Below, in pieces: positions 1-54,507 of a stretch of DNA of 54,507 nt (the first letter of the stretch is position 1; the number at the start of each line of letters is the position of its first letter). The DNA is from Ruminococcus sp. Its GTDB lineage: Bacteria; Bacillota; Clostridia; Oscillospirales; Ruminococcaceae. Position numbers and translations under genes: made by a program. Below the pieces are notes generated by a model that made no database searches, was not told where the DNA came from, and was given only the letters and a program-made list of their open reading frames with translations. The DNA lies in assembly GCA_017526445.1 (NCBI GenBank), contig JAFXRI010000016.1, positions 1 to 54,507 on the forward strand, given 5' to 3'.

Positions 1-167
1 AATAAAGTTGAGCTGAGATTTTTCGTCAGAGTGCATAAATTTGACGCAGGCGGGCGAGCGAAGACCAATTCGCTTTTCGCCCGGCAAGGAAAATTTGTGT
101 GCTATGACGGAAAATATGCAAGCAGATGACGTGCAGAGGCGCAAGCCGTGGGTTGTGCGGTGTTGCC
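1..167 (+). mobile_element. MITE-like element, copy 1 (left end cut by window edge)
   Basis: These 167 bases match the right-hand part of the complete copy at 46536-46746 with only about two substitutions. They end in the same terminal repeat (GGGTTGTGCGGTGTTGCC) followed by TTAA at 168-171, the same tetranucleotide that flanks the complete copy. The interior has a stem-loop (GGGCG..AGCGAA paired with TTCGCT..CGCCC) and no credible gene. The near identity of copies far apart points to recent spread. The transposase source is unknown; none is encoded in the window. Confidence 0.85.
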
Positions 168-200
168 TTAAGCACGGTCTTTGGCGACTGAGTGCTTCAC

Positions 201-1094
201 TTATTCATTCGCAAGGCTGACTATACGGGAGATGAACTCCTCGGATGACACGGACGAGGGACGGTTGAAGCGTCCCATTTCCTTGAGCCCGGTCAATGCT
301 CCCGGAGAAAGGAAATTGACCTCCCCGGAAGTGCCGAGAGTCGCTTTGAAGCCCAGCATATACATGACCTCGCGGGCTGTATCGCTGACAAAGCCGTAAG
401 GATAAGCATAGACCTCCGGCTCGGTACCGATACGTTCGCTGAAAAGCCGTTTCGCAGCGGTCGTATCGTTCAGGAGCGCACGTTTATACTCTTTGTCTGT
501 CTCGTCCGGCTTTCTGAGCAGACCTCTGCGCCCTTCGAGGGAATGCATATCGTAGCTGTGGCAGACAAGCTCAGCCCTTCCGCTGTCAAGGAGCTTTTTA
601 AGATCGTCTTCATCCATATAGGAGTATAGTTCAGAAGGCTCAGCCTCCTCACATGCTGCCTCGGTGTACCTCCCGACCGGAGCAAAGGATGCGCACATAT
701 CATACCTTTCAAGCAGCGGCAGAACATATACAAGGTTATTGAGCTGCCCGTCGTCGAACGTCAGGACGACAGGTTTCTCAGGCAGATCACCGCTCCCCTC
801 GCAAAAAAGTATAAGATCATGGACAGACACAGCTGTAAAGCCTTTTCCCTTTAAGCAGCGCATATCGCTTTCCAGCTGCGAGGGAGAAACAACATAATCC
901 CCCAGCCGCTCCGGATCGGGCAGGATGCTGTGATACATTATTATCGGCACAGCCCTGCTTTCCTTTGCCGACTGAACCTGCAAAGCCTCACGGTCATTAC
1001 CGCTCCTCCCCGCAGACAGTATCACTGTCCCGACAGCAAGCGCCAGAACAGACAGAATAACGATAAGCCTTCGTATTGTGATCTCAGTATGCAT
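201..1094 (-). CDS. Membrane-anchored polysaccharide deacetylase (NodB homology, CE4)
   Basis: Predicted metal-dependent deacetylase acting on cell-wall or other extracytoplasmic N-acetylated polysaccharide. The NodB fold is seen as the LTFDDG motif, followed by CHSYDMHS supplying the two metal-binding histidines, and a YAYPYG motif. A single N-terminal hydrophobic helix of about 20 residues lies a few residues after the start and has no lipobox, so it is a signal anchor or uncleaved signal. The chosen ATG has an AAGGTGGG ribosome site; an in-frame GTG at 1179-1181 would add 29 residues and cannot be excluded, because the candidate promoter lies close to it. The exact substrate (peptidoglycan, chitooligosaccharide or xylan) cannot be read from the sequence. 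It stands alone, divergent from the chemoreceptor. Confidence 0.85.
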   Translation of the reverse strand: MHTEITIRRLIVILSVLALAVGTVILSAGRSGNDREALQVQSAKESRAVPIIMYHSILPDPERLGDYVVSPSQLESDMRCLKGKGFTAVSVHDLILFCEGSGDLPEKPVVLTFDDGQLNNLVYVLPLLERYDMCASFAPVGRYTEAACEEAEPSELYSYMDEDDLKKLLDSGRAELVCHSYDMHSLEGRRGLLRKPDETDKEYKRALLNDTTAAKRLFSERIGTEPEVYAYPYGFVSDTAREVMYMLGFKATLGTSGEVNFLSPGALTGLKEMGRFNRPSSVSSEEFISRIVSLANE

Positions 1095-1218
1095 CGCAGA
1101 ACCCACCTTGTCAGATATGCTCGGAGCCAGTCCTCTGTAAAGCATATGCCGGATAAGCCGGATTAATGCGATCAACTGCACGATGTCTGCCTGATGTGGA
1201 TGGTTTTTGATAAAAAAA

Positions 1219-1247
1219 TTATTAAAATGGCTGATTATTTACTTCAA
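1219..1247 (-). promoter_or_regulatory. Possible promoter of the deacetylase gene
   Basis: On the minus strand, TTGAAG (1242-1247) and TAATAA (1219-1224) are separated by 17 bp in an AT-rich stretch upstream of the deacetylase. Both hexamers deviate from consensus, so this is tentative. Confidence 0.35.
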
Positions 1248-1252
1248 ACCCC

Positions 1253-1281
1253 TTGAAATTTTTGTGCACATCTGATATAAT
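1253..1281 (+). promoter_or_regulatory. Sigma-A type promoter of the chemoreceptor gene
   Basis: TTGAAA at 1253-1258 and TATAAT at 1276-1281 with a 17-bp spacer, about 55 bp ahead of the chemoreceptor start. Confidence 0.72.
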
Positions 1282-1338
1282 AATAGTACTAATAGTGTAA
1301 ATACTGTTTATTATAATTAATATATAGGAGGCATTACA

Positions 1339-3516
1339 TTGAAAACTATACGTTCAAAACTGATGCTTGCAATGTTTGTAGTATCCTTTGTGATAATCGG
1401 CATTTTCAGCCTTTTCAGCATCTTATACATCAACAAGTCTGTAAAGACAACGCTCAATACATCTATCGCCCCGTTGGCCGAACAGTCTTCCAACAGCTTC
1501 GACACCGTTGTTGAAAACTACGGCAAGGCTTTTTCGACCTATACTATGAACAATGTGTTTACCGATGCCTTCTCGGACAAGGACAGGCTCGACTTTCTGA
1601 AGAGCTGCTTTACTGATGATGAGGGCGATTATTCCTATGCCCTTTATAGGTCTGACAACAGCATCATTACAGCTACCCCCGGTATATGCACCGTTGCTAT
1701 CAAGGAAACTGATGTTGCCAACGCTCTTAACAAAAACAGAGTCGTGTACGGAGATATAATCTCTATCAAGAACAGCATTTATTTTTCCATACTCTGCCCC
1801 GCTAAGCTTAAAAGCGGAGATCTGATCGTGGCGGCAGTCACAATGAAGGCTGAGGTGCTCAACAAGGTCATTGAGGATATCAAATTCGGCGAGAACGGCT
1901 ATGCATTCATTATCAACTCAGATGGCGAAACTATACTCCACAGTCAGCTTCAGCGTGCCGTTAACCGTTCCAATCCCATATCCCTTGCCAAGACAGACGA
2001 TACATATGCCGAACTTGCTGAGTTCCTTAATATGGCTATCAATTCCGAGAACGGCTCGGGCGAATATGAGTATAACGGACAGAGATTCACCGGCGGTTAT
2101 GCTGCCTGCAAATCCTTCGGCGGGACGCTTTGCATAGTTGCTCCCTCAGATGACTTCCTGACCACCAGCACCAATGCTCTCAAAAACATAATCTATATAG
2201 GCGTGCTGCTTATCGTTATCACAGTACTTGTTTCCGTACTGTTTGCAAGAAGGATCTCCAAGCCTATCGTTTCTACCACCAACCGTATCCGTGAGCTTGC
2301 TCAGGGCAACCTGACTGACAGAGTTGAGGTCTCCTACTCCAAGGACGAGATCGGTATCCTCTCCGGATCACTGGCAGATACGATCGTAAGACTGAGACAG
2401 TATATCACGCTCATCACCGTTGCTCTTACCAATATCTCGGAAGGCAATATGACACACAGAGTCGAGGGTGACTTCAAAGGAGACTTTATCCAGATAAAGC
2501 AGACCTTCAACGACATCCTTGAATCTCTCAGCGAGACCTTCGCTTCGATAAACACCTCGGCTGAGCAGGTGAACTCCGGTGCCGTACAGGTATCGAATTC
2601 AGCTCAGGCTCTCTCTCAGGGCTCAACTCAGCAGGCAAGCGCTATCGAGGAGCTCTCGGCTACCCTCAACGAAGTATCCACTCAGGTAAAGCAGAACTCC
2701 ACCGACGCTAAGAACGCTTACAATATCGTTACCGAGAATACAAAGGCTATCTCAGCCTGCAACAACGATATGACCAATATGCTCGATGCTATGGAGCAGA
2801 TCCACTCCACATCGGCTGAGATCTCCAATATCATCAAGGTCATAGACGAGATCTCCTTCCAGACCAACATCCTCGCGCTCAACGCCGCTGTTGAGGCCGC
2901 CCGAGAAGGCTCCAAGGGCTTCGGCGTCGTAGCAGACGAAGTAAGACGTCTGGCATCCCGTTCAGCTGAGGCTGCAAAGCAGACAGCCGCACTTATCGAG
3001 AACTCCACAAAGGCTGTAAACAAGGGCTCTGAGCTTGCGGAGCAGACCGCAAGGTCTCTTGGCGACATCGTTAACGACTCAATAACTATACAGGGCCTTG
3101 TCAAGAATATCACCGATGCTTCTGCTCAGCAGGCCGAAGCTATTCTCCAGATCAATACCGGTGTAGATCAGATCTCCGCAGTTGTTGCTACAAATACTGC
3201 TACAGCCATCGGAGCTGCTTCAGCCAGTGAGGAGCTTTCACAGCAGTCGCTGATACTCAAGAACATGATCGCAAGATTCAAGCTCAGCGACAACGATAAA
3301 AACGATGATTATTCAGGCGACGACTATGACAGCTTCGACGGATACGGAGACGGCGGAAGCATCATCAAAAACAGAGTAAATGAATTTGCCGATGAATACG
3401 GCGATGATGATGATATATCCGACCTCGGCACAGGCTCAGGCAGTGATGACGAAGACGCTTCGTCAGGCGACGGTGACCTGAAGATCATCCTCAATGACGA
3501 TGACGATAAATACTGA
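1339..3516 (+). CDS. Methyl-accepting chemotaxis protein with an extracellular Cache-like sensor and acidic tail
   Basis: A transmembrane receptor of 725 residues. It starts at TTG, 8 nt after AGGAGG. Order of parts: TM1 at about 8-31; an extracellular sensor of about 250 residues with the layout of a double-Cache domain; TM2 at about 284-304; a HAMP domain followed by a second HAMP-like segment; and a coiled-coil signalling domain whose hairpin tip is at about 503-531 ([20 protein letters not shown]), the CheA/CheW contact. After about residue 650 the protein becomes a 75-residue Asp/Glu/Gly/Ser-rich tail that is not part of the usual receptor and has no CheR-tethering pentapeptide. No che or flagellar genes lie nearby, so the output is unknown. 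The ligand cannot be predicted. Confidence 0.95.
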
Positions 3517-3575
3517 TCTGAAAATTTGACCGTGGCTCCCCTTCCGGCTGACACGGATATGACAGGAGGATAAAT

Positions 3576-4655
3576 ATGAAAAGACGTATCGGAATACTCA
3601 CGAGCGGAGGCGACTGCCCCGGACTTAACGCGACAATAAGAGGTGTTGCGAAAGCCTGTTATGAACGCTTCGGCGATGACGTGGAGATCGTCGGCATACA
3701 GAACGGCTACTACGGCCTTATGAATAATATGTGCAAGGAGATGCAGCAGGCTGATTTTTCTGGCATCCTTACCCGCGGCGGAACGATCTTCGGAACTAAA
3801 AGAACCCCCTTCAAAATGATGAAGGTCGTCGAAGAGGACAACATGGATAAGGTCAAGGCTATGAAGCAGACCTACAAAAAGCAGAAGCTTGACTGTCTGC
3901 TCACTCTCGGAGGAAACGGTACGCATAAGACTGCAAACCTGCTGTCTGAGGAGGGACTCAATGTTATAGGTCTCCCCAAGACCATAGACAACGATATCTG
4001 GGGGACTTCGGTGACATTCGGCTTCCATACTGCTGTTGATATTGCCACCGATGTTATCGACCGTCTGCATACAACAGCAACATCCCACAACAGGATCCTG
4101 GTCGTGGAGATAATGGGCAATAAGGCAGGCTGGCTCACTCTCTATTCGGGCATTGCCGGCGGCGCTGATATAATCGTGATCCCCGAGATACCTTATGACA
4201 TCGACAAGCTGGCTGCTGCCTGTGTCAAGCGTGCTGATAACGGCAAGGGATTCTCGATACTTGCAGTTGCTGAGGGCGCTTTTGATGTGAACGAAGCTAA
4301 AATGAAGAAGAAAGAGCGTGCAAAGAGCCGTGCAGAAGCCGGCATAACTACCGCTTCCACCAGAATCGCCAAACAGATAGAAGCTGCCACCGGCTGCGAG
4401 ACAAGAGTATGTGTTCCCGGACATATGCTCCGCGGCGGAAGCCCTTCGGCTTACGACAGGGTGCTTGCCACAAAGTTCGGTGTGCGTGCTGCTCAGCTGA
4501 TCGCTGAGGACAAATACGGATATGCTGTTGCGATGATAAACGAGAATGTATCCGAGAACAAGCTCATTGACGTTGCAGGTAAAACGAAATTCGTTCCTGC
4601 TGACGATCAGATGGTGAAAACTGCAAGAGATATAGGCATCTCATTCGGTGACTAA
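3576..4655 (+). CDS. pfkA: 6-phosphofructokinase (group III type)
   Basis: Phosphorylates fructose 6-phosphate to the 1,6-bisphosphate in glycolysis. The 359-residue protein opens with GILTSGGDCPGLNA, the phosphoryl-donor loop of the family. The donor-specificity positions read GGNGT (about 111-115) and PKTIDND (about 133). In the family numbering this is Gly at 104 and Lys at 124. Known PPi enzymes carry Asp104 and Lys124, and classical bacterial ATP enzymes carry Gly at both. The Gly/Lys pair is typical of the mixed group III enzymes, many of which use ATP. ATP use is therefore the better guess, not a certainty. The start follows AGGAGG. It lies 59 bp after the chemoreceptor and ends at a bidirectional terminator. 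Confidence 0.95.
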   Translation: MKRRIGILTSGGDCPGLNATIRGVAKACYERFGDDVEIVGIQNGYYGLMNNMCKEMQQADFSGILTRGGTIFGTKRTPFKMMKVVEEDNMDKVKAMKQTYKKQKLDCLLTLGGNGTHKTANLLSEEGLNVIGLPKTIDNDIWGTSVTFGFHTAVDIATDVIDRLHTTATSHNRILVVEIMGNKAGWLTLYSGIAGGADIIVIPEIPYDIDKLAAACVKRADNGKGFSILAVAEGAFDVNEAKMKKKERAKSRAEAGITTASTRIAKQIEAATGCETRVCVPGHMLRGGSPSAYDRVLATKFGVRAAQLIAEDKYGYAVAMINENVSENKLIDVAGKTKFVPADDQMVKTARDIGISFGD

Positions 4656-4661
4656 ATAAAA

Positions 4662-4697
4662 CCGCCGGAGGCTTCAAACCTCCGGCGGATATTTTTT
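4662..4697. terminator. Bidirectional terminator between pfkA and the SGNH lipoprotein
   Basis: A perfect 10-bp stem, CCGCCGGAGG / CCTCCGGCGG, with a 7-nt loop. T-runs leave the stem on both strands, so it can end pfkA (+) and the lipoprotein gene (-). Confidence 0.92.
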
Positions 4698-4711
4698 ACT
4701 GTTCTGATCTG

Positions 4712-5653
4712 TTACTGCACAGGTCCTACAAGCTGCTCGCACACCTGATAGAGAACTGCGGAATATGCGTGCGACATAAGATGTACGCCGTCTCCGCCGT
4801 TATACTCAGCAGCAAGAGCGCCGCCTGCATCTTTAAGGTATTTGCCGATCTCAATGAAACCGTAGCCCTTGCCTGAATCAGCGAGAGCCTGCTTCAAAGC
4901 GGCATTGTACTCCTGAAGCTTAGCATTGTTGATCTTTTCGCAATCCGCTGCGGAAGGAGTCGAGGAAGCAATATAAAGCTTAGTATCGGGAACGACCTCA
5001 TGCACCTTGTCGAGCAGGCCGATGTAATTCTCGCAGAACTGCTCGGAAGTCGTTAAGTTGATATCATTTATACCCATCCAGAAAATAAGGATCTTGGGCT
5101 TTAAGATGCTTACTGCATCGGTGATGCTGTACTCTCCGCCATTTACGGTAAATGTGAAATCAAAGATGTTTCTTGCTGCCACCGAGCCGTTTGCGAGGAC
5201 ATTGTTTTCGGGGAGATAGTCATACATCTCCAGGCCGAGGCAAACGCTGTCGCCCACAAAGGTAACATCCTTGAGGAAGTTGTTATACTCGTCAGTAAAC
5301 CTGTAAAGCTTCTGACCGTATGCATCGATCTCGTACTTGTCCTCGGTCGGTTCGAGAGCAGACGGATCTACAGGAACAGGCGCTGCTGTCTCTTCCTCCG
5401 AAGAAGTATCCTCGGGGACGGAAGTTGTCTGCTCTGTCTGCGACTCGGCAGGCTCGGCTGGCTTGCTCTCATCAGCGGCAGAAGAAACCTCGGCAGCCGA
5501 TACATCGGGCTCTAAAGCCTTGGACTCCGCGGCAGATGTGCCCGCAGCGGAGGAAGCCCCTCCCGAGGAGGCAGTATCACCGCATCCTGTGCAGACCAGA
5601 AGCATTATCGCAGCAGCTGCTGCGGCAGCAGTTCTGAATGAAAACTTTTGCAT
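4712..5653 (-). CDS. SGNH/GDSL-family hydrolase lipoprotein
   Basis: A predicted secreted esterase or lipase-like hydrolase of 313 residues. The N-terminus has a signal peptide ending in a lipobox-like CTGC, then about 80 residues of Ala/Ser/Glu/Pro-rich linker, then the SGNH fold. Block I is VGDSV (nucleophile Ser, about residue 132), block III is GINDIN (about 193) and block V is DGVHL (catalytic Asp and His, about 288). The internal ATG was chosen because GGAG lies upstream; ten more in-frame codons are possible. The gene is 54 bp downstream of the L,D-transpeptidase on the same strand, so the two are probably co-transcribed. This hints at a role in wall or cell-surface polymer modification such as deacylation. 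The substrate is not known. Confidence 0.88.
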   Translation of the reverse strand: MQKFSFRTAAAAAAAIMLLVCTGCGDTASSGGASSAAGTSAAESKALEPDVSAAEVSSAADESKPAEPAESQTEQTTSVPEDTSSEEETAAPVPVDPSALEPTEDKYEIDAYGQKLYRFTDEYNNFLKDVTFVGDSVCLGLEMYDYLPENNVLANGSVAARNIFDFTFTVNGGEYSITDAVSILKPKILIFWMGINDINLTTSEQFCENYIGLLDKVHEVVPDTKLYIASSTPSAADCEKINNAKLQEYNAALKQALADSGKGYGFIEIGKYLKDAGGALAAEYNGGDGVHLMSHAYSAVLYQVCEQLVGPVQ

Positions 5654-5707
5654 AATATCATTATCTCCTTCTATATTTGTCACGGGGAAAACATAATTCC
5701 CATATTC

Positions 5708-7309
5708 TTACCAGTACATGATAACAGGTGTGTTTATCGGGACGTTCTCATACACATACTTTGCAGCGTCAAGAGGCATATTGATACAGCCGTGAGAGCC
5801 GTACTGCTTATATCTGTCCTTGCCGAAATACGGATGCCATGTTGCATCGTGAAGACCGATGCCGAAGGTCGAGATATTGTTCCAGTAGGTAACAGGTGTT
5901 GACCAGCTCTCCCCTGCGGAAGTAGTTCCGGTAAGAGTCTTGTTCATTTCCTTCAGCCAGAGCTTGTAGATGCCGCCGGGAGTCTTTCTCTCGGGAGTAT
6001 CCTTACCGGAAACTATATCGCACTCATACATTTTCTTGCCTTCAAGGTAGAACCAGAAATGCTGATTTTTCAGATCGACCTCACAGTAGGTATTGCCTAT
6101 ATCGCTCTTGGCTGTATGATACTTGGGATCACACGAATACTCATAGCCCGAATCCGGATTTACATAATATACAGGCTCGATCTCATCCGAGAAGCCGGCT
6201 TCGATCGCATCTATGATCCTTTCGCACATCTTGTCCTTATAGAGCCAGTAACCGTAGCAGCCCTCGCCCTGAGCGATCTTTATAGTGCCGCGCTTGGTAG
6301 TCTTGAACTCACGGGTGGTATTGTAGGTATCGTACTTGGCTGCCAGCTTATCAACATAATCCATTACCTTGTCATAGTTTACGGTATAACCCTTGAGGGC
6401 ATTGTCGTCCTCGAACTCGATCCAGCCCAGGAAATCGGCGCCCTTGATAACGGCATCCTCAAAATCGAAGTTGATCTTTATCTCGATGTCATTCAGTTCC
6501 TCGAGACGGTCAAGCTCTTCGACCAGGTCGTTTGCAAGGACCTTAGGCTGCTGATAGAGATCGGCTGTGGCAAGATCCACAGTATAGATGCCCTTTTCAA
6601 GGTAGCCCTCGACATAAGACACCAGCTCCGGCAGTTTTGTATCATCAATAGCGTCGCCCTTGGCTTCCTTAACGATCTCAAAACCGTTATCGGTATATCT
6701 GATAAAGGCATCGCGGGCAGCGTTCTTACCTGACGTATTGATGATCCTGCGCTTCAGCTCGGCAGAGAGCATCTTCTCATCATAAGTAAACGAGGTATCA
6801 AAATTATAAGCTGTCTGATTTGAAAGGTGTGTGAACCACAGATAATAGTTCTGCTGAGTCATATACTGCGAAACGGTGGCCTTGATATTATCCTGATAGC
6901 CGATAGAGTCAAGGGGTATCTCTGTCTTGGAGCCGTCAAGCTTGACTATGACGATATTCTCGGGAGTCTTTATATGTGATCTCACGGCATTGTATGCCTC
7001 GGCCTCCGTCATATTGCTTACATCGACGGAATTGATGGTGGTGTTCTGCAGGAACTTGCCTTGTGCTTCGCGCAGTCCCCTGAAATAAAGGAACAGCAAA
7101 AAGCCGATGACCACCAGAAGTATCAGCAGTATGGCGATCATCAGCGCTTTGAAGCCGCTCATACCTTTCTTCTTTACCACAACGACCTCCCTGCGGGGAG
7201 CTTTTTTTACTTTCGGACGCTCGCTCTCGCGCTCGTTTTCCTGCATAGTCTCCATGATCTGCCTTGCAAGCTCATCATTAGACATCTGACGCCTGGGCTC
7301 ATCACTCAT
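5708..7309 (-). CDS. Membrane-anchored L,D-transpeptidase (YkuD domain)
   Basis: A peptidoglycan cross-linking enzyme of 533 residues. It has a charged cytoplasmic N-terminus of about 50 residues, one membrane helix at about 54-75, a long extracellular region resembling the peptidoglycan-binding-like domains that precede YkuD in Firmicutes, and a C-terminal YkuD domain. The catalytic centre is visible as GLHDATW (about 485) and SHGCINMP (about 506), which supply His and the nucleophilic Cys. Such enzymes form 3-3 cross-links or attach proteins to the wall. The start has an AAGGAG site, and a consensus promoter lies just upstream, divergent from the ABC transporter. The SGNH lipoprotein follows in the same direction. 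Confidence 0.93.
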   Translation of the reverse strand: MSDEPRRQMSNDELARQIMETMQENERESERPKVKKAPRREVVVVKKKGMSGFKALMIAILLILLVVIGFLLFLYFRGLREAQGKFLQNTTINSVDVSNMTEAEAYNAVRSHIKTPENIVIVKLDGSKTEIPLDSIGYQDNIKATVSQYMTQQNYYLWFTHLSNQTAYNFDTSFTYDEKMLSAELKRRIINTSGKNAARDAFIRYTDNGFEIVKEAKGDAIDDTKLPELVSYVEGYLEKGIYTVDLATADLYQQPKVLANDLVEELDRLEELNDIEIKINFDFEDAVIKGADFLGWIEFEDDNALKGYTVNYDKVMDYVDKLAAKYDTYNTTREFKTTKRGTIKIAQGEGCYGYWLYKDKMCERIIDAIEAGFSDEIEPVYYVNPDSGYEYSCDPKYHTAKSDIGNTYCEVDLKNQHFWFYLEGKKMYECDIVSGKDTPERKTPGGIYKLWLKEMNKTLTGTTSAGESWSTPVTYWNNISTFGIGLHDATWHPYFGKDRYKQYGSHGCINMPLDAAKYVYENVPINTPVIMYW

Positions 7310-7349
7310 AAACGAACGCTCCTTTCCTTATAATTCTCATACATAACTA

Positions 7350-7378
7350 TTATACATCATATTTCGACCGATTTCAAC
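7350..7378 (-). promoter_or_regulatory. Promoter of the L,D-transpeptidase gene
   Basis: Minus-strand TTGAAA (7373-7378) and TATAAT (7350-7355) with a 17-bp spacer, about 40 bp upstream of the start codon. Confidence 0.75.
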
Positions 7379-7420
7379 TATTTAAATTGTACAATTAATG
7401 GGACAAATATCTGTGAATTA

Positions 7421-7492
7421 AGTTTAAAATGACGATTTGAACATTATTGTCTCTGAGTTTAAACTGAGTTTAAAATGCAGGAATAATATAAT
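7421..7492 (+). promoter_or_regulatory. Putative activator-type direct repeats and -10 box ahead of the ABC transporter
   Basis: AGTTTAAAA occurs at 7421-7429 and 7467-7475, and AGTTTAAA at 7456-7463. The last two are spaced exactly 11 bp apart, one helical turn, a spacing used by OmpR/PhoB-family response regulators. TATAAT lies at 7487-7492, and the -35 position falls inside the repeat pair without a recognisable -35 hexamer. An activator-dependent promoter is inferred. No two-component genes are in the window. Confidence 0.45.
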
Positions 7493-7565
7493 AAGGTAAT
7501 TTCAGGGAGACGGCCCGGAAAATGGATCCGTACCTGATCCCGCAGACAAAGAAAGGGGAAATGAA

Positions 7566-10334
7566 ATGCTAAGCCTAAAGGGAATCACCAAGAATTATGT
7601 CACCGGTGATGAGACAGTCAAAGCCCTGAAGGGTATCGACATCGAGTTCAGAGAGAACGAATTCGTTTCGATACTCGGACAGTCAGGCTGCGGCAAGACA
7701 ACGATGCTCAACATCATCGGAGGTCTGGACCGCTATACGGACGGTGACCTCATCATCAACGGCCGCTCCACCAAAGAGTTCAAGGACAGTGACTGGGATG
7801 TCTACCGCAACCATTCGATAGGATTTGTTTTCCAGTCATACAATCTGATACCTCATCAGACCGTACTCTCAAATGTTGAGCTGGCGCTTACGCTTTCGGG
7901 TGTATCAAAGGAAGAAAGACGTGAAAGGGCGCTCAAAGTTCTCAAACAAGTCGGGCTGGAGGATCAGATCAACAAAAAGCCGAACCAGATGTCCGGCGGT
8001 CAGATGCAGAGAGTCGCCATTGCAAGAGCACTTATTAACGATCCGGATATACTCCTTGCCGATGAGCCTACCGGAGCACTCGACTCACAGACGAGCATCC
8101 AGATCATGGAAATACTCAAGGATATCGCCAAGGAAAAGCTCATCATAATGGTAACACATAACCCGGAGATAGCTGAAAAGTATTCCACAAGAATAATAAA
8201 CCTTCTTGACGGTGTAGTCACCAACGACTCCAACCCCTACTCTGCCAACGTGATCGAGCCTATAAAGGATACCAAGGCTGATAAAAAACAGAAATACAAG
8301 AAGACTTCGATGTCCTTCTTTACAGCGCTTTCCCTGTCGCTCAACAACCTTATGACCAAAAAGGGCAGAACGATCCTTACAGCCTTTGCCGGAAGTATCG
8401 GTATCATAGGCATAGCGCTGATCCTGTCGCTGTCAAACGGTGTGCAGAACTATATCGATCAGGTACAGGAGGATACACTTTCCAGCTATCCGATACAGAT
8501 TGAAAATCAGACCTTTGACCTTACGGAAATGCTGCAGAGTATGCAGGGCGAGGTCAAGGATGTCGAGAACCGGACCAAGGACAAGATCTATTCCACAGGC
8601 ATCATGTACAACATCGTAAACACTCTGATGAGCCAGGTCATAACCAATAACCTCACGGATTTCAAGACCTTCCTTGATGATCCGTCAAATGGCTTTGACA
8701 GTCTGACAACAAGCATCAAATACACCTATCAGACTCCCCTGAACATCTACCGGGCGGATTTTGACAACGGATTGATAAAGACAAACCCCTCGACTATCAT
8801 CGACGATCTGTATAAGAGCATGGGCGTATCCTACAATGTTGAAGGACCGGTAAGCTCGATGATGAATCTCGGAATGTCCAGCAACAATATCTGGACCGAG
8901 CTTATCGATAATGAGCAAATGCTCAAAAACCAGTATGACGTCGTATCCGGAAGATGGCCGGAGAAATACAACGAGGTCGTTCTTATCATCGACGAGAACA
9001 ACGGCATCCAGGATTATGCGCTCTATGCCCTCGGACTCAAGGACGCTGAAGAGATCAAGGATATGCTCAAGAAGGCTCTCGCCGGAGAAGTAGTCGAAAA
9101 GCAAAAGGCCGAAAAGGAGACATACACCTATGAGCAGATGATGAATCTTAAATTCAAGCTGCTGGTAAACTCCGATTACTTTGAGAAGCAGGCAAACGGG
9201 ACCTGGGAAGACAAGAGCGGAGACGATGCTTACGTCGTTACCAAGCTCAAGGACAGCGAGGACATCTCGATCGTCGGGATACTCCGCCCCTCGCCGGATG
9301 CAGTTACCACCTCGGTAAGAGGCGGCTCTATCGGATACAGGAGCGACCTGATGACTCACCTTATCAATAAGGTCAACGACAGCGAGGTCGTAAAGCAGCA
9401 GAAAGCCGATCCCAAGGTGGATATATTCACCGGACTCCCCTTTGAGAGCAAAGATGTCAACGAGCAGCTCTATGACGCATACATCGCTGCTATCAAGGAC
9501 CCCGAGCAGAAGGCTAAGGTACAGGCTTATGTGGATCAGCAGAAGAAAGAGGGCAAGCCGCTGGACATCACCGAAGAAATGCTCCAGGCATATGCTCAGA
9601 CTCTTCCCGCCAACCAGCAGCAGACTGTTCAGGCATATCTTGCACAGCTCAAGGAGTCAGGCCTTTCTCCCAACGATATAGTAAAGCGCTTCTCATCTCA
9701 GATGAATTTCCTCAAAACAGATGCAACATATGATGACAACCTCCTGAAGCTGGGCGTATCCGATCTTTCGGTTCCTTACAGGATCAATATCTACCCCAAG
9801 GATTTTGAATCCAAGGAGAAGATAACCGAGAAGATCGAGAACTACAACAATAGTGTTGCCGAGGGCGACAAGATCACCTACACCGATTATATCGGACTGC
9901 TGATGAGCTCGGTATCCACTATCATCAACGCTATCAGCTACATCCTCATCGCATTCGTATCTATCTCGCTGATAGTTTCATCCATAATGATCGGTATCAT
10001 CACCTATATCTCCGTTCTCGAAAGGACAAAGGAGATCGGTATTCTGCGAAGCATCGGTGCTTCCAAGCGTGACATCAGCCGCGTATTCAATGCCGAGACC
10101 CTTATCGTAGGATTTGCCGCCGGTGCTATCGGTATCATAGTAACACTGCTGCTGAACATACCGATAAACATAATCATACACAATATAACGGATATAAGCG
10201 GGCTCTCAAAACTGCCGTGGCTCGGCGCCCTCGCTCTTGTGGGCATATCGATGCTGCTGACGTTTATCGCAGGACTTATCCCCTCGAAGATCGCCGCAAA
10301 GAAGGATCCCGTTATAGCACTCAGAACAGAATGA
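7566..10334 (+). CDS. ABC transporter, ATPase fused to FtsX-type permease (MacB-like)
   Basis: A single 922-residue chain. Residues 1-220 form a MacB/LolD-type ATPase: Walker A GQSGCGKT (about 38-45), Q-loop FQSYN, signature MSGGQ (about 141), Walker B LLADEPTGALD and H-loop VTHN. A first membrane helix is at about 268-289. A large extracellular domain of about 490 residues follows, then three helices near 785-815, 846-870 and 887-905, ending with the FtsX-type tail. Two such chains would make a transporter. Members are mechanotransmission machines that expel antimicrobial peptides or act on lipids and lipoproteins. The AAGGGGAA site precedes the start. Promoter repeats upstream suggest induction by a response regulator. 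The substrate is unknown. Confidence 0.93.
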   Translation: MLSLKGITKNYVTGDETVKALKGIDIEFRENEFVSILGQSGCGKTTMLNIIGGLDRYTDGDLIINGRSTKEFKDSDWDVYRNHSIGFVFQSYNLIPHQTVLSNVELALTLSGVSKEERRERALKVLKQVGLEDQINKKPNQMSGGQMQRVAIARALINDPDILLADEPTGALDSQTSIQIMEILKDIAKEKLIIMVTHNPEIAEKYSTRIINLLDGVVTNDSNPYSANVIEPIKDTKADKKQKYKKTSMSFFTALSLSLNNLMTKKGRTILTAFAGSIGIIGIALILSLSNGVQNYIDQVQEDTLSSYPIQIENQTFDLTEMLQSMQGEVKDVENRTKDKIYSTGIMYNIVNTLMSQVITNNLTDFKTFLDDPSNGFDSLTTSIKYTYQTPLNIYRADFDNGLIKTNPSTIIDDLYKSMGVSYNVEGPVSSMMNLGMSSNNIWTELIDNEQMLKNQYDVVSGRWPEKYNEVVLIIDENNGIQDYALYALGLKDAEEIKDMLKKALAGEVVEKQKAEKETYTYEQMMNLKFKLLVNSDYFEKQANGTWEDKSGDDAYVVTKLKDSEDISIVGILRPSPDAVTTSVRGGSIGYRSDLMTHLINKVNDSEVVKQQKADPKVDIFTGLPFESKDVNEQLYDAYIAAIKDPEQKAKVQAYVDQQKKEGKPLDITEEMLQAYAQTLPANQQQTVQAYLAQLKESGLSPNDIVKRFSSQMNFLKTDATYDDNLLKLGVSDLSVPYRINIYPKDFESKEKITEKIENYNNSVAEGDKITYTDYIGLLMSSVSTIINAISYILIAFVSISLIVSSIMIGIITYISVLERTKEIGILRSIGASKRDISRVFNAETLIVGFAAGAIGIIVTLLLNIPINIIIHNITDISGLSKLPWLGALALVGISMLLTFIAGLIPSKIAAKKDPVIALRTE

Positions 10335-10348
10335 TAACTGTATAAACA

Positions 10349-10387
10349 AATATCCGCCGCACCGTCCTGAACGATGCGGCGGATATT
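10349..10387. terminator. Bidirectional terminator between the ABC transporter and the PspC gene
   Basis: A 13-bp stem, AATATCCGCCGCA / TGCGGCGGATATT, with a 13-nt loop between two convergent genes. Short T-rich tails are on both sides. Confidence 0.8.
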
Positions 10388-10396
10388 CTTATGCCT

Positions 10397-10579
10397 TTAC
10401 TTTTCGGGAAGTATTATCGCTGCCACGATATAGGCAACTACTCCCATTCCCATACATCCGAGAATGACTGCTCCGAGACGTACCAGGTTGGGATCGACTT
10501 CAAAATACTCGGCCACTCCGGCGCACACGCCGCAGATCATCCTGCCTTCTCTTAATCTGTAAAGCTTCTTAGGTCCCAT
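10397..10579 (-). CDS. Small PspC-domain membrane protein
   Basis: A 60-residue protein that is essentially one PspC domain: a basic N-terminus (KKLYRLREGR), the GVCAGVAEYFEVDPNLVRL core, then one hydrophobic helix and a short tail. The ATG used here follows AGGAGG by 8 nt; a further in-frame ATG seven codons upstream overlaps the ribosome site and is rejected. It is the last gene of a PadR-DUF1700-DUF4097-PspC operon, a common Firmicute set linked to envelope stress. Its molecular role, probably as a membrane anchor or regulator, is inferred only from family and context. Confidence 0.88.
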   Translation of the reverse strand: MGPKKLYRLREGRMICGVCAGVAEYFEVDPNLVRLGAVILGCMGMGVVAYIVAAIILPEK

Positions 10580-10596
10580 AACGATTTCCTCCTGTA

Positions 10597-11433
10597 TCAT
10601 TTATTTACAAATCTGATATTGACCTCTCCGATACCGCCTTCGATATCAAAGGGGATGTCCTCTTTTCCGTCACCGCCGTTGCGCTCGATGTTGACGCTGC
10701 CGATACCCGACTTTGCATCTATATCATAATCAGAGCTGCTGCCGTAAACTGTCATATCGACCTCACCGATACCGCACTCGGCATCCATACCTTTTCTCAC
10801 ATATCCGGAGAATATGAGTTCTCCGATGCCTGATTCGATATCGATCTTGCCGGCATCGTAATCCTCAAATACTGCTCTGCCGACGCCGTGTTCTATCTCA
10901 AGATCATCACTGACGTTAAAGTTCTTCGAGTTGAAATCACCGGCTCCGGTATGTATCTCTGCATTTTTGGCTTTGAGGCCATCGACAGTTGCTTCACCTG
11001 CGCCGAGTTCAAGCTTTATCCTGTCGAATTCCTTATCGGGGACTGTGAGCGTCACTCTGGGCTTAGACTTGTCGCTGAGCATAAAGGAGTAAAGATAGGG
11101 CGAGAAGATATGGAGCTTTGACTTCTGCTTGATATAGAACCTTCCGTCTGTTGTACCGTAAGAGTAATAACCCTCGGGAACATTTTCGGCGATCAGATCA
11201 AGTCTGTCTCCGCCCTTATTGATTATAAGGTCGCCCGATCCGATAGAGATCTCCAGTTCGGTGATCTTATCCACAGGCTGATCCTTTATCGAAAAGCTTT
11301 CGAGCTTGATATACTTATCTACCCCGCCGATCCTCCACATCAGTATGCCTGCAACAAGCACGGCGATACCGATAAGCAGCACAATAAGTCCCACTATCAA
11401 CCGGACAGGTCTTACTTTAACACTCTCAACCAT
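10597..11433 (-). CDS. DUF4097-type membrane protein with a repetitive beta-solenoid
   Basis: A 278-residue protein with an N-terminal membrane helix (about 11-35) and an extracellular part. The C-terminal half repeats a 20-25 residue unit marked by GAG/GVG/GIG turns (GAGEATV, GAGDF, GVGRAVF, GIGELIF, GIGEVDM, GIGSVNI, GIGEVNI), as expected for the DUF4097 right-handed beta-solenoid, often called putative adhesin. The start ATG overlaps the end of the DUF1700 gene by 8 nt, with GGAGG inside that gene, so translation is coupled. It is probably a partner of the PspC and DUF1700 proteins in an envelope-sensing complex. No enzymatic motif is present. Confidence 0.87.
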   Translation of the reverse strand: MVESVKVRPVRLIVGLIVLLIGIAVLVAGILMWRIGGVDKYIKLESFSIKDQPVDKITELEISIGSGDLIINKGGDRLDLIAENVPEGYYSYGTTDGRFYIKQKSKLHIFSPYLYSFMLSDKSKPRVTLTVPDKEFDRIKLELGAGEATVDGLKAKNAEIHTGAGDFNSKNFNVSDDLEIEHGVGRAVFEDYDAGKIDIESGIGELIFSGYVRKGMDAECGIGEVDMTVYGSSSDYDIDAKSGIGSVNIERNGGDGKEDIPFDIEGGIGEVNIRFVNK

Positions 11434-12085
11434 TTGCAGCTGCACCTCCGAACAAGATATTATGCGCCGTTTTCACGATCTTGTTTATCGCGCTGACGAA
11501 AAAACTGATAGTACCCTTGAATACTCCCTTGAAGGTCAGGATAAACAGTGCGACAAGAATAAGTCCTGCGCCGAGGGACATAAGCCCTGCCGGGGGAACA
11601 GTGAACAGTGATATGATCCCTCCGATCACCATAGCGGTGCCTGCGCCGACAAATACTATCTCCAGCACGAAGCCGAGGATAAAGAATACGAATGTGAATA
11701 CAAATCCGACGATCAGCAGCGGGAACCACAGCGGGAAAAGGCACAGCAGCAGCAGGAAATTGCTCGCTTTGAAAGACTGCTGAGGTGCAGCACCGGTCTG
11801 TGCCGGAGCGTATGCTCTCTGCTGAGGGATATCTTCCTGCCGGCTCTCTCCACGGCGTTCATCGAGTATAAAGGTCGGTCTTCCGTCGGGATCTATACCG
11901 TTCTCGACATAGATGTTCCTTGCGATCTCGTCGATGCTTCCGAGGCTTTCGGCGGTCTCTTCCTCTTTATCCTCCCCGGCATCGAGGAAGATCTCATTAT
12001 AGTAATCAAGTGCGGCTTCAAGCTCTTCACCGGGCAGCCTTTCGAGGCGTGAGCGAAGCTCGCTGATAAATTCTTCTCTTCTCAT
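11426..12085 (-). CDS. DUF1700 (HAAS-domain) membrane protein
   Basis: A 219-residue protein. Residues 1-65 form the alpha-helical HAAS/DUF1700 signalling domain (opening MRREEFISELRSRLERLPGE, with the conserved YYNEIF stretch), followed by a polar linker and about four closely packed hydrophobic segments. The start codon overlaps the PadR stop as ATGA, which couples translation. In Firmicutes these proteins sit beside PadR regulators and are thought to work with them in sensing envelope or peptide stress. It is encoded between padR and DUF4097 in one operon. The partner relationship is inferred. Confidence 0.88.
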   Translation of the reverse strand: MRREEFISELRSRLERLPGEELEAALDYYNEIFLDAGEDKEEETAESLGSIDEIARNIYVENGIDPDGRPTFILDERRGESRQEDIPQQRAYAPAQTGAAPQQSFKASNFLLLLCLFPLWFPLLIVGFVFTFVFFILGFVLEIVFVGAGTAMVIGGIISLFTVPPAGLMSLGAGLILVALFILTFKGVFKGTISFFVSAINKIVKTAHNILFGGAAANG

Positions 12086-12402
12086 AGCTTTTCATCCACT
12101 CCTAACAAAATACTGTCAACCTTCGCTTTATGGTCGCACCATTCGTCTCGGTAATCGCCGAGTGCATTTGAACCGACAGAAGTGATCCTGTAATAGCGCC
12201 GGTTACGCCCCATGAACTCTTTGTCATACGTTTCGAGCATACCGCCCTTCTGCAATCGTCTCAGCACAGGATACAGCGTTGATTCAGAAACATCCACAGC
12301 CTTGCGTATCATCTGCGTGATCTCATAACCGTAGGTGTCATTCCTGTTCACGACAGAGAGCACCATTGCGTCGAGCAGTCCCGAGCTTATTGGAAAACTC
12401 AT
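12082..12402 (-). CDS. PadR-family transcriptional regulator
   Basis: A 106-residue winged-helix repressor of the short PadR type (PadR-s2). The winged helix is visible as YGYEITQMIRKAVDVSESTLYPVLRRLQKGGMLE, split here as the TYGYEIT opening and the STLYPVLRRL recognition helix, followed by the wing and a C-terminal dimerisation helix. The start follows AAAGGAG. It heads the operon with DUF1700, DUF4097 and PspC. Immediately upstream is a consensus promoter overlapped by a perfect inverted repeat at the -10 box, which makes autorepression likely. The inducer is unknown. Confidence 0.92.
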   Translation of the reverse strand: MSFPISSGLLDAMVLSVVNRNDTYGYEITQMIRKAVDVSESTLYPVLRRLQKGGMLETYDKEFMGRNRRYYRITSVGSNALGDYRDEWCDHKAKVDSILLGVDEKL

Positions 12403-12440
12403 ATAATATACTCCTTTCACTAATATTGTTTCTGTAACTA

Positions 12441-12470
12441 TATTATATCACATATAATATTATCTGTCAA
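12441..12470 (-). promoter_or_regulatory. padR operon promoter with overlapping palindromic operator
   Basis: Minus-strand TTGACA (12465-12470) and TATAAT (12442-12447) with a 17-bp spacer. A perfect 8-bp inverted repeat, TATTATAT-CAC-ATATAATA at 12441-12459, covers the -10 box, where a PadR dimer could block polymerase. The PadR assignment is by position, not by a known consensus. Confidence 0.78.
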
Positions 12471-12505
12471 GAGTATATTATACTATTCCAAATATTATAG
12501 CGGAC

Positions 12506-12535
12506 AAAAAAAGAGCACCCCGTACAGGGTGCTCT
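12506..12535 (-). terminator. Terminator of the carboxyltransferase operon
   Basis: On the minus strand a 9-bp stem (AGAGCACCC / GGGTGCTCT) with a short loop runs into seven T residues, just after the OadA-like stop codon. Confidence 0.92.
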
Positions 12536-12543
12536 TGTGCATA

Positions 12544-13938
12544 TTATACAGAATGGATCTTATTAGCAGCATCGGCGTGCTGGTCGATACCGTATTTAAC
12601 ATTTCTTCTGTGCTCAAAGAACTTGGGTGCTACCTTCGGGAACATAGCATAGGTGAGGACATCTTCCTCCTGCTCTGTCCACTCGGCACATTCCTCACGC
12701 ATCTGATCCAGCTCAGGCTTGAGCAGATCGGCAGGGCGGCAGGTGATAGGCTCCTCCGCACCGAGTATCTTCTTCTGGAACTCGGGATCGATAGTAACAG
12801 GAGTCTTGCCGTACTCGCCCTTGACCATTGCCTTGAACTCCTTGGTAACGGTCTTGTAGCGCTCTCCCATAATAACGTTGAACACGGCCTGTGTTCCGAC
12901 GATCTGAGAAGTCGGAGTTACCAGCGGCGGGAAACCGGAATCCTTTCTTACCTTCGGCACTTCCTTGAGAACGTCCTCGAGCTGGTCAGCCTTGCCGGCC
13001 TGCTTGAGCTGCGAAAGCAGATTTGAGAGCATTCCGCCGGGCACCTGATAAAGCAAAGCATTTGTATTTGTGGCAAGCATCGAGGGATCCAGCAGTCCCG
13101 AGTCGATATACTTCTTTCTGAGAATCATAAAGTAATCTCTTACCTCATTGAGCTTTACAAGGTCAATGCCGGTATCGTACTCTGTTCCCTGGAACGTTGC
13201 GACGATCGACTCGGTAGGCGCATGGGAAGTACCCAGTGCGAGAGGCGAGATCGCAGTATCAACGGAATCAACTCCGGCCTCAACAGCCTTGATTATACAC
13301 ATTGAAGCAAGTCCGGAGGTGTAATGAGTATGCAGAGCGACGGGGATCTTTACAGCCGACTTGATATCTCTTACAAGGCTTTCGGCCTCATAGGGAGTAA
13401 GCAGAGCCGCCATATCCTTTATGCATATGGAATCTGCTCCGGCCGACTCTATTCGCTTGGCATAATCCATATAATACTCATGAGTGAAGACCTCACCGAG
13501 AGTATAGGAGATAGCCACCTGAGCGTGTCCCTTCTCCTTATTGGCTGCCTTGATAGCAGTCTCCAGATTTCTGATATCGTTGAGGGCATCGAATATCCTG
13601 ATTATGTCGATACCGTTGGCGATAGACTTCTGAACGAAGTACTCAACGAGGTCATCAGCATAATGACGGTAGCCCAGCATATTCTGGCCTCTGAAAAGCA
13701 TCTGCAGTTTGGTGTTGGGCATTGCCTTGCGGATAGTGCGGAGTCTCTCCCAGGGATCCTCGTTCAGGAATCTGATACAGGCATCAAAGGTCGCACCGCC
13801 CCATACCTCGGCGGAATAATAGCCTATCTCGTCCATCGTGGAAAGAATGGGCTTCATATCGTCGATAGTCATTCTCGTGGCGATGAGTGACTGGTGAGCG
13901 TCACGCAGCGCAGTTTCGGTGATTTTAAGTTTTCCCAT
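12544..13938 (-). CDS. OadA-like carboxyltransferase (oxaloacetate decarboxylase alpha / transcarboxylase 5S type)
   Basis: A 464-residue TIM-barrel carboxyltransferase that moves a carboxyl group between oxaloacetate/pyruvate and biotin. Seen are RDAHQSLIATRM at the barrel start, EVWGGATFD, the IKDMAALL segment with the carbamylated metal-bridging Lys, and the metal ligands of LHTHYTSG. The PYC_OADA-type C-terminal domain is present, but there is no biotinyl domain; that is the separate protein encoded just upstream. Expected partners are the biotin carrier and the acyl-CoA carboxyltransferase-like subunit of the same operon, which matches the 5S subunit of Propionibacterium transcarboxylase. 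A sodium-pump decarboxylase role would need an OadB subunit, which is not in the window. Confidence 0.92.
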   Translation of the reverse strand: MGKLKITETALRDAHQSLIATRMTIDDMKPILSTMDEIGYYSAEVWGGATFDACIRFLNEDPWERLRTIRKAMPNTKLQMLFRGQNMLGYRHYADDLVEYFVQKSIANGIDIIRIFDALNDIRNLETAIKAANKEKGHAQVAISYTLGEVFTHEYYMDYAKRIESAGADSICIKDMAALLTPYEAESLVRDIKSAVKIPVALHTHYTSGLASMCIIKAVEAGVDSVDTAISPLALGTSHAPTESIVATFQGTEYDTGIDLVKLNEVRDYFMILRKKYIDSGLLDPSMLATNTNALLYQVPGGMLSNLLSQLKQAGKADQLEDVLKEVPKVRKDSGFPPLVTPTSQIVGTQAVFNVIMGERYKTVTKEFKAMVKGEYGKTPVTIDPEFQKKILGAEEPITCRPADLLKPELDQMREECAEWTEQEEDVLTYAMFPKVAPKFFEHRRNVKYGIDQHADAANKIHSV

Positions 13939-13956
13939 TTATGACCGTCCTTTCGA

Positions 13957-14325
13957 TCAGCCGATAACGGCAAGCACTGTGCCTGTCTCAACAGCAGTGC
14001 CCTTAGTAGTATTGACGCTGAGCACCTTGCCCTCGATAGGAGAATTGACATCGTTCTCCATCTTCATAGCCTCGAGCACAAAGAGAGCCTGCCCTGCCTT
14101 GACCGAATCGCCGACAGACACCTTAACATCGAGGATAGTTCCGGGCATCGGAGCAGTCACCTTGGTACCGTCCGCAACGGCAGCTGCGGGAGCGGGAGCT
14201 GCTGCGGGTGCAGGAGCTGCTGCGGGAGCGGGAACTGCTGCAGCCGGAGCTGCTGCATCGGCTGCAAGCTCTTCAACTGCTACATCATAAGCCTTACCGT
14301 TTACTGTAATGCTGTATCTTTTCAT
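13957..14325 (-). CDS. Biotin carboxyl carrier protein (transcarboxylase 1.3S / decarboxylase gamma type)
   Basis: A 122-residue carrier. A short N-terminal beta segment is followed by an Ala/Pro linker (about residues 22-50, alternating AAPAPA units) and a C-terminal biotinyl domain of about 70 residues with the biotinylation motif EAMKMEN, whose second-last-type Lys carries biotin. The Ala/Pro linker and size match the 1.3S subunit of transcarboxylase and the gamma subunits of biotin decarboxylases more than the longer AccB of fatty-acid synthesis. It lies between the two carboxyltransferase genes, with gaps of 18 and 34 bp, so one carrier probably serves both. Confidence 0.93.
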   Translation of the reverse strand: MKRYSITVNGKAYDVAVEELAADAAAPAAAVPAPAAAPAPAAAPAPAAAVADGTKVTAPMPGTILDVKVSVGDSVKAGQALFVLEAMKMENDVNSPIEGKVLSVNTTKGTAVETGTVLAVIG

Positions 14326-14359
14326 ATTGATATACCACCATTCTATAAAGTATTATTCA

Positions 14360-15742
14360 TCAAAGCTGGATATTGGAATGCTTCTTGGGGAGTCTCGAGA
14401 TGCGCTTGCCGGAAAGGATATCCGCTGCGCCGAGCAATGCAGTTCTGATGCCTTCGGGAGCCACGACCATATCTACGCCGAAGCTCTGGGCAGCAGCTGC
14501 TGCAGAAGCCTCATCCTTAGAATACTGCGCGGCAAGCTCATTCCTCCTGGCAGTAAGATCAGCAGCGCCCTTCAGCTCGTCATGATGCAGGAACTCCACA
14601 GCTGCATCCGGAGCAAGGGGTGAGATCACAGCAGAAGGTACAGCAAATGTCATATCTGCATTTGCACCCTTTCCTGCGAGGGCGATATACGCTGCGCCGT
14701 AAGCCTTGCCGGTTATAACAGCGAGCTTGACGGTCGTAGCCTCGGCATAAGCGTGAGCAAGCTTTGCCATACTCTTAACAGCGCCGGCGGCCTCTGTCGC
14801 ATCGCTGGCTGCGAAGCCTTCGGTATCGACAAAGGTAACGACCGGTACAGCGAAAGCGTCGCAGGTGCGGACGAAACGAGCAAGCTTGCTGGCGTCATCT
14901 GCTGAAAGCTTATCAGCCGTCTTATTGGAAGCAAGCACTCCGACAGTTGCGCCGCCGAGAGAAGCAAAAGCGGTATAAGCAGCCTTACCGTAATCGGCAT
15001 AGACTTCAAAAACGCTGTCCGCATCGAATACAGCCTCAGCCTGTGAAGCGGCATCGCTGCCGAAAGCAGCGGAAGGAGCCTCGAACTCAAACATAGGAAC
15101 AGGTGAAAGATTATTCTGCGGGAGCTTTTCAAGCAGCTGTCTTACAGCATCCGCTGCAGCCTTATCGTCTTCGCAGACGAGGGCGGCGGTACCGTTGGCA
15201 GCGGCATTCCCGGCAGGATCCTTTATATCGCTGTTGCTTGCCACATAAAGCTCAGCATCCTTTGTAAGAACAGTCAGATCTGCGCTGACTGCCAGCATAG
15301 CTGCACTTCCCGAGCAGACGCCGGCGACTACCGCTATCTGAGGAACTACGCCGGAAAGGTTGCTGGTCCACATAAGAAGCTCACCGTAAGCATTCATAGC
15401 AGCGAAAGGCTCCTCCAGATCAGCACCGAGGCTGTCATACACTCCCACCAAGGGGACACCGGTCTTTGCGGCGAGATCATAGACCTTAGCGATCTTCTGC
15501 GCCTGGACGCGGCTCATAGCGCCTCCCTTTACAGTAACATCCTGTGAAAAAGCATAAACGGGATCACCGTTCACGAAGCCGTAAGCAGTGATAACTCCTG
15601 AAAGCTCCCCACTGCTGACCGCATAAGGATCAAGCTCGGTAAATACCCCGTCATCAAACAGATATGTCAGACGTTTTCTTGCGTCACTTTCGGCAGCTGC
15701 GCGCCCCGAAAGCTCGTCAAGAGTCAAGTTTTTCTGTGACAT
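14360..15742 (-). CDS. Divergent acyl-CoA carboxyltransferase-like protein (MmdA / transcarboxylase 12S type)
   Basis: A 460-residue crotonase-fold carboxyltransferase related to propionyl-CoA carboxylase beta and methylmalonyl-CoA decarboxylase alpha, which are usually about 510 residues. Both halves are recognisable: SGVVPQIAVVAG..CSG in the N-half and ARFVRTCDAFAVPVVTFVDT then AHAYAEAT..VITGKAYGAAY in the C-half. Family positions that normally read CAGGA and AYGGAY are CSGSA and AYGAAY here, and the usual AVMG loop is ISPLA, so activity or acyl specificity may differ. GGAGG precedes the chosen ATG. As first gene of the operon it would hand or take carboxyl groups via the biotin carrier. 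Confidence 0.85.
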   Translation of the reverse strand: MSQKNLTLDELSGRAAAESDARKRLTYLFDDGVFTELDPYAVSSGELSGVITAYGFVNGDPVYAFSQDVTVKGGAMSRVQAQKIAKVYDLAAKTGVPLVGVYDSLGADLEEPFAAMNAYGELLMWTSNLSGVVPQIAVVAGVCSGSAAMLAVSADLTVLTKDAELYVASNSDIKDPAGNAAANGTAALVCEDDKAAADAVRQLLEKLPQNNLSPVPMFEFEAPSAAFGSDAASQAEAVFDADSVFEVYADYGKAAYTAFASLGGATVGVLASNKTADKLSADDASKLARFVRTCDAFAVPVVTFVDTEGFAASDATEAAGAVKSMAKLAHAYAEATTVKLAVITGKAYGAAYIALAGKGANADMTFAVPSAVISPLAPDAAVEFLHHDELKGAADLTARRNELAAQYSKDEASAAAAAQSFGVDMVVAPEGIRTALLGAADILSGKRISRLPKKHSNIQL

Positions 15743-15810
15743 ACAGTTCTTTCCTCCAATCAAGAAATTTGCAGGCACGGCATAATGCCTGCCCATAACA
15801 ATACATATTA

Positions 15811-15839
15811 ATTATACTATTCTTCTTCATATAATACAA
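15811..15839 (-). promoter_or_regulatory. Promoter of the carboxyltransferase operon
   Basis: Minus-strand TTGTAT (15834-15839) and TATAAT (15811-15816) with a 17-bp spacer. The leader that follows carries a small hairpin (CAGGCA / TGCCTG) near 15774-15794. Confidence 0.62.
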
Positions 15840-15987
15840 GAGTAAACTACCGACCATTTTCACTTTTTACAATTTCGTAACAAATTTCGACAGCGATATG
15901 ACAGCGATAATTATATACGAAAAACCGAACTGCAAGTCAGACTCTTTCATAAGAAGCCCTGACAGCAATATCCCTGCCAAAGGTCTG

Positions 15988-16734
15988 TTATCTTCCCTGC
16001 TTTTTCAAAGCTTTCAGAACATCGCACAGCTTGTCAACATCATCGGAGGAAAGCTCGTCAAACCGGTCAAGCTCATTCTTGACCGCAGCGAGAACTGCCG
16101 ATCCGCTGCTCTTTTTTCGTCTTGCCAAAAAGAAGGATGTCAGCGTCGAGGTCAGCGAGCCTATCAGTCCTATACCGACAAGCATCAGGATCATTGCGAT
16201 TATCCTGCCGTAAACTGTGGTCGGGGAAATATCTCCGTAGCCCACGGTGGTAGCGGTAACAAATGCCCACCATATTCCGTCATCGTAAGCCATACCCTCG
16301 GCATAGTGGATCAGAACGCCGCCTGTTATTATGGTCATTATTGTTGCGAACACAACATATTTGAAACCGTTCGTATTATAAAACCGCCGCAGTTTTCTGA
16401 GAGGTCTTGACAAGAAGGCGATGATCCTCAAAAGCCCTATCACCCTGAGTATGCTGTCGGCAGTTCCGGTAACAGGAAGCGGGATCACTCCGTGGATCGG
16501 GATAAGGGCAATGACATCCATATAATTGCGTCTGATAAAGGCCTTTTTGTTCTTTGCTTTTGCAAGCCGCGTGACAAGGTCGGCAGTGAAGATCAGATAG
16601 ATCGCCAAAAACAGTATCCACTCCCATTTTCTCAGGGACTGTATAGTGTCAAGAAGTATCAGGACCGAAGCCAGCGCTGCAAGTGCTATCATTATGTAGT
16701 CATATACCTTATGTACAATATAATGCTTATCCAT
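15988..16734 (-). CDS. Voltage-gated-type potassium channel
   Basis: A 248-residue six-helix K+ channel subunit; four would form the pore. The selectivity filter TTVGYGD lies in the P-loop after WWAFVTA. An S4-like helix is visible as regularly spaced arginines in the SILRVIGLLRIIAFLSRPLR region. The C-terminus is a short cytoplasmic helical tail (ELDRFDELSSDDVDKLCDVLK), not an RCK/TrkA domain, so gating is likely by voltage and the tail. The ATG was chosen for its GGAG spacing; the alternative ATG three codons upstream sits on the ribosome site. It has its own promoter. The unrelated TrkAH potassium importer is elsewhere in the window. Confidence 0.92.
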   Translation of the reverse strand: MDKHYIVHKVYDYIMIALAALASVLILLDTIQSLRKWEWILFLAIYLIFTADLVTRLAKAKNKKAFIRRNYMDVIALIPIHGVIPLPVTGTADSILRVIGLLRIIAFLSRPLRKLRRFYNTNGFKYVVFATIMTIITGGVLIHYAEGMAYDDGIWWAFVTATTVGYGDISPTTVYGRIIAMILMLVGIGLIGSLTSTLTSFFLARRKKSSGSAVLAAVKNELDRFDELSSDDVDKLCDVLKALKKQGR

Positions 16735-16789
16735 AAAAAACATCTCCCGAAAGGCAACAATGATATTTATCAGTTTTTAATTAACAACA

Positions 16790-16818
16790 AGTATAGCACA
16801 GCACAATGCAAATGTCAA
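16790..16818 (-). promoter_or_regulatory. Promoter of the potassium channel gene
   Basis: Minus-strand TTGACA (16813-16818) and TATACT (16790-16795), 17-bp spacer, about 55 bp before the start codon. Confidence 0.75.
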
Positions 16819-16849
16819 TCGGTTTTCGGCGGTTTCAAGAAGCGGTCAG

Positions 16850-16885
16850 ATACAAATACCCTCCCCGCTGTATAAGCGGCGAGGG
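16850..16885 (-). terminator. Likely terminator of leuA
   Basis: Minus-strand stem CCCTCGCCGC / GCGGGGAGGG (one mismatch) with a 7-nt loop and a TATTTGTA tail, just after the leuA stop. Confidence 0.55.
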
Positions 16886-16897
16886 CAAAGCTTTGTA

Positions 16898-18562
16898 TTA
16901 TTTGATAATATGATTTATAGCCGAAAGAAGCGCACAGATAGACGAGACGATTATATCGGTATGTCTGCCGGCGCCCCATACCATCTTCCCGTTTGCGGAT
17001 ATGCCGACATAGGATACGGCCTCGGAATTGGAATGGCGTTCCAGAGCGTGCTCGTCGTAGCTTTCGAGGGTGAAGTCGATACCGGTAGCCTGTTTGAGAG
17101 CATTAGCCACAGCGTTGAGACGTCCGTTTCCGCGGGCGGTGAACACCTTGGGCTCGCATCCGTCCTTGGATACTGTGACCTGTGCGGAGATCCTGCCGTC
17201 AGCGTCCTGCTTGAAGTGGGACTCTATGACCTTTACAGGAGTCTCGATATTAAGATAGTTATCCTTGAAGATCCTGTAGATCTCATCGGGCATAAGTTCC
17301 TTATGCAGGTGATCGGAGATATCCTTGACGGCATAGCCGAAGTTCTCGCGCATCTTCTTGGGCATATTGTAGCCGTACTTCTTCTCCATAAGATAGCCTA
17401 TGCCGCCCTTGCCGGACTGGGAATTGATACGGATGACGTCGCCGTCGTATTCTCTGCCGACGTCCTTGGGATCAAGCGGCAGATAGGGGCAGGTCCAGTG
17501 ATCGGGATCCTTTTCCTCGCGCCACTTCATACCCTTGGCGATAGCGTCCTGATGCGAGCCGGAGAATGCGGCAAAGACCAGCGCACCGGCATAGGGGCTC
17601 CTCTCATAGACCTTCATTCTTGTGACTCTCTCATATATCTCCACCAGCGAGGGCATATCCGAGAAATCAAGCCCGGGATCGACGCCGTGAGTGTACATAT
17701 TCAGTGCCAGAGTGACGATATCAACGTTACCGGTTCTCTCGCCGTTGCCGAAGCAGGTGCCTTCGATACGGTCAGCGCCGGCAAGCATACCCAGCTCGGA
17801 ATCTGCGACACCGGTACCGCGGTCATTGTGGGGGTGGAGCGATACTATAACATTCTCGCGGCAATTCAGATTCTCGCACATATACTCTATCTGAGATGCA
17901 TAAACGTGCGGGAGGCTCATCTCCACGGTAACGGGAAGGTTCATTATGACCTTTCTTTCGGGTGAAGGCTTCCATACATCTATAACAGCATTGCAGACTT
18001 CAAGAGCATATTCCGGCTCGGTGCCTGTAAAGCTCTCGGGAGAATACTCAAAGGTGATATTCCCCTTTGCATTCTTTCTGTACTCCTCACATATCTTAGC
18101 GCCGGATACAGCGATCTCCTTGATCTCCTCCTTGCTCATCCTGAACACCTGCTCACGCTGAGCCACCGAGGTGGAGTTGTAAAGATGGACTATCGCATTC
18201 TTTGCGCCGTCGATAGCCTCAAAGGTCTTCTTGATGATATGCTCTCTCGACTGAGTGAGCACCTGGATAGTCACATCGTCCGGGATAAGGTTCTTCTCTA
18301 TAAGCGTGCGGCAGAACTCATATTCAGTCTCAGAGGCTGCCGGGAAACCTATCTCGATCTCCTTGAAGCCGATCTCGACCAGCTTTGCAAAGAACTCCAG
18401 CTTTTCCTCCAGGCTCATAGGGATGATAAGCGCCTGGTTACCGTCTCTCAGATCGACCGAGCACCAGATCGGCGCCTTGTCGATATACTCCTTTTCCGCC
18501 CACTTCATACAGGGGTAAGGCGGCATATAGTACCCTCTCACATACTTGCCTGCGTTCTTCAT
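16898..18562 (-). CDS. leuA: 2-isopropylmalate synthase (long form)
   Basis: Catalyses the first committed step of leucine synthesis, condensing acetyl-CoA with 2-oxoisovalerate. The 554-residue protein is the long LeuA form. The DLRDGNQALI start of the barrel and the metal-binding HPHNDRGTG motif are visible, and a C-terminal region of about 110 residues corresponds to the LeuA allosteric domain that binds leucine for feedback. The ATG chosen follows GGAGG by 8 nt; a longer start five codons upstream would overlap that site. A leucine-type T-box leader precedes it, so transcription is controlled by uncharged leucyl-tRNA in addition to the likely feedback inhibition. The leuCD and ilv genes are not in the window. 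Confidence 0.96.
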   Translation of the reverse strand: MKNAGKYVRGYYMPPYPCMKWAEKEYIDKAPIWCSVDLRDGNQALIIPMSLEEKLEFFAKLVEIGFKEIEIGFPAASETEYEFCRTLIEKNLIPDDVTIQVLTQSREHIIKKTFEAIDGAKNAIVHLYNSTSVAQREQVFRMSKEEIKEIAVSGAKICEEYRKNAKGNITFEYSPESFTGTEPEYALEVCNAVIDVWKPSPERKVIMNLPVTVEMSLPHVYASQIEYMCENLNCRENVIVSLHPHNDRGTGVADSELGMLAGADRIEGTCFGNGERTGNVDIVTLALNMYTHGVDPGLDFSDMPSLVEIYERVTRMKVYERSPYAGALVFAAFSGSHQDAIAKGMKWREEKDPDHWTCPYLPLDPKDVGREYDGDVIRINSQSGKGGIGYLMEKKYGYNMPKKMRENFGYAVKDISDHLHKELMPDEIYRIFKDNYLNIETPVKVIESHFKQDADGRISAQVTVSKDGCEPKVFTARGNGRLNAVANALKQATGIDFTLESYDEHALERHSNSEAVSYVGISANGKMVWGAGRHTDIIVSSICALLSAINHIIK

Positions 18563-18632
18563 AATACGTTCCTCCAATACAAATATTATTTATCATACAG
18601 CTGTCATAATGTTTTATAAAACATTGCTTTAT

Positions 18633-18666
18633 AAAACAAAAAGCCCGCCTCTGTAAAGAGACGAGC
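18633..18666 (-). terminator. T-box regulated terminator upstream of leuA
   Basis: Minus-strand stem GCTCGTCTCT / AGAGGCGGGC with a TTAC loop followed by a T-run. Its 5' arm overlaps the T-box sequence, so the alternative antiterminator would release it. Confidence 0.92.
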
Positions 18667-18909
18667 ATATCAACCCGTGTTACCACTCTCATTCGCATAC
18701 ACGTCACCGCATACGCCTCACCCGCATCAAACAATGCGGCGCTCTGTAACGGGAGCACCCGTACACGGCTACTTTGATTTCGCCCTGCCTGCTCGGGGAC
18801 GAGCTATAGCATACTTCCCTTACCGCCTCACACCGAACGGCGGCTCTCTGAAACCGAAGAAACACGCTTTTTTTCCCTTCAACGCATTTTGGATATTAAT
18901 TATTCACTG
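18633..18909 (-). promoter_or_regulatory. T-box riboswitch leader, probable leucine specifier
   Basis: The conserved T-box core GAGTGGTAACACGGG lies at 18674-18688 (minus strand), ahead of the terminator. Upstream, a Stem I apical region with the AGAGAG and GGTGTGAG landmarks lies near 18820-18850. The candidate specifier codon is CUC (Leu) at 18801-18803, immediately before the GTCCCCGAG element. Uncharged tRNA-Leu should pair with the specifier and with the T-box bulge and allow leuA read-through. The T-box class is certain from the core; the specifier frame is read by eye and agrees with the downstream gene. Confidence 0.93.
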
Positions 18910-18915
18910 CATATA

Positions 18916-18944
18916 ATTATACTATAATGCAGGAAATCTGTCAA
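18916..18944 (-). promoter_or_regulatory. Consensus promoter of the leuA T-box leader
   Basis: Minus-strand TTGACA (18939-18944) and TATAAT (18916-18921) with an exact 17-bp spacer. The transcript starts near 18909. The stretch 18563-18966 without genes is occupied by this promoter, the T-box leader and the leuA ribosome site. Confidence 0.92.
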
Positions 18945-18966
18945 GTACGTTAACACTTTATTTACA

Positions 18967-19500
18967 TTATACCTTCTCGTAAGCCGCAATGATCTCGGCA
19001 TAATAAGCAGTATGAAGATCGTTGAGACGGTACTGCTCGGAAACGATGCCCTTGTCAACGAAGCAGTCGGCGTCCATCTTCTGGGCATAGAGCTTTCTGC
19101 AAAGCAGTATGCACCTGGCCTGCTCAAAGGCAACAGTATCCCCTACTGCGACAGGAACAAGTCCGGTCTTGCAGCATTTATCCACATCGCGTCCGCTGTT
19201 GGAGCCGCAGAAAGCCAGCGCCTTGCGCATCTCGGGCGGATAAAAGCTGAGGGTGAAATACTCCCCTCTGTCCATAAATTCCTTGGTATAGCGCTGCGGA
19301 CGTATAGCCGTAACTGCGCAGGGCTTGTTCCACATAACTCCTATGAATCCCCAAGAAGCGGTCATAGTATTGAACTTCTCGGGTGTGCCTGCAGTGACAA
19401 GCATCCACTCGGAGCCGATACTGCCGAATACATCCAGCCTCTTGCTGAGTTCACCGAAATCCACTTTGCGAAATCCTTCTGTTCCGGAAATACTGTTCAT
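18967..19500 (-). CDS. Flavin reductase-like (FMN-binding split barrel) protein
   Basis: A 177-residue cytoplasmic flavoprotein of the flavin reductase-like domain family. The split-barrel signature region reads NTMTASWGFIGVMWNKP, then FTLSFYPPEMRKAL, both typical of this fold where FMN binds. Members include NAD(P)H:flavin reductases and uncharacterised FMN oxidoreductases, so the electron partner is unknown. The ATG follows AGGAGG by 7 nt; an earlier ATG six codons upstream lies before that site. It is a single-gene unit with a consensus promoter far upstream, giving an unusually long leader of about 160 nt, and is divergent from argG. Confidence 0.85.
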   Translation of the reverse strand: MNSISGTEGFRKVDFGELSKRLDVFGSIGSEWMLVTAGTPEKFNTMTASWGFIGVMWNKPCAVTAIRPQRYTKEFMDRGEYFTLSFYPPEMRKALAFCGSNSGRDVDKCCKTGLVPVAVGDTVAFEQARCILLCRKLYAQKMDADCFVDKGIVSEQYRLNDLHTAYYAEIIAAYEKV

Positions 19501-19665
19501 CTCAAGACCTCCTGTCATATGCTGTCAAAGGCGATGCCGCACGCCCCTCCGGCGCCCTTACGAACGGCAGACGCTGTGCGAAACCTTCAGCTGTGAGCTG
19601 CGCGGCGGTGCCTGTGCGCCGGTGGGAACGGTATGCATATCCTCCCGTCAGCAGCTCCTGTATAT

Positions 19666-19694
19666 ATTATATCAAATATCTGCCCGGATGTCAA
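19666..19694 (-). promoter_or_regulatory. Promoter of the flavin reductase gene
   Basis: Minus-strand TTGACA (19689-19694) and TATAAT (19666-19671), 17-bp spacer. The predicted leader (about 19501-19659) is G+C-rich with several possible stems. I could not match it to a known riboswitch. Confidence 0.82.
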
Positions 19695-19771
19695 CAGTCA
19701 GCCGCCTGAGACTCTGCCGCCGACGGGATGAAAATATCGTTCCCGGAAAGGCTGCCGGCAGGCAAAAAAGC

Positions 19772-19800
19772 TTGCAATTTCACTGCATATGTGCTATAAT
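19772..19800 (+). promoter_or_regulatory. Possible upstream promoter of the arginine operon
   Basis: TTGCAA (19772-19777) and TATAAT (19795-19800) with a 17-bp spacer, about 320 bp ahead of argG. A 21-codon open frame (19844-19909) with two adjacent Arg codons lies downstream. Confidence 0.5.
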
Positions 19801-19843
19801 ATGGTATGGGCGTTTTCATAGCGGCATCCGCAGAAGTAATTTG

Positions 19844-19909
19844 ATGTATATATTCACGCCAGAATGTATATATGCATTTGATTTTCGGCGTTTATGCGCA
19901 TATAATTAA
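19844..19909 (+). CDS. Possible 21-residue leader peptide upstream of argG
   Basis: A short ATG frame between the two candidate arginine-operon promoters. It contains consecutive Arg codons (CGG CGT) near its end and stops at TAA. The ribosome site is weak (GAAGT). The position and Arg pair are suggestive of a regulatory leader peptide, but chance is a serious alternative: the codons are few and no matching attenuator stem was identified right after it. Confidence 0.2.
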   Translation: MYIFTPECIYAFDFRRLCAYN

Positions 19910-19969
19910 TGTTTATACAGATTTGAGCTTGAATATGTGTATAAATTTAAAACTTTTGCGTATCCCCTA

Positions 19970-19997
19970 TTGACAACGGACTCAAAAGGTGTATAAT
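19970..19997 (+). promoter_or_regulatory. Main promoter of the arginine operon with downstream direct repeat
   Basis: TTGACA (19970-19975) and TATAAT (19992-19997), 16-bp spacer. ATGTTAC is repeated at 19996-20002 and 20008-20014, covering the expected transcription start, a possible operator. The 120-nt leader contains a CCCGC/GCGGG hairpin (20014-20035). No clear ArgR box with the usual spacing was found. Confidence 0.78.
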
Positions 19998-20122
19998 GTT
20001 ACATATGATGTTACCCGCAGATGATCTTCCGCGGGATATACACCGAAAAAACCTATTATCTATCCGGCGGGCCAGCAATGACCCGGCTGATCCCGGAAAA
20101 AACTTATATGGAGGCTTTTTGT

Positions 20123-21352
20123 ATGGCAAAGGAGATCAAAAAGGTAGTTCTTGCTTATTCGGGCGGTCTTGATACTTCGATCATTATCCCGTGGCTGAAG
20201 GAAAACTACAACAACTGTGAGGTAATAGCCGTTTCCGGCGACGTAGGACAGGGCACCGAACTCGACGGTCTTGAGGAAAAGGCTATCAAGACAGGAGCAA
20301 GCAAGCTCTATATCGAGGACCTTACCGAGGAATTCATCACCGATTACGTTTATCCCACTATGCAGGCAGGCGCTGTTTATGAGAACAGATATCTGCTCGG
20401 AACGTCTTTCGCAAGACCGATCATCGCCAAGAGGATCGCTGAGATCGCTCTCAAGGAAGGCGCTGATGCTATCTGCCACGGCTGCACCGGCAAGGGCAAC
20501 GACCAGGTAAGATTTGAGCTGGCTATCAAGGCATTCGCTCCCGATATGCAGATCATCGCTCCCTGGAGGATCTGGGACATCAAGTCCAGAGATCAGGAGA
20601 TCGACTATGCCGAGGCACACAACATCCCGCTGAAGATCAACCGCGAGACAAACTATTCCAAGGACAAGAATCTGTGGCACCTTTCCCACGAAGGTCTCGA
20701 TCTTGAAGATCCGGCAAATGAGCCTCAGTATGAGAAGCCCGGCTTCCTGGAGCTCGGCGTTTCGCCCCTGCAGGCTCCCGACAAGCCGACTTATGTTACC
20801 ATCCACTTCGAGAAGGGCGTACCCACCGAGCTGGACGGAAAGAAGCTCTCCGGCAAGGAAATGGTCGCAGCGCTCAACAAGCTGGGCGGCGAGAACGGCA
20901 TCGGCCTTGCAGATCTCGTTGAGAACAGACTCGTCGGAATGAAGTCGAGAGGTGTTTACGAGACTCCCGGCGGAACGATCCTTTATAAGGCACACGAGGT
21001 GCTTGAGACTATCACCCTCGACAAGGAGACTATGAGGATGAAGGCTTACCTCGGCATCAAGTTTGCCGACCTCGTATATAACGGCCAGTGGTTCACTCCC
21101 CTGCGTGAGGCTCTCTCCGCATTCGTTGCTGAGACTCAGAAGACCGTTACCGGCGACGTAAAGCTCAAGCTCTACAAGGGCAATGTCATCAACGCAGGCG
21201 TTACCTCGCCCTATACCCTCTACGATGAGGAAGTTGCTACCTTTGACGAGGACGACGTTTACAATCAGGCTGATTCTGCCGGATTCATCAACCTGTTCGG
21301 CCTGCCGATCAAGGTAAGAGCAAAACTCGAACAGAAGAGAAACAACAAATAA
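20123..21352 (+). CDS. argG: Argininosuccinate synthase
   Basis: Joins citrulline and aspartate using ATP, the second-last step of arginine synthesis. The 409-residue length is standard. The N-terminal PP-loop [10 protein letters not shown] binds ATP, and [14 protein letters not shown] is the citrulline/aspartate-binding signature. A longer in-frame extension upstream is possible, but the chosen ATG follows TGGAGG by 8 nt and matches the family N-terminus. It is the first gene of a long operon that also holds argH, argC, argJ, argB, argD and argF. Codons favour GGC, AAG, ATC and CTC, consistent with strong expression. Confidence 0.98.
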
Positions 21353-21392
21353 TGACCGATACGATATTTTCAAACTGAGGGAGGTTTTTGAT

Positions 21393-21830
21393 ATGTCTGA
21401 TAACAACAACGGTATTTTTGAATCTGCGATCGACAAGAAGGTCGAGCTGACTTATGACAGTCTGCCCAATTCAAGCTTTGAGGACGTTAACCTTGCAGGT
21501 ACCAAGTTCTCGAACGTAAACCTGAAGGGCTCCGACTTTGACGATGTCAATATGGATAAGACCAAGTTCAACAACGTCAGCCTTTCCGGCGGAGATTTCA
21601 CGGATATGTATATGGTGAATACCAGGTTTCTGGGTGTAAACCTTTCATGCTCGAGATTCGGATGCTCTATAATGAATAATGTGGAGTTCAAGAATCCCGA
21701 CCTGAAGAACTCGCAGTTCATTCACTGCGACCTTTCCAACGTCGAGATCAACGACTGCAAGATCGACGGCCTGAAGATCAACGGCATCGACATATGCAAA
21801 CTTCTCGAGCAGCACGAAAAAGAACACTAA
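21393..21830 (+). CDS. Pentapeptide-repeat protein
   Basis: A 145-residue protein built mainly from pentapeptide units with a central Phe/Leu/Met: FEDVN-LAGTK-FSNVN-LKGSD and onward, FDDVN, MDKTK, FNNVS, LSGGD, FTDMY and so on. This predicts a right-handed quadrilateral beta-helix of about five coils from residue 25 to 130, then a charged C-terminus. There is no signal or membrane segment. The strong GGGAGG site and 40-bp gap after argG place it in the arginine operon. Some pentapeptide proteins mimic DNA and guard gyrase; nothing here shows that function, and most family members are uncharacterised. Confidence 0.88.
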   Translation: MSDNNNGIFESAIDKKVELTYDSLPNSSFEDVNLAGTKFSNVNLKGSDFDDVNMDKTKFNNVSLSGGDFTDMYMVNTRFLGVNLSCSRFGCSIMNNVEFKNPDLKNSQFIHCDLSNVEINDCKIDGLKINGIDICKLLEQHEKEH

Positions 21831-21837
21831 GGATAAA

Positions 21838-22028
21838 GGCAACACCGCGCAACCCGCGGCTTGCGCCTCTGCACGTCATCTGCTTGCATATTTCCCGTCA
21901 TAGCACACAAATTTTCCTTGCCGGGCGAAAAGCGAATTGGTCTTCGCTCGCCCGCCTGCGTCAAATTTATGCACTCTGACGAAAAATCTGACTGGGCATC
22001 TGACGCACAGGGGTTGTGCGGTATTGCC
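21838..22028 (-). mobile_element. MITE-like element, copy 2 (complete, inside the arginine operon)
   Basis: A 191-bp copy in the opposite orientation to copies 1 and 3. Its ends are the 18-bp inverted repeat (GGCAATACCGCACAACCC type), and it is flanked by the direct repeat TAAA at 21834-21837 and 22029-22032, a 4-bp target duplication. It is about 20 bp shorter than copy 3 because it lacks the internal AGCTCAA/TTGAGCT hairpin. It separates the pentapeptide gene from argH and contains no gene. Insertion into the operon could alter read-through or RNA stability for argH and the genes after it. Confidence 0.88.
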
Positions 22029-22050
22029 TAAACATATCCATAAAGCTGTA

Positions 22051-22076
22051 CTGTCCCCGTCAAACGACGGGGACAG
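22051..22076 (+). other. Strong hairpin between the mobile element and argH
   Basis: A perfect 11-bp stem, CTGTCCCCGTC / GACGGGGACAG, with a 4-nt AAAC loop, ending 36 bp before argH. It lacks a proper T-run (AATACATTT follows), so it is more likely an RNA-processing or stability element, or a weak terminator, than a strong one. It is not part of the mobile-element consensus. Confidence 0.7.
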
Positions 22077-22112
22077 AATACATTTATAAGTATATGGAAG
22101 GCGGTATTTGCA

Positions 22113-23495
22113 ATGGGAACAAAAATGTGGGCAGGACGCTTCACAAAGGAAACAGATGAAAGGGTGAACGACTTCAATTCGTCTATTTCCTTTGACGCAA
22201 GAATGTACAGACAGGATATCGAAGGCTCGATCGCACACGCGACTATGCTGGGCGAGTGCGGAATAATCGAAAAGTCCGAGAGCGAAAAGATCATCGAAGG
22301 TCTTAAAGGCATTCTTGCGGATATAGGTTCGGGAAAGCTCAGATTCGATCCCACCGCTGAGGATATACATATGTTCAACGAGGCAGAGCTTACTGCCCGT
22401 ATAGGCGATGCAGGCAAAAGACTGCATACCGCAAGATCGAGAAACGATCAGGTGGCACTCGACCTGAGAATGTATCTCAGGGACGAGATACCCGTCATAA
22501 AAGCACAGGTCAGGGAGCTTATAGAGACTCTTATGCGGCTCGCAGAAAAGAACCTTACTACTGTTATGCCGGGATACACTCATTTGCAGAGAGCACAGCC
22601 CATAACCTTTGCTCACCACCTTATGGCTTATGTGCAGATGCTGCTGAGAGACCTGGGCAGACTGAGCGATACATACAAGAGAACGAATATAATGCCCCTC
22701 GGCAGCGGAGCACTCGCCTCCACTACTTATCCAATAAACAGACAGAGAGTGTGCGATCTGCTGGGCTTTGACGAGATAACACAGAACTCCCTCGACGGAG
22801 TATCGGACAGAGATTTTGCGATAGAACTGGCTTCGGCACTGTCTGTACTGATGATGCATCTCTCCCGCTTCTCGGAGGAGATCGTGCTGTGGTGCTCCTG
22901 GGAGTTCAAGTTTATCGAACTCGATGACGCCTATGCCACAGGCTCGTCTATAATGCCGCAGAAGAAAAATCCCGATGTGACCGAGCTTATAAGAGGAAAG
23001 ACCGGAAGAGTTTACGGCGACCTCACTACCCTGCTTACTATGATGAAGGGGCTTTCCCTTGCTTACAACAAGGATATGCAGGAAGACAAGGAAGCTATAT
23101 TCGATGCGATAGATACTGCAAAGCTCTGCCTTACCACATTCATCCCGATGATAGATACTATGAAGGTCATTCCGGAGAATATGCGCAGCGCTGCTGCGAA
23201 GGGCTTCATCAACGCCACAGACTGTGCGGATTATCTCGTAAAGAAAGGTCTGCCTTTCAGAGACGCATACAAGATCACAGGCACCCTCGTACACACCTGC
23301 ATAGAAAAGGGCCTTACCCTTGAAACACTTCCCATTGAGGAATACAAAGCGCTGTGCGAAACCTTTGACGAGGACGTTTACGAAGCCATAAGCCTTGAGA
23401 CCTGTGTGATGCAGAGAAAGGCCGCAGGAGGCCCTGCCCCCGAAAGCGTAAAGGCTCAGATAGAGTATTCAAAGAAAGCACTCGAACAGTTCTGA
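22113..23495 (+). CDS. argH: Argininosuccinate lyase
   Basis: Splits argininosuccinate to arginine and fumarate, the last step of the pathway. The 460-residue protein has the fumarase/aspartase superfamily signature [12 protein letters not shown], whose Ser is the catalytic base, plus the family N-terminus [12 protein letters not shown] and the HLQRAQP segment carrying an active-site His. The enzyme is a homotetramer in known members. The start has an AAGGCGG site. It is separated from the preceding operon genes by the 191-bp mobile element and a strong hairpin, so it may depend on read-through or on an unseen promoter. Confidence 0.98.
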
Positions 23496-23519
23496 TATAC
23501 TGAAAGTGAGGTGCAGGCA

Positions 23520-23888
23520 GTGAAGTTTTATATGGGCAAATGTCCGAAATGCGGTATGTTCATATTCCCCTTTGCGCGGAAATGTCTGAGATGTGAAACA
23601 AAGATCAAGTATCTCACAAAGACCGATAAGGACCACTGCGGGAACTGCCACAAGCCTTTGGGCAATGACGAATACTGCCGTTACTGCGGCACCAGGCGCG
23701 GAGAGGGGAAATTCGATCCCTACTTCAACGAGCCGCAATGCATATACGGACCTCCGCCGATAAGCCGGCTGCACACCTGTAACGAATGCGGCTACGAATG
23801 GGAAACGAACACCATGATCGACAGGCAGAATTACTGTCCCAGGTGCGGAGGAAGCTGCAAAATAACCGAACAAGAGGATGATCGATAA
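23520..23888 (+). CDS. Zinc-ribbon protein of unknown function
   Basis: A 122-residue cytoplasmic protein with six Cys pairs: CPKC, CLRC, CGNC, CRYC, CNEC and CPRC. These are enough for three zinc ribbons, two near the N-terminus and one near the C-terminus, with a Pro/Tyr-rich segment between. A GTG start is chosen because GAGG lies 8 nt upstream; ATG four codons later is an alternative. It sits 24 bp after argH and its stop codon overlaps the argC start by one base, so it is translated as part of the arginine operon. No catalytic motif is present; nucleic-acid or protein binding is possible. Confidence 0.78.
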   Translation: MKFYMGKCPKCGMFIFPFARKCLRCETKIKYLTKTDKDHCGNCHKPLGNDEYCRYCGTRRGEGKFDPYFNEPQCIYGPPPISRLHTCNECGYEWETNTMIDRQNYCPRCGGSCKITEQEDDR

Positions 23889-24832
23889 TGTCAGTAAAAG
23901 TTTATATAGACGGAAAAGAAGGAACAACAGGTCTCCAGATATTCGAGAGGTTCGCCGGACGCAGCGACCTGGAGATCCTGCTGATCGACGAGGACAAGCG
24001 CAAGGACGTGAACGAGAGAAAGAAGCTGATAAATGCTTCGGATATAACATTTCTCTGTCTGCCGGATGCGGCAGCCGTTGAAGCTGTTGCCCTTGCGGAT
24101 AACCCTGATGTAAGGATAATAGACGCTTCGACTGCTCACAGGACCGATCCCGCCTGGGATTACGGCTTCCCTGAGCTTTCGGCTAAGCACAGAGAGAATA
24201 TCGCAAAATCAAAAAGAGTTGCTAACCCGGGCTGCTATGCAAGCGGATTCATAAGCCTTGTTTATCCGCTGGTACAGGCAGGAGTACTCGGCGAGGATTA
24301 TCCGCTGACCGCCCACGCGGTATCGGGATACAGCGGCGGCGGAAAAAAGATGATCGCCGCAGTCGAGAGCGATCAGAAGACCTTTGAGATGCAGTCTCCG
24401 AGACAGTATGCCCTGACACAGGCTCACAAGCACCTCCCCGAGATGCAGGCGGTGTGCGGGCTGAAACATAAGCCGATGTTTAACCCGATAGTCGATGACT
24501 ATTACGCAGGGATGGTCGTTTCCGTCCCTCTTGTGACAAGAGCAATGGCAAAGAAATGCACTCCTGCCGATATACACGGGATACTTGCCGCCCATTATGA
24601 GGGACAGAGATTCGTGAAGGTGATGGAGCTCGGCGGAAAGGATACTCTCCCCGACGGGTTCCTGGCAGCAAACACTCTCGCAGGGACCAACGATATGCAG
24701 CTTTTCGTTTTCGGCAATGACGAGCAGATACTGCTCTGCTCAAGACTTGACAATCTCGGCAAAGGCGCTTCAGGCGCAGCCGTACAGAATATGAATATAA
24801 TGCTCGGCCTTGACGAGGCCACCGGTCTGTGA
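23888..24832 (+). CDS. argC: N-acetyl-gamma-glutamyl-phosphate reductase, short type
   Basis: Reduces N-acetylglutamyl phosphate to the semialdehyde with NADPH in arginine synthesis. The 314-residue protein is the short (type 2) ArgC. The N-terminus YIDGKEGTTGLQIFER forms the dinucleotide loop, and the catalytic Cys lies in NPGCYA (about residue 116). The active-site His region reads HKHLPEM. Its start overlaps the zinc-ribbon stop, and its own stop overlaps the GH3 start as GTGA, so the genes are tightly coupled. Confidence 0.96.
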   Translation: MSVKVYIDGKEGTTGLQIFERFAGRSDLEILLIDEDKRKDVNERKKLINASDITFLCLPDAAAVEAVALADNPDVRIIDASTAHRTDPAWDYGFPELSAKHRENIAKSKRVANPGCYASGFISLVYPLVQAGVLGEDYPLTAHAVSGYSGGGKKMIAAVESDQKTFEMQSPRQYALTQAHKHLPEMQAVCGLKHKPMFNPIVDDYYAGMVVSVPLVTRAMAKKCTPADIHGILAAHYEGQRFVKVMELGGKDTLPDGFLAANTLAGTNDMQLFVFGNDEQILLCSRLDNLGKGASGAAVQNMNIMLGLDEATGL

Positions 24833-26196
24833 GATACAGGCTTGCTGTTCTGATCGCATCGGCTCTGATGCTTACAGCCTGCGGGAATGACATCGGCGAA
24901 AGACCGGCGGAAACATCAGCCGCTGCCGTGACCGGGAGCGTTCAGACTGCCGGGACATCTGCTCAAACAACTGCAAAGACCACGGCGGTATCCGAGACCG
25001 AAACAGAGAGCATAGCTGATACTGTTACCGAAACGGAGACCGGGGATGATACTGTGACAGAAACTGAAAAACTTACCGGGACACAGGCAGATAACGGAGT
25101 CTCATCCGAAGATGCTTCAACCGGTGAGGATGTGCCGGAGACCTCCAAAGCGGCAGAGCTTCTTGCAAAGATGTCCGTCAGGGAAAAGGTGGGACAGCTG
25201 TTCCTGCTCCGTCCCGACGGCCTGCTCCACGACGATGCCAACGACCACGCCGTAAGGCAGATGACGGATGACCTTGCCGAAGTCCTCGGGAAATACCCCA
25301 TAGGCGGAGTAATAATGATGTCCGTAAACGTACAGGATCCCGGCCAGCTGACTGCCCTTAACAAAGGGCTTCAGGATGCAAGCAGCATACCGCTGTTCAT
25401 CTGCTGCGACGAGGAAGGCGGGACGGTCACGAGGATCGCAGGAAAGCCGGGCTTTGATGTCAGGACATTCAGCAGCATGAGCAGCGTCGCCGGAGAAAGC
25501 GGCAGCGAGGGCGCCTATGAGGTCGGGAACACTGTCGGGGCATATCTGAAAGAATACGGCTTCAACCTTGATCTTGCCCCAGTGGCAGATGTGAATACAA
25601 ATCCCTTCAATATAGTGATAGGCTCACGAGCCTTCGGGAGTGATCCCGGGCTGGCAGCTGATTGTGTATCCCGCTACATAGACGGACTTCACGAGAATGG
25701 GATAATGTCCTGTCTGAAGCATTTCCCCGGACACGGAGACACCCTTGCTGATACACATATAGGTATGGCTAAGACAGAAAAGACCTGGGACGAGATCAGA
25801 AAATGTGAGCTGATCCCCTTTGTGCAGAGCCTTGACAAGACCGATATGGTAATGGCTGCACATATTTCTCTGCCGAAGGTAACCGGGGAGGATATACCTG
25901 CCACGCTGTCGGAAGAGATACTTACCGGCAAGCTCAGGGATGAGCTTGGGTATGAAGGTGTGATAATCACAGACTCGCTGGCTATGAAAGCGATAGACAG
26001 CTACTACACGCCGGAGGAAGCCTGTGTGGCTTCTGTGATCGCCGGCAGTGACATACTGCTCTCCCCTTACAAGCCCTGGGAGTGCTTTGAAGAAGTGGTC
26101 TCTGCCGTGAATGACGGCAGGATAACTGTGCAGAGGCTCGACGAAAGCGTAATGAGGATACTTTCGCTGAAAGAAAAACACGGGCTTCTCGGATAA
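24829..26196 (+). CDS. GH3 beta-N-acetylhexosaminidase-like lipoprotein (NagZ-like)
   Basis: A predicted extracellular, lipid-anchored glycosidase of 455 residues removing beta-N-acetylglucosamine, probably from peptidoglycan fragments. It begins with a signal peptide ending in the lipobox LTAC, then a Ser/Thr/Glu-rich linker to about residue 105, then the GH3 barrel. KHFPGHGDT (about 297) followed by DTH gives the Asp-His dyad characteristic of NagZ-type GH3 enzymes, and the nucleophile Asp lies in IITDSLAM (about 379). The GTG start overlaps the argC stop. It has no known link to arginine synthesis; co-transcription may be incidental or tie wall recycling to growth. Confidence 0.92.
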   Translation: MRYRLAVLIASALMLTACGNDIGERPAETSAAAVTGSVQTAGTSAQTTAKTTAVSETETESIADTVTETETGDDTVTETEKLTGTQADNGVSSEDASTGEDVPETSKAAELLAKMSVREKVGQLFLLRPDGLLHDDANDHAVRQMTDDLAEVLGKYPIGGVIMMSVNVQDPGQLTALNKGLQDASSIPLFICCDEEGGTVTRIAGKPGFDVRTFSSMSSVAGESGSEGAYEVGNTVGAYLKEYGFNLDLAPVADVNTNPFNIVIGSRAFGSDPGLAADCVSRYIDGLHENGIMSCLKHFPGHGDTLADTHIGMAKTEKTWDEIRKCELIPFVQSLDKTDMVMAAHISLPKVTGEDIPATLSEEILTGKLRDELGYEGVIITDSLAMKAIDSYYTPEEACVASVIAGSDILLSPYKPWECFEEVVSAVNDGRITVQRLDESVMRILSLKEKHGLLG

Positions 26197-26219
26197 GGAT
26201 ATTTATACGGAGGATAAAC

Positions 26220-26654
26220 ATGGTTGATATAAGGCTTCTGACGATCGATGATTTCGATGCCCTGCACCGTGTATGGACAAGCACCGGTCAGGAGACCAAC
26301 GGGGCTGTATGCATCGACGACAACAGAGAAGGCATCGAGAAATACATCAAGCGAAACCCCTCGACCAGCTTCGTCGCCGAGGAGAACGGCGAGGTGATCG
26401 GAGTCATAATGGCAGGCCACGACGGACGGCGTGGATTTTTCCACCACGTTTCCGTGGCAAGGGAGCATCAGGGCAAGGGCATCGGAAAACAGCTCGTCGC
26501 TCACGCTATGGAGGCTCTGAGAAAAGAAGGCATCAGAAAAGTTGCTCTTGTCGCCTTCACAGATAATGACCTGGGAAACGGTTTCTGGGAAAGCCAGGGC
26601 TTAACGGTGCGTGAAGATCTTTACTACCGCAACAAATACACAGGCATAGACTAA
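26220..26654 (+). CDS. GNAT-family acetyltransferase
   Basis: A 144-residue single-domain N-acetyltransferase. The acetyl-CoA loop is visible as VAREHQGKGIGKQLV, followed by the ALVAFTDNDLGNGFWESQGL motif-B region. The substrate is not evident. Its place between the GH3 gene and argJ invites the idea of a glutamate N-acetyltransferase feeding the pathway, but it resembles generic GNATs. ArgJ can itself acetylate or recycle acetyl groups. The GGAGG site precedes the start. Confidence 0.85.
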   Translation: MVDIRLLTIDDFDALHRVWTSTGQETNGAVCIDDNREGIEKYIKRNPSTSFVAEENGEVIGVIMAGHDGRRGFFHHVSVAREHQGKGIGKQLVAHAMEALRKEGIRKVALVAFTDNDLGNGFWESQGLTVREDLYYRNKYTGID

Positions 26655-26681
26655 ACCACATTAATGATAGAGGTGTCAGAA

Positions 26682-27971
26682 ATGAATAAGGAAATAAACA
26701 AGATCGAATTTGAAGGATTCAAATATATCGAGGGCGGCGTGTGCGCAGCAAAAGGCTTCAAAGCAAACGGCCTTTACTGCGGGATAAAGAAGTCAGAGAA
26801 CCCCGACGGAAATGAAAGTCCGATAAGCAGCACCAAAAACGATCTTTGCCTGCTCGTTTCGGATGTAATGTGCAACGCTGCATCCGTATTCACTCAGAAC
26901 AAGGTCAAGGGTGCTCCGGTCATCGTATCGCAGAAGAACCTCAAAGCCACCGGCGGCAGGGCTCAGGCGTTCATACTCAACTCGAAGAATGCCAACACCT
27001 GCAATGCTGACGGCGAAGAAAAGGCATACCGTATGTGTGAGCTCGCGGCTGAAAGGATAGGCGTAAAACGCGAAGAAGTCCTCGTTGCTCAGACCGGAGT
27101 AATAGGACAGATCTTCCCTATCGGACCCGTTGAGGAAAAGATAGATGAGCTTGTGGCAGGTCTTGCTTATGACAGAAATGAAGAAGCTGCTGTCGCAATA
27201 ATGACCACCGACACCGTGAAGAAGGAAGTCGCTGTGGAGTTTGAGCTTGACGGAAAGGTATGTCACCTCGGCGGTATGGGCAAGGGCAGCGGTATGATAC
27301 ATCCGAATATGGCGACCACGCTCAATGTTATTACCACCGACTGTGCAATCTCCGCTGAGATGATACAGAAGGCCCTTTCCGAGATCGTCAAGATCACCTA
27401 TAACTGTCTTTCTGTCGATGGAGATCAGTCAACTAACGATACCTGCGCTGTTATGGCTAACGGTCTTGCCGGAAACAAGGAGATAGTCTCTGAAGGTGAG
27501 GACTACGAGATCTTCAAGCAGGCGCTGTATATTGTTATGATGAATATGACTCGTATGCTTGCAAAGGACGGCGAGGGTGCAACCAAGCTCCTTGAATGCA
27601 CGGTTAAAGGTGCAAACGACCTTGATAATGCGATAATAATCGCAAAGAGCGTGATCTGCTCTCCCCTCGTGAAATGTGCGATGTACGGTGCAGACGCAAA
27701 CTGCGGACGGATAATGTGCGCTATGGGTTATGCCGAAACCAGCTGCGATGTTACCAAGGCTGATGTATATTATATCTCCAGAGCCGGAAAAATACTTGTC
27801 TGCGGAAACGGCCTCGGACTTCAGTTCGATGAGGAGCTTGCAAAGGCGATATTGAGCGAGGATGAGATCACGATATATGTCGATCTTCATCAGGGCGAAG
27901 CAGAGGCAACAGCCTGGGGCTGCGATCTTACATACGACTACGTTAAGATAAACGGCGATTACAGGAGCTGA
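26682..27971 (+). CDS. argJ: Glutamate N-acetyltransferase / ornithine acetyltransferase
   Basis: Transfers the acetyl group from N-acetylornithine to glutamate, closing the acetyl cycle; bifunctional members also use acetyl-CoA. The 429-residue precursor has the self-cleavage site in HPNMATTLNV (Thr about 212), which becomes the N-terminal nucleophile of the beta chain. The N-terminal GGVCAAKGFKANGLYCGIK segment is typical. The ATG is chosen for its GAGGTG site; six more in-frame codons upstream are possible. Whether it is mono- or bifunctional cannot be told from sequence alone, though no separate argA was recognised. Confidence 0.96.
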   Translation: MNKEINKIEFEGFKYIEGGVCAAKGFKANGLYCGIKKSENPDGNESPISSTKNDLCLLVSDVMCNAASVFTQNKVKGAPVIVSQKNLKATGGRAQAFILNSKNANTCNADGEEKAYRMCELAAERIGVKREEVLVAQTGVIGQIFPIGPVEEKIDELVAGLAYDRNEEAAVAIMTTDTVKKEVAVEFELDGKVCHLGGMGKGSGMIHPNMATTLNVITTDCAISAEMIQKALSEIVKITYNCLSVDGDQSTNDTCAVMANGLAGNKEIVSEGEDYEIFKQALYIVMMNMTRMLAKDGEGATKLLECTVKGANDLDNAIIIAKSVICSPLVKCAMYGADANCGRIMCAMGYAETSCDVTKADVYYISRAGKILVCGNGLGLQFDEELAKAILSEDEITIYVDLHQGEAEATAWGCDLTYDYVKINGDYRS

Positions 27972-27999
27972 CCGGCGGAAGAATATACGGGTAGTAGAT

Positions 28000-28683
28000 A
28001 TGACCGAACATTTTGAAAAGCATCTTTTCAGGGGAGAAGAGATACTCTGGACAGGCGAGAGCAGCCCCGAGGGGCCTCCACCGGACAGAAGGGCCAATTC
28101 TGCAATAAAGCGGTACTCTCTGGCAACTTTCCTGCTCGGCACTGTTACAGTTGCAATGACCTTTATCAACAAGTACTCCGGCACAAGTCTTATCGGAGGA
28201 CTGGTATTTGCTGTGCTGGCATTTTTCATTGCCGTGGTACTGTGGATCAATGCAGAAAAGTACAGGCAGGAGATATACTGCCTGACCAATATGCGCTTTC
28301 TTGTGATAGATGAACGGTCAAGACTGAAGGGATATGAGCTTGTATATGCTCAGGAGGCCGAGGTCTCAGGCGAGAACGGCGAGTACGGCTCGGTGCTTGT
28401 ATTCACTGACCGGTACACTAAAAAGGATCACCACAGGAAGCTGCGTTCAAGCTATACCGCTGCAAACGCAGATCATATGTGGAAAGTCAGAGGGATCAGA
28501 GACTGCAATGGGTTCTGTGAGCTTGTTAACAAGGCGATCGCTGATGTTGACAAGAACGTTGATCTTTATGATCTTCATACAAGAGAGCCTGCACAGATCA
28601 CACCGGAACTGCTTGAAGAGGAAAGAAAGTTCCGTGAGATGCTGACTAATAAGCAGCGGCGCAGAAATAAAGGGGGAAAATGA
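28000..28683 (+). CDS. PH-like (bPH) membrane protein, tandem copy 1
   Basis: A 227-residue protein with a short cytoplasmic N-terminus (GEEILWTGES), two membrane helices at about 45-62 and 66-88, then a domain opening YRQEIYCLTNMRFLVID. This is the pattern of bacterial pleckstrin-homology-like domains (Tyr..Leu-Thr..Arg), followed by a charged C-terminal helix. It is homologous to the next gene, sharing the GE.I.W.GES, PP and YRQE.YCLT..RFLV segments, so the pair arose by duplication. The two genes lie between argJ and argB. Function is unknown. Confidence 0.75.
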   Translation: MTEHFEKHLFRGEEILWTGESSPEGPPPDRRANSAIKRYSLATFLLGTVTVAMTFINKYSGTSLIGGLVFAVLAFFIAVVLWINAEKYRQEIYCLTNMRFLVIDERSRLKGYELVYAQEAEVSGENGEYGSVLVFTDRYTKKDHHRKLRSSYTAANADHMWKVRGIRDCNGFCELVNKAIADVDKNVDLYDLHTREPAQITPELLEEERKFREMLTNKQRRRNKGGK

Positions 28684-28684
28684 T

Positions 28685-29257
28685 ATGACGCCGGATTTTA
28701 CACCTTTTCTGATGTCGGGAGAACAGATAATGTGGCAGGGCGAGAGCCATAAGGAAGGTCCGCCTGCAAATGCGAGATCTACAAGAAGCACAAGAATGTT
28801 TTCGGTCATCTGGACGGTCATTTCGGCTTTGCTTTTCGGATCCATTATCGCACAGTCTGTCGGGAATGAAGGTATGAAAGGCAAGGCCTGGGCGGCGATG
28901 ATCGGATGTGCTGTGCTCTTTGTGGGAATAGGCATCGGCATATTCATATCCACCTATCACTACAGACAGGAATACTACTGCCTTACCGACAAGCGGTTCC
29001 TTGTGATGACAGTGCAGGGCGAGATCGCGACTTCGGGGGAGCTTTCACATATCCTCTCTGCGGAGCTGACGTCGATCAGAAACGGCTTCGGCTCGATCGT
29101 GATGAAAACAGACCTTGTGCATTACACACATTCAAACGGACACAGTCACTCCCACAGGACATACTGGTCGATGAGAGGCATACAGGAGCCTGCCGAATGT
29201 TACAGGCTGCTGACAGGTGTGCTTCAGATCAATGACGAATACAGATTCATCAAATAA
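28685..29257 (+). CDS. PH-like (bPH) membrane protein, tandem copy 2
   Basis: A 190-residue paralogue of the preceding protein, starting two bases after its stop and using an AAGGGGGA site inside it. It has the same plan: a GEQIMWQGES N-terminus, two membrane helices (about 41-60 and 72-93) and a PH-like domain opening YRQEYYCLTDKRFLVMT. It lacks the long charged C-terminal extension of copy 1 and instead carries a His-rich stretch (HSNGHSHSHR) that might bind metal. The two may form a heteromeric membrane complex. No pathway role can be assigned. Confidence 0.75.
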   Translation: MTPDFTPFLMSGEQIMWQGESHKEGPPANARSTRSTRMFSVIWTVISALLFGSIIAQSVGNEGMKGKAWAAMIGCAVLFVGIGIGIFISTYHYRQEYYCLTDKRFLVMTVQGEIATSGELSHILSAELTSIRNGFGSIVMKTDLVHYTHSNGHSHSHRTYWSMRGIQEPAECYRLLTGVLQINDEYRFIK

Positions 29258-29271
29258 AAGGAGACAGTAAA

Positions 29272-30129
29272 ATGGAGATCCAGAACAGCGTGCGCAGTCA
29301 GATCCTTTCGGATGCACTGCCCTATATCCAGAAGTATCACAACAAGGTCGTTGTAATAAAGTACGGCGGAAACGCTATGACAAATAACGAGCTGAAAGAG
29401 GCTGTGATGAGAGACATCGTGCTGCTGACTGAGGTTGGCATCAAGGTAGTGCTCGTTCACGGCGGCGGCCCGGAGATCAACGCGATGCTGAAAAGAGTCG
29501 GCATCGAGAGCAAGTTTATCGGCGGATTGAGATACACCGATGCGGAGACTATGGATATAGTCAAGATGGTGCTCACCGGAAAGGTGAACAAGGAGCTTGT
29601 TTCGGCGCTGCAGCTGCACGGCGGCAAGGCTCTCGGCCTTTGCGGAATGGACGGCGAGATGATCGTCGCCGAGAAGAAAAGCGGCGAGGTCGATCTCGGC
29701 TTCGTGGGCGATATTAAGAAGGTCACCACCAAGCCCATCATCGATGCTCTCAATGACGGCTACGTTCCGATAATCGCTACCGTAGCCACATCGGCTGACG
29801 GTCAGGCGTACAACATCAATGCAGATACTGCGGCAGCCCGCATCGCAAGCTGCCTGAGAGCCGAGAACCTCATCCTGATGACGGATATAGCAGGACTGCT
29901 CGAAAACAAGGACGATCCCTCGACGCTTATCCCCACTGTTCAGGTCAGTGAGGTCGCATACCTCAAAAGCACAGGCATCATCTCCGGAGGAATGATCCCC
30001 AAGATAGACTGCTGCGTCGAGGCTGTAAGACGGGGCGTAAAGAAGACCTGCATCATTGACGGAAGGATCCCTCACTCGATACTGATAGAGCTGCTTTCCA
30101 GCGAAGGCATAGGAACACAGTTCGTCTGA
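29272..30129 (+). CDS. argB: N-acetylglutamate kinase
   Basis: Phosphorylates N-acetylglutamate with ATP. The 285-residue protein shows KYGGNAM (phosphate-binding Lys), VLVHGGGPEIN (substrate loop), NINADTAAARIA and GGMIPK. An N-terminal helix of about 25 residues precedes the first strand. That extension is absent from the short E. coli enzyme and present in hexameric, arginine-inhibited kinases. Together with argJ, which makes the kinase the natural control point, feedback inhibition by arginine is likely. AAGGAG precedes the start. Confidence 0.97.
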   Translation: MEIQNSVRSQILSDALPYIQKYHNKVVVIKYGGNAMTNNELKEAVMRDIVLLTEVGIKVVLVHGGGPEINAMLKRVGIESKFIGGLRYTDAETMDIVKMVLTGKVNKELVSALQLHGGKALGLCGMDGEMIVAEKKSGEVDLGFVGDIKKVTTKPIIDALNDGYVPIIATVATSADGQAYNINADTAAARIASCLRAENLILMTDIAGLLENKDDPSTLIPTVQVSEVAYLKSTGIISGGMIPKIDCCVEAVRRGVKKTCIIDGRIPHSILIELLSSEGIGTQFV

Positions 30130-30151
30130 TCCGGCACAAAGGAGGAACGCT

Positions 30152-30664
30152 ATGGACGTACTCTTTTTCAACGATACCGAGATAGAGAAGGTGGCATCAT
30201 ATGCGGCTTTCTCGGACGGAAGACGCGGCGGCTCGGCAAAGCTGGCTGCAAGAGCTGCTATGGCAATGTCATTTCTGATGGTCCTGCTTTTCATAACACC
30301 GATCAAAACCAATGTGAAGGTATTTTCCTGCGCTGCCCTCGGTGTCGGGATAATCTCAATGATAATCCTGCTGATAAGAAAAAAGGACAGGAGCACCACC
30401 GGCACTACTGCTGATATGGGCTTTGTCCCCACGGGAGACAAGCAGGCGTACAGATACGAATTCGGGTTAGACGGGTTTACTGTCAGATCCGATGAGACCA
30501 GAGAGATGAGCTACAGCGAGATCATATCAGTCAGGGACATAGGAGGAGCGTTCCAGATGAAGACTTCCGCAGCGAGCTATACTCTCAAGAAGTCGGGCTT
30601 CTCGGACGGCGGAGCCAAAAAGTTCCGGGATATGATGATATTCAAAGAAATAAGCATAAAATAA
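30152..30664 (+). CDS. YcxB-like membrane protein of unknown function
   Basis: A 170-residue protein with two adjacent hydrophobic helices (about 35-52 and 57-76) followed by a cytoplasmic beta-rich domain (YRYEFGLDGFTVRSDE..EMSYSEIISVRDIGGAFQ) resembling the YcxB C-terminal/PH-like fold. It has a strong AAGGAGG site and lies between argB and argD with gaps of about 22 bp, so it is co-transcribed. It is a third PH-like membrane protein inside this operon, after the tandem pair. No motif reveals a function. Confidence 0.72.
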   Translation: MDVLFFNDTEIEKVASYAAFSDGRRGGSAKLAARAAMAMSFLMVLLFITPIKTNVKVFSCAALGVGIISMIILLIRKKDRSTTGTTADMGFVPTGDKQAYRYEFGLDGFTVRSDETREMSYSEIISVRDIGGAFQMKTSAASYTLKKSGFSDGGAKKFRDMMIFKEISIK

Positions 30665-30686
30665 GATCATAAAGAAGGAATGTAAA

Positions 30687-31871
30687 ATGAGCAAAACAAT
30701 CGACAAATTCAACGAGCACGTTATGATGACCTACGGCAGGCTCGACATCGTGCTTGACAATGGCGAAGGACGTACAGCCACAGCTGAGGACGGGAAAGAA
30801 TACATCGACTTCGGCTCGGGCATCGGTACCAACAGCCTGGGATACTGCGACAGCGAATGGGCTGATGCGGTATGTGCTCAGGCAAGGAGCATACAGCACA
30901 CATCGAATTACTACTACACAAAGGTACAGGCTGAGTTCGCAGAAAAGCTCTGCACCGCTACCGGGTACAGCAAGGTGTTTTTCGGTAACTCCGGTGCCGA
31001 GGCCAACGAGTGTGCGATCAAGCTCGCAAGGAAATACAGCTTTGACAAATACGGCAAGGATGCCGGGAGGAACATTATCATCACTCTTGTGAACAGCTTC
31101 CACGGCAGGACGATCGCAACACTTTCCGCTACGGGGCAGGAGGTCTTCCACAACTACTTCTTCCCCTTCGTTCCGGGGTTTGTGAACGTTGAAGCCAACA
31201 ACACCGAAGATCTGAAAGCAAAGCTGGCTGAGAACAAAGGCAAGGTCTGCGCAGTGATGTTTGAATTCGTTCAGGGCGAGGGCGGCGTCTGCCCGCTGAC
31301 AAAGGAATTCGTTGATGCGATCTTTGAAGAGTGCGCAAAGGATGATATACTCACCATTGCCGACGAGGTACAGACCGGAGTCGGCAGGACCGGTGCGGTG
31401 CTGACATCCAAGCTTTTCGGCGTGAAGCCGAATATCACAACTCTCGCCAAGGGACTTGCGGGCGGAGTACCGGTGGGCGCCTGCCTGGCGGATGAGAAGT
31501 GCTGTGATGTACTCACCAAGAGCACTCACGGCTCTACCTTCGGAGGAAATCCTCTTGCCTGTGCGGGAGGAAAGGTCGTTCTCTCAAAGGTGAGCGATCC
31601 GGAGTTCATGGCTGAGGTCAACAGGAAGGCTGAGTATTTCAGAAAGAAACTGGCTGAGATAGACGAGGTCGAAGGCGTTGACGGTATGGGGCTTATGCTC
31701 GGCATAAGGCTCAAAAGCAAGAAGGCGGCAGACATACTCGGCGAGTGTGCTGAGAAGGGACTGCTGATACTCACCGCAAAGGATAAGCTGAGGTTCCTGC
31801 CTCCCCTTACGATAACCTATGAAGAGATCGACAAGGGTATGGAAATACTCAAAGAAATACTTGATAAATAA
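30687..31871 (+). CDS. argD: Acetylornithine aminotransferase
   Basis: A PLP-dependent transaminase turning N-acetylglutamate semialdehyde into N-acetylornithine with glutamate. The 394-residue class-III aminotransferase shows FGNSGAEANE (phosphate loop), NSFHGRT, DEVQTGVGRTG (the Asp that binds the pyridine nitrogen) and TLAKGLAGGVPVGA, whose Lys forms the Schiff base with PLP. The start has a GAAGGA site. Placement in the arginine operon supports the acetylornithine role over ornithine or GABA transaminases. Confidence 0.96.
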   Translation: MSKTIDKFNEHVMMTYGRLDIVLDNGEGRTATAEDGKEYIDFGSGIGTNSLGYCDSEWADAVCAQARSIQHTSNYYYTKVQAEFAEKLCTATGYSKVFFGNSGAEANECAIKLARKYSFDKYGKDAGRNIIITLVNSFHGRTIATLSATGQEVFHNYFFPFVPGFVNVEANNTEDLKAKLAENKGKVCAVMFEFVQGEGGVCPLTKEFVDAIFEECAKDDILTIADEVQTGVGRTGAVLTSKLFGVKPNITTLAKGLAGGVPVGACLADEKCCDVLTKSTHGSTFGGNPLACAGGKVVLSKVSDPEFMAEVNRKAEYFRKKLAEIDEVEGVDGMGLMLGIRLKSKKAADILGECAEKGLLILTAKDKLRFLPPLTITYEEIDKGMEILKEILDK

Positions 31872-31896
31872 AACGATTTGATCGGAGGAAACCAAA

Positions 31897-32808
31897 ATGA
31901 AGCATTTACTTAAACTGCTCGACCTTTCAAAGGAAGAGATCATCGACATCCTTAATCTGGCGGACCAGCTCAAATACGAGAACAAAAACGGCATTGAGCA
32001 TCATCTGCTCAAGGGCAAGACTCTGGGTATGATATTCCAGAAGTCCTCGACACGCACCCGCGTGAGCTTTGAGACCGGTATGTATCAGCTGGGCGGTCAG
32101 GCGCTGTTCCTTTCCAACCGCGACCTGCAGATCGGCAGGGGCGAGCCTGTACAGGACACTGCCCGCGTTCTCAGCCGCTATATCGACGGTATAATGATAC
32201 GCACCTTTGAGCAGAAAGAGGTGGAGGATCTTGCGAACTACGGCTCGATCCCGATAATCAACGGGCTCACAGATTTCTGTCATCCCTGCCAGGTGCTGGC
32301 TGATCTTATGACTATCCGCGAGTACAAGGGACGCTTTGACGGGCTGAAGATGTGCTACATCGGTGACGGAAACAATATGGCGAACTCGCTGATCGTCGGC
32401 GGTCTCAAAGTAGGGATGAGCGTTTCGATCGCCTGCCCCGAGGGCTACCGTCCCGATCCCGAGGTGCTGGAGTTCACCAAGCAGTATGAAGGCAAGTTCT
32501 TTATGACCGACAAGCCCCTGGAGGCTGCAAAGGGCGCAGATGTGCTCTTCACCGATGTATGGACCTCTATGGGCGAGGAGGCTGAGACCGAAAAGCGCAA
32601 GGCTGCATTTGCCGGTTATCAGATCAACGATGAGATCATGGCTGCCGCCAACGAGGGCGCTATGGTACAGCACTGCCTGCCGGCTCACCGTGAGGAGGAG
32701 ATCACCGAGAAGGTATTCGAGGCTCACGCCAATGAGATCTTCGACGAAGCCGAGAACCGTCTGCACGCTCAGAAAGCCGTTATGGTCAAGGTAATGGGCA
32801 GCAAGTAA
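31897..32808 (+). CDS. argF: Ornithine carbamoyltransferase
   Basis: Makes citrulline from ornithine and carbamoyl phosphate. The 303-residue protein has the carbamoyl-phosphate motif SSTRTRVSFE, the HPCQVLADLMT motif and the ornithine-specific HCLPAHREEEI, which separates it from aspartate transcarbamoylase. The trimer is cytoplasmic in known members. It is the last gene of the arginine operon, with CGGAGG before the start and a Rho-independent terminator shortly after the stop. Carbamoyl phosphate synthase genes are not in the window. Confidence 0.97.
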   Translation: MKHLLKLLDLSKEEIIDILNLADQLKYENKNGIEHHLLKGKTLGMIFQKSSTRTRVSFETGMYQLGGQALFLSNRDLQIGRGEPVQDTARVLSRYIDGIMIRTFEQKEVEDLANYGSIPIINGLTDFCHPCQVLADLMTIREYKGRFDGLKMCYIGDGNNMANSLIVGGLKVGMSVSIACPEGYRPDPEVLEFTKQYEGKFFMTDKPLEAAKGADVLFTDVWTSMGEEAETEKRKAAFAGYQINDEIMAAANEGAMVQHCLPAHREEEITEKVFEAHANEIFDEAENRLHAQKAVMVKVMGSK

Positions 32809-32824
32809 ACTGTATATTTACTGA

Positions 32825-32860
32825 CCGTCTCTCTGCCGGTGCAGAGGGACGGCCTTTTTG
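32825..32860 (+). terminator. Terminator of the arginine operon
   Basis: A 12-bp stem (CCGTCTCTCTGC / GCAGAGGGACGG, one G-T pair) followed by a CTTTTTG tail, 16 bp after the argF stop. Confidence 0.92.
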
Positions 32861-32887
32861 TCCGGGCAAAAAATGAGGGCAAAACTA

Positions 32888-32916
32888 TTGCAAATCCGCA
32901 GACGCTGTGTTATAAT
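32888..32916 (+). promoter_or_regulatory. Promoter of the Tyr/Asp-rich membrane protein gene
   Basis: TTGCAA (32888-32893) and TATAAT (32911-32916) with a 17-bp spacer, just ahead of a GGGGGGAG ribosome site. Confidence 0.75.
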
Positions 32917-32935
32917 CAAGGCGGGGGGGAGCAGT

Positions 32936-33700
32936 ATGGAAAAGTACCAAAAGCCCAGAACGATAGCTGAGCTGCTCGAATTCTGTCAGCAGTATCAGAT
33001 GCCGCTCCGGCAGATGCGGTTCTTTATAGGCGAGGATTATCCCGAGGCAAGAGCTTTCGGTATTTTTCAGGGGCCGGATGGAGACTTCGTCGTGTACAAG
33101 AACAAGGACGACGGCTCGCGGGCGGTAAGATACAAGGGCCCCGATGAAGCTTACGCTGTAAACGAGATATATGAGAAGCTGAAAGCCGAGACCGAAAAGC
33201 GCAGGAACGCTCAGGGCACCTCAGGCCGCAGCGCTTCAAGAAGCAATGCGGGATACGGCGGTGCTGTACGTTCGGCTGCGCCTGCAAGACCGGTCAACAA
33301 GGTCAAGGTGATCGTCATAACCGTTATCCTGGCAGTGATAGTAGGTGTCGGATGCCGCGCTATAATCAGATCTCCCTCAAGAGGCTATTACAGATACAAC
33401 GACAATTATTATTACTACGACACTGACGACTGGTTCTTCTACGACGACGGCACCTGGGGCTATATCGACGAAGACGAGCTGCTTTTTGATGATTATAACG
33501 ACTATTATGTTTCCGGCAGCTATGAAGAAGGCTATGGCATAGACGATTTCAGCAAGACCACCTATTACAGCGACTATTACGACCGCCATTCATCAGATGA
33601 CAACTACTACGATGATGACGATGACTATGACTGGGGCGGCGGTGATTACGATTACGGCGGCTGGGATGCCGGCGATACAGACTGGAACACCGACTGGTAA
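32936..33700 (+). CDS. Single-pass membrane protein with a Tyr/Asp-rich extracellular tail
   Basis: A 254-residue protein of no recognised family. Residues 1-85 form a cytoplasmic globular part (RTIAELLEFCQQYQMPLRQM, then a small beta region), followed by a basic Ala/Ser/Arg linker, a membrane helix at about 121-142, and about 110 outside residues dominated by Tyr, Asp, Gly and Trp, with runs such as YYYYDTDDW and DDDDDYDWGGG. The tail has no Cys and looks intrinsically disordered or metal-binding. The chosen ATG follows GGGGGAG; the longer in-frame extension upstream crosses the promoter and is rejected. It is a single-gene unit. Confidence 0.78.
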   Translation: MEKYQKPRTIAELLEFCQQYQMPLRQMRFFIGEDYPEARAFGIFQGPDGDFVVYKNKDDGSRAVRYKGPDEAYAVNEIYEKLKAETEKRRNAQGTSGRSASRSNAGYGGAVRSAAPARPVNKVKVIVITVILAVIVGVGCRAIIRSPSRGYYRYNDNYYYYDTDDWFFYDDGTWGYIDEDELLFDDYNDYYVSGSYEEGYGIDDFSKTTYYSDYYDRHSSDDNYYDDDDDYDWGGGDYDYGGWDAGDTDWNTDW

Positions 33701-33710
33701 TATCAGGCAT

Positions 33711-33757
33711 AAAAAAATCCAAGGCAATACTGCACAGGCTGCGTGCGGTATTGCCTT
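33711..33757 (-). terminator. Terminator hairpin derived from mobile-element ends
   Basis: The 37-bp inverted repeat at 33721-33757 pairs AAGGCAATACTGCAC with GTGCGGTATTGCCTT around a 7-nt loop. These are the terminal repeats of the MITE-like element with its interior missing. On the minus strand the stem is followed within four bases by seven T residues, so it can terminate transcription from the kinase gene upstream. No matching target duplication flanks it. Confidence 0.75.
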
Positions 33758-33795
33758 GACTGCTTATATAGCATATTATTGTACGGGCAGAAGTC

Positions 33796-34272
33796 TCAGG
33801 AGAAAATAATATCCAGCTCGTCGGGGGAGGGGGCTTCAAATATAGCCTTAAACTTTTTTGCAAGCCCCTCATCGACATAGTAAGCAAGAAGCCTGCCCTC
33901 AGATACATCGGCGTTTCTTGCTGCTATCCTGCGGTCCCATTCCCCGTCAGAGATGCTGATATAATAAAAGCTGTACTTTATCCCCTTTGAAGAATAGAAG
34001 GCTCTTGCCTCGTCTCTTTCCCGTCGTGTCCAGAAGCCCCAGTCGAGTATGACGTCGATGCCGCTTTCAAGTATCTCCAGGGATTTCTGATAGAGATAGT
34101 GCTCACTTCTTTCCACATAGGCATCCAGCATATCTCCCGGATCGCGGCCGAAAAGTGCAAGGGTGATCTCATCCACGGAAAGGACAACAGCTCTGTGCTC
34201 ACGCCGCAGCTTTGCGGCGAAGGTGCTTTTGCCGCTGCATATCCTCCCGCACATCATATATACCTCAGCCAT
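33796..34272 (-). CDS. P-loop kinase-like ATPase (AAA_33 / zeta-like)
   Basis: A 158-residue single-domain P-loop protein. Walker A is GRICSGKST (about 9-17), followed by VVLSVDEI and VILDWGFWTRRERD, the Asp/Arg lid pattern of small-molecule or tRNA kinases of the AAA_33 group. There is no antitoxin-like gene next to it, so a zeta-toxin role is not supported. The start ATG follows GAGG; an upstream extension of 19 codons overlaps gatD and is rejected. It lies 11 bp after gatD and may share the murT-gatD transcript. The substrate is unknown. Confidence 0.82.
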   Translation of the reverse strand: MAEVYMMCGRICSGKSTFAAKLRREHRAVVLSVDEITLALFGRDPGDMLDAYVERSEHYLYQKSLEILESGIDVILDWGFWTRRERDEARAFYSSKGIKYSFYYISISDGEWDRRIAARNADVSEGRLLAYYVDEGLAKKFKAIFEAPSPDELDIIFS

Positions 34273-34283
34273 AGGCACCTCTG

Positions 34284-35036
34284 TCACTTCTTTTCTTCGA
34301 GGAGACGGCCGAGCATAACTTCCCTGCACTTCTCCTCCAGCTCGTCATCGAGCGGGGTGAGCGTGACCTTGCTGCCTGTCTGCCGGGAAAGGCAATAGCT
34401 GATTATACTGTCGGCGAGGACAGGGTTCTTGGACAGGAGGGGGCCGTGCAGGTATGTGGCGATAACATTTTTCTCTCTGTAGCCCTCGGAGGATGAACCG
34501 AATTTATTGCCGTTGCCGAAAAGGACTCTGCCGAAGGGGGAGGTGACGTTATCGGTCATACCGCCGTGGTTCTCGAAGCCGAGGACCTTATAGCTTCTGC
34601 CGTCGATCTCGGTCTCGATAACGATATTTCCGATACAGCGCTCACGCTTATTGGTGGAGGCAACGGTATAGTAATCGAAAAGGCCGAGGCCGGGGATCTT
34701 CTCTCCGTTGGAGTCTTTGTAATACTGTCCCATAAGCTGATATCCGCCGCAGATCATCAGCATAAAAACTCCGCTTTTATAGGCTGCAAGGATCTTATCC
34801 TTACAGGAGAGCAGATCGTCGGCAAGGAGCTGCTGTTCAAAATCCGCTCCGCCGCCGAGGTATATCAGGTCATAGGAGGAAAAATCCGTGGAAGTGCCGT
34901 CGCCGATAGTGTACTGTGTGATCTCGGATGAATAGCCCCGCATTTTCAGGCGATATGAGATCAGCTCCATATTCCCGCTGTCGCCGTAGAGGTCCAGCAT
35001 ATTGGGGTACATATGCAGTATTTTAAGCGTCTGCAT
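34284..35036 (-). CDS. gatD: Lipid II isoglutaminyl synthase, glutamine amidotransferase subunit
   Basis: Supplies ammonia from glutamine to MurT, which amidates the D-Glu of lipid II. The 250-residue class-I-type amidotransferase has the nucleophile in MICGGYQLMG (Cys about 95) and the catalytic His in TYLHGPLLSKNP (about 195), the GatD pattern that distinguishes it from cobyric acid synthase domains. Its start overlaps the end of murT by 14 nt, so subunits are made in a coupled way. Amidated muropeptides affect cross-linking and lysozyme or defensin resistance in Gram-positives. Confidence 0.95.
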   Translation of the reverse strand: MQTLKILHMYPNMLDLYGDSGNMELISYRLKMRGYSSEITQYTIGDGTSTDFSSYDLIYLGGGADFEQQLLADDLLSCKDKILAAYKSGVFMLMICGGYQLMGQYYKDSNGEKIPGLGLFDYYTVASTNKRERCIGNIVIETEIDGRSYKVLGFENHGGMTDNVTSPFGRVLFGNGNKFGSSSEGYREKNVIATYLHGPLLSKNPVLADSIISYCLSRQTGSKVTLTPLDDELEEKCREVMLGRLLEEKK

Positions 35037-36372
35037 CAGCGTTCTCCCCTTTCAGAAATCTGTTGAGCGCGGCTCTCGTCGGCTGGACAGCCGTATAGTT
35101 GGCGACTGCGAACTTTCTGCCCGAAGTCGAGAAAAGCTCCTTTACAGCGTCGTCGAGGTCGGGACGGACAACGATCTTAGCCGCATCGTAGCCGGAGCAC
35201 TTGATGCGCACGGCTATATCGTAGGCGCGTCTGCCGCTGGTGACCACGCGGGTAACATTCCGGAAGATGCTGAAATTGATATCCCAGATCCAGGAGACGT
35301 CGTGGCCGTCGGCAAGGTTGTCATTGAGGACAAAGAGCATCTCCTTTTCGCCCTCGCACTCGTTTATCATACGGACAGTCATATTGGCGCCGACGGGGTT
35401 CTTGGCAAGATTGAGCGTGAGCACCGAGCCCTTATACTCAAACTGCTCCATACGGCCGTTATTGACCTTGAACTCCTCAAAGACCTTCCTTATGATCTTC
35501 TTGTCGATGCCGTAGAGTCTGGCTGCGGAATACACAGCACAGAGGTTATACATATAATAGATCGTACTGCCGGCGGTGATATACTCCTCGCCGTCGGCGG
35601 TGAAGGAGGGCTTTTCGAGGTCGATGCCGGTGATCTTAACATAGGGGCTGATCTTTCCGTACCCGCACTTGGGGCAGGCGAAGCGCCCGATATGGGAATA
35701 CTGATAGTAGTCGTATTCAAGAGCAGTTCCGCATCTGGGGCAGAACCTTCCCTCACCTGCTTCGTGGAGGGTATCGGTGGCATATTTATACTTCTCGACG
35801 CTGAAATACTTGACATTGGGGTTATTGGGATTGGCAAGGCCGAGTCTGGCAACGTTGGGATCGTCGCCGTTCAGGATGAGGTTGCCCTCAAAGGTCTCGC
35901 AGAACTTATTGACCTTCAGGATAAGCGTTTCCACTTCGCCGTTGCGGTCGAGCTGGTCACGGAAGAAGTTCAGCACCACGAGAGTCTCCAGCTTCAGCTT
36001 TGAATAGACCACCGGAACGTGGCTCTCGTCCGTTTCAAGGATAAGATAATCAGCCTTTACCTTGCCGCCCATAGTACAGTGGTTGAGCAGCAGCGAGGTG
36101 ATACCCGTATCAAGATTATTGCCCTCGGGGTTGGTGATGATCTTAGCGCCGGTCTGTCTGAACATCTCGGCGATGAAATTGGTAACCGAGGTCTTGCCGT
36201 TGGTGCCGGTGACGGCGATTATCGGGCAGTCGATCTTAAAGGCTTTCAGGGCGTTCTTCCGCAGAGTTATGAGCACAAGTCCGGGGAGGTTCCCGGCGTT
36301 CTTGCCAAGCAGATGGAGCAGTCCGGAGATGATCTTGCCCAACAGTATGGTAAAAAAATTTATTATAAACAT
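35023..36372 (-). CDS. murT: Lipid II isoglutaminyl synthase, Mur ligase-like subunit
   Basis: The catalytic partner of GatD, activating the alpha-carboxyl of D-isoglutamate in lipid II with ATP. The 449-residue protein has a hydrophobic N-terminal stretch, the Mur-ligase P-loop AVTGTNGKTS (about 50-59), and a Cys4 zinc ribbon (CPRC..CPKC, about 209-235) inserted in the central domain, which is diagnostic of MurT. The C-terminal Mur ligase domain contains GHDVSWIWDINF, covering the catalytic Asp. The ATG has a GGAG site; eleven codons upstream in frame are rejected. A promoter lies directly upstream. Confidence 0.95.
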   Translation of the reverse strand: MFIINFFTILLGKIISGLLHLLGKNAGNLPGLVLITLRKNALKAFKIDCPIIAVTGTNGKTSVTNFIAEMFRQTGAKIITNPEGNNLDTGITSLLLNHCTMGGKVKADYLILETDESHVPVVYSKLKLETLVVLNFFRDQLDRNGEVETLILKVNKFCETFEGNLILNGDDPNVARLGLANPNNPNVKYFSVEKYKYATDTLHEAGEGRFCPRCGTALEYDYYQYSHIGRFACPKCGYGKISPYVKITGIDLEKPSFTADGEEYITAGSTIYYMYNLCAVYSAARLYGIDKKIIRKVFEEFKVNNGRMEQFEYKGSVLTLNLAKNPVGANMTVRMINECEGEKEMLFVLNDNLADGHDVSWIWDINFSIFRNVTRVVTSGRRAYDIAVRIKCSGYDAAKIVVRPDLDDAVKELFSTSGRKFAVANYTAVQPTRAALNRFLKGENADADA

Positions 36373-36410
36373 ACATTCACTCCGATCAAAGTGTAATAAG
36401 CACATATATA

Positions 36411-36439
36411 ATAATAGTACAAATCAACTGATTTGTCAA
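36411..36439 (-). promoter_or_regulatory. Promoter of murT-gatD
   Basis: Minus-strand TTGACA (36434-36439) and TATTAT (36411-36416), 17-bp spacer, about 40 bp before the murT start. Confidence 0.72.
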
Positions 36440-36445
36440 CCGGCA

Positions 36446-36476
36446 AAAAGAAAAAGGGCTCACGGCGGAGCCCTTT
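36446..36476 (-). terminator. Terminator of the sigma / anti-sigma operon
   Basis: Minus-strand stem AAAGGGCTC / GAGCCCTTT with a 6-nt loop and a TTTTTCTTTTT tail, just after the stop of the probable anti-sigma gene. Confidence 0.9.
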
Positions 36477-36489
36477 ACTGTTGGAATTA

Positions 36490-37839
36490 TCATTGTGCAG
36501 GATCAGCTGCGGTGCGTCTGTCGATACCGAAGTAGGAAGCAATATTATACGCATACTCCTTCTGACCGCTGAATTCGTTATATGCAGCGGTATGCTCGTC
36601 GGTGTTGAAATGAGCGTCCACACGGAAAGAAACTATATCCTTTTTGTCAAGCTGTGCGGCATAATTATCAAGATCGACAACAAACATCTTGCCGTGCTCG
36701 CAAAAGCTCTCATCCATAGCTACGGGATGATCTATAACGGAGTTCTTACCGTATTGGTCAACAGTGTCAATGTGGATGCGGAACTCACCCTCAGTAACTT
36801 TGGCGCCGTTGTTCATAAACATACCTGTGATGCCGAATTTTGGGAGCTTGCCGCTGACAAAGTCGGGGGTTACCTTATACGAGATCTGTTCATCGGGACC
36901 GGTGATATAAAAGAATTCGCTTCCGTCAAACTGCTGCAGGCTCTCCTTACTGAGCAATAAGTGGTTATTAGACGTGCAGATATTCCAGTCGGGAACGGAA
37001 AAGGTCCTGCCGTCGGCTTCCGTGCAGGGATACTTGCCGTCGGGAGAAGTGACATTATAATAATAATTCTTATAGATCATTTCCCCTGATCCGGCGGTAT
37101 CCTTTGCGGTAAGCATTACCGCTGCACAGCTTTCTCCCAGCTGGTAGCCTGCATAATATACATCCTGTCCTTCTGTATCAACTCCCGCTCTGGGCGAGAG
37201 ATGAATGTAATCCACCTTTATACTGTTACTGTCTGTCTTGACTGTCTCGACAAGCGAAATACTGCCCTTATCATCCGGATCTGATGAAAAATAGCCTGCA
37301 TATTCGACCTGTCCGGCATTTTTGAAGAACTGTGCCAGTTCCTCCGACATATTCTTCCCGCTCCGGGGCGTGGCGAACTGATCCTCGGTATAAGCGATCT
37401 CCTTTCCTGAATTTCCGCCCTCGGTGAAAGTATCCTTCATGATCTCGACACCCGTAAAATAATTCCCGGGGGAGTTCGCGACCTCGTTCCAGAAGTCATG
37501 ATACAGCTTCATTGCCTTCTCTTCCTCGTTTTCAGCCGTCTCTGTCTTTGCCGTGCTTGCGGGCTCTGTTTCGGATGATGTCGTTGTCTGAACGATGCTG
37601 TCAGCTTCTTTTGCGGATGATGCGGCAGGATCCTTATTTATATCGCTGCCGCCCCTGACGGCGAAGAAGACGCCTGCTCCCACAGCGATCACCAATGAAG
37701 CCGCTGCGGCATAAACAGGCAGCTTTGATCTCACATAGCCGTATTTCTTCCTGCTTTCGCGCACCTCCGCAGCGCTGAGTTCTGCGGGATCATCCATATT
37801 TTCTTTCAAAGCGTTTCTGAAAAGCTCCTTTTCTGTCAT
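36490..37839 (-). CDS. Probable anti-sigma factor, single-pass membrane protein
   Basis: A 449-residue protein. About 40 cytoplasmic residues (TEKELFRNALKENMDDP) are followed by one membrane helix (about 42-62), a Ser/Thr/Glu-rich linker, then about 330 extracellular residues with no recognised domain. The gene begins five bases after the ECF sigma stop, with its ribosome site inside that gene. This adjacency and topology are typical of membrane anti-sigma factors, although the short N-terminus shows no zinc-binding HxxxCxxC motif. The outside domain may sense an envelope or nutrient signal. The function is inferred from context only. Confidence 0.7.
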   Translation of the reverse strand: MTEKELFRNALKENMDDPAELSAAEVRESRKKYGYVRSKLPVYAAAASLVIAVGAGVFFAVRGGSDINKDPAASSAKEADSIVQTTTSSETEPASTAKTETAENEEEKAMKLYHDFWNEVANSPGNYFTGVEIMKDTFTEGGNSGKEIAYTEDQFATPRSGKNMSEELAQFFKNAGQVEYAGYFSSDPDDKGSISLVETVKTDSNSIKVDYIHLSPRAGVDTEGQDVYYAGYQLGESCAAVMLTAKDTAGSGEMIYKNYYYNVTSPDGKYPCTEADGRTFSVPDWNICTSNNHLLLSKESLQQFDGSEFFYITGPDEQISYKVTPDFVSGKLPKFGITGMFMNNGAKVTEGEFRIHIDTVDQYGKNSVIDHPVAMDESFCEHGKMFVVDLDNYAAQLDKKDIVSFRVDAHFNTDEHTAAYNEFSGQKEYAYNIASYFGIDRRTAADPAQ

Positions 37840-37844
37840 AATTG

Positions 37845-38366
37845 TCACCTTCCTCTGTATTTTCGTCTGAGCTGTCTGATCGTCTGATAGAGCCTTTGTC
37901 TTACCCTTGATTCGGTAATGCCCATAAGCTCTGCCGTCTCGGACAGCGTCAGATCCAGGAAATAATGAAGATAAAACATCCTCTGAACATCGGAGGGGCG
38001 GGCTGTGATCTCCCGGAAGATCTCGTCATACAGCGCCTTGTCTGCCGCAAGGCTTTCTATATCGGTATCGTCCTCAAGATCGACAGGCTCATCGGAGACA
38101 CTCCCCGAGCTGAGGCTGATGCGCGCTCTCAGTCTCTGCGCCGCGGAATAGTAATGAGACAGGCAGTGCCTGGCGATGCCGATAACAAAGGCTTCGCTGT
38201 TCTTAGGCTCGGTGCCTTTGTCCAGCGCCTCGCCGACTCTGAGATAGGTCTCCTGATATATGTCCTCAATGTCCGTGATCTTCAGGCACTTCGAGGAGAT
38301 ATATTTAAGCGCGGACATCTTCGTTTCATTATAGATACGCTCAAAGGTCTTATCTTTACTGCTCAT
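37845..38366 (-). CDS. ECF-type RNA polymerase sigma factor
   Basis: A 173-residue sigma factor with region 2 (IEDIYQETYLRV, the -10 recognition and core-binding helices) and region 4 (FLDLTLSETAELMGITESRVRQRLYQTIRQLRRKY, seen as TLSETAELMG then VRQRLYQTIR, the -35 helix-turn-helix). There is no region 1 or 3. The start follows CGGAGG. The next gene is a probable membrane anti-sigma factor, so the pair likely forms a signal-responsive switch. Its target promoters cannot be read here; a housekeeping-type promoter lies upstream, but self-activation is possible. Confidence 0.92.
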   Translation of the reverse strand: MSSKDKTFERIYNETKMSALKYISSKCLKITDIEDIYQETYLRVGEALDKGTEPKNSEAFVIGIARHCLSHYYSAAQRLRARISLSSGSVSDEPVDLEDDTDIESLAADKALYDEIFREITARPSDVQRMFYLHYFLDLTLSETAELMGITESRVRQRLYQTIRQLRRKYRGR

Positions 38367-38468
38367 TACTTTCACCTCCGTCCTCTGATACAGTAGTGCT
38401 TTTTGCGGAGCTTTAGTTGTTAAGATTTTGTAAACTCTGTTTGAAATAGTGTAAGCTATCCTGTAAAT

Positions 38469-38497
38469 ATGATACTCGTCATTAGATAAATTGTCAA
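38469..38497 (-). promoter_or_regulatory. Possible promoter of the ECF sigma gene
   Basis: Minus-strand TTGACA (38492-38497) and TATCAT (38469-38474) with a 17-bp spacer, about 100 bp upstream of the start and divergent from trkA. Confidence 0.5.
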
Positions 38498-38555
38498 ATA
38501 ATTGATTAAAATGACAGCAATTTTCCCGAAATGATGTTTTGTGCTCCCAATAAAG

Positions 38556-38584
38556 TTGACAAGATGAGTAAAAAGTGCTATAAT
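38556..38584 (+). promoter_or_regulatory. Promoter of trkA-trkH
   Basis: TTGACA (38556-38561) and TATAAT (38579-38584), 17-bp spacer. Because transcription starts near 38591, the longer open frame from 38531 cannot be the real coding start. Confidence 0.85.
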
Positions 38585-38641
38585 TTTTTTATGTATCGGA
38601 TGATCCGTCCAAATTACACCGAACATAGAAAGCTGAAGAAA

Positions 38642-40003
38642 ATGAAATTTGTTGTTATAGGTGCCGGTAAACTGGGAGGTACGCTGTCTGCTCAGCTCGT
38701 TGAGGAGGGGCACAACGTTACCGTTATCGACAATAGCTCGTCTGCAATAAAGAAGATGCTCAATTCGCAGGACCTTATGTGCATTGAGGGCAACGGCGCA
38801 ACTGTTGATATGCAGCTTGAAGCCGGGATAAAGAAGTCAGACTGTCTGATTGCCACCACTGCGCATGATGAGCTGAATATGCTCTGCTGCATGGTCGCAA
38901 GAAGACTCGGGATCGAGCGCTCGATATGCCGTGTCAGAAATCCCGATTATTATAATCAGATCGATCTTATAAAGAGCGATCTCGGTCTTTCAATGGTCAT
39001 CAACCCCGAGCTTACTGCTGCGGGAGAGATCACCCGTGTGCTCGTGTTCCCTGCCGCTGCGAAGGTAGAGGTATTCGGCAAGGGTAAGGTCGAAGTAGTC
39101 GAGAACCGTCTTTCTGAGGATTCGCCGCTGGTCGGGCTGTCCCTCGCCGAGATCTACAAAAAGCTGAAATTACAGTTCCTTATCTGTGCGGTACAGAGAG
39201 ATCAGGAGATATTCATTCCCACTGGTGATTTCGTACTGAAAGCAGGAGACAGGATAAATGTCGCTGCTTCACATTCAGATCTTGAACGCTTCTTCAAGCA
39301 GAACGGCGCGCTGAAGATAAAGATAAAGAACGTTATGATCGTTGGCGGCGGAAAGATCGGTTTCTACCTTGCAAAGCAGCTTACCGATATAGGTATGCGC
39401 GTCAAGGTGATAGAAAAGGACTACGACCGCTGCACACAGCTCTGCGATATGCTGCCGAAGGCTGCTATCATACACGGCGACGGCACGGATCAGGAGCTGC
39501 TCATCGATGAGGGCATCGCAGATGTTGATGCATTCGTTGCGCTTTCAAGCATCGACGAGGAGAACATCATAATGTCTCTGTTTGCAAAGAACAATACCAG
39601 TGCTAAGATCGTTACAAAGGTGAACCGCGAGACTTATGCAGAAATGGCTTCCATGCTCGGGCTGGAGACGCTGATCTCCCCAAAGCAGCTGGCAAACGGT
39701 ATGATACTGTCTTATGTCAGGTCGCTTGAAAATGCATCCTCTGAAAGCAGGATAGATTCGCTGTACAACATCATCGACAACCGTGTTGAGGCTATCGAGT
39801 TCAATGTCAACGAGAAGATACAGGATCTTACAGGAAAGCCCCTGAAAGATCTGAGACTCAAAAAGAACATCCTTATCTGTGCGATCATCCGCAAGCGTCA
39901 GGTGCTCATACCGAACGGCAGCGACAAGATCGATCCGGGCGATTCGGTCATTATTATTACCAAAGAGCACAGGTTCTCTGAGCTGAAGGATATTCTTGAG
40001 TAG
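38642..40003 (+). CDS. trkA: Trk potassium uptake regulatory protein TrkA
   Basis: The cytoplasmic NAD(H)/nucleotide-binding gating subunit of the TrkH channel. The 453-residue protein has two RCK units in tandem: Rossmann folds opening with FVVIGAGKLGG (residue 3) and MIVGGGKIGFYLA (about 231), each followed by a TrkA_C domain. The size matches the two-RCK TrkA of other bacteria. The start was placed at the family-typical ATG; its ribosome site is weak. trkH follows after 8 bp, so they form an operon. Confidence 0.95.
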   Translation: MKFVVIGAGKLGGTLSAQLVEEGHNVTVIDNSSSAIKKMLNSQDLMCIEGNGATVDMQLEAGIKKSDCLIATTAHDELNMLCCMVARRLGIERSICRVRNPDYYNQIDLIKSDLGLSMVINPELTAAGEITRVLVFPAAAKVEVFGKGKVEVVENRLSEDSPLVGLSLAEIYKKLKLQFLICAVQRDQEIFIPTGDFVLKAGDRINVAASHSDLERFFKQNGALKIKIKNVMIVGGGKIGFYLAKQLTDIGMRVKVIEKDYDRCTQLCDMLPKAAIIHGDGTDQELLIDEGIADVDAFVALSSIDEENIIMSLFAKNNTSAKIVTKVNRETYAEMASMLGLETLISPKQLANGMILSYVRSLENASSESRIDSLYNIIDNRVEAIEFNVNEKIQDLTGKPLKDLRLKKNILICAIIRKRQVLIPNGSDKIDPGDSVIIITKEHRFSELKDILE

Positions 40004-40011
40004 GTGAAATC

Positions 40012-41478
40012 GTGAATAAAAAGCTGGTACTGAATACACTTTCAAAGATCGGCATGATAGAAGCTGCGCTGATGCTTCTGCCGATATTCATATCGATATA
40101 CTACCATGATTACATCACCATGAAGGTCTTCCTTTTCACGGCGCTGCTCACGGTACTGATAAATGCTCCGCTGCTGCTGCTCGTCAAGCCTGTCAAGGGT
40201 AAGAGCATGACTGCAAGAGACGGCATCGCTGTTGCTGCGCTGGGCTGGATCTTTCTTTCGGTCTTCGGTTCGATACCTTACTACGTCAGCGGTCAGATAC
40301 CGCACTATATGGATGCGCTGTTTGAGTCAATATCCGGATTCACGACTACGGGAGCATCCATACTGGGAGATGTTGAGGCTCTTACCGAGGGAATGATGTT
40401 CTGGAGATGTCTTACCCACTGGGTAGGAGGTATGGGAGTTCTGGTGCTGTTTGTGGCACTTATCCCCTCGGACAAGAAATCCTCGTCGCTGCAGCTTATG
40501 AGGGCGGAATGCCCGGGGCCGACAGTAGAAAAGCTCGTCCCCAAGGGCAGGTCGTCGGCGATGATACTCTATTTCATCTACGGCGGGCTTACGATAATCA
40601 TGGTGATATTCCTGCTCATCGGCGGTATGCCGCTTTACGACAGCGTTTGTCACGCTATGGGCACAGCCGGCACCGGCGGCTTCAACGTTAAGAATGCAGG
40701 ACTCGGGTTTTACAACTCGGCTTATATCGAGGGCGTTGTAACAGTATTTATGATACTGTTCGGTGTGAATTTCAATATCTACTATTTCATACTTATGCGC
40801 AAGTTCGTGGGCATCTACAAGAACACCGAGCTGAAGGTCTATCTCGGAACGATATTCGCATCTATCGCAGTTATCGTTGCAAATACTTTGCAGTACGGTG
40901 TATTCCACAGCTTCGGAAAGGCCGTGAGATACGCTTCTTTCCAGGTGGGTTCGATAATGACCTCGACGGGGTATGCGACGGCGGATTTTGACCAATGGCC
41001 GGAGCTTTCCAAGACGATACTGATATGCCTTATGTTTGTGGGAGCCTGCGCAGGCTCGACAGGAGGCGGCTTCAAGGTCTCGCGTGTCATAATACTGTTC
41101 AAGACTGCAAAAAGGAACCTGAGAAAGGCGATGCACCCGAAATCGGTCAATGTCGTCAAATCCGACGACCGTGCGATAGATATAGAGACAGTACACGGCG
41201 TAAGCTGCTATCTGATAATCTATATAATGATATTCTTTATCTCGCTGCTGATCGTTTCCTTCAACAACTTTGACTTCGGGACGAACTTCACTTCTGTGAC
41301 CGCCTGTCTGAACAATATCGGACCGGGTATCAGCAGAGTCGGGCCGATGCAGAACTATTATGCACTTTCCGACCTGACCAAGAGCGTGCTCAGCCTTGAT
41401 ATGCTGCTGGGACGTCTTGAATGTCTGCCGCTGCTGATGCTGTTTGCGCCGTCGATGTGGTTCAAAAAGCTATACTGA
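40012..41478 (+). CDS. trkH: Trk potassium transporter, channel subunit TrkH
   Basis: A membrane K+ channel of 488 residues in the Trk/Ktr/HKT superfamily. Four pore-loop repeats are recognisable, including ISGFTTTGAS, GTAGTGGF, TSTGYAT and CLNNIGPGI, each supplying a selectivity-filter Gly. About ten membrane helices are predicted. A GTG start follows AGGTG directly after trkA. TrkA is the gating partner. A small hairpin follows the stop. Confidence 0.95.
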   Translation: MNKKLVLNTLSKIGMIEAALMLLPIFISIYYHDYITMKVFLFTALLTVLINAPLLLLVKPVKGKSMTARDGIAVAALGWIFLSVFGSIPYYVSGQIPHYMDALFESISGFTTTGASILGDVEALTEGMMFWRCLTHWVGGMGVLVLFVALIPSDKKSSSLQLMRAECPGPTVEKLVPKGRSSAMILYFIYGGLTIIMVIFLLIGGMPLYDSVCHAMGTAGTGGFNVKNAGLGFYNSAYIEGVVTVFMILFGVNFNIYYFILMRKFVGIYKNTELKVYLGTIFASIAVIVANTLQYGVFHSFGKAVRYASFQVGSIMTSTGYATADFDQWPELSKTILICLMFVGACAGSTGGGFKVSRVIILFKTAKRNLRKAMHPKSVNVVKSDDRAIDIETVHGVSCYLIIYIMIFFISLLIVSFNNFDFGTNFTSVTACLNNIGPGISRVGPMQNYYALSDLTKSVLSLDMLLGRLECLPLLMLFAPSMWFKKLY

Positions 41479-41487
41479 TAATATCAT

Positions 41488-41510
41488 AACCACCACTAAA
41501 GTGGTGGTTT
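41488..41510 (+). terminator. Hairpin after trkH, weak terminator
   Basis: A perfect 9-bp stem, AACCACCAC / GTGGTGGTT, with a TAAA loop and only a short T-run. Confidence 0.6.
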
Positions 41511-41523
41511 GCACTGCCCGCTG

Positions 41524-41552
41524 CTGACGCACAAGGGCCGTGCGGCGTTGTC
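41524..41552 (-). repeat. Decayed end of the MITE-like element
   Basis: Read on the minus strand, these 29 bases match the left end of the element (terminal repeat plus TGTGCGTCAG) at 23 of 29 positions. All six differences are transitions, as expected for an old copy. No second end or target duplication is present. Confidence 0.6.
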
Positions 41553-41558
41553 TTATAC

Positions 41559-41607
41559 AAAAAACAGGATCGGATCTCTGTCAACATGGGCGGAGGTCCG
41601 ATCCTGT
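41559..41607 (-). terminator. Terminator of the GGDEF gene
   Basis: Minus-strand 11-bp perfect stem (ACAGGATCGGA / TCCGATCCTGT) with a long loop and a six-T tail, just after the stop codon. Confidence 0.85.
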
Positions 41608-41625
41608 ACGTTATCGGGGTATATT

Positions 41626-42993
41626 TTAGTCCTGAGCATCAGTCTCTTTCGCAGAGGCGCGTTTTTTGCGGTAAAACTCTTCCTTGTCGCTGTACATCGC
41701 CTGATCGGCCTGCTTGAAGGCCAGGCGGTAGGGCTTCTCACCGCCGCTGACGAAGACATCGGCTCCCTTTGAGAGAGAAAGCGGTTCGGGCAGAGAGCTT
41801 TCGCTGTTAAATCTGTCTATCACGCTGTCGAGCCTTTCAAGCTCACTGTTCATTTTCTCGAGTGTACAGTCCTCGACGATAGCGATAAACTCGTCGCCGC
41901 CTATACGGTAAACATTATCAGCACCGAACACTTCCTTTATACAGGAAGCGGCACCTATGATAAGCATATCGCCCAGTTCGTGGCCGTAATTATCGTTTAC
42001 GACCTTCAGGCCGTTGATATCGAAAACTGCGACAGCGAAGCAGATAGGCTCGCCTTCGATCCTGCGGTCAAATGAGCGCACAAGGTTGATATAGGCGGCC
42101 TTATTGTTTACGCCGGTCATTTCGTCCGTATAGGCCTGCGCGTTGACGAGCACGATATACCGCTTGAGGTCCTTCTGCATTATCTCTATATGCCGGGCGA
42201 GCTCGGAGATCTCGTCAGTGCGGTCGGCCTTTTCGGTCACTATATCCGCTCCTGCGGGGGACTCTTCACCGCTCTCGACAATAATGAGCTCATTAAGCTC
42301 CTTTACATTATCCGAAAGGCTGTTAAGCTCGGAATAAAGTAACCTGAATCTGTATCTCAGCCTGGATGACAGAGCAATGAGCAGCAGGGCTGCGATGACC
42401 GTAGTACCGGCTGTGATAGAAAAGACAGTCATAGTATGCTTATTGATCTGATCCTCATACCAATCGGCGCGGAAGTCGGAAGCCACGACACAAGTCACCT
42501 GTCCTGCACTGTTCTTCACGGGGGTATAGGAGCTGTAGAACCTGCCCCACTCGTCACTGTAAGGCTCCTCGTCAACAGCGGCACGGCCTTCCCAGGCTGT
42601 CTGGAGGGCTTCGGTATATTTTACAGGCTCCCCCGGCTCACCGGGATCGGGTTCCGAGGGATCGATCAGAAACACGAACTGATCTGCGGCATCTTTTCTT
42701 ACACAGTAGATATATGCAAGGCCGATACTGTCCTGAAAGCGTTTAAGCGTATCATAGACATACTGATAATAGGCCGCTCCCTTATCCTCGCCATCCAGGT
42801 ATTCAAGCTGATCGCCGTCAAGGAAAGAAGCTGCTGCGTTGGATACATCGAGCATACGATGATTTATAAGCTCCTTCATCGCGGACTTTGACTGCATTAT
42901 CAGCATAATACCCATAGCGGTGCTTGCAGCAACGGTCAGGATCAATATAATGATTATCGGGACAGTTATAAAACTGCGGCTGGTTCTGTGCAT
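41626..42993 (-). CDS. Membrane diguanylate cyclase with extracellular sensor
   Basis: A 455-residue signalling protein. It has an N-terminal membrane helix (about 9-33), an extracellular sensor of about 150 residues, a second helix at about 190-210, a short HAMP-like/coiled segment, and a GGDEF domain from about 285. The active-site motif YRIGGDEF is intact and DINGLKVVND provides a metal ligand, so cyclic di-GMP synthesis is expected. The inhibitory I-site (RxxD) is not seen before GGDEF. No EAL or PilZ gene is nearby. It is transcribed alone from its own promoter. Confidence 0.92.
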   Translation of the reverse strand: MHRTSRSFITVPIIIILILTVAASTAMGIMLIMQSKSAMKELINHRMLDVSNAAASFLDGDQLEYLDGEDKGAAYYQYVYDTLKRFQDSIGLAYIYCVRKDAADQFVFLIDPSEPDPGEPGEPVKYTEALQTAWEGRAAVDEEPYSDEWGRFYSSYTPVKNSAGQVTCVVASDFRADWYEDQINKHTMTVFSITAGTTVIAALLLIALSSRLRYRFRLLYSELNSLSDNVKELNELIIVESGEESPAGADIVTEKADRTDEISELARHIEIMQKDLKRYIVLVNAQAYTDEMTGVNNKAAYINLVRSFDRRIEGEPICFAVAVFDINGLKVVNDNYGHELGDMLIIGAASCIKEVFGADNVYRIGGDEFIAIVEDCTLEKMNSELERLDSVIDRFNSESSLPEPLSLSKGADVFVSGGEKPYRLAFKQADQAMYSDKEEFYRKKRASAKETDAQD

Positions 42994-43041
42994 CGCATCA
43001 CCGCTTTCAATGGCTGGAAAAACGTTTATACTTCATTTACA

Positions 43042-43070
43042 ATAATATCACAAAATCAAAGGTCTGTCAA
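43042..43070 (-). promoter_or_regulatory. Promoter of the GGDEF gene
   Basis: Minus-strand TTGACA (43065-43070) and TATTAT (43042-43047), 17-bp spacer. Confidence 0.72.
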
Positions 43071-43131
43071 GGATGAAAAAACATATATCAAGTATATTTC
43101 GGCTTCGGGAGCTGTTTTACAAGCACAGCAA

Positions 43132-43165
43132 AGCGCCCCCGGCACCGAAGCGGTGCGGGAGCGCT
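43132..43165 (-). terminator. Hairpin after the VWA protein gene
   Basis: Minus-strand long G+C stem (AGCGCTCCCGCACC paired with GGTGCCGGGGGCGCT, two mismatches) with a TTTG tail. It is probably a weak terminator. Confidence 0.5.
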
Positions 43166-43185
43166 GATAGAACCTGACTGTCAGA

Positions 43186-45507
43186 TCAATACTGCACGTC
43201 GGAGAAGCTGAGGCCGACCTGCTTGCCTTCATAAGTAGTGGAATACTCAAAGGCTGTGGAAGTCACCTGAGCCTTTCCGCTGCTGACCTTGCACAAAGCG
43301 ATAGGAGCGCGGGTGATATAGATCTCCTTGGTCTTTCCGGGATAGCTGCTGTCATATACCTGGAGGATATACTTACGGTGGGCAGTGGAATCCTGGATAA
43401 GGCCTATCGCATTGACGGTATGGCTGTCATCGATAGTTGTAACAACGGGGATGCCCTGAGCGAGGAGGGTCTTGAGGCGTTCAAAGCCTTCATCGCCGCC
43501 GGTGAGGTTGAACTCACTTCTTGCGTCGTTCCACTGCAGAGCGTTGAGGGTATGGAGCGCTGCAAACAGCTCACCCTCCCAGTCAGAATAGGTGCGCTTG
43601 ATCTTATCGAGGGAACCGGCCACGTCCAGCGAAAGGAGCTCGACCTTATCCCATTCGAGGCCGTTACCAGAAATGGGGAAGGTCATAGCCTTCCAGCCTG
43701 CGGCCTCGGCGATAGAAAGGATATCTTCCTTTACTTTCAGGGTAGTGTCGTCGCCGGAGAAGTCGATATAATTCTTGGCGTCGCCGTAATCACCTGAAAA
43801 GGCTGTGGTGATGAGCTTTGAAAGGGGCTCGCGGTTATTATACGTTTCCTCCAGCTTGGTGCCTGACATATCATAGCCGATAGCATCGTATTTCAGTCTG
43901 CTCTGATCATCGGGTTTGAAAGCAGAAAGCTTGGTCTTGACGTTGCCGAGATACCAGTCTCTTGCGAGGACAGCCATTCCGAAGTCAACGCCGGAGCTGC
44001 TGGTAGTACGGAAGTTGCGGAAGGAGAAGCCGTTTACATCGGGCTTGAAGCCGGTATTATAGAGCGAATAGCCCTCGATGGTATCGTCGTTGTTATTATA
44101 GCTGATGATGTCGAAGTTGAACGAGGTCTCGATCTGCTTATAAACATCGGACAGCGAGTCGGCATCTGCTGCGGAGTAATACTTTCCGTTCGTTTTTGAA
44201 GCGAGCTTCTGGAGCCAGCCGCGGTCGATCTCTCTGCCGAGGCCGACGGTCATAATGGTTATGCCCTTATCGGCTGCGAGCTTCTGCAGCTCTTCAAGAG
44301 ACTTGGGGTTCTGCTCATCAGACTCGCCGTCCGTAAGGAATACGATCATATCGCGGTAATTCTTGGATCTGTCCTCAGTAAACTCGGCAATGCACTTTTC
44401 AAGAGCCGACTGGCTGTGCGTGCCGTTGAAATTCTCCTTGCGTGTTCTGATGCTGGCAAGGGCGCTCTCCAGCTTGCTCTTATCAGATGTAAAGTCCTGG
44501 AGCTTGGTATAATCAGCGGTGAACTTGGCGATAAGGAAGCTGTAATCTCCCTGCAGCCTGCCGATAAGGTCATTTGCAAAGTCGATACGCTTGAAATCCA
44601 CGTCATAGCCGGTGTACTCGGCATACATAGAGCCGGAGTTGTCGATAAGGAAGGCGACGCGAGTCGAAGGCTCGGAATTTGCGATCCTTTCCACGCCCAC
44701 GAGGTATATGCCCAGCTTGTCGATATCAGCCGATACTGTGCTGCTGGAGCTGTTGGGCGTTGAGGAGATCTTTTCATACGAATGCTCCTCACTGTTGAAG
44801 CGGAGCACGGTAACGTCGTCGATCTTTGCGCCGAGCTTATCCAGCTTTGCCTTATCTATCTTGAAGGAAAGGCTGAGCTTATCAAACGAGAAATCGCTGT
44901 ATATGTCATATGCCTTTGAAAGGATACCGGAATTGGTATTGATGCTCATAAGATTGAGCTCTTCAAGCGTAAGGTCTGCCACATTGGGTGAACCGGAGAT
45001 AGTTGCTGTGACCTCTTCAAAAGTACGCTCGATAGTTACCTTTCTCTGAGAATCCTCAACGAAGCCGTCGCTGGACTTTTTCATAGGATCGGTGCCGGAC
45101 ATAAGCTCATAGCCGTCGAGCATACCGTCTTTATCCGTATCAGGTTCGAGAGGATCTGTCCCGAGCTGCTTCTCATCGCCGTCGGATATACCGTCGCCGT
45201 CGGTATCCTCATTCTGTATCTTGGTACCTCCCTGGTCCTCACCGGAGTTGAAGATGCCGTCATTGTCCCAGTCGCCGGTCTCGAGAAATTCAGCCTGCTT
45301 ATAGGTCGAGGTCACATCTATCTGCGAGACGATAGCCTTGGCCTTTTCTTCCCTGCTGTTCTTATTGACCTGTATCGACGTTATGATCACCACCACGACT
45401 GTGATGGCAAGCAGAATGAACAACAGCATAAAAAGCTTTTTACGGTTGCTCACTTTTCGGTTTCTCTTCAGGCTGAGAGCCTCAGCCGCGGACATTTTTT
45501 CTGCCAT
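43186..45507 (-). CDS. VWA-domain surface protein with calcium-binding (TSP3-like) repeats
   Basis: A 773-residue membrane-anchored extracellular protein. It has a basic cytoplasmic N-terminus, one membrane helix (about 25-47), then three DxDxDG calcium repeats at about 80-135 (DWDNDGIFNSGED, DTDGDGISDGDE, DTDKDGMLDGYE). A beta-rich region follows, then a von Willebrand A domain with a complete MIDAS start FLIDNSGSM (about 287) and LTDGESDE. The last 200 residues hold a segment (IPVVTTIDDSHTVNAIGL..VYDSSYPG) that resembles the His/Asp half of papain-like C39 domains, but I see no matching N-terminal Cys. An adhesion or protein-binding role is likely. The partner is unknown. Confidence 0.85.
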   Translation of the reverse strand: MAEKMSAAEALSLKRNRKVSNRKKLFMLLFILLAITVVVVIITSIQVNKNSREEKAKAIVSQIDVTSTYKQAEFLETGDWDNDGIFNSGEDQGGTKIQNEDTDGDGISDGDEKQLGTDPLEPDTDKDGMLDGYELMSGTDPMKKSSDGFVEDSQRKVTIERTFEEVTATISGSPNVADLTLEELNLMSINTNSGILSKAYDIYSDFSFDKLSLSFKIDKAKLDKLGAKIDDVTVLRFNSEEHSYEKISSTPNSSSSTVSADIDKLGIYLVGVERIANSEPSTRVAFLIDNSGSMYAEYTGYDVDFKRIDFANDLIGRLQGDYSFLIAKFTADYTKLQDFTSDKSKLESALASIRTRKENFNGTHSQSALEKCIAEFTEDRSKNYRDMIVFLTDGESDEQNPKSLEELQKLAADKGITIMTVGLGREIDRGWLQKLASKTNGKYYSAADADSLSDVYKQIETSFNFDIISYNNNDDTIEGYSLYNTGFKPDVNGFSFRNFRTTSSSGVDFGMAVLARDWYLGNVKTKLSAFKPDDQSRLKYDAIGYDMSGTKLEETYNNREPLSKLITTAFSGDYGDAKNYIDFSGDDTTLKVKEDILSIAEAAGWKAMTFPISGNGLEWDKVELLSLDVAGSLDKIKRTYSDWEGELFAALHTLNALQWNDARSEFNLTGGDEGFERLKTLLAQGIPVVTTIDDSHTVNAIGLIQDSTAHRKYILQVYDSSYPGKTKEIYITRAPIALCKVSSGKAQVTSTAFEYSTTYEGKQVGLSFSDVQY

Positions 45508-45540
45508 TAACAAGACATTCCTTTCAGAGTTTCATATTTA

Positions 45541-45561
45541 TGTCAAGCGGGATGCTTGACA
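45541..45561 (-). promoter_or_regulatory. Inverted repeat in the VWA gene leader
   Basis: Perfect 8-bp arms, TGTCAAGC and GCTTGACA, around a 5-nt centre, between the promoter and the ribosome site of the VWA gene. It could be an operator or an mRNA hairpin. Confidence 0.5.
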
Positions 45562-45587
45562 GTCAGTACTGTTAGATCTATACTTAA

Positions 45588-45616
45588 ATTTTATCATAAA
45601 CGTTAATATTTTTCAA
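45588..45616 (-). promoter_or_regulatory. Promoter of the VWA protein gene
   Basis: Minus-strand TTGAAA (45611-45616) and TAAAAT (45588-45593) with a 17-bp spacer. Confidence 0.6.
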
Positions 45617-45648
45617 TATCGAAAGTGTGAATTTTATATAAATCCAAC

Positions 45649-45679
45649 AAAAAACGGTCCCTCAGTTCTTCAGGAGCCG
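45649..45679 (-). terminator. Possible terminator of the amidohydrolase gene
   Basis: Minus-strand imperfect stem CGGCTCCT / AGGGACCG running into six T residues. The stem overlaps the stop codon. Confidence 0.45.
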
Positions 45680-46453
45680 ACAGGCATTGCCAAAAAAGAT
45701 AAGGTCTTTTTCGTCATCCGTAAGGGGCAGAGAGCATATCTTCTGTTTCGTTGCGGCAGAACTTGCCCAGGGGCAGTCGCTGGCAAACAGGACACGGTCG
45801 GCGCCGTGCTTCCTTATCATTTTAAGGAGCAGGCTGTCGGGGATATGGAGCGAATAGGCCGTATCAAGGTATATCTCCCCGTCTGTGCCGCAGATGTGAT
45901 CGAGAGACTCCTGCCAATGCTCGTTGCCGCCCAAATGCGCGAGGATGAGTTTCAGGTGCTTATGTCTTTTTATCATCGAGGCGGCTGCTTCGGGGAGGCA
46001 GTGGATACGCTCCGGAGAATAGGGATCGTATCCGGCGTGTACCGTGACGGGCAGGCCTATCCTTTCAAACTCATCAAACATAGGGTCAAGCCTTTTCTCG
46101 TCAATGAAAAAGCCCTGATAGTCTGGGTGGAGCTTGAATCCGTGCAGCCCGATGGAGACTGCGCGGTGCATCTCCTCAAACAGGACGTCCGAATCGGGGT
46201 GGACGGTCCCGAAGCTTATTATCCTTCCGCCGTCAAGGCCGGCGGCCCAGTTGTTGATCTTCTGCTGCTGAGCAGGCTTTGTGGCTATGGGAAGGAGCAC
46301 GGCCGAATCGACTCCCCACTCGTCAAATCTGGCAAGAGCCTGTGAAACGGTACCGTCTGTCAGCGCAGTCTCGTGACAGTTATCTTCAAGACTGCCGATA
46401 GCCCGCGGCGCGAGCTCATCAGGAAAAGCGTGAAAATGAAAATCTATCAGCAT
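45662..46453 (-). CDS. Amidohydrolase 2-family metal-dependent hydrolase
   Basis: A 263-residue TIM-barrel hydrolase of the ACMSD/amidohydrolase-2 group. The metal-binding DFHFH motif is at residues 4-8, followed by GFKLHPDYQGF, TVHAG, LILAHLGG and the C-terminal FASDCPW carrying the conserved Asp. These enzymes act on decarboxylation or C-N/C-O hydrolysis of small ring compounds; the substrate cannot be named. It is a single-gene unit with GAGG before the ATG and its own promoter, next to copy 3 of the mobile element. Confidence 0.88.
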   Translation of the reverse strand: MLIDFHFHAFPDELAPRAIGSLEDNCHETALTDGTVSQALARFDEWGVDSAVLLPIATKPAQQQKINNWAAGLDGGRIISFGTVHPDSDVLFEEMHRAVSIGLHGFKLHPDYQGFFIDEKRLDPMFDEFERIGLPVTVHAGYDPYSPERIHCLPEAAASMIKRHKHLKLILAHLGGNEHWQESLDHICGTDGEIYLDTAYSLHIPDSLLLKMIRKHGADRVLFASDCPWASSAATKQKICSLPLTDDEKDLIFFGNACRLLKN

Positions 46454-46494
46454 TAGGCACCTCTGTTAAAAAAATTTATTATTCACACCGGTCT

Positions 46495-46523
46495 ATTATA
46501 ACATATCATTCCTGAAATTTCAA
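46495..46523 (-). promoter_or_regulatory. Promoter of the amidohydrolase gene
   Basis: Minus-strand TTGAAA (46518-46523) and TATAAT (46495-46500), 17-bp spacer. The -35 box is only 8 bp from the target duplication of mobile-element copy 3. Confidence 0.77.
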
Positions 46524-46535
46524 GCACATTTTTAA

Positions 46536-46746
46536 GGCAATACCGCACAACCCCTGTGCGTCAGATCGTGCGCAAGCTCAATAAAGTTGAGCTGAGATTT
46601 TTCGTCAGAGTGCATAAATTTGACGCAGGCGGGCGAGCGAAGACCAATTCGCTTTTCGCCCGTCAAGGAAAATTTGTGTGCTATGACGGAAAATATGCAA
46701 GCAGATGACGTGCAGAGGCGCAAGCCGCGGGTTGTGCGGTGTTGCC
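46536..46746 (+). mobile_element. MITE-like element, copy 3 (complete reference copy)
   Basis: A 211-bp element. The 18-bp terminal inverted repeats are GGCAATACCGCACAACCC and its complement, with one mismatch. TTAA directly flanks both ends (46532-46535 and 46747-46750), a 4-bp target duplication. Inside are the AGCTCAA/TTGAGCT hairpin (missing from copy 2) and the GGGCG..CGCCC stem-loop. Short open frames inside are not gene-like. It fills most of the gene-free stretch 46454-46994; the rest holds the divergent amidohydrolase and wzz promoters. Confidence 0.9.
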
Positions 46747-46919
46747 TTAATATATTTATCACAAGCATATCCCTCCGGCAGCTTCCGGGAAGGGGCAGAG
46801 GGTACCAGGAAAAGACTGTTTATCCTTTATTTTCATTTGATTTACATATGCGATAAATTGCAAGGCGCTTTTTTATTAATCTTTGTTTGTTTTTTAGCTG
46901 CATCTGCCGAAAAATGTCA

Positions 46920-46948
46920 TTGACAATATCACTGAAATGGTATATAAT
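46920..46948 (+). promoter_or_regulatory. Promoter of the Wzz-like / tyrosine kinase operon
   Basis: TTGACA (46920-46925) and TATAAT (46943-46948) with a 17-bp spacer. Confidence 0.88.
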
Positions 46949-46994
46949 TAAATTTGGAATGTTTTGTTCAAAATCATTTGAAAGGACTGTTTAA

Positions 46995-47774
46995 ATGGAA
47001 AAACAGGAACAAGAGATCAACCTTGCGGAAATATTCTTTCTGCTGCTTTCCAGGATAAAGTTCATAATCATACTCACTGTGCTTGGCGGAGGTGCGCTTT
47101 TCTGCTATGCGAAATTCTGGCTGCCGGTGCAGTACACCTCATCAGTTTCCATCTATGTAAAGAACAATGACGAGGCAGGCGTTCAGGGCGGTGTCACCGC
47201 ATCTGACCTTACTGCTGCAAAGAGCCTTGCTTCCACCTATATCGTTATCCTCGATGACGATGTGATGTACGACAAGGTGTCGGAAATGCTGCTCTCGGCA
47301 TACGGTGCGGATCAGATGAAAAACTTCTTCACAATCAAGAAGGACGACAACGGCAAGGAGTATATCCCTGCTTCTCAGATAAGATCCAAGGTAAGCGCTT
47401 CCGCGGTGAACAATACCGAGGTCGTTAAGATCAGCGCAGTTACCACGGACCCCCAGTTATCTGCCGATATCTGCAATGATATCGCTGAGTATGCGAAGAC
47501 ACTGCTCATTCAGGTGACACACGCCGGTTCGGTCGAGACGATCGGTTCTGCAAAGGTGCCCACCTCGGCATCGGGTCCCAGCGTCAAGAGATATACCGTT
47601 ATCGGTGCGCTGATCGGAATGGTGATCGCTGCGGCTGTAGTCATCATCGGCAAGCTGCTCGACAACTGCATCAACAGCGCTGAGGATATCAAGCAGAAAT
47701 TCGGCATACCCGTTCTCGGAGAGATACCCGACCTTGATATAGATAACAGGGAGGCTTCCAAGTATGAGTATTAA
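46995..47774 (+). CDS. Wzz/CpsC-like polysaccharide co-polymerase
   Basis: A 259-residue membrane protein that works with the tyrosine kinase encoded next to control length or export of a surface polysaccharide. It has membrane helices at about 22-43 and 198-221 flanking an extracellular helical domain, and the Wzz-type C-terminal Pro-rich segment (PTSASGPS) before TM2. The short cytoplasmic tail after TM2 is where CpsC-type proteins activate their kinase. The start follows AAGGAC. The kinase gene overlaps its end by 11 nt. Confidence 0.93.
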   Translation: MEKQEQEINLAEIFFLLLSRIKFIIILTVLGGGALFCYAKFWLPVQYTSSVSIYVKNNDEAGVQGGVTASDLTAAKSLASTYIVILDDDVMYDKVSEMLLSAYGADQMKNFFTIKKDDNGKEYIPASQIRSKVSASAVNNTEVVKISAVTTDPQLSADICNDIAEYAKTLLIQVTHAGSVETIGSAKVPTSASGPSVKRYTVIGALIGMVIAAAVVIIGKLLDNCINSAEDIKQKFGIPVLGEIPDLDIDNREASKYEY

Positions 47775-48621
47775 AAGACTTTTCAGGAAAAAGGACCATA
47801 CTCCGAGCTCAAAGATAAAGAGAACGACTATGCTCGACAAGGACTTCCCTTTTGCAGTCACCGAAGCCTTCAAAGCGCTGAGAACGAATATTATGTTCGC
47901 GCTTTCCACGAGAAAATCGAAGATCATCGCCGTTTCATCGGCGCTGCCTTCAGAGGGTAAATCAACTATCGCCGCGAACCTGGCCATCACTTTTGCTCAG
48001 ACCGATTCAAAGGTGCTGTTTATCGACGCCGACCTCAGAAAGCCTGTTGCTCACCGCACATTTGATCTGCAGAACAAGCTGGGGCTTTCCACACTGCTGG
48101 GCGGTATCGACTCATTCAGAGAGGTGCTCAATTCTCAGGTAACAGAGGGACTTGACGTTATTACCAGCGGTCCTATCCCTCCCAACCCCTCCGAGATGCT
48201 CGGAAGCGAGAATATGAAGGTGCTTCTTGAAAAGCTCACCGAGTTCTATGATTATATCATTATCGATACACCTCCCATAAATATCGTATCGGATACACTT
48301 AATATGCTCCCCTTCCTGGCAGGCGTTGTGCTCGTCGCAAGGCAGGGCGTTACCCCGAACGATGCTTTTGAGGAAGCTGTAAATGCTATCAAGTTCGCCG
48401 ACGGACATATCCTCGGTGCTATCATGGGCAGAGTGCAGACTCTCGGCAAGGTAGGCTACAAGAAGAATTACAGGTACAGCCGCTACTCCAAGTACGGCTA
48501 TTCCAAGTATGGCTACAAGTATGGCGGAAGCTACGGCTACGGTTATGGCTATGGCTATGGTTATGGCTACGGTGAGAGCCATAACTCGGAAAAGTCCGAA
48601 AAGGAAGAAAAAAAAGATTGA
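47764..48621 (+). CDS. BY-type tyrosine kinase (CpsD-like) with an extreme Tyr/Gly tail
   Basis: A 285-residue cytoplasmic bacterial tyrosine kinase. Walker A is LPSEGKST (about 62-69), Walker A' is VLFIDADLRKP (about 83-93) and Walker B is YIIIDTPP (about 163-170). The C-terminus carries about 16 Tyr within roughly 40 residues, first in YRYSRYSKYG units, then an alternating Tyr-Gly stretch of seven units, then a charged Glu/Lys tail. The Tyr cluster is the autophosphorylation site in this family, but four to seven tyrosines are usual. GGAGG within the upstream gene precedes the ATG. No glycosyltransferase, Wzx or Wzy gene follows. Confidence 0.94.
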   Translation: MSIKRLFRKKDHTPSSKIKRTTMLDKDFPFAVTEAFKALRTNIMFALSTRKSKIIAVSSALPSEGKSTIAANLAITFAQTDSKVLFIDADLRKPVAHRTFDLQNKLGLSTLLGGIDSFREVLNSQVTEGLDVITSGPIPPNPSEMLGSENMKVLLEKLTEFYDYIIIDTPPINIVSDTLNMLPFLAGVVLVARQGVTPNDAFEEAVNAIKFADGHILGAIMGRVQTLGKVGYKKNYRYSRYSKYGYSKYGYKYGGSYGYGYGYGYGYGYGESHNSEKSEKEEKKD

Positions 48622-48723
48622 CACCGAAGGAGGTGAGAGGTCTGCCTCTTGCCTCTTTTTAGGTAACTGACCGCTATGCGGACAACGATCATAACGATCA
48701 TAACGATTATCCGGAGGGATATT

Positions 48724-49590
48724 ATGCTGAAAACTATGACCAACGGGATACTTACCGTTTCTGCCGACACGGCGGGTGCTGAACTCCATTCAATCTCTAT
48801 GGGAGGAACAGAATACCTCTGGCAGTGCGGCGACGCCTGGAGACGCTATGCCCCTGTGCTGTTCCCGTTCATATGCTCGCCCGGGAACAAGAGCTACCGC
48901 GCTGACGGAAAGGAATACATTATGCCCACGAACCACGGCTTCGCCAGGGACAGCGAGTTTGAATGTCTCCCGGACAGCGACGGGACTATGAGCTTTCTGC
49001 TCTCATCTGACGAGGCGACAAAGAAGGTCTATCCCTACGACTTCGAGCTGAAAGTATCTTACTGCTTCGACAGTCAGGACAGCAGCACTTTGAGAGTCAT
49101 AAACGAAGTGAAAAACACCGGAGACAGGCAGATGTACTTCTATCTCGGAGGTCATCCGGCGTTCAACTGCCCTCTTGAGGAGGGGCTGGGATTTGACGAC
49201 TACTATGTTGAGTACAGCGAGCCGGAAACGATCGTACAGGTATGGAACGGCACGCGCACGGTGATCGAGAACAGCAGAAAGCTCAGTCTGACAAGGGCGC
49301 TGTTCGATAACGACGTGGTGATGAAGGATGCTCCCCGCTCCGACAGCGTGACTCTGAAGAGCAGCAAGGGCTCAAAGGGTGTAACGCTCAGCTGGGACGA
49401 CACCCTCGGATGCATAGCAGTATGGTCCCCCACCGGGAATGACGATGCGAAGTTCGTATGCCTTGAACCCTGGACATCCGTTCCGGTATATGAGGATGAC
49501 GGCTGCCCCGACATCGAGGAGAAGAAACACGCTGTTAAGCTCGGCGCAGGCTGCAGCTTTACGTTTGAGTATAAGATAAAGGTGTTCTGA
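48724..49590 (+). CDS. Aldose 1-epimerase family protein (LacX-like)
   Basis: A 288-residue galactose-mutarotase-fold protein. The catalytic His is in [10 protein letters not shown] and the catalytic Glu in VCLEPWTS near the C-terminus; an N-terminal [12 protein letters not shown] segment is typical of the LacX-like branch. It interconverts sugar anomers; the natural sugar is not known. The ATG follows GGAGG; sixteen more in-frame codons upstream would run through a threefold 9-bp repeat (ACGATCATA type, about 48684-48711) and are rejected. dtd follows after one base. Confidence 0.9.
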
Positions 49591-49591
49591 T

Positions 49592-50050
49592 ATGAGAGCA
49601 GTGATCCAAAGAGTTACAAGCGCTTCCGTCACTGCCGACGGTGTGCTCACCGGCGAGATAGGCAAGGGTCTGATGATCCTGTTCGGTGCGGCGGAGGGAG
49701 ATACTCTCAAAGAATGCGAACGCCTTGCCGAAAAGATCTCAAAGCTCCGCATATTCGAGGACGAAAACGGCAAGACCAATCTCTCGATAAACGATATCGG
49801 CGGCGATGCGCTGGTAGTTTCACAGTTCACTCTGCTGGCCGACTGCCATAAGGGCAACAGGCCGAGCTTTATAAAGGCCGGACCTCCCGACTCAGCAAAT
49901 GTGCTTTACGGCTCCTTCTGCGGGATGCTCGGAGAAATGATCGGCGGCAAGGTCGCCAGGGGAGTATTCGGAGCAGATATGAAAGTATCCCTCGTAAATG
50001 ACGGGCCGTTCACTATCGTGCTTGACTGTATCGACGGAAACATATTATAA
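49592..50050 (+). CDS. dtd: D-aminoacyl-tRNA deacylase
   Basis: Removes D-amino acids (and glycine mischarged on tRNA-Ala) from tRNA. The 152-residue length is standard. The cross-subunit active-site motifs SQFTLLA and NDGPFT are intact, as is the N-terminal [13 protein letters not shown]. The enzyme is a cytoplasmic homodimer. The start lies one base after the epimerase stop, with the ribosome site AAAGGTG inside that gene. Confidence 0.97.
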
Positions 50051-50061
50051 CGGAGGGCAAT

Positions 50062-51516
50062 ATGATAAAGAAGATAATTACCATCCTTTCAGCAGCAGCA
50101 ATGCTTGCAGGCTGTGCGCTTCCCGGCGAACAGAAGAATGAACGCGAAGATGATTACTTCCTGAATACTACCGCCGCGCCTGTATCCGCGCCGGAGCAGA
50201 CAGCAGTGAACTACCGCTGGGCGATGAGACCGACGCTCAGCTGTGACAATATCATTACTCCTGACGGGAGCCTTTTTGATCCGGACCGCATCGCAAGCAA
50301 GGCTTATATGTATGCTTCGATCATCACTATCGACGGAAAGTTCGGCTTTATCGACTTCAACGGACAGATGATCGTTTATCCGGAATACGAGAGTTATAAG
50401 ATACTCCCCTCCGGAGAAATGGTGCTTTACAATACAGCAGCCGACGGTACACTTGATATATGCAGCCTGGACGATTATCTGCAGAAGAAGACCACCGTCA
50501 GCGAGATCGACGGCGGGAACAGCTATTACTGGTCGGAGGTCCTCGGCAAGGTGTTTGAGCTGGACTCACAGGGCGTCGCAAGAGTCTATGAGGGCGACAG
50601 GACCGTGATCGTCTGCGAGGCACAGGCAGCACAAAGCGGTGAAGGGACCTACTCGATAAACAATATTTCCGAGGGGGCATACGCCCTCGCCAATGCGGGA
50701 GGACTGCTCTCGGGATTTGATTATTCGGATTACTGTATGCCTTCCTTCTCTTCCCCGAAGGATACGCTCATAGCCCTGAAGAAAGATGAAAGCTGGGGTT
50801 ATTCCGACGATGCCGGAAATATCGTGCTGGACTTCAAATACAACGATATGCCCTCGGCCTACAATTCCAACGAGCCGAACAGCACCGAGCACGCTCATCC
50901 GTATCTGTTCAGCGAGGATGTTATCGCGCTGCAGAATGAGTTCGGCTGCGGATACTATACCAAAGAGGGACAGCCCCTTGTCTCTATGGGAACGTTCCTC
51001 CAGGCAAGACCTGTCCACAGCGGAAGAGCCTGGGTAAATCAGGACGGCCTGTGGGGAGTCATAACCTTCGGCGATGTTTCCGATTTTGTTCTGCCGAAGA
51101 TAACTACCACAACTACGACCACCACAGTCACCAAGGAAAAATGGGAGCCGGAAAAGACCACCAAGAAAACAGAACCCGAGCCGGAGCCTGAGACCACCAA
51201 GGCCGCAGATCCTGAGCCCGAACCGGAACCTGAGCCCGAAAAGAAAACGACGCCTGAGCCCGAACCTGAGCCCGAACCGGAACCTGAGCCCGAACCTAAG
51301 CCCGAACCTGAACCGGAACCTCAGCCGGAGCCGGAGCCCGAGCCGGAGCCTGAACCTCAGCCGGAACCCGAGCCTCAGCCGGAGCCGGAGCCTCAGCCCG
51401 AGCCTCAGCCGGAACCGGAGCCACCGCCGGAACCGGAGCCTCAGCCCGAGCCGGAGCCTGAGCCCCAGCCTGAGCCGGAGCCTCAGCCGGAACAGGGCGA
51501 GGGTGAACAAGGTTAA
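50062..51516 (+). CDS. WG-repeat lipoprotein with a long Pro-Glu repeat tail
   Basis: A 484-residue predicted lipoprotein. The signal peptide ends in the lipobox MLAGC. Residues 75-350 contain several WG-type beta units ([33 protein letters not shown]). A Thr run follows, then about 130 residues made almost only of Pro-Glu pairs with occasional Gln, Lys or Thr, ending at the C-terminus. Such rigid Pro-rich tails may span the wall, but here the tail is distal to the lipid anchor. It lies 11 bp after dtd and ends at a terminator. Confidence 0.85.
51166..51500 (+). repeat. Hexamer-rich low-complexity DNA encoding Pro-Glu repeats
   Basis: A run of 6-bp variants (CCTGAG, CCCGAA, CCGGAG, CCTCAG) coding for PE/PQ. 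The third-position mix shows codon-level divergence, but the length is prone to slippage between strains. Confidence 0.9.
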
Positions 51517-51549
51517 TTTCTTTCAGCATATTAATATTTTCATAAGCGC

Positions 51550-51581
51550 GGACCGTTCAGAAATGAGCGGTCCTCTTTTTT
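51550..51581 (+). terminator. Terminator of the epimerase-dtd-WG gene cluster
   Basis: A stem GGACCGTTCA / TGAGCGGTCC (one G-T pair) with a GAAA loop and a CTCTTTTTT tail. The stretch 51582-51782 that follows is AT-rich and I see nothing further in it. Confidence 0.9.
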
Positions 51582-51782
51582 ACGGACTGAACTCTGGAAA
51601 ATGTGCGCCGGCTTTCCGGCTGCATCGGCATAATGCGTATTTGCGCCGTTTTACGCGATTTTTTAACGTAATCGTTTTCGATTATGGCTTTGTTAAATCT
51701 TGTAATCATTAACGTATAAAAAGCAACAAAAGTATAATTAAATTGCACAAAAGTACAGAATAAGAATTGTGTATATTAATGA

Positions 51783-51811
51783 TTGATTAAATCATCGAAT
51801 TATGTTATAAT
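51783..51811 (+). promoter_or_regulatory. Promoter of the repeat-rich lipoprotein gene
   Basis: TTGATT (51783-51788) and TATAAT (51806-51811), 17-bp spacer, followed by a leader with a small GTAAG/CTTAC stem. Confidence 0.72.
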
Positions 51812-51862
51812 CAAACTGTAAGTTTATACAGTCTTACGACTGATAATTTGGAGGTTAAAATT

Positions 51863-53521
51863 ATGAAGAAGAAGTTACTTGCATCCACACTGGCAGTACT
51901 TATGGCCGGCGCTGTATTTGCAGGCTGCGGCGATTCGTCTTCCTCGTCGAAGTCATCGTCGAGCAGCAAGGCTGATGCCAGCTCGGCAGCTGAGTCCGCT
52001 GCTGACGCTTCGTCTGCTGCTGACGCTTCGTCTGCTGCCGACACAACAACGACAACGACCAGTGCTGCAGAGGAATCCACCCCTGAGGAGTCTGCTGCTG
52101 AATCCCAGGCTGACTCTTCCACTCCCGATGAGGGCGGAAAAGAGGGCGACCTCAAGTTCGATCCCGAGGCTAAGACCACCACTATCGAGATCGCTGAGCC
52201 TGATTCCGGCGCATGGGCAAACGGTTTCGGCAATGACGACTACATCGACTACCGCACACTTCCGAGAGACACTGATCTTACTTTCACACTGACCATCAAG
52301 CTCTCCGACACATTCCTTTCGATGCTCGAGGCTGATCCTGACGGCAGCGCCGGCCTTATCACCGGTACTGAGCAGATCGGTTTCGCACCCAGCAAGGCTA
52401 ACGGCTGGGAGCACTTCTGCGCTAAGAAGGGCTATCTGAAGGGCGACTTCCCCATCGGTGCTGAGCTGGCTGAGATGGAGGGCGCATCTGACGGCAAATT
52501 CAAGCTGAAGGCTAAGACCGACAAGGACGGCAACGTTAAGAAGGACAAGGACGGCAACGTTAAGTACGAGGAAGATGTTTACCTCGCAGATGACGATACC
52601 AAGATCGCCGAGTTCTACTGCAAGCCCGACGGCTTCCTCAAGTGGAATGACAGCTGGAAGACCTGGGGGTCCGAGGCCAAGACCGCTACCTTCACCATCA
52701 CCAAGGAAGCTGTAAACGAGATCCTCGACGAGGTCGAGGCTCTTCCCGAGGAAGAAAGATGGGGCGGTATCCTGTTCCAGTGCAGCGGTAATTTTGAGAT
52801 CCAGAAGGTCGATATCGACTACGGCAACATCCTCCTGGCTTCGCAGATCAATGAGTGGTACGCTAACCACGAGGGCGAGGAGTTCGTATGGGGCGACAAG
52901 GCTGCAGGCGGAGACGACAAGAAGGATGACAGCGCTGCAGAAGGCGACAAGAAGGACGAGAGCACAGCTGAAGGCGACAAGAAGGACGAGAGCACAGCTG
53001 AAGGCGACAAGAAGGACGAGAGCACCGCTGATATCGAGATCCCTGCCGGCGAGACCAAGTACTATGTATGGGGCGGCGAGTCCGTAACATGGGCTATGGA
53101 CCTCGACAATGACGATACCAACAACGTTAAGGATTCCACCGAAGGCAACCAGTTCCCCGGCTACGGCAATGATGGCTATGAGGCTTTCTGGGTTGGTACT
53201 CTTGATTCTACCGAGGGTACTGCTACTCTGAAGATCCCTGTAAAGAAGGGCGCAGTTGTAGAGTTCATCGCAGGCGGTTGGGAGAACTATCCCGGCAACC
53301 AGTACTCCGTTACTATCGGCGAGACCAAGGGCGATGTTAAGTGGGAAGCTGCTGATGAGACCAACAAGCTCTCCAAGCCTACATTCACCTACAAGGTTGA
53401 GGACGATGTAGAAGAGATCACTGCTGAGATCTACTACTATGACAGGACCGAGGACGACGTTGAGGATCCTCTCTTCAATGACTTCTGCCAGGGCTTCGTT
53501 CATGTACATCTTCCGGAATAA
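51863..53521 (+). CDS. Large secreted lipoprotein of unknown function with internal repeats
   Basis: A 552-residue lipoprotein. The signal peptide ends in the lipobox VFAGC, then about 80 residues of Ser/Ala/Asp/Thr-rich linker. A first beta-rich domain spans about 100-330 and contains a DGNVKKDK duplication. A tandem EGDKKDESTA linker lies at about 350-390, then a second beta-rich domain at about 392-552 with many Trp, Tyr and Gly (YVWGGESVTW, AFWVGTLD), reminiscent of carbohydrate-binding modules, although I do not recognise a family. Codons are strongly biased to GGC, AAG, GAC and ATC, suggesting high expression. TTTGGAGG precedes the start. It is a single-gene unit. Confidence 0.8.
   Translation: MKKKLLASTLAVLMAGAVFAGCGDSSSSSKSSSSSKADASSAAESAADASSAADASSAADTTTTTTSAAEESTPEESAAESQADSSTPDEGGKEGDLKFDPEAKTTTIEIAEPDSGAWANGFGNDDYIDYRTLPRDTDLTFTLTIKLSDTFLSMLEADPDGSAGLITGTEQIGFAPSKANGWEHFCAKKGYLKGDFPIGAELAEMEGASDGKFKLKAKTDKDGNVKKDKDGNVKYEEDVYLADDDTKIAEFYCKPDGFLKWNDSWKTWGSEAKTATFTITKEAVNEILDEVEALPEEERWGGILFQCSGNFEIQKVDIDYGNILLASQINEWYANHEGEEFVWGDKAAGGDDKKDDSAAEGDKKDESTAEGDKKDESTAEGDKKDESTADIEIPAGETKYYVWGGESVTWAMDLDNDDTNNVKDSTEGNQFPGYGNDGYEAFWVGTLDSTEGTATLKIPVKKGAVVEFIAGGWENYPGNQYSVTIGETKGDVKWEAADETNKLSKPTFTYKVEDDVEEITAEIYYYDRTEDDVEDPLFNDFCQGFVHVHLPE
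52941..53030 (+). repeat. Three 30-bp tandem repeats within the lipoprotein gene
   Basis: Units at 52941-52970, 52971-53000 and 53001-53030 differ by a single base (the last unit reads AGCACC instead of AGCACA) and encode ten residues each. A degenerate fourth unit lies just upstream (52911-52940). The near identity at synonymous positions indicates recent expansion. Confidence 0.95.
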
Positions 53522-53540
53522 TACGGATAACCTAAAATTT

Positions 53541-53566
53541 AAGAGCGCCTTTCGGGGCGCTCTTTT
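53541..53566. terminator. Terminator after the repeat-rich lipoprotein
   Basis: A compact stem AAGAGCGCC / GGGCGCTCTT with a short loop and a TTTTATT tail. Confidence 0.9.
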
Positions 53567-53618
53567 ATTGTTCTCCCAGATCTGACACAGGGCGGCTTAT
53601 TCTGCGGCGGGGGCTGTA

Positions 53619-53647
53619 TTGACAGGGCGGGATAAATGCGGTATAAT
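53619..53647 (+). promoter_or_regulatory. Promoter of ymdB-spoVS
   Basis: TTGACA (53619-53624) and TATAAT (53642-53647), 17-bp spacer. Confidence 0.87.
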
Positions 53648-53685
53648 ATTATCAGACGCTTTAAACAAAACAGAAAGAGAGCAAA

Positions 53686-54456
53686 ATGATGAAGCTTTTG
53701 TTTTTGGGAGATATTGTAGGTGAAAACGGCGTGGCTTTCGTAAAGCAGAACCTGTGGAAGCTCAAACGCGAGCACAGTATCGACATAACAGTCGTCAACG
53801 GCGAGAACTCCGCCGAAGGCAACGGCATAACTCCGGATTCTTTCGGTGAGCTCATAAGGATAGGCGCAGACGTGGTCACTACGGGCAATCACTGCTTCCG
53901 GAGGCGTGAAGCCAGTGCGCTGTTTGAACGCAACGAGCTGCTGCTCAGGCCCGCCAATTACCCTGACGGTGTAGTCGGGCAGGGGTATGTGACCATTGAC
54001 CTGGGGCCGGCAAGGATCGCTGTCGTGAACCTGATGGGGACTGTATATCTGGACAGCCTTAACAATCCCTTCGAGACTATGGACAGTGTCCTGGCGGAGA
54101 TAGATACGCCTAACATCTTTGTGGATCTCCATGCGGAGGCTACGGCCGAAAAGAAGGCGCTGGGGTTTTATCTCAACGGCAAGGTAACGGCTGTACTGGG
54201 GACTCACACCCACGTTCAGACCGCAGACGAGACTGTGCTTGACGGCGGAACGGCATACATCACCGATGTGGGTATGTGCGGTCCGGAGCGCTCGGTGCTC
54301 GGCGTAGAGCCGGAACTGGCTGTGAAAAAGCTGAAGACCCACTGCCCTATCACATTCAGAAATGCACAGAGCAGTTGTTTTATAAATGCTGTGACCGTGA
54401 CCTTTGACGAGAAGACCGGCAGAGCAAGCGGTATAGAGCGTCTTATAATCAGATAA
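53686..54456 (+). CDS. ymdB: YmdB-family metallophosphodiesterase
   Basis: A 256-residue dinuclear-metal phosphodiesterase (TIGR00282 type); the Bacillus member cleaves 2',3'-cyclic nucleotides and affects biofilm choice. Seen are FLGDIVGENG (metal Asp), NGENSAEGNGIT, TTGNHCF (metal His), VDLHAEATAEK and GTHTHVQTAD. The usual NHIW is NHCF here. In many Firmicutes the gene sits between rny and spoVS; here spoVS follows directly, while rny is not upstream. An ATG ATG pair makes the start uncertain by one codon. Confidence 0.95.
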   Translation: MMKLLFLGDIVGENGVAFVKQNLWKLKREHSIDITVVNGENSAEGNGITPDSFGELIRIGADVVTTGNHCFRRREASALFERNELLLRPANYPDGVVGQGYVTIDLGPARIAVVNLMGTVYLDSLNNPFETMDSVLAEIDTPNIFVDLHAEATAEKKALGFYLNGKVTAVLGTHTHVQTADETVLDGGTAYITDVGMCGPERSVLGVEPELAVKKLKTHCPITFRNAQSSCFINAVTVTFDEKTGRASGIERLIIR

Positions 54457-54479
54457 ATTCAAATATTCGGAGGTTCAAT

Positions 54480-54507
54480 ATGGAAATACTTAAAGTTTCG
54501 TCCCGCT
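54480..54507 (+). CDS. spoVS: Start of spoVS (cut by the window end)
   Basis: GGAGG, six spacer bases and an ATG open a frame reading MEILKVSSR before the window ends. This matches the highly conserved SpoVS N-terminus (MEVLKVSAK type), and ymdB-spoVS is a widespread gene order. SpoVS is a small Alba-like protein required for stage V of sporulation in Bacillus. Only nine codons are visible, so the call rests on the N-terminus and position. Confidence 0.75.

Follow-up and report, generated by a model that had tools for sequence, protein, structure and literature searches.

The window analysed here, a stretch of 54,507 nucleotides from Ruminococcus sp. (contig JAFXRI010000016.1), harbors three copies of a short gene-less element. 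Copy 3 (46536–46746, 211 bp, hairpin strand +) is bounded by TTAA at 46532–46535 and 46747–46750; copy 2 (21838–22028, 191 bp) has its hairpin strand on the minus strand and lies between two TAAA tetranucleotides (21834–21837 and 22029–22032); and copy 1 (1–167, hairpin strand +) has lost its 5' part at the contig start and is followed by TTAA on its visible side (168–171). All these positions and lengths, the opposite orientation of copy 2 and the flanking tetranucleotides agree with the original prediction, as does the identity of about 99% given there for copies 1 and 3, which share 165 of 167 bases. Copy 3 begins with the terminal inverted repeat GGCAATACCGCACAACCC (46536–46553, +) and ends with its right counterpart (46729–46746, +); between them lie an optional side hairpin module, AAGCTCAATAAAGTTGAGCT (46574–46593, +), and the apex of the core, which consists of CGCAGG, a variable apical stem and CAAGG (46624–46668, +). 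The module is missing in the 172-bp class of copies, and some relatives have different self-complementary letters at that place. Including TTAA, the arms of copy 3 span 22 bp and are 95% complementary; a single position of the 18-bp ends is T.G in the hairpin strand. Copies 1 and 3 match the covariance model of the element with 80.3 bits (model positions 23–172) and 112.9 bits, respectively, and copy 2 with 151.6 bits on the minus and 23.5 bits on the plus strand. A fourth hairpin of 33 bp (33723–33755), with both ends degenerate and without a matching duplication, is probably a remnant of the element. Elsewhere in the window, positions 18654–18891 (minus strand) form a T-box leader (107 bits, above the Rfam gathering score).

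The end motif, with one mismatch allowed, occurs 129 + 138 times in the window's own 2.14-Mb draft genome (2,136,361 bases, 116 contigs, 78% complete) and 1 + 1 times in the reversed-motif control, an excess showing that the copies in the window are not due to chance. A BLAST search with the 219-bp unit, which answers the original call for a genome-wide search, yielded at least 40 distinct placements in this draft (40 of the 227 candidates were scored). The stretches examined in this genome contain 39 complete copies in size classes of 32–71, 172, 191/192 and 210/211 bp, the larger classes having additional self-complementary modules that vary between relatives. The repeat breaks the assembly, as 47 of the 62 contig ends examined fall within a copy. 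The near-complete genome G151, from another genus of the family, has 174 + 173 end motifs. An earlier pattern search, positive in six of 297 genomes, gives too low a count, since the 15-bp end had to be followed by CC: genomes G020, G030 and G035 carry the element and were missed by it. Full copies avoid genes and are intergenic at high copy number, being found within predicted genes in 0/29 cases in the own genome and 1/54 in G151 (genes called with a home-made program; coding fractions of 0.88 and 0.85, respectively). The recent activity that had been proposed from copies 1 and 3 holds in part: the family is amplified, recently for some of its members, and near-identical copies are present. 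The own 172-mer had no match in plasmids, and the exact motif TTAAGGCAAYACCGCACAACC was absent from viral contigs, where elements with variant letters occur. A literature search over the listed titles and starts of abstracts, with most subscription papers lying outside it, returned no report of the element.

The 4-bp flanks are equal in 23 of the 36 complete own copies whose flanks could be read and in 45 of the 62 in G151, that is, in most copies of both genomes, and unequal in 13 and 17 copies, respectively. At sites that are not self-complementary, direct matches were found in 7/19 own and 15/32 G151 cases and inverted matches in one and none; since non-palindromic sites match directly and hardly ever inverted, the flanks are duplications rather than the outer part of longer inverted repeats. 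The original prediction of TWAA-type duplications was right about the 4-bp length, but the rule is wider: the duplicated sites are mostly YNNR, chiefly TTAA, and also CATA, TTGA, CAAG, CTTG, TAAG, CTAA and TTAG, exceptions such as ATAA being rare. An empty site was sought in the corresponding spacers of six relatives; copy 2 is absent from all of them, and divergence of these spacers is too great for a single TAAA to be placed. The lack of a gene, the terminal inverted repeats and the direct duplications in most flanked copies bear out the description of the element as non-autonomous.

The search for a transposase gene with matching ends, also called for originally, led to a complete insertion sequence (IS) in the same genus (L154, 1381–2487), which is 1107 bp long, is flanked by TTAG on both sides, shares the same 15-bp ends and encodes a 322-aa transposase. 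This protein contains the domains DDE_Tnp_1 and DUF772, scores 290 bits against the NCBIfam IS5-family model NF033581 (cut-off 140) and is 100% identical to one encoded on a Ruminococcus sp. RGIG3439 contig of goat-rumen origin. The family, left unrecognised in the original prediction, is therefore IS5, given the common ends and the 4-bp duplication. Elements of the IS5 subgroup generate 4-bp duplications of the YTAR type; the complete IS has TTAG on both sides, and the MITEs use the wider YNNR, mostly TTAA. Searching six genomes for Pfam DDE_Tnp_1 yielded in addition a 660-bp element with the same ends, a broken transposase and TTAA on both sides, which is a deletion derivative, intermediate between the IS and the MITE. 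Several of the closest relatives of the transposase in other genomes, whose ends were sought at loci L166–L199, belong to ISs with similar ends, including relatives from Ruminococcus and Angelakisella; the 4-bp flanks are equal in some and unequal in others. Thus, assignment of the element to MITEs of the IS5 type is well supported, and, as judged from the shared ends and duplications, so is its probable mobilisation by an IS5-type transposase.

In a TBLASTN-type search, five of 23 genomes had the transposase, whole or in pieces, and no relative was found in G000, G005, G151, G229 and G285. The window's own draft, at 78% completeness, yielded no transposase relative, and neither did G151 despite its numerous end motifs. 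G151 has two tandem pairs (C2:557287–559676 and 1885286–1887675) of a DDE_Tnp_1 gene with an open frame of 459 aa; three of the loci were scanned and had no convincing type-1 ends (those of the element in the window), two of them having no right end at four mismatches. Derivation of the core from the IS5 element was considered and rejected: covariance model R1 matched 0/94 IS and transposase loci at E 0.1, and model R2 matched no IS locus among 46 sources.

The core forms a fold that differs between the strands. The folding energy of the 219-nt unit is −123 kcal/mol for the plus and −89 kcal/mol for the minus strand; over 86 full copies from three genomes the mean gap between strands is 25.6 kcal/mol (smallest 3.2), with on average 7.6 G.U pairs in the stable strand versus 1.5 in the other, and the stable strand is the richer one in 84 of the 86 copies; these counts, like those of copies within or between genes, of identity and of local skew given elsewhere and, as far as their copies were listed, those of the replication bias by gene context, include the first ten G151 loci, which were chosen by a pattern favoring one orientation. 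In an alignment of 19 distinct 172-mers from five genomes, selected to be below 93% ungapped identity, 96.2% of the cells of a 70-pair consensus are paired versus 86.2% after shuffling, and pairing is far lower if the partners are slid along the alignment. Thirty one of the 70 pairs are changed on both sides versus 16.8 in shuffles, and none of 500 shuffles gave as many, but related rows may exceed shuffles without any structure, and the case for the fold rests on the summed evidence, chiefly on the strand asymmetry. Two-sided changes that keep the pair are also seen in a second alignment, which was fitted to the model and is biased towards the fold. Unpaired positions and a 3' side hairpin are conserved as well.

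The covariance model scores 178 bits on one strand of locus L048 and 31 bits on the other. Full-length matches were found in four genomes from other genera, each from a different one (G017, G020, G030 and G035; G020 and G229 are among the training genomes of model R1), as well as on Subdoligranulum plasmids, in gut phage records and in viral contigs. Conservation of the core fold on one strand across genera is thus well supported. At the gathering score, Rfam 15 matched no element in the window, copy 3 or three further loci; matches below this threshold are at the chance level, two of them (E 1.2 and 8.5) adjoining the end of copy 3 or overlapping it. An azaaromatic (yjdF) riboswitch (71 bits) is present in the relative G151 at L246, 6266–6390.

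The core also occurs behind other ends. Eight X elements of G017 have it flanked by the ends GGTCGCATCTAAAAA; seven of them score 120–150 bits and the eighth 72.5 bits, and the 4-bp flanks are equal in six (TCAA, TTTA twice, TATA, TTAA and ATAT). When one X element was compared with 52 distinct type-1 elements equal to it in length, 99.6 of 142 inner positions agreed, but only 7.0/15 and 8.8/15 positions of the ends, the reference values for type 1 between two genera being 98.3/142, 13.4/15 and 14.7/15. The inner part of the X element is as similar to type 1 as type 1 is between genera and the ends are dissimilar, which suggests that the outer 15 bp were replaced; by this comparison of letters, the probable presence of the same core behind different ends in G017 is well supported. 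For the remaining end types the same conclusion ranges from possible to likely. Y elements of G017 and G020, with the ends GAACCTGTCTTCATAAG, have equal 3-bp flanks in four of five cases (TTA twice, TCA and TAA), and a 49-bp Y element has lost the core; a Z element of G017 represents a further, weaker end type. An element of a viral contig that is cut on its 5' side has the 3' end GGAATCACTGATTAAAT, at most two mismatches away from the ends of ISs of transposase relatives. Viral contigs contain four additional end types, two of which have TA flanks when read by eye; the apical motif at that place served to select three of the four loci and is therefore not independent evidence for them, and the remaining one (L454) came from a match of the model at another place in its locus. 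BLAST of the weak end types L472, L431 and L468 against phage records gave no match.

Several single loci are recorded here in their own right. A gut phage record (L475, 1980–2139) contains a 61-bp hairpin with the ends GGAAACACTGCATAAAG three bases from a type-1 element, and such adjoining of two end types is a possible route of end exchange. Another gut phage record (L476, 60–260) has a 119-bp deletion form between inverted copies of the flanking sequence. At L380 of G017, ends GGGAACCTCTAAAAA followed by CCTCCCTCAC, similar to X ends, lie at 1193 and 16202; the former has a candidate partner end at 1390, with three mismatches, and none was found for the latter.

In G151 the orientation of the element follows replication. 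The hairpin strand is on the minus strand in 47 of the 58 copies counted on the rightward replichore and on the plus strand in 41 of 63 on the leftward one, so that it runs against the leading strand in 88/121 copies (p = 6e-7; p = 2e-4 with neighbors collapsed), counted as zero-mismatch forward places among the matches listed in mirrored searches; at up to two mismatches there are 158 places (91 + 67). The origin was placed by dnaA, with 10 of 356 trial origins performing equally well or better, and the flips in orientation had been noticed ahead of the dnaA search. The bias is independent of gene direction: among 52 copies it is 10 to 5 where genes run with the fork, 9 to 2 where they run against it and 12 to 1 between divergent genes, with no bias between convergent ones (7 to 6). 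It amounts to 61/75 in one subtype (mean identity 94%, 40 copies) and to 27/46, which is not significant, in the other (85%, 19 copies). Neither the own genome analysed by contig skew (28/45) nor local GC skew as a proxy of replication (14/23 own, 33/55 in G151 and 4/7 in G285) yielded a significant bias. As the element has no gene, the bias cannot stem from transcription of a transposase gene within it. The most likely source of the bias in G151 is that insertion by the transposase is coupled to the fork, as has been reported for other insertion sequences (PMC5371812).

These observations go beyond an ordinary MITE, as they comprise a fold conserved on one strand, a core behind other ends and a replication bias. 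It is quite improbable that the hairpin is a by-product and that the two-sided changes arose by template switching between the arms, with the fold unselected. Arm-to-arm correction would yield matched changes, but it produces G-C and A-T pairs and not a one-sided excess of G.U pairs (7.6 vs 1.5), and the unequal scores of the two strands of L048 and the conservation of unpaired positions and of the 3' side hairpin also argue against it. In its favor, the bacterial MITE families in the accessible part of a 2007 review (PMC2229807) all form long stem-loop transcripts. We regard a function of the hairpin as read-through RNA, for example in regulating adjacent messages as proposed for Neisseria NEMIS, as unlikely, yet less so: G.U pairs suit an RNA fold and full copies are nearly confined to intergenic regions, but between co-directional genes of both genomes the hairpin strand runs with the genes in 20 cases and against them in 29, with no clear bias. 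For this reason a cis-acting RNA was set aside, and a role of the core in transposition or at the fork is favored.

The replication bias could alternatively result from purging, if hairpins on the lagging-strand template stalled forks or were cut and the copies were lost. The favored orientation does put the weaker-folding strand as the lagging-strand template, and the strands of two copies differ in DNA folding energy too (−65.6 vs −54.4 and −52.9 vs −39.3 kcal/mol); however, the subtype with the stronger bias is the more uniform and presumably the younger one, opposite to what slow purging would give, and we consider purging a minority explanation, about as doubtful as read-through RNA. Slightly less credible still is convergence, in which case any long hairpin would score in the model and the cores found with other ends would not belong to a single lineage. 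Antisense matches, the control for hairpin shape, reach 24–71 bits where listed and overlap the weaker end types (37–66 bits), so scores in this range are no proof of kinship; the apical motif CGCAGG-N9-17-CAAGG is not rare, occurring 12 times in 838,576 bases on both strands of IS loci; and among 61 windows of viral contigs that match the pattern L472 alone folds better than all 256 random windows. Against convergence stand the high scores of the X elements, the compared one being 70% identical over 142 bp, and the four occurrences of the motif in 127 kb of G017, all at the apex of Y (three near-identical copies) or Z and hence equivalent to two independent cases.

We therefore return to a family of MITEs that an IS5-family transposase moves in trans and that have a selected folded core, a reading to which we assign a probability of roughly 0.8. 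The transposase would recognise the 15-bp ends GGCAAYACCGCACAA, act in trans on gene-less copies and, on insertion, duplicate a 4-bp target, mostly YNNR. The core would be the part that selection maintains, acting on RNA or on single-stranded DNA, and may persist by means of any transposase that fits its current ends, while insertion coupled to the fork would produce the bias against the leading strand. More tentatively, and with somewhat less than an even chance, the true unit may be the folded core itself, a selfish and structured nucleic acid that persists beyond its ends and swaps partners, using terminal repeats of different IS5 subgroups and perhaps of IS630-like, TA-duplicating transposases, in several bacterial genera and their phages.

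MITEs are usually identified by their ends and the interior is seen as a leftover, whereas here the interior is conserved and the ends can vary. This raises the questions of how a folded core benefits a parasite without genes and how such elements survive the loss of their partner transposase. The orientation bias of a gene-less element would test fork-coupled insertion without an effect of transposase transcription, and, on the practical side, the element disrupts genome assemblies.

Among known systems, IS5-family ISs (NF033581) resemble the element in the ends and the 4-bp duplication, the deletion intermediate being a link, and differ in that the element is gene-less and the model of its interior matches none of the IS loci searched. 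As far as the accessible parts of the sources go, ERIC/IRU, Correia/NEMIS and RUP (PMC2229807) are likewise short and gene-less, with terminal inverted repeats, target duplications and a long stem-loop, and RUP is tied to IS630-Spn1 by common ends as the element is to IS5; however, these families mostly have TA at the ends instead of 4-bp, mostly YNNR duplications, and the core of our element is also found behind other ends. In the same portion of that review (PMC2229807), the CIR repeats found in Caulobacter and Brucella have a predicted RNA structure that is shared across genera; the conserved structure of the element alone is therefore not new, but CIR repeats consist of two arms and a linker rather than one long hairpin with a side hairpin, and that portion makes no mention of an exchange of ends. 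TIMEs, as outlined in the available part of PMC4133298, are also non-autonomous and come from a known transposon family, which is Tn3 in their case and IS5 here. Finally, the fork-coupled transposons covered by the accessible part of PMC5371812 (Tn7 TnsE, IS608 and IS transposases binding the beta clamp) share with the element an orientation that tracks the direction of replication, but the element itself is gene-less.
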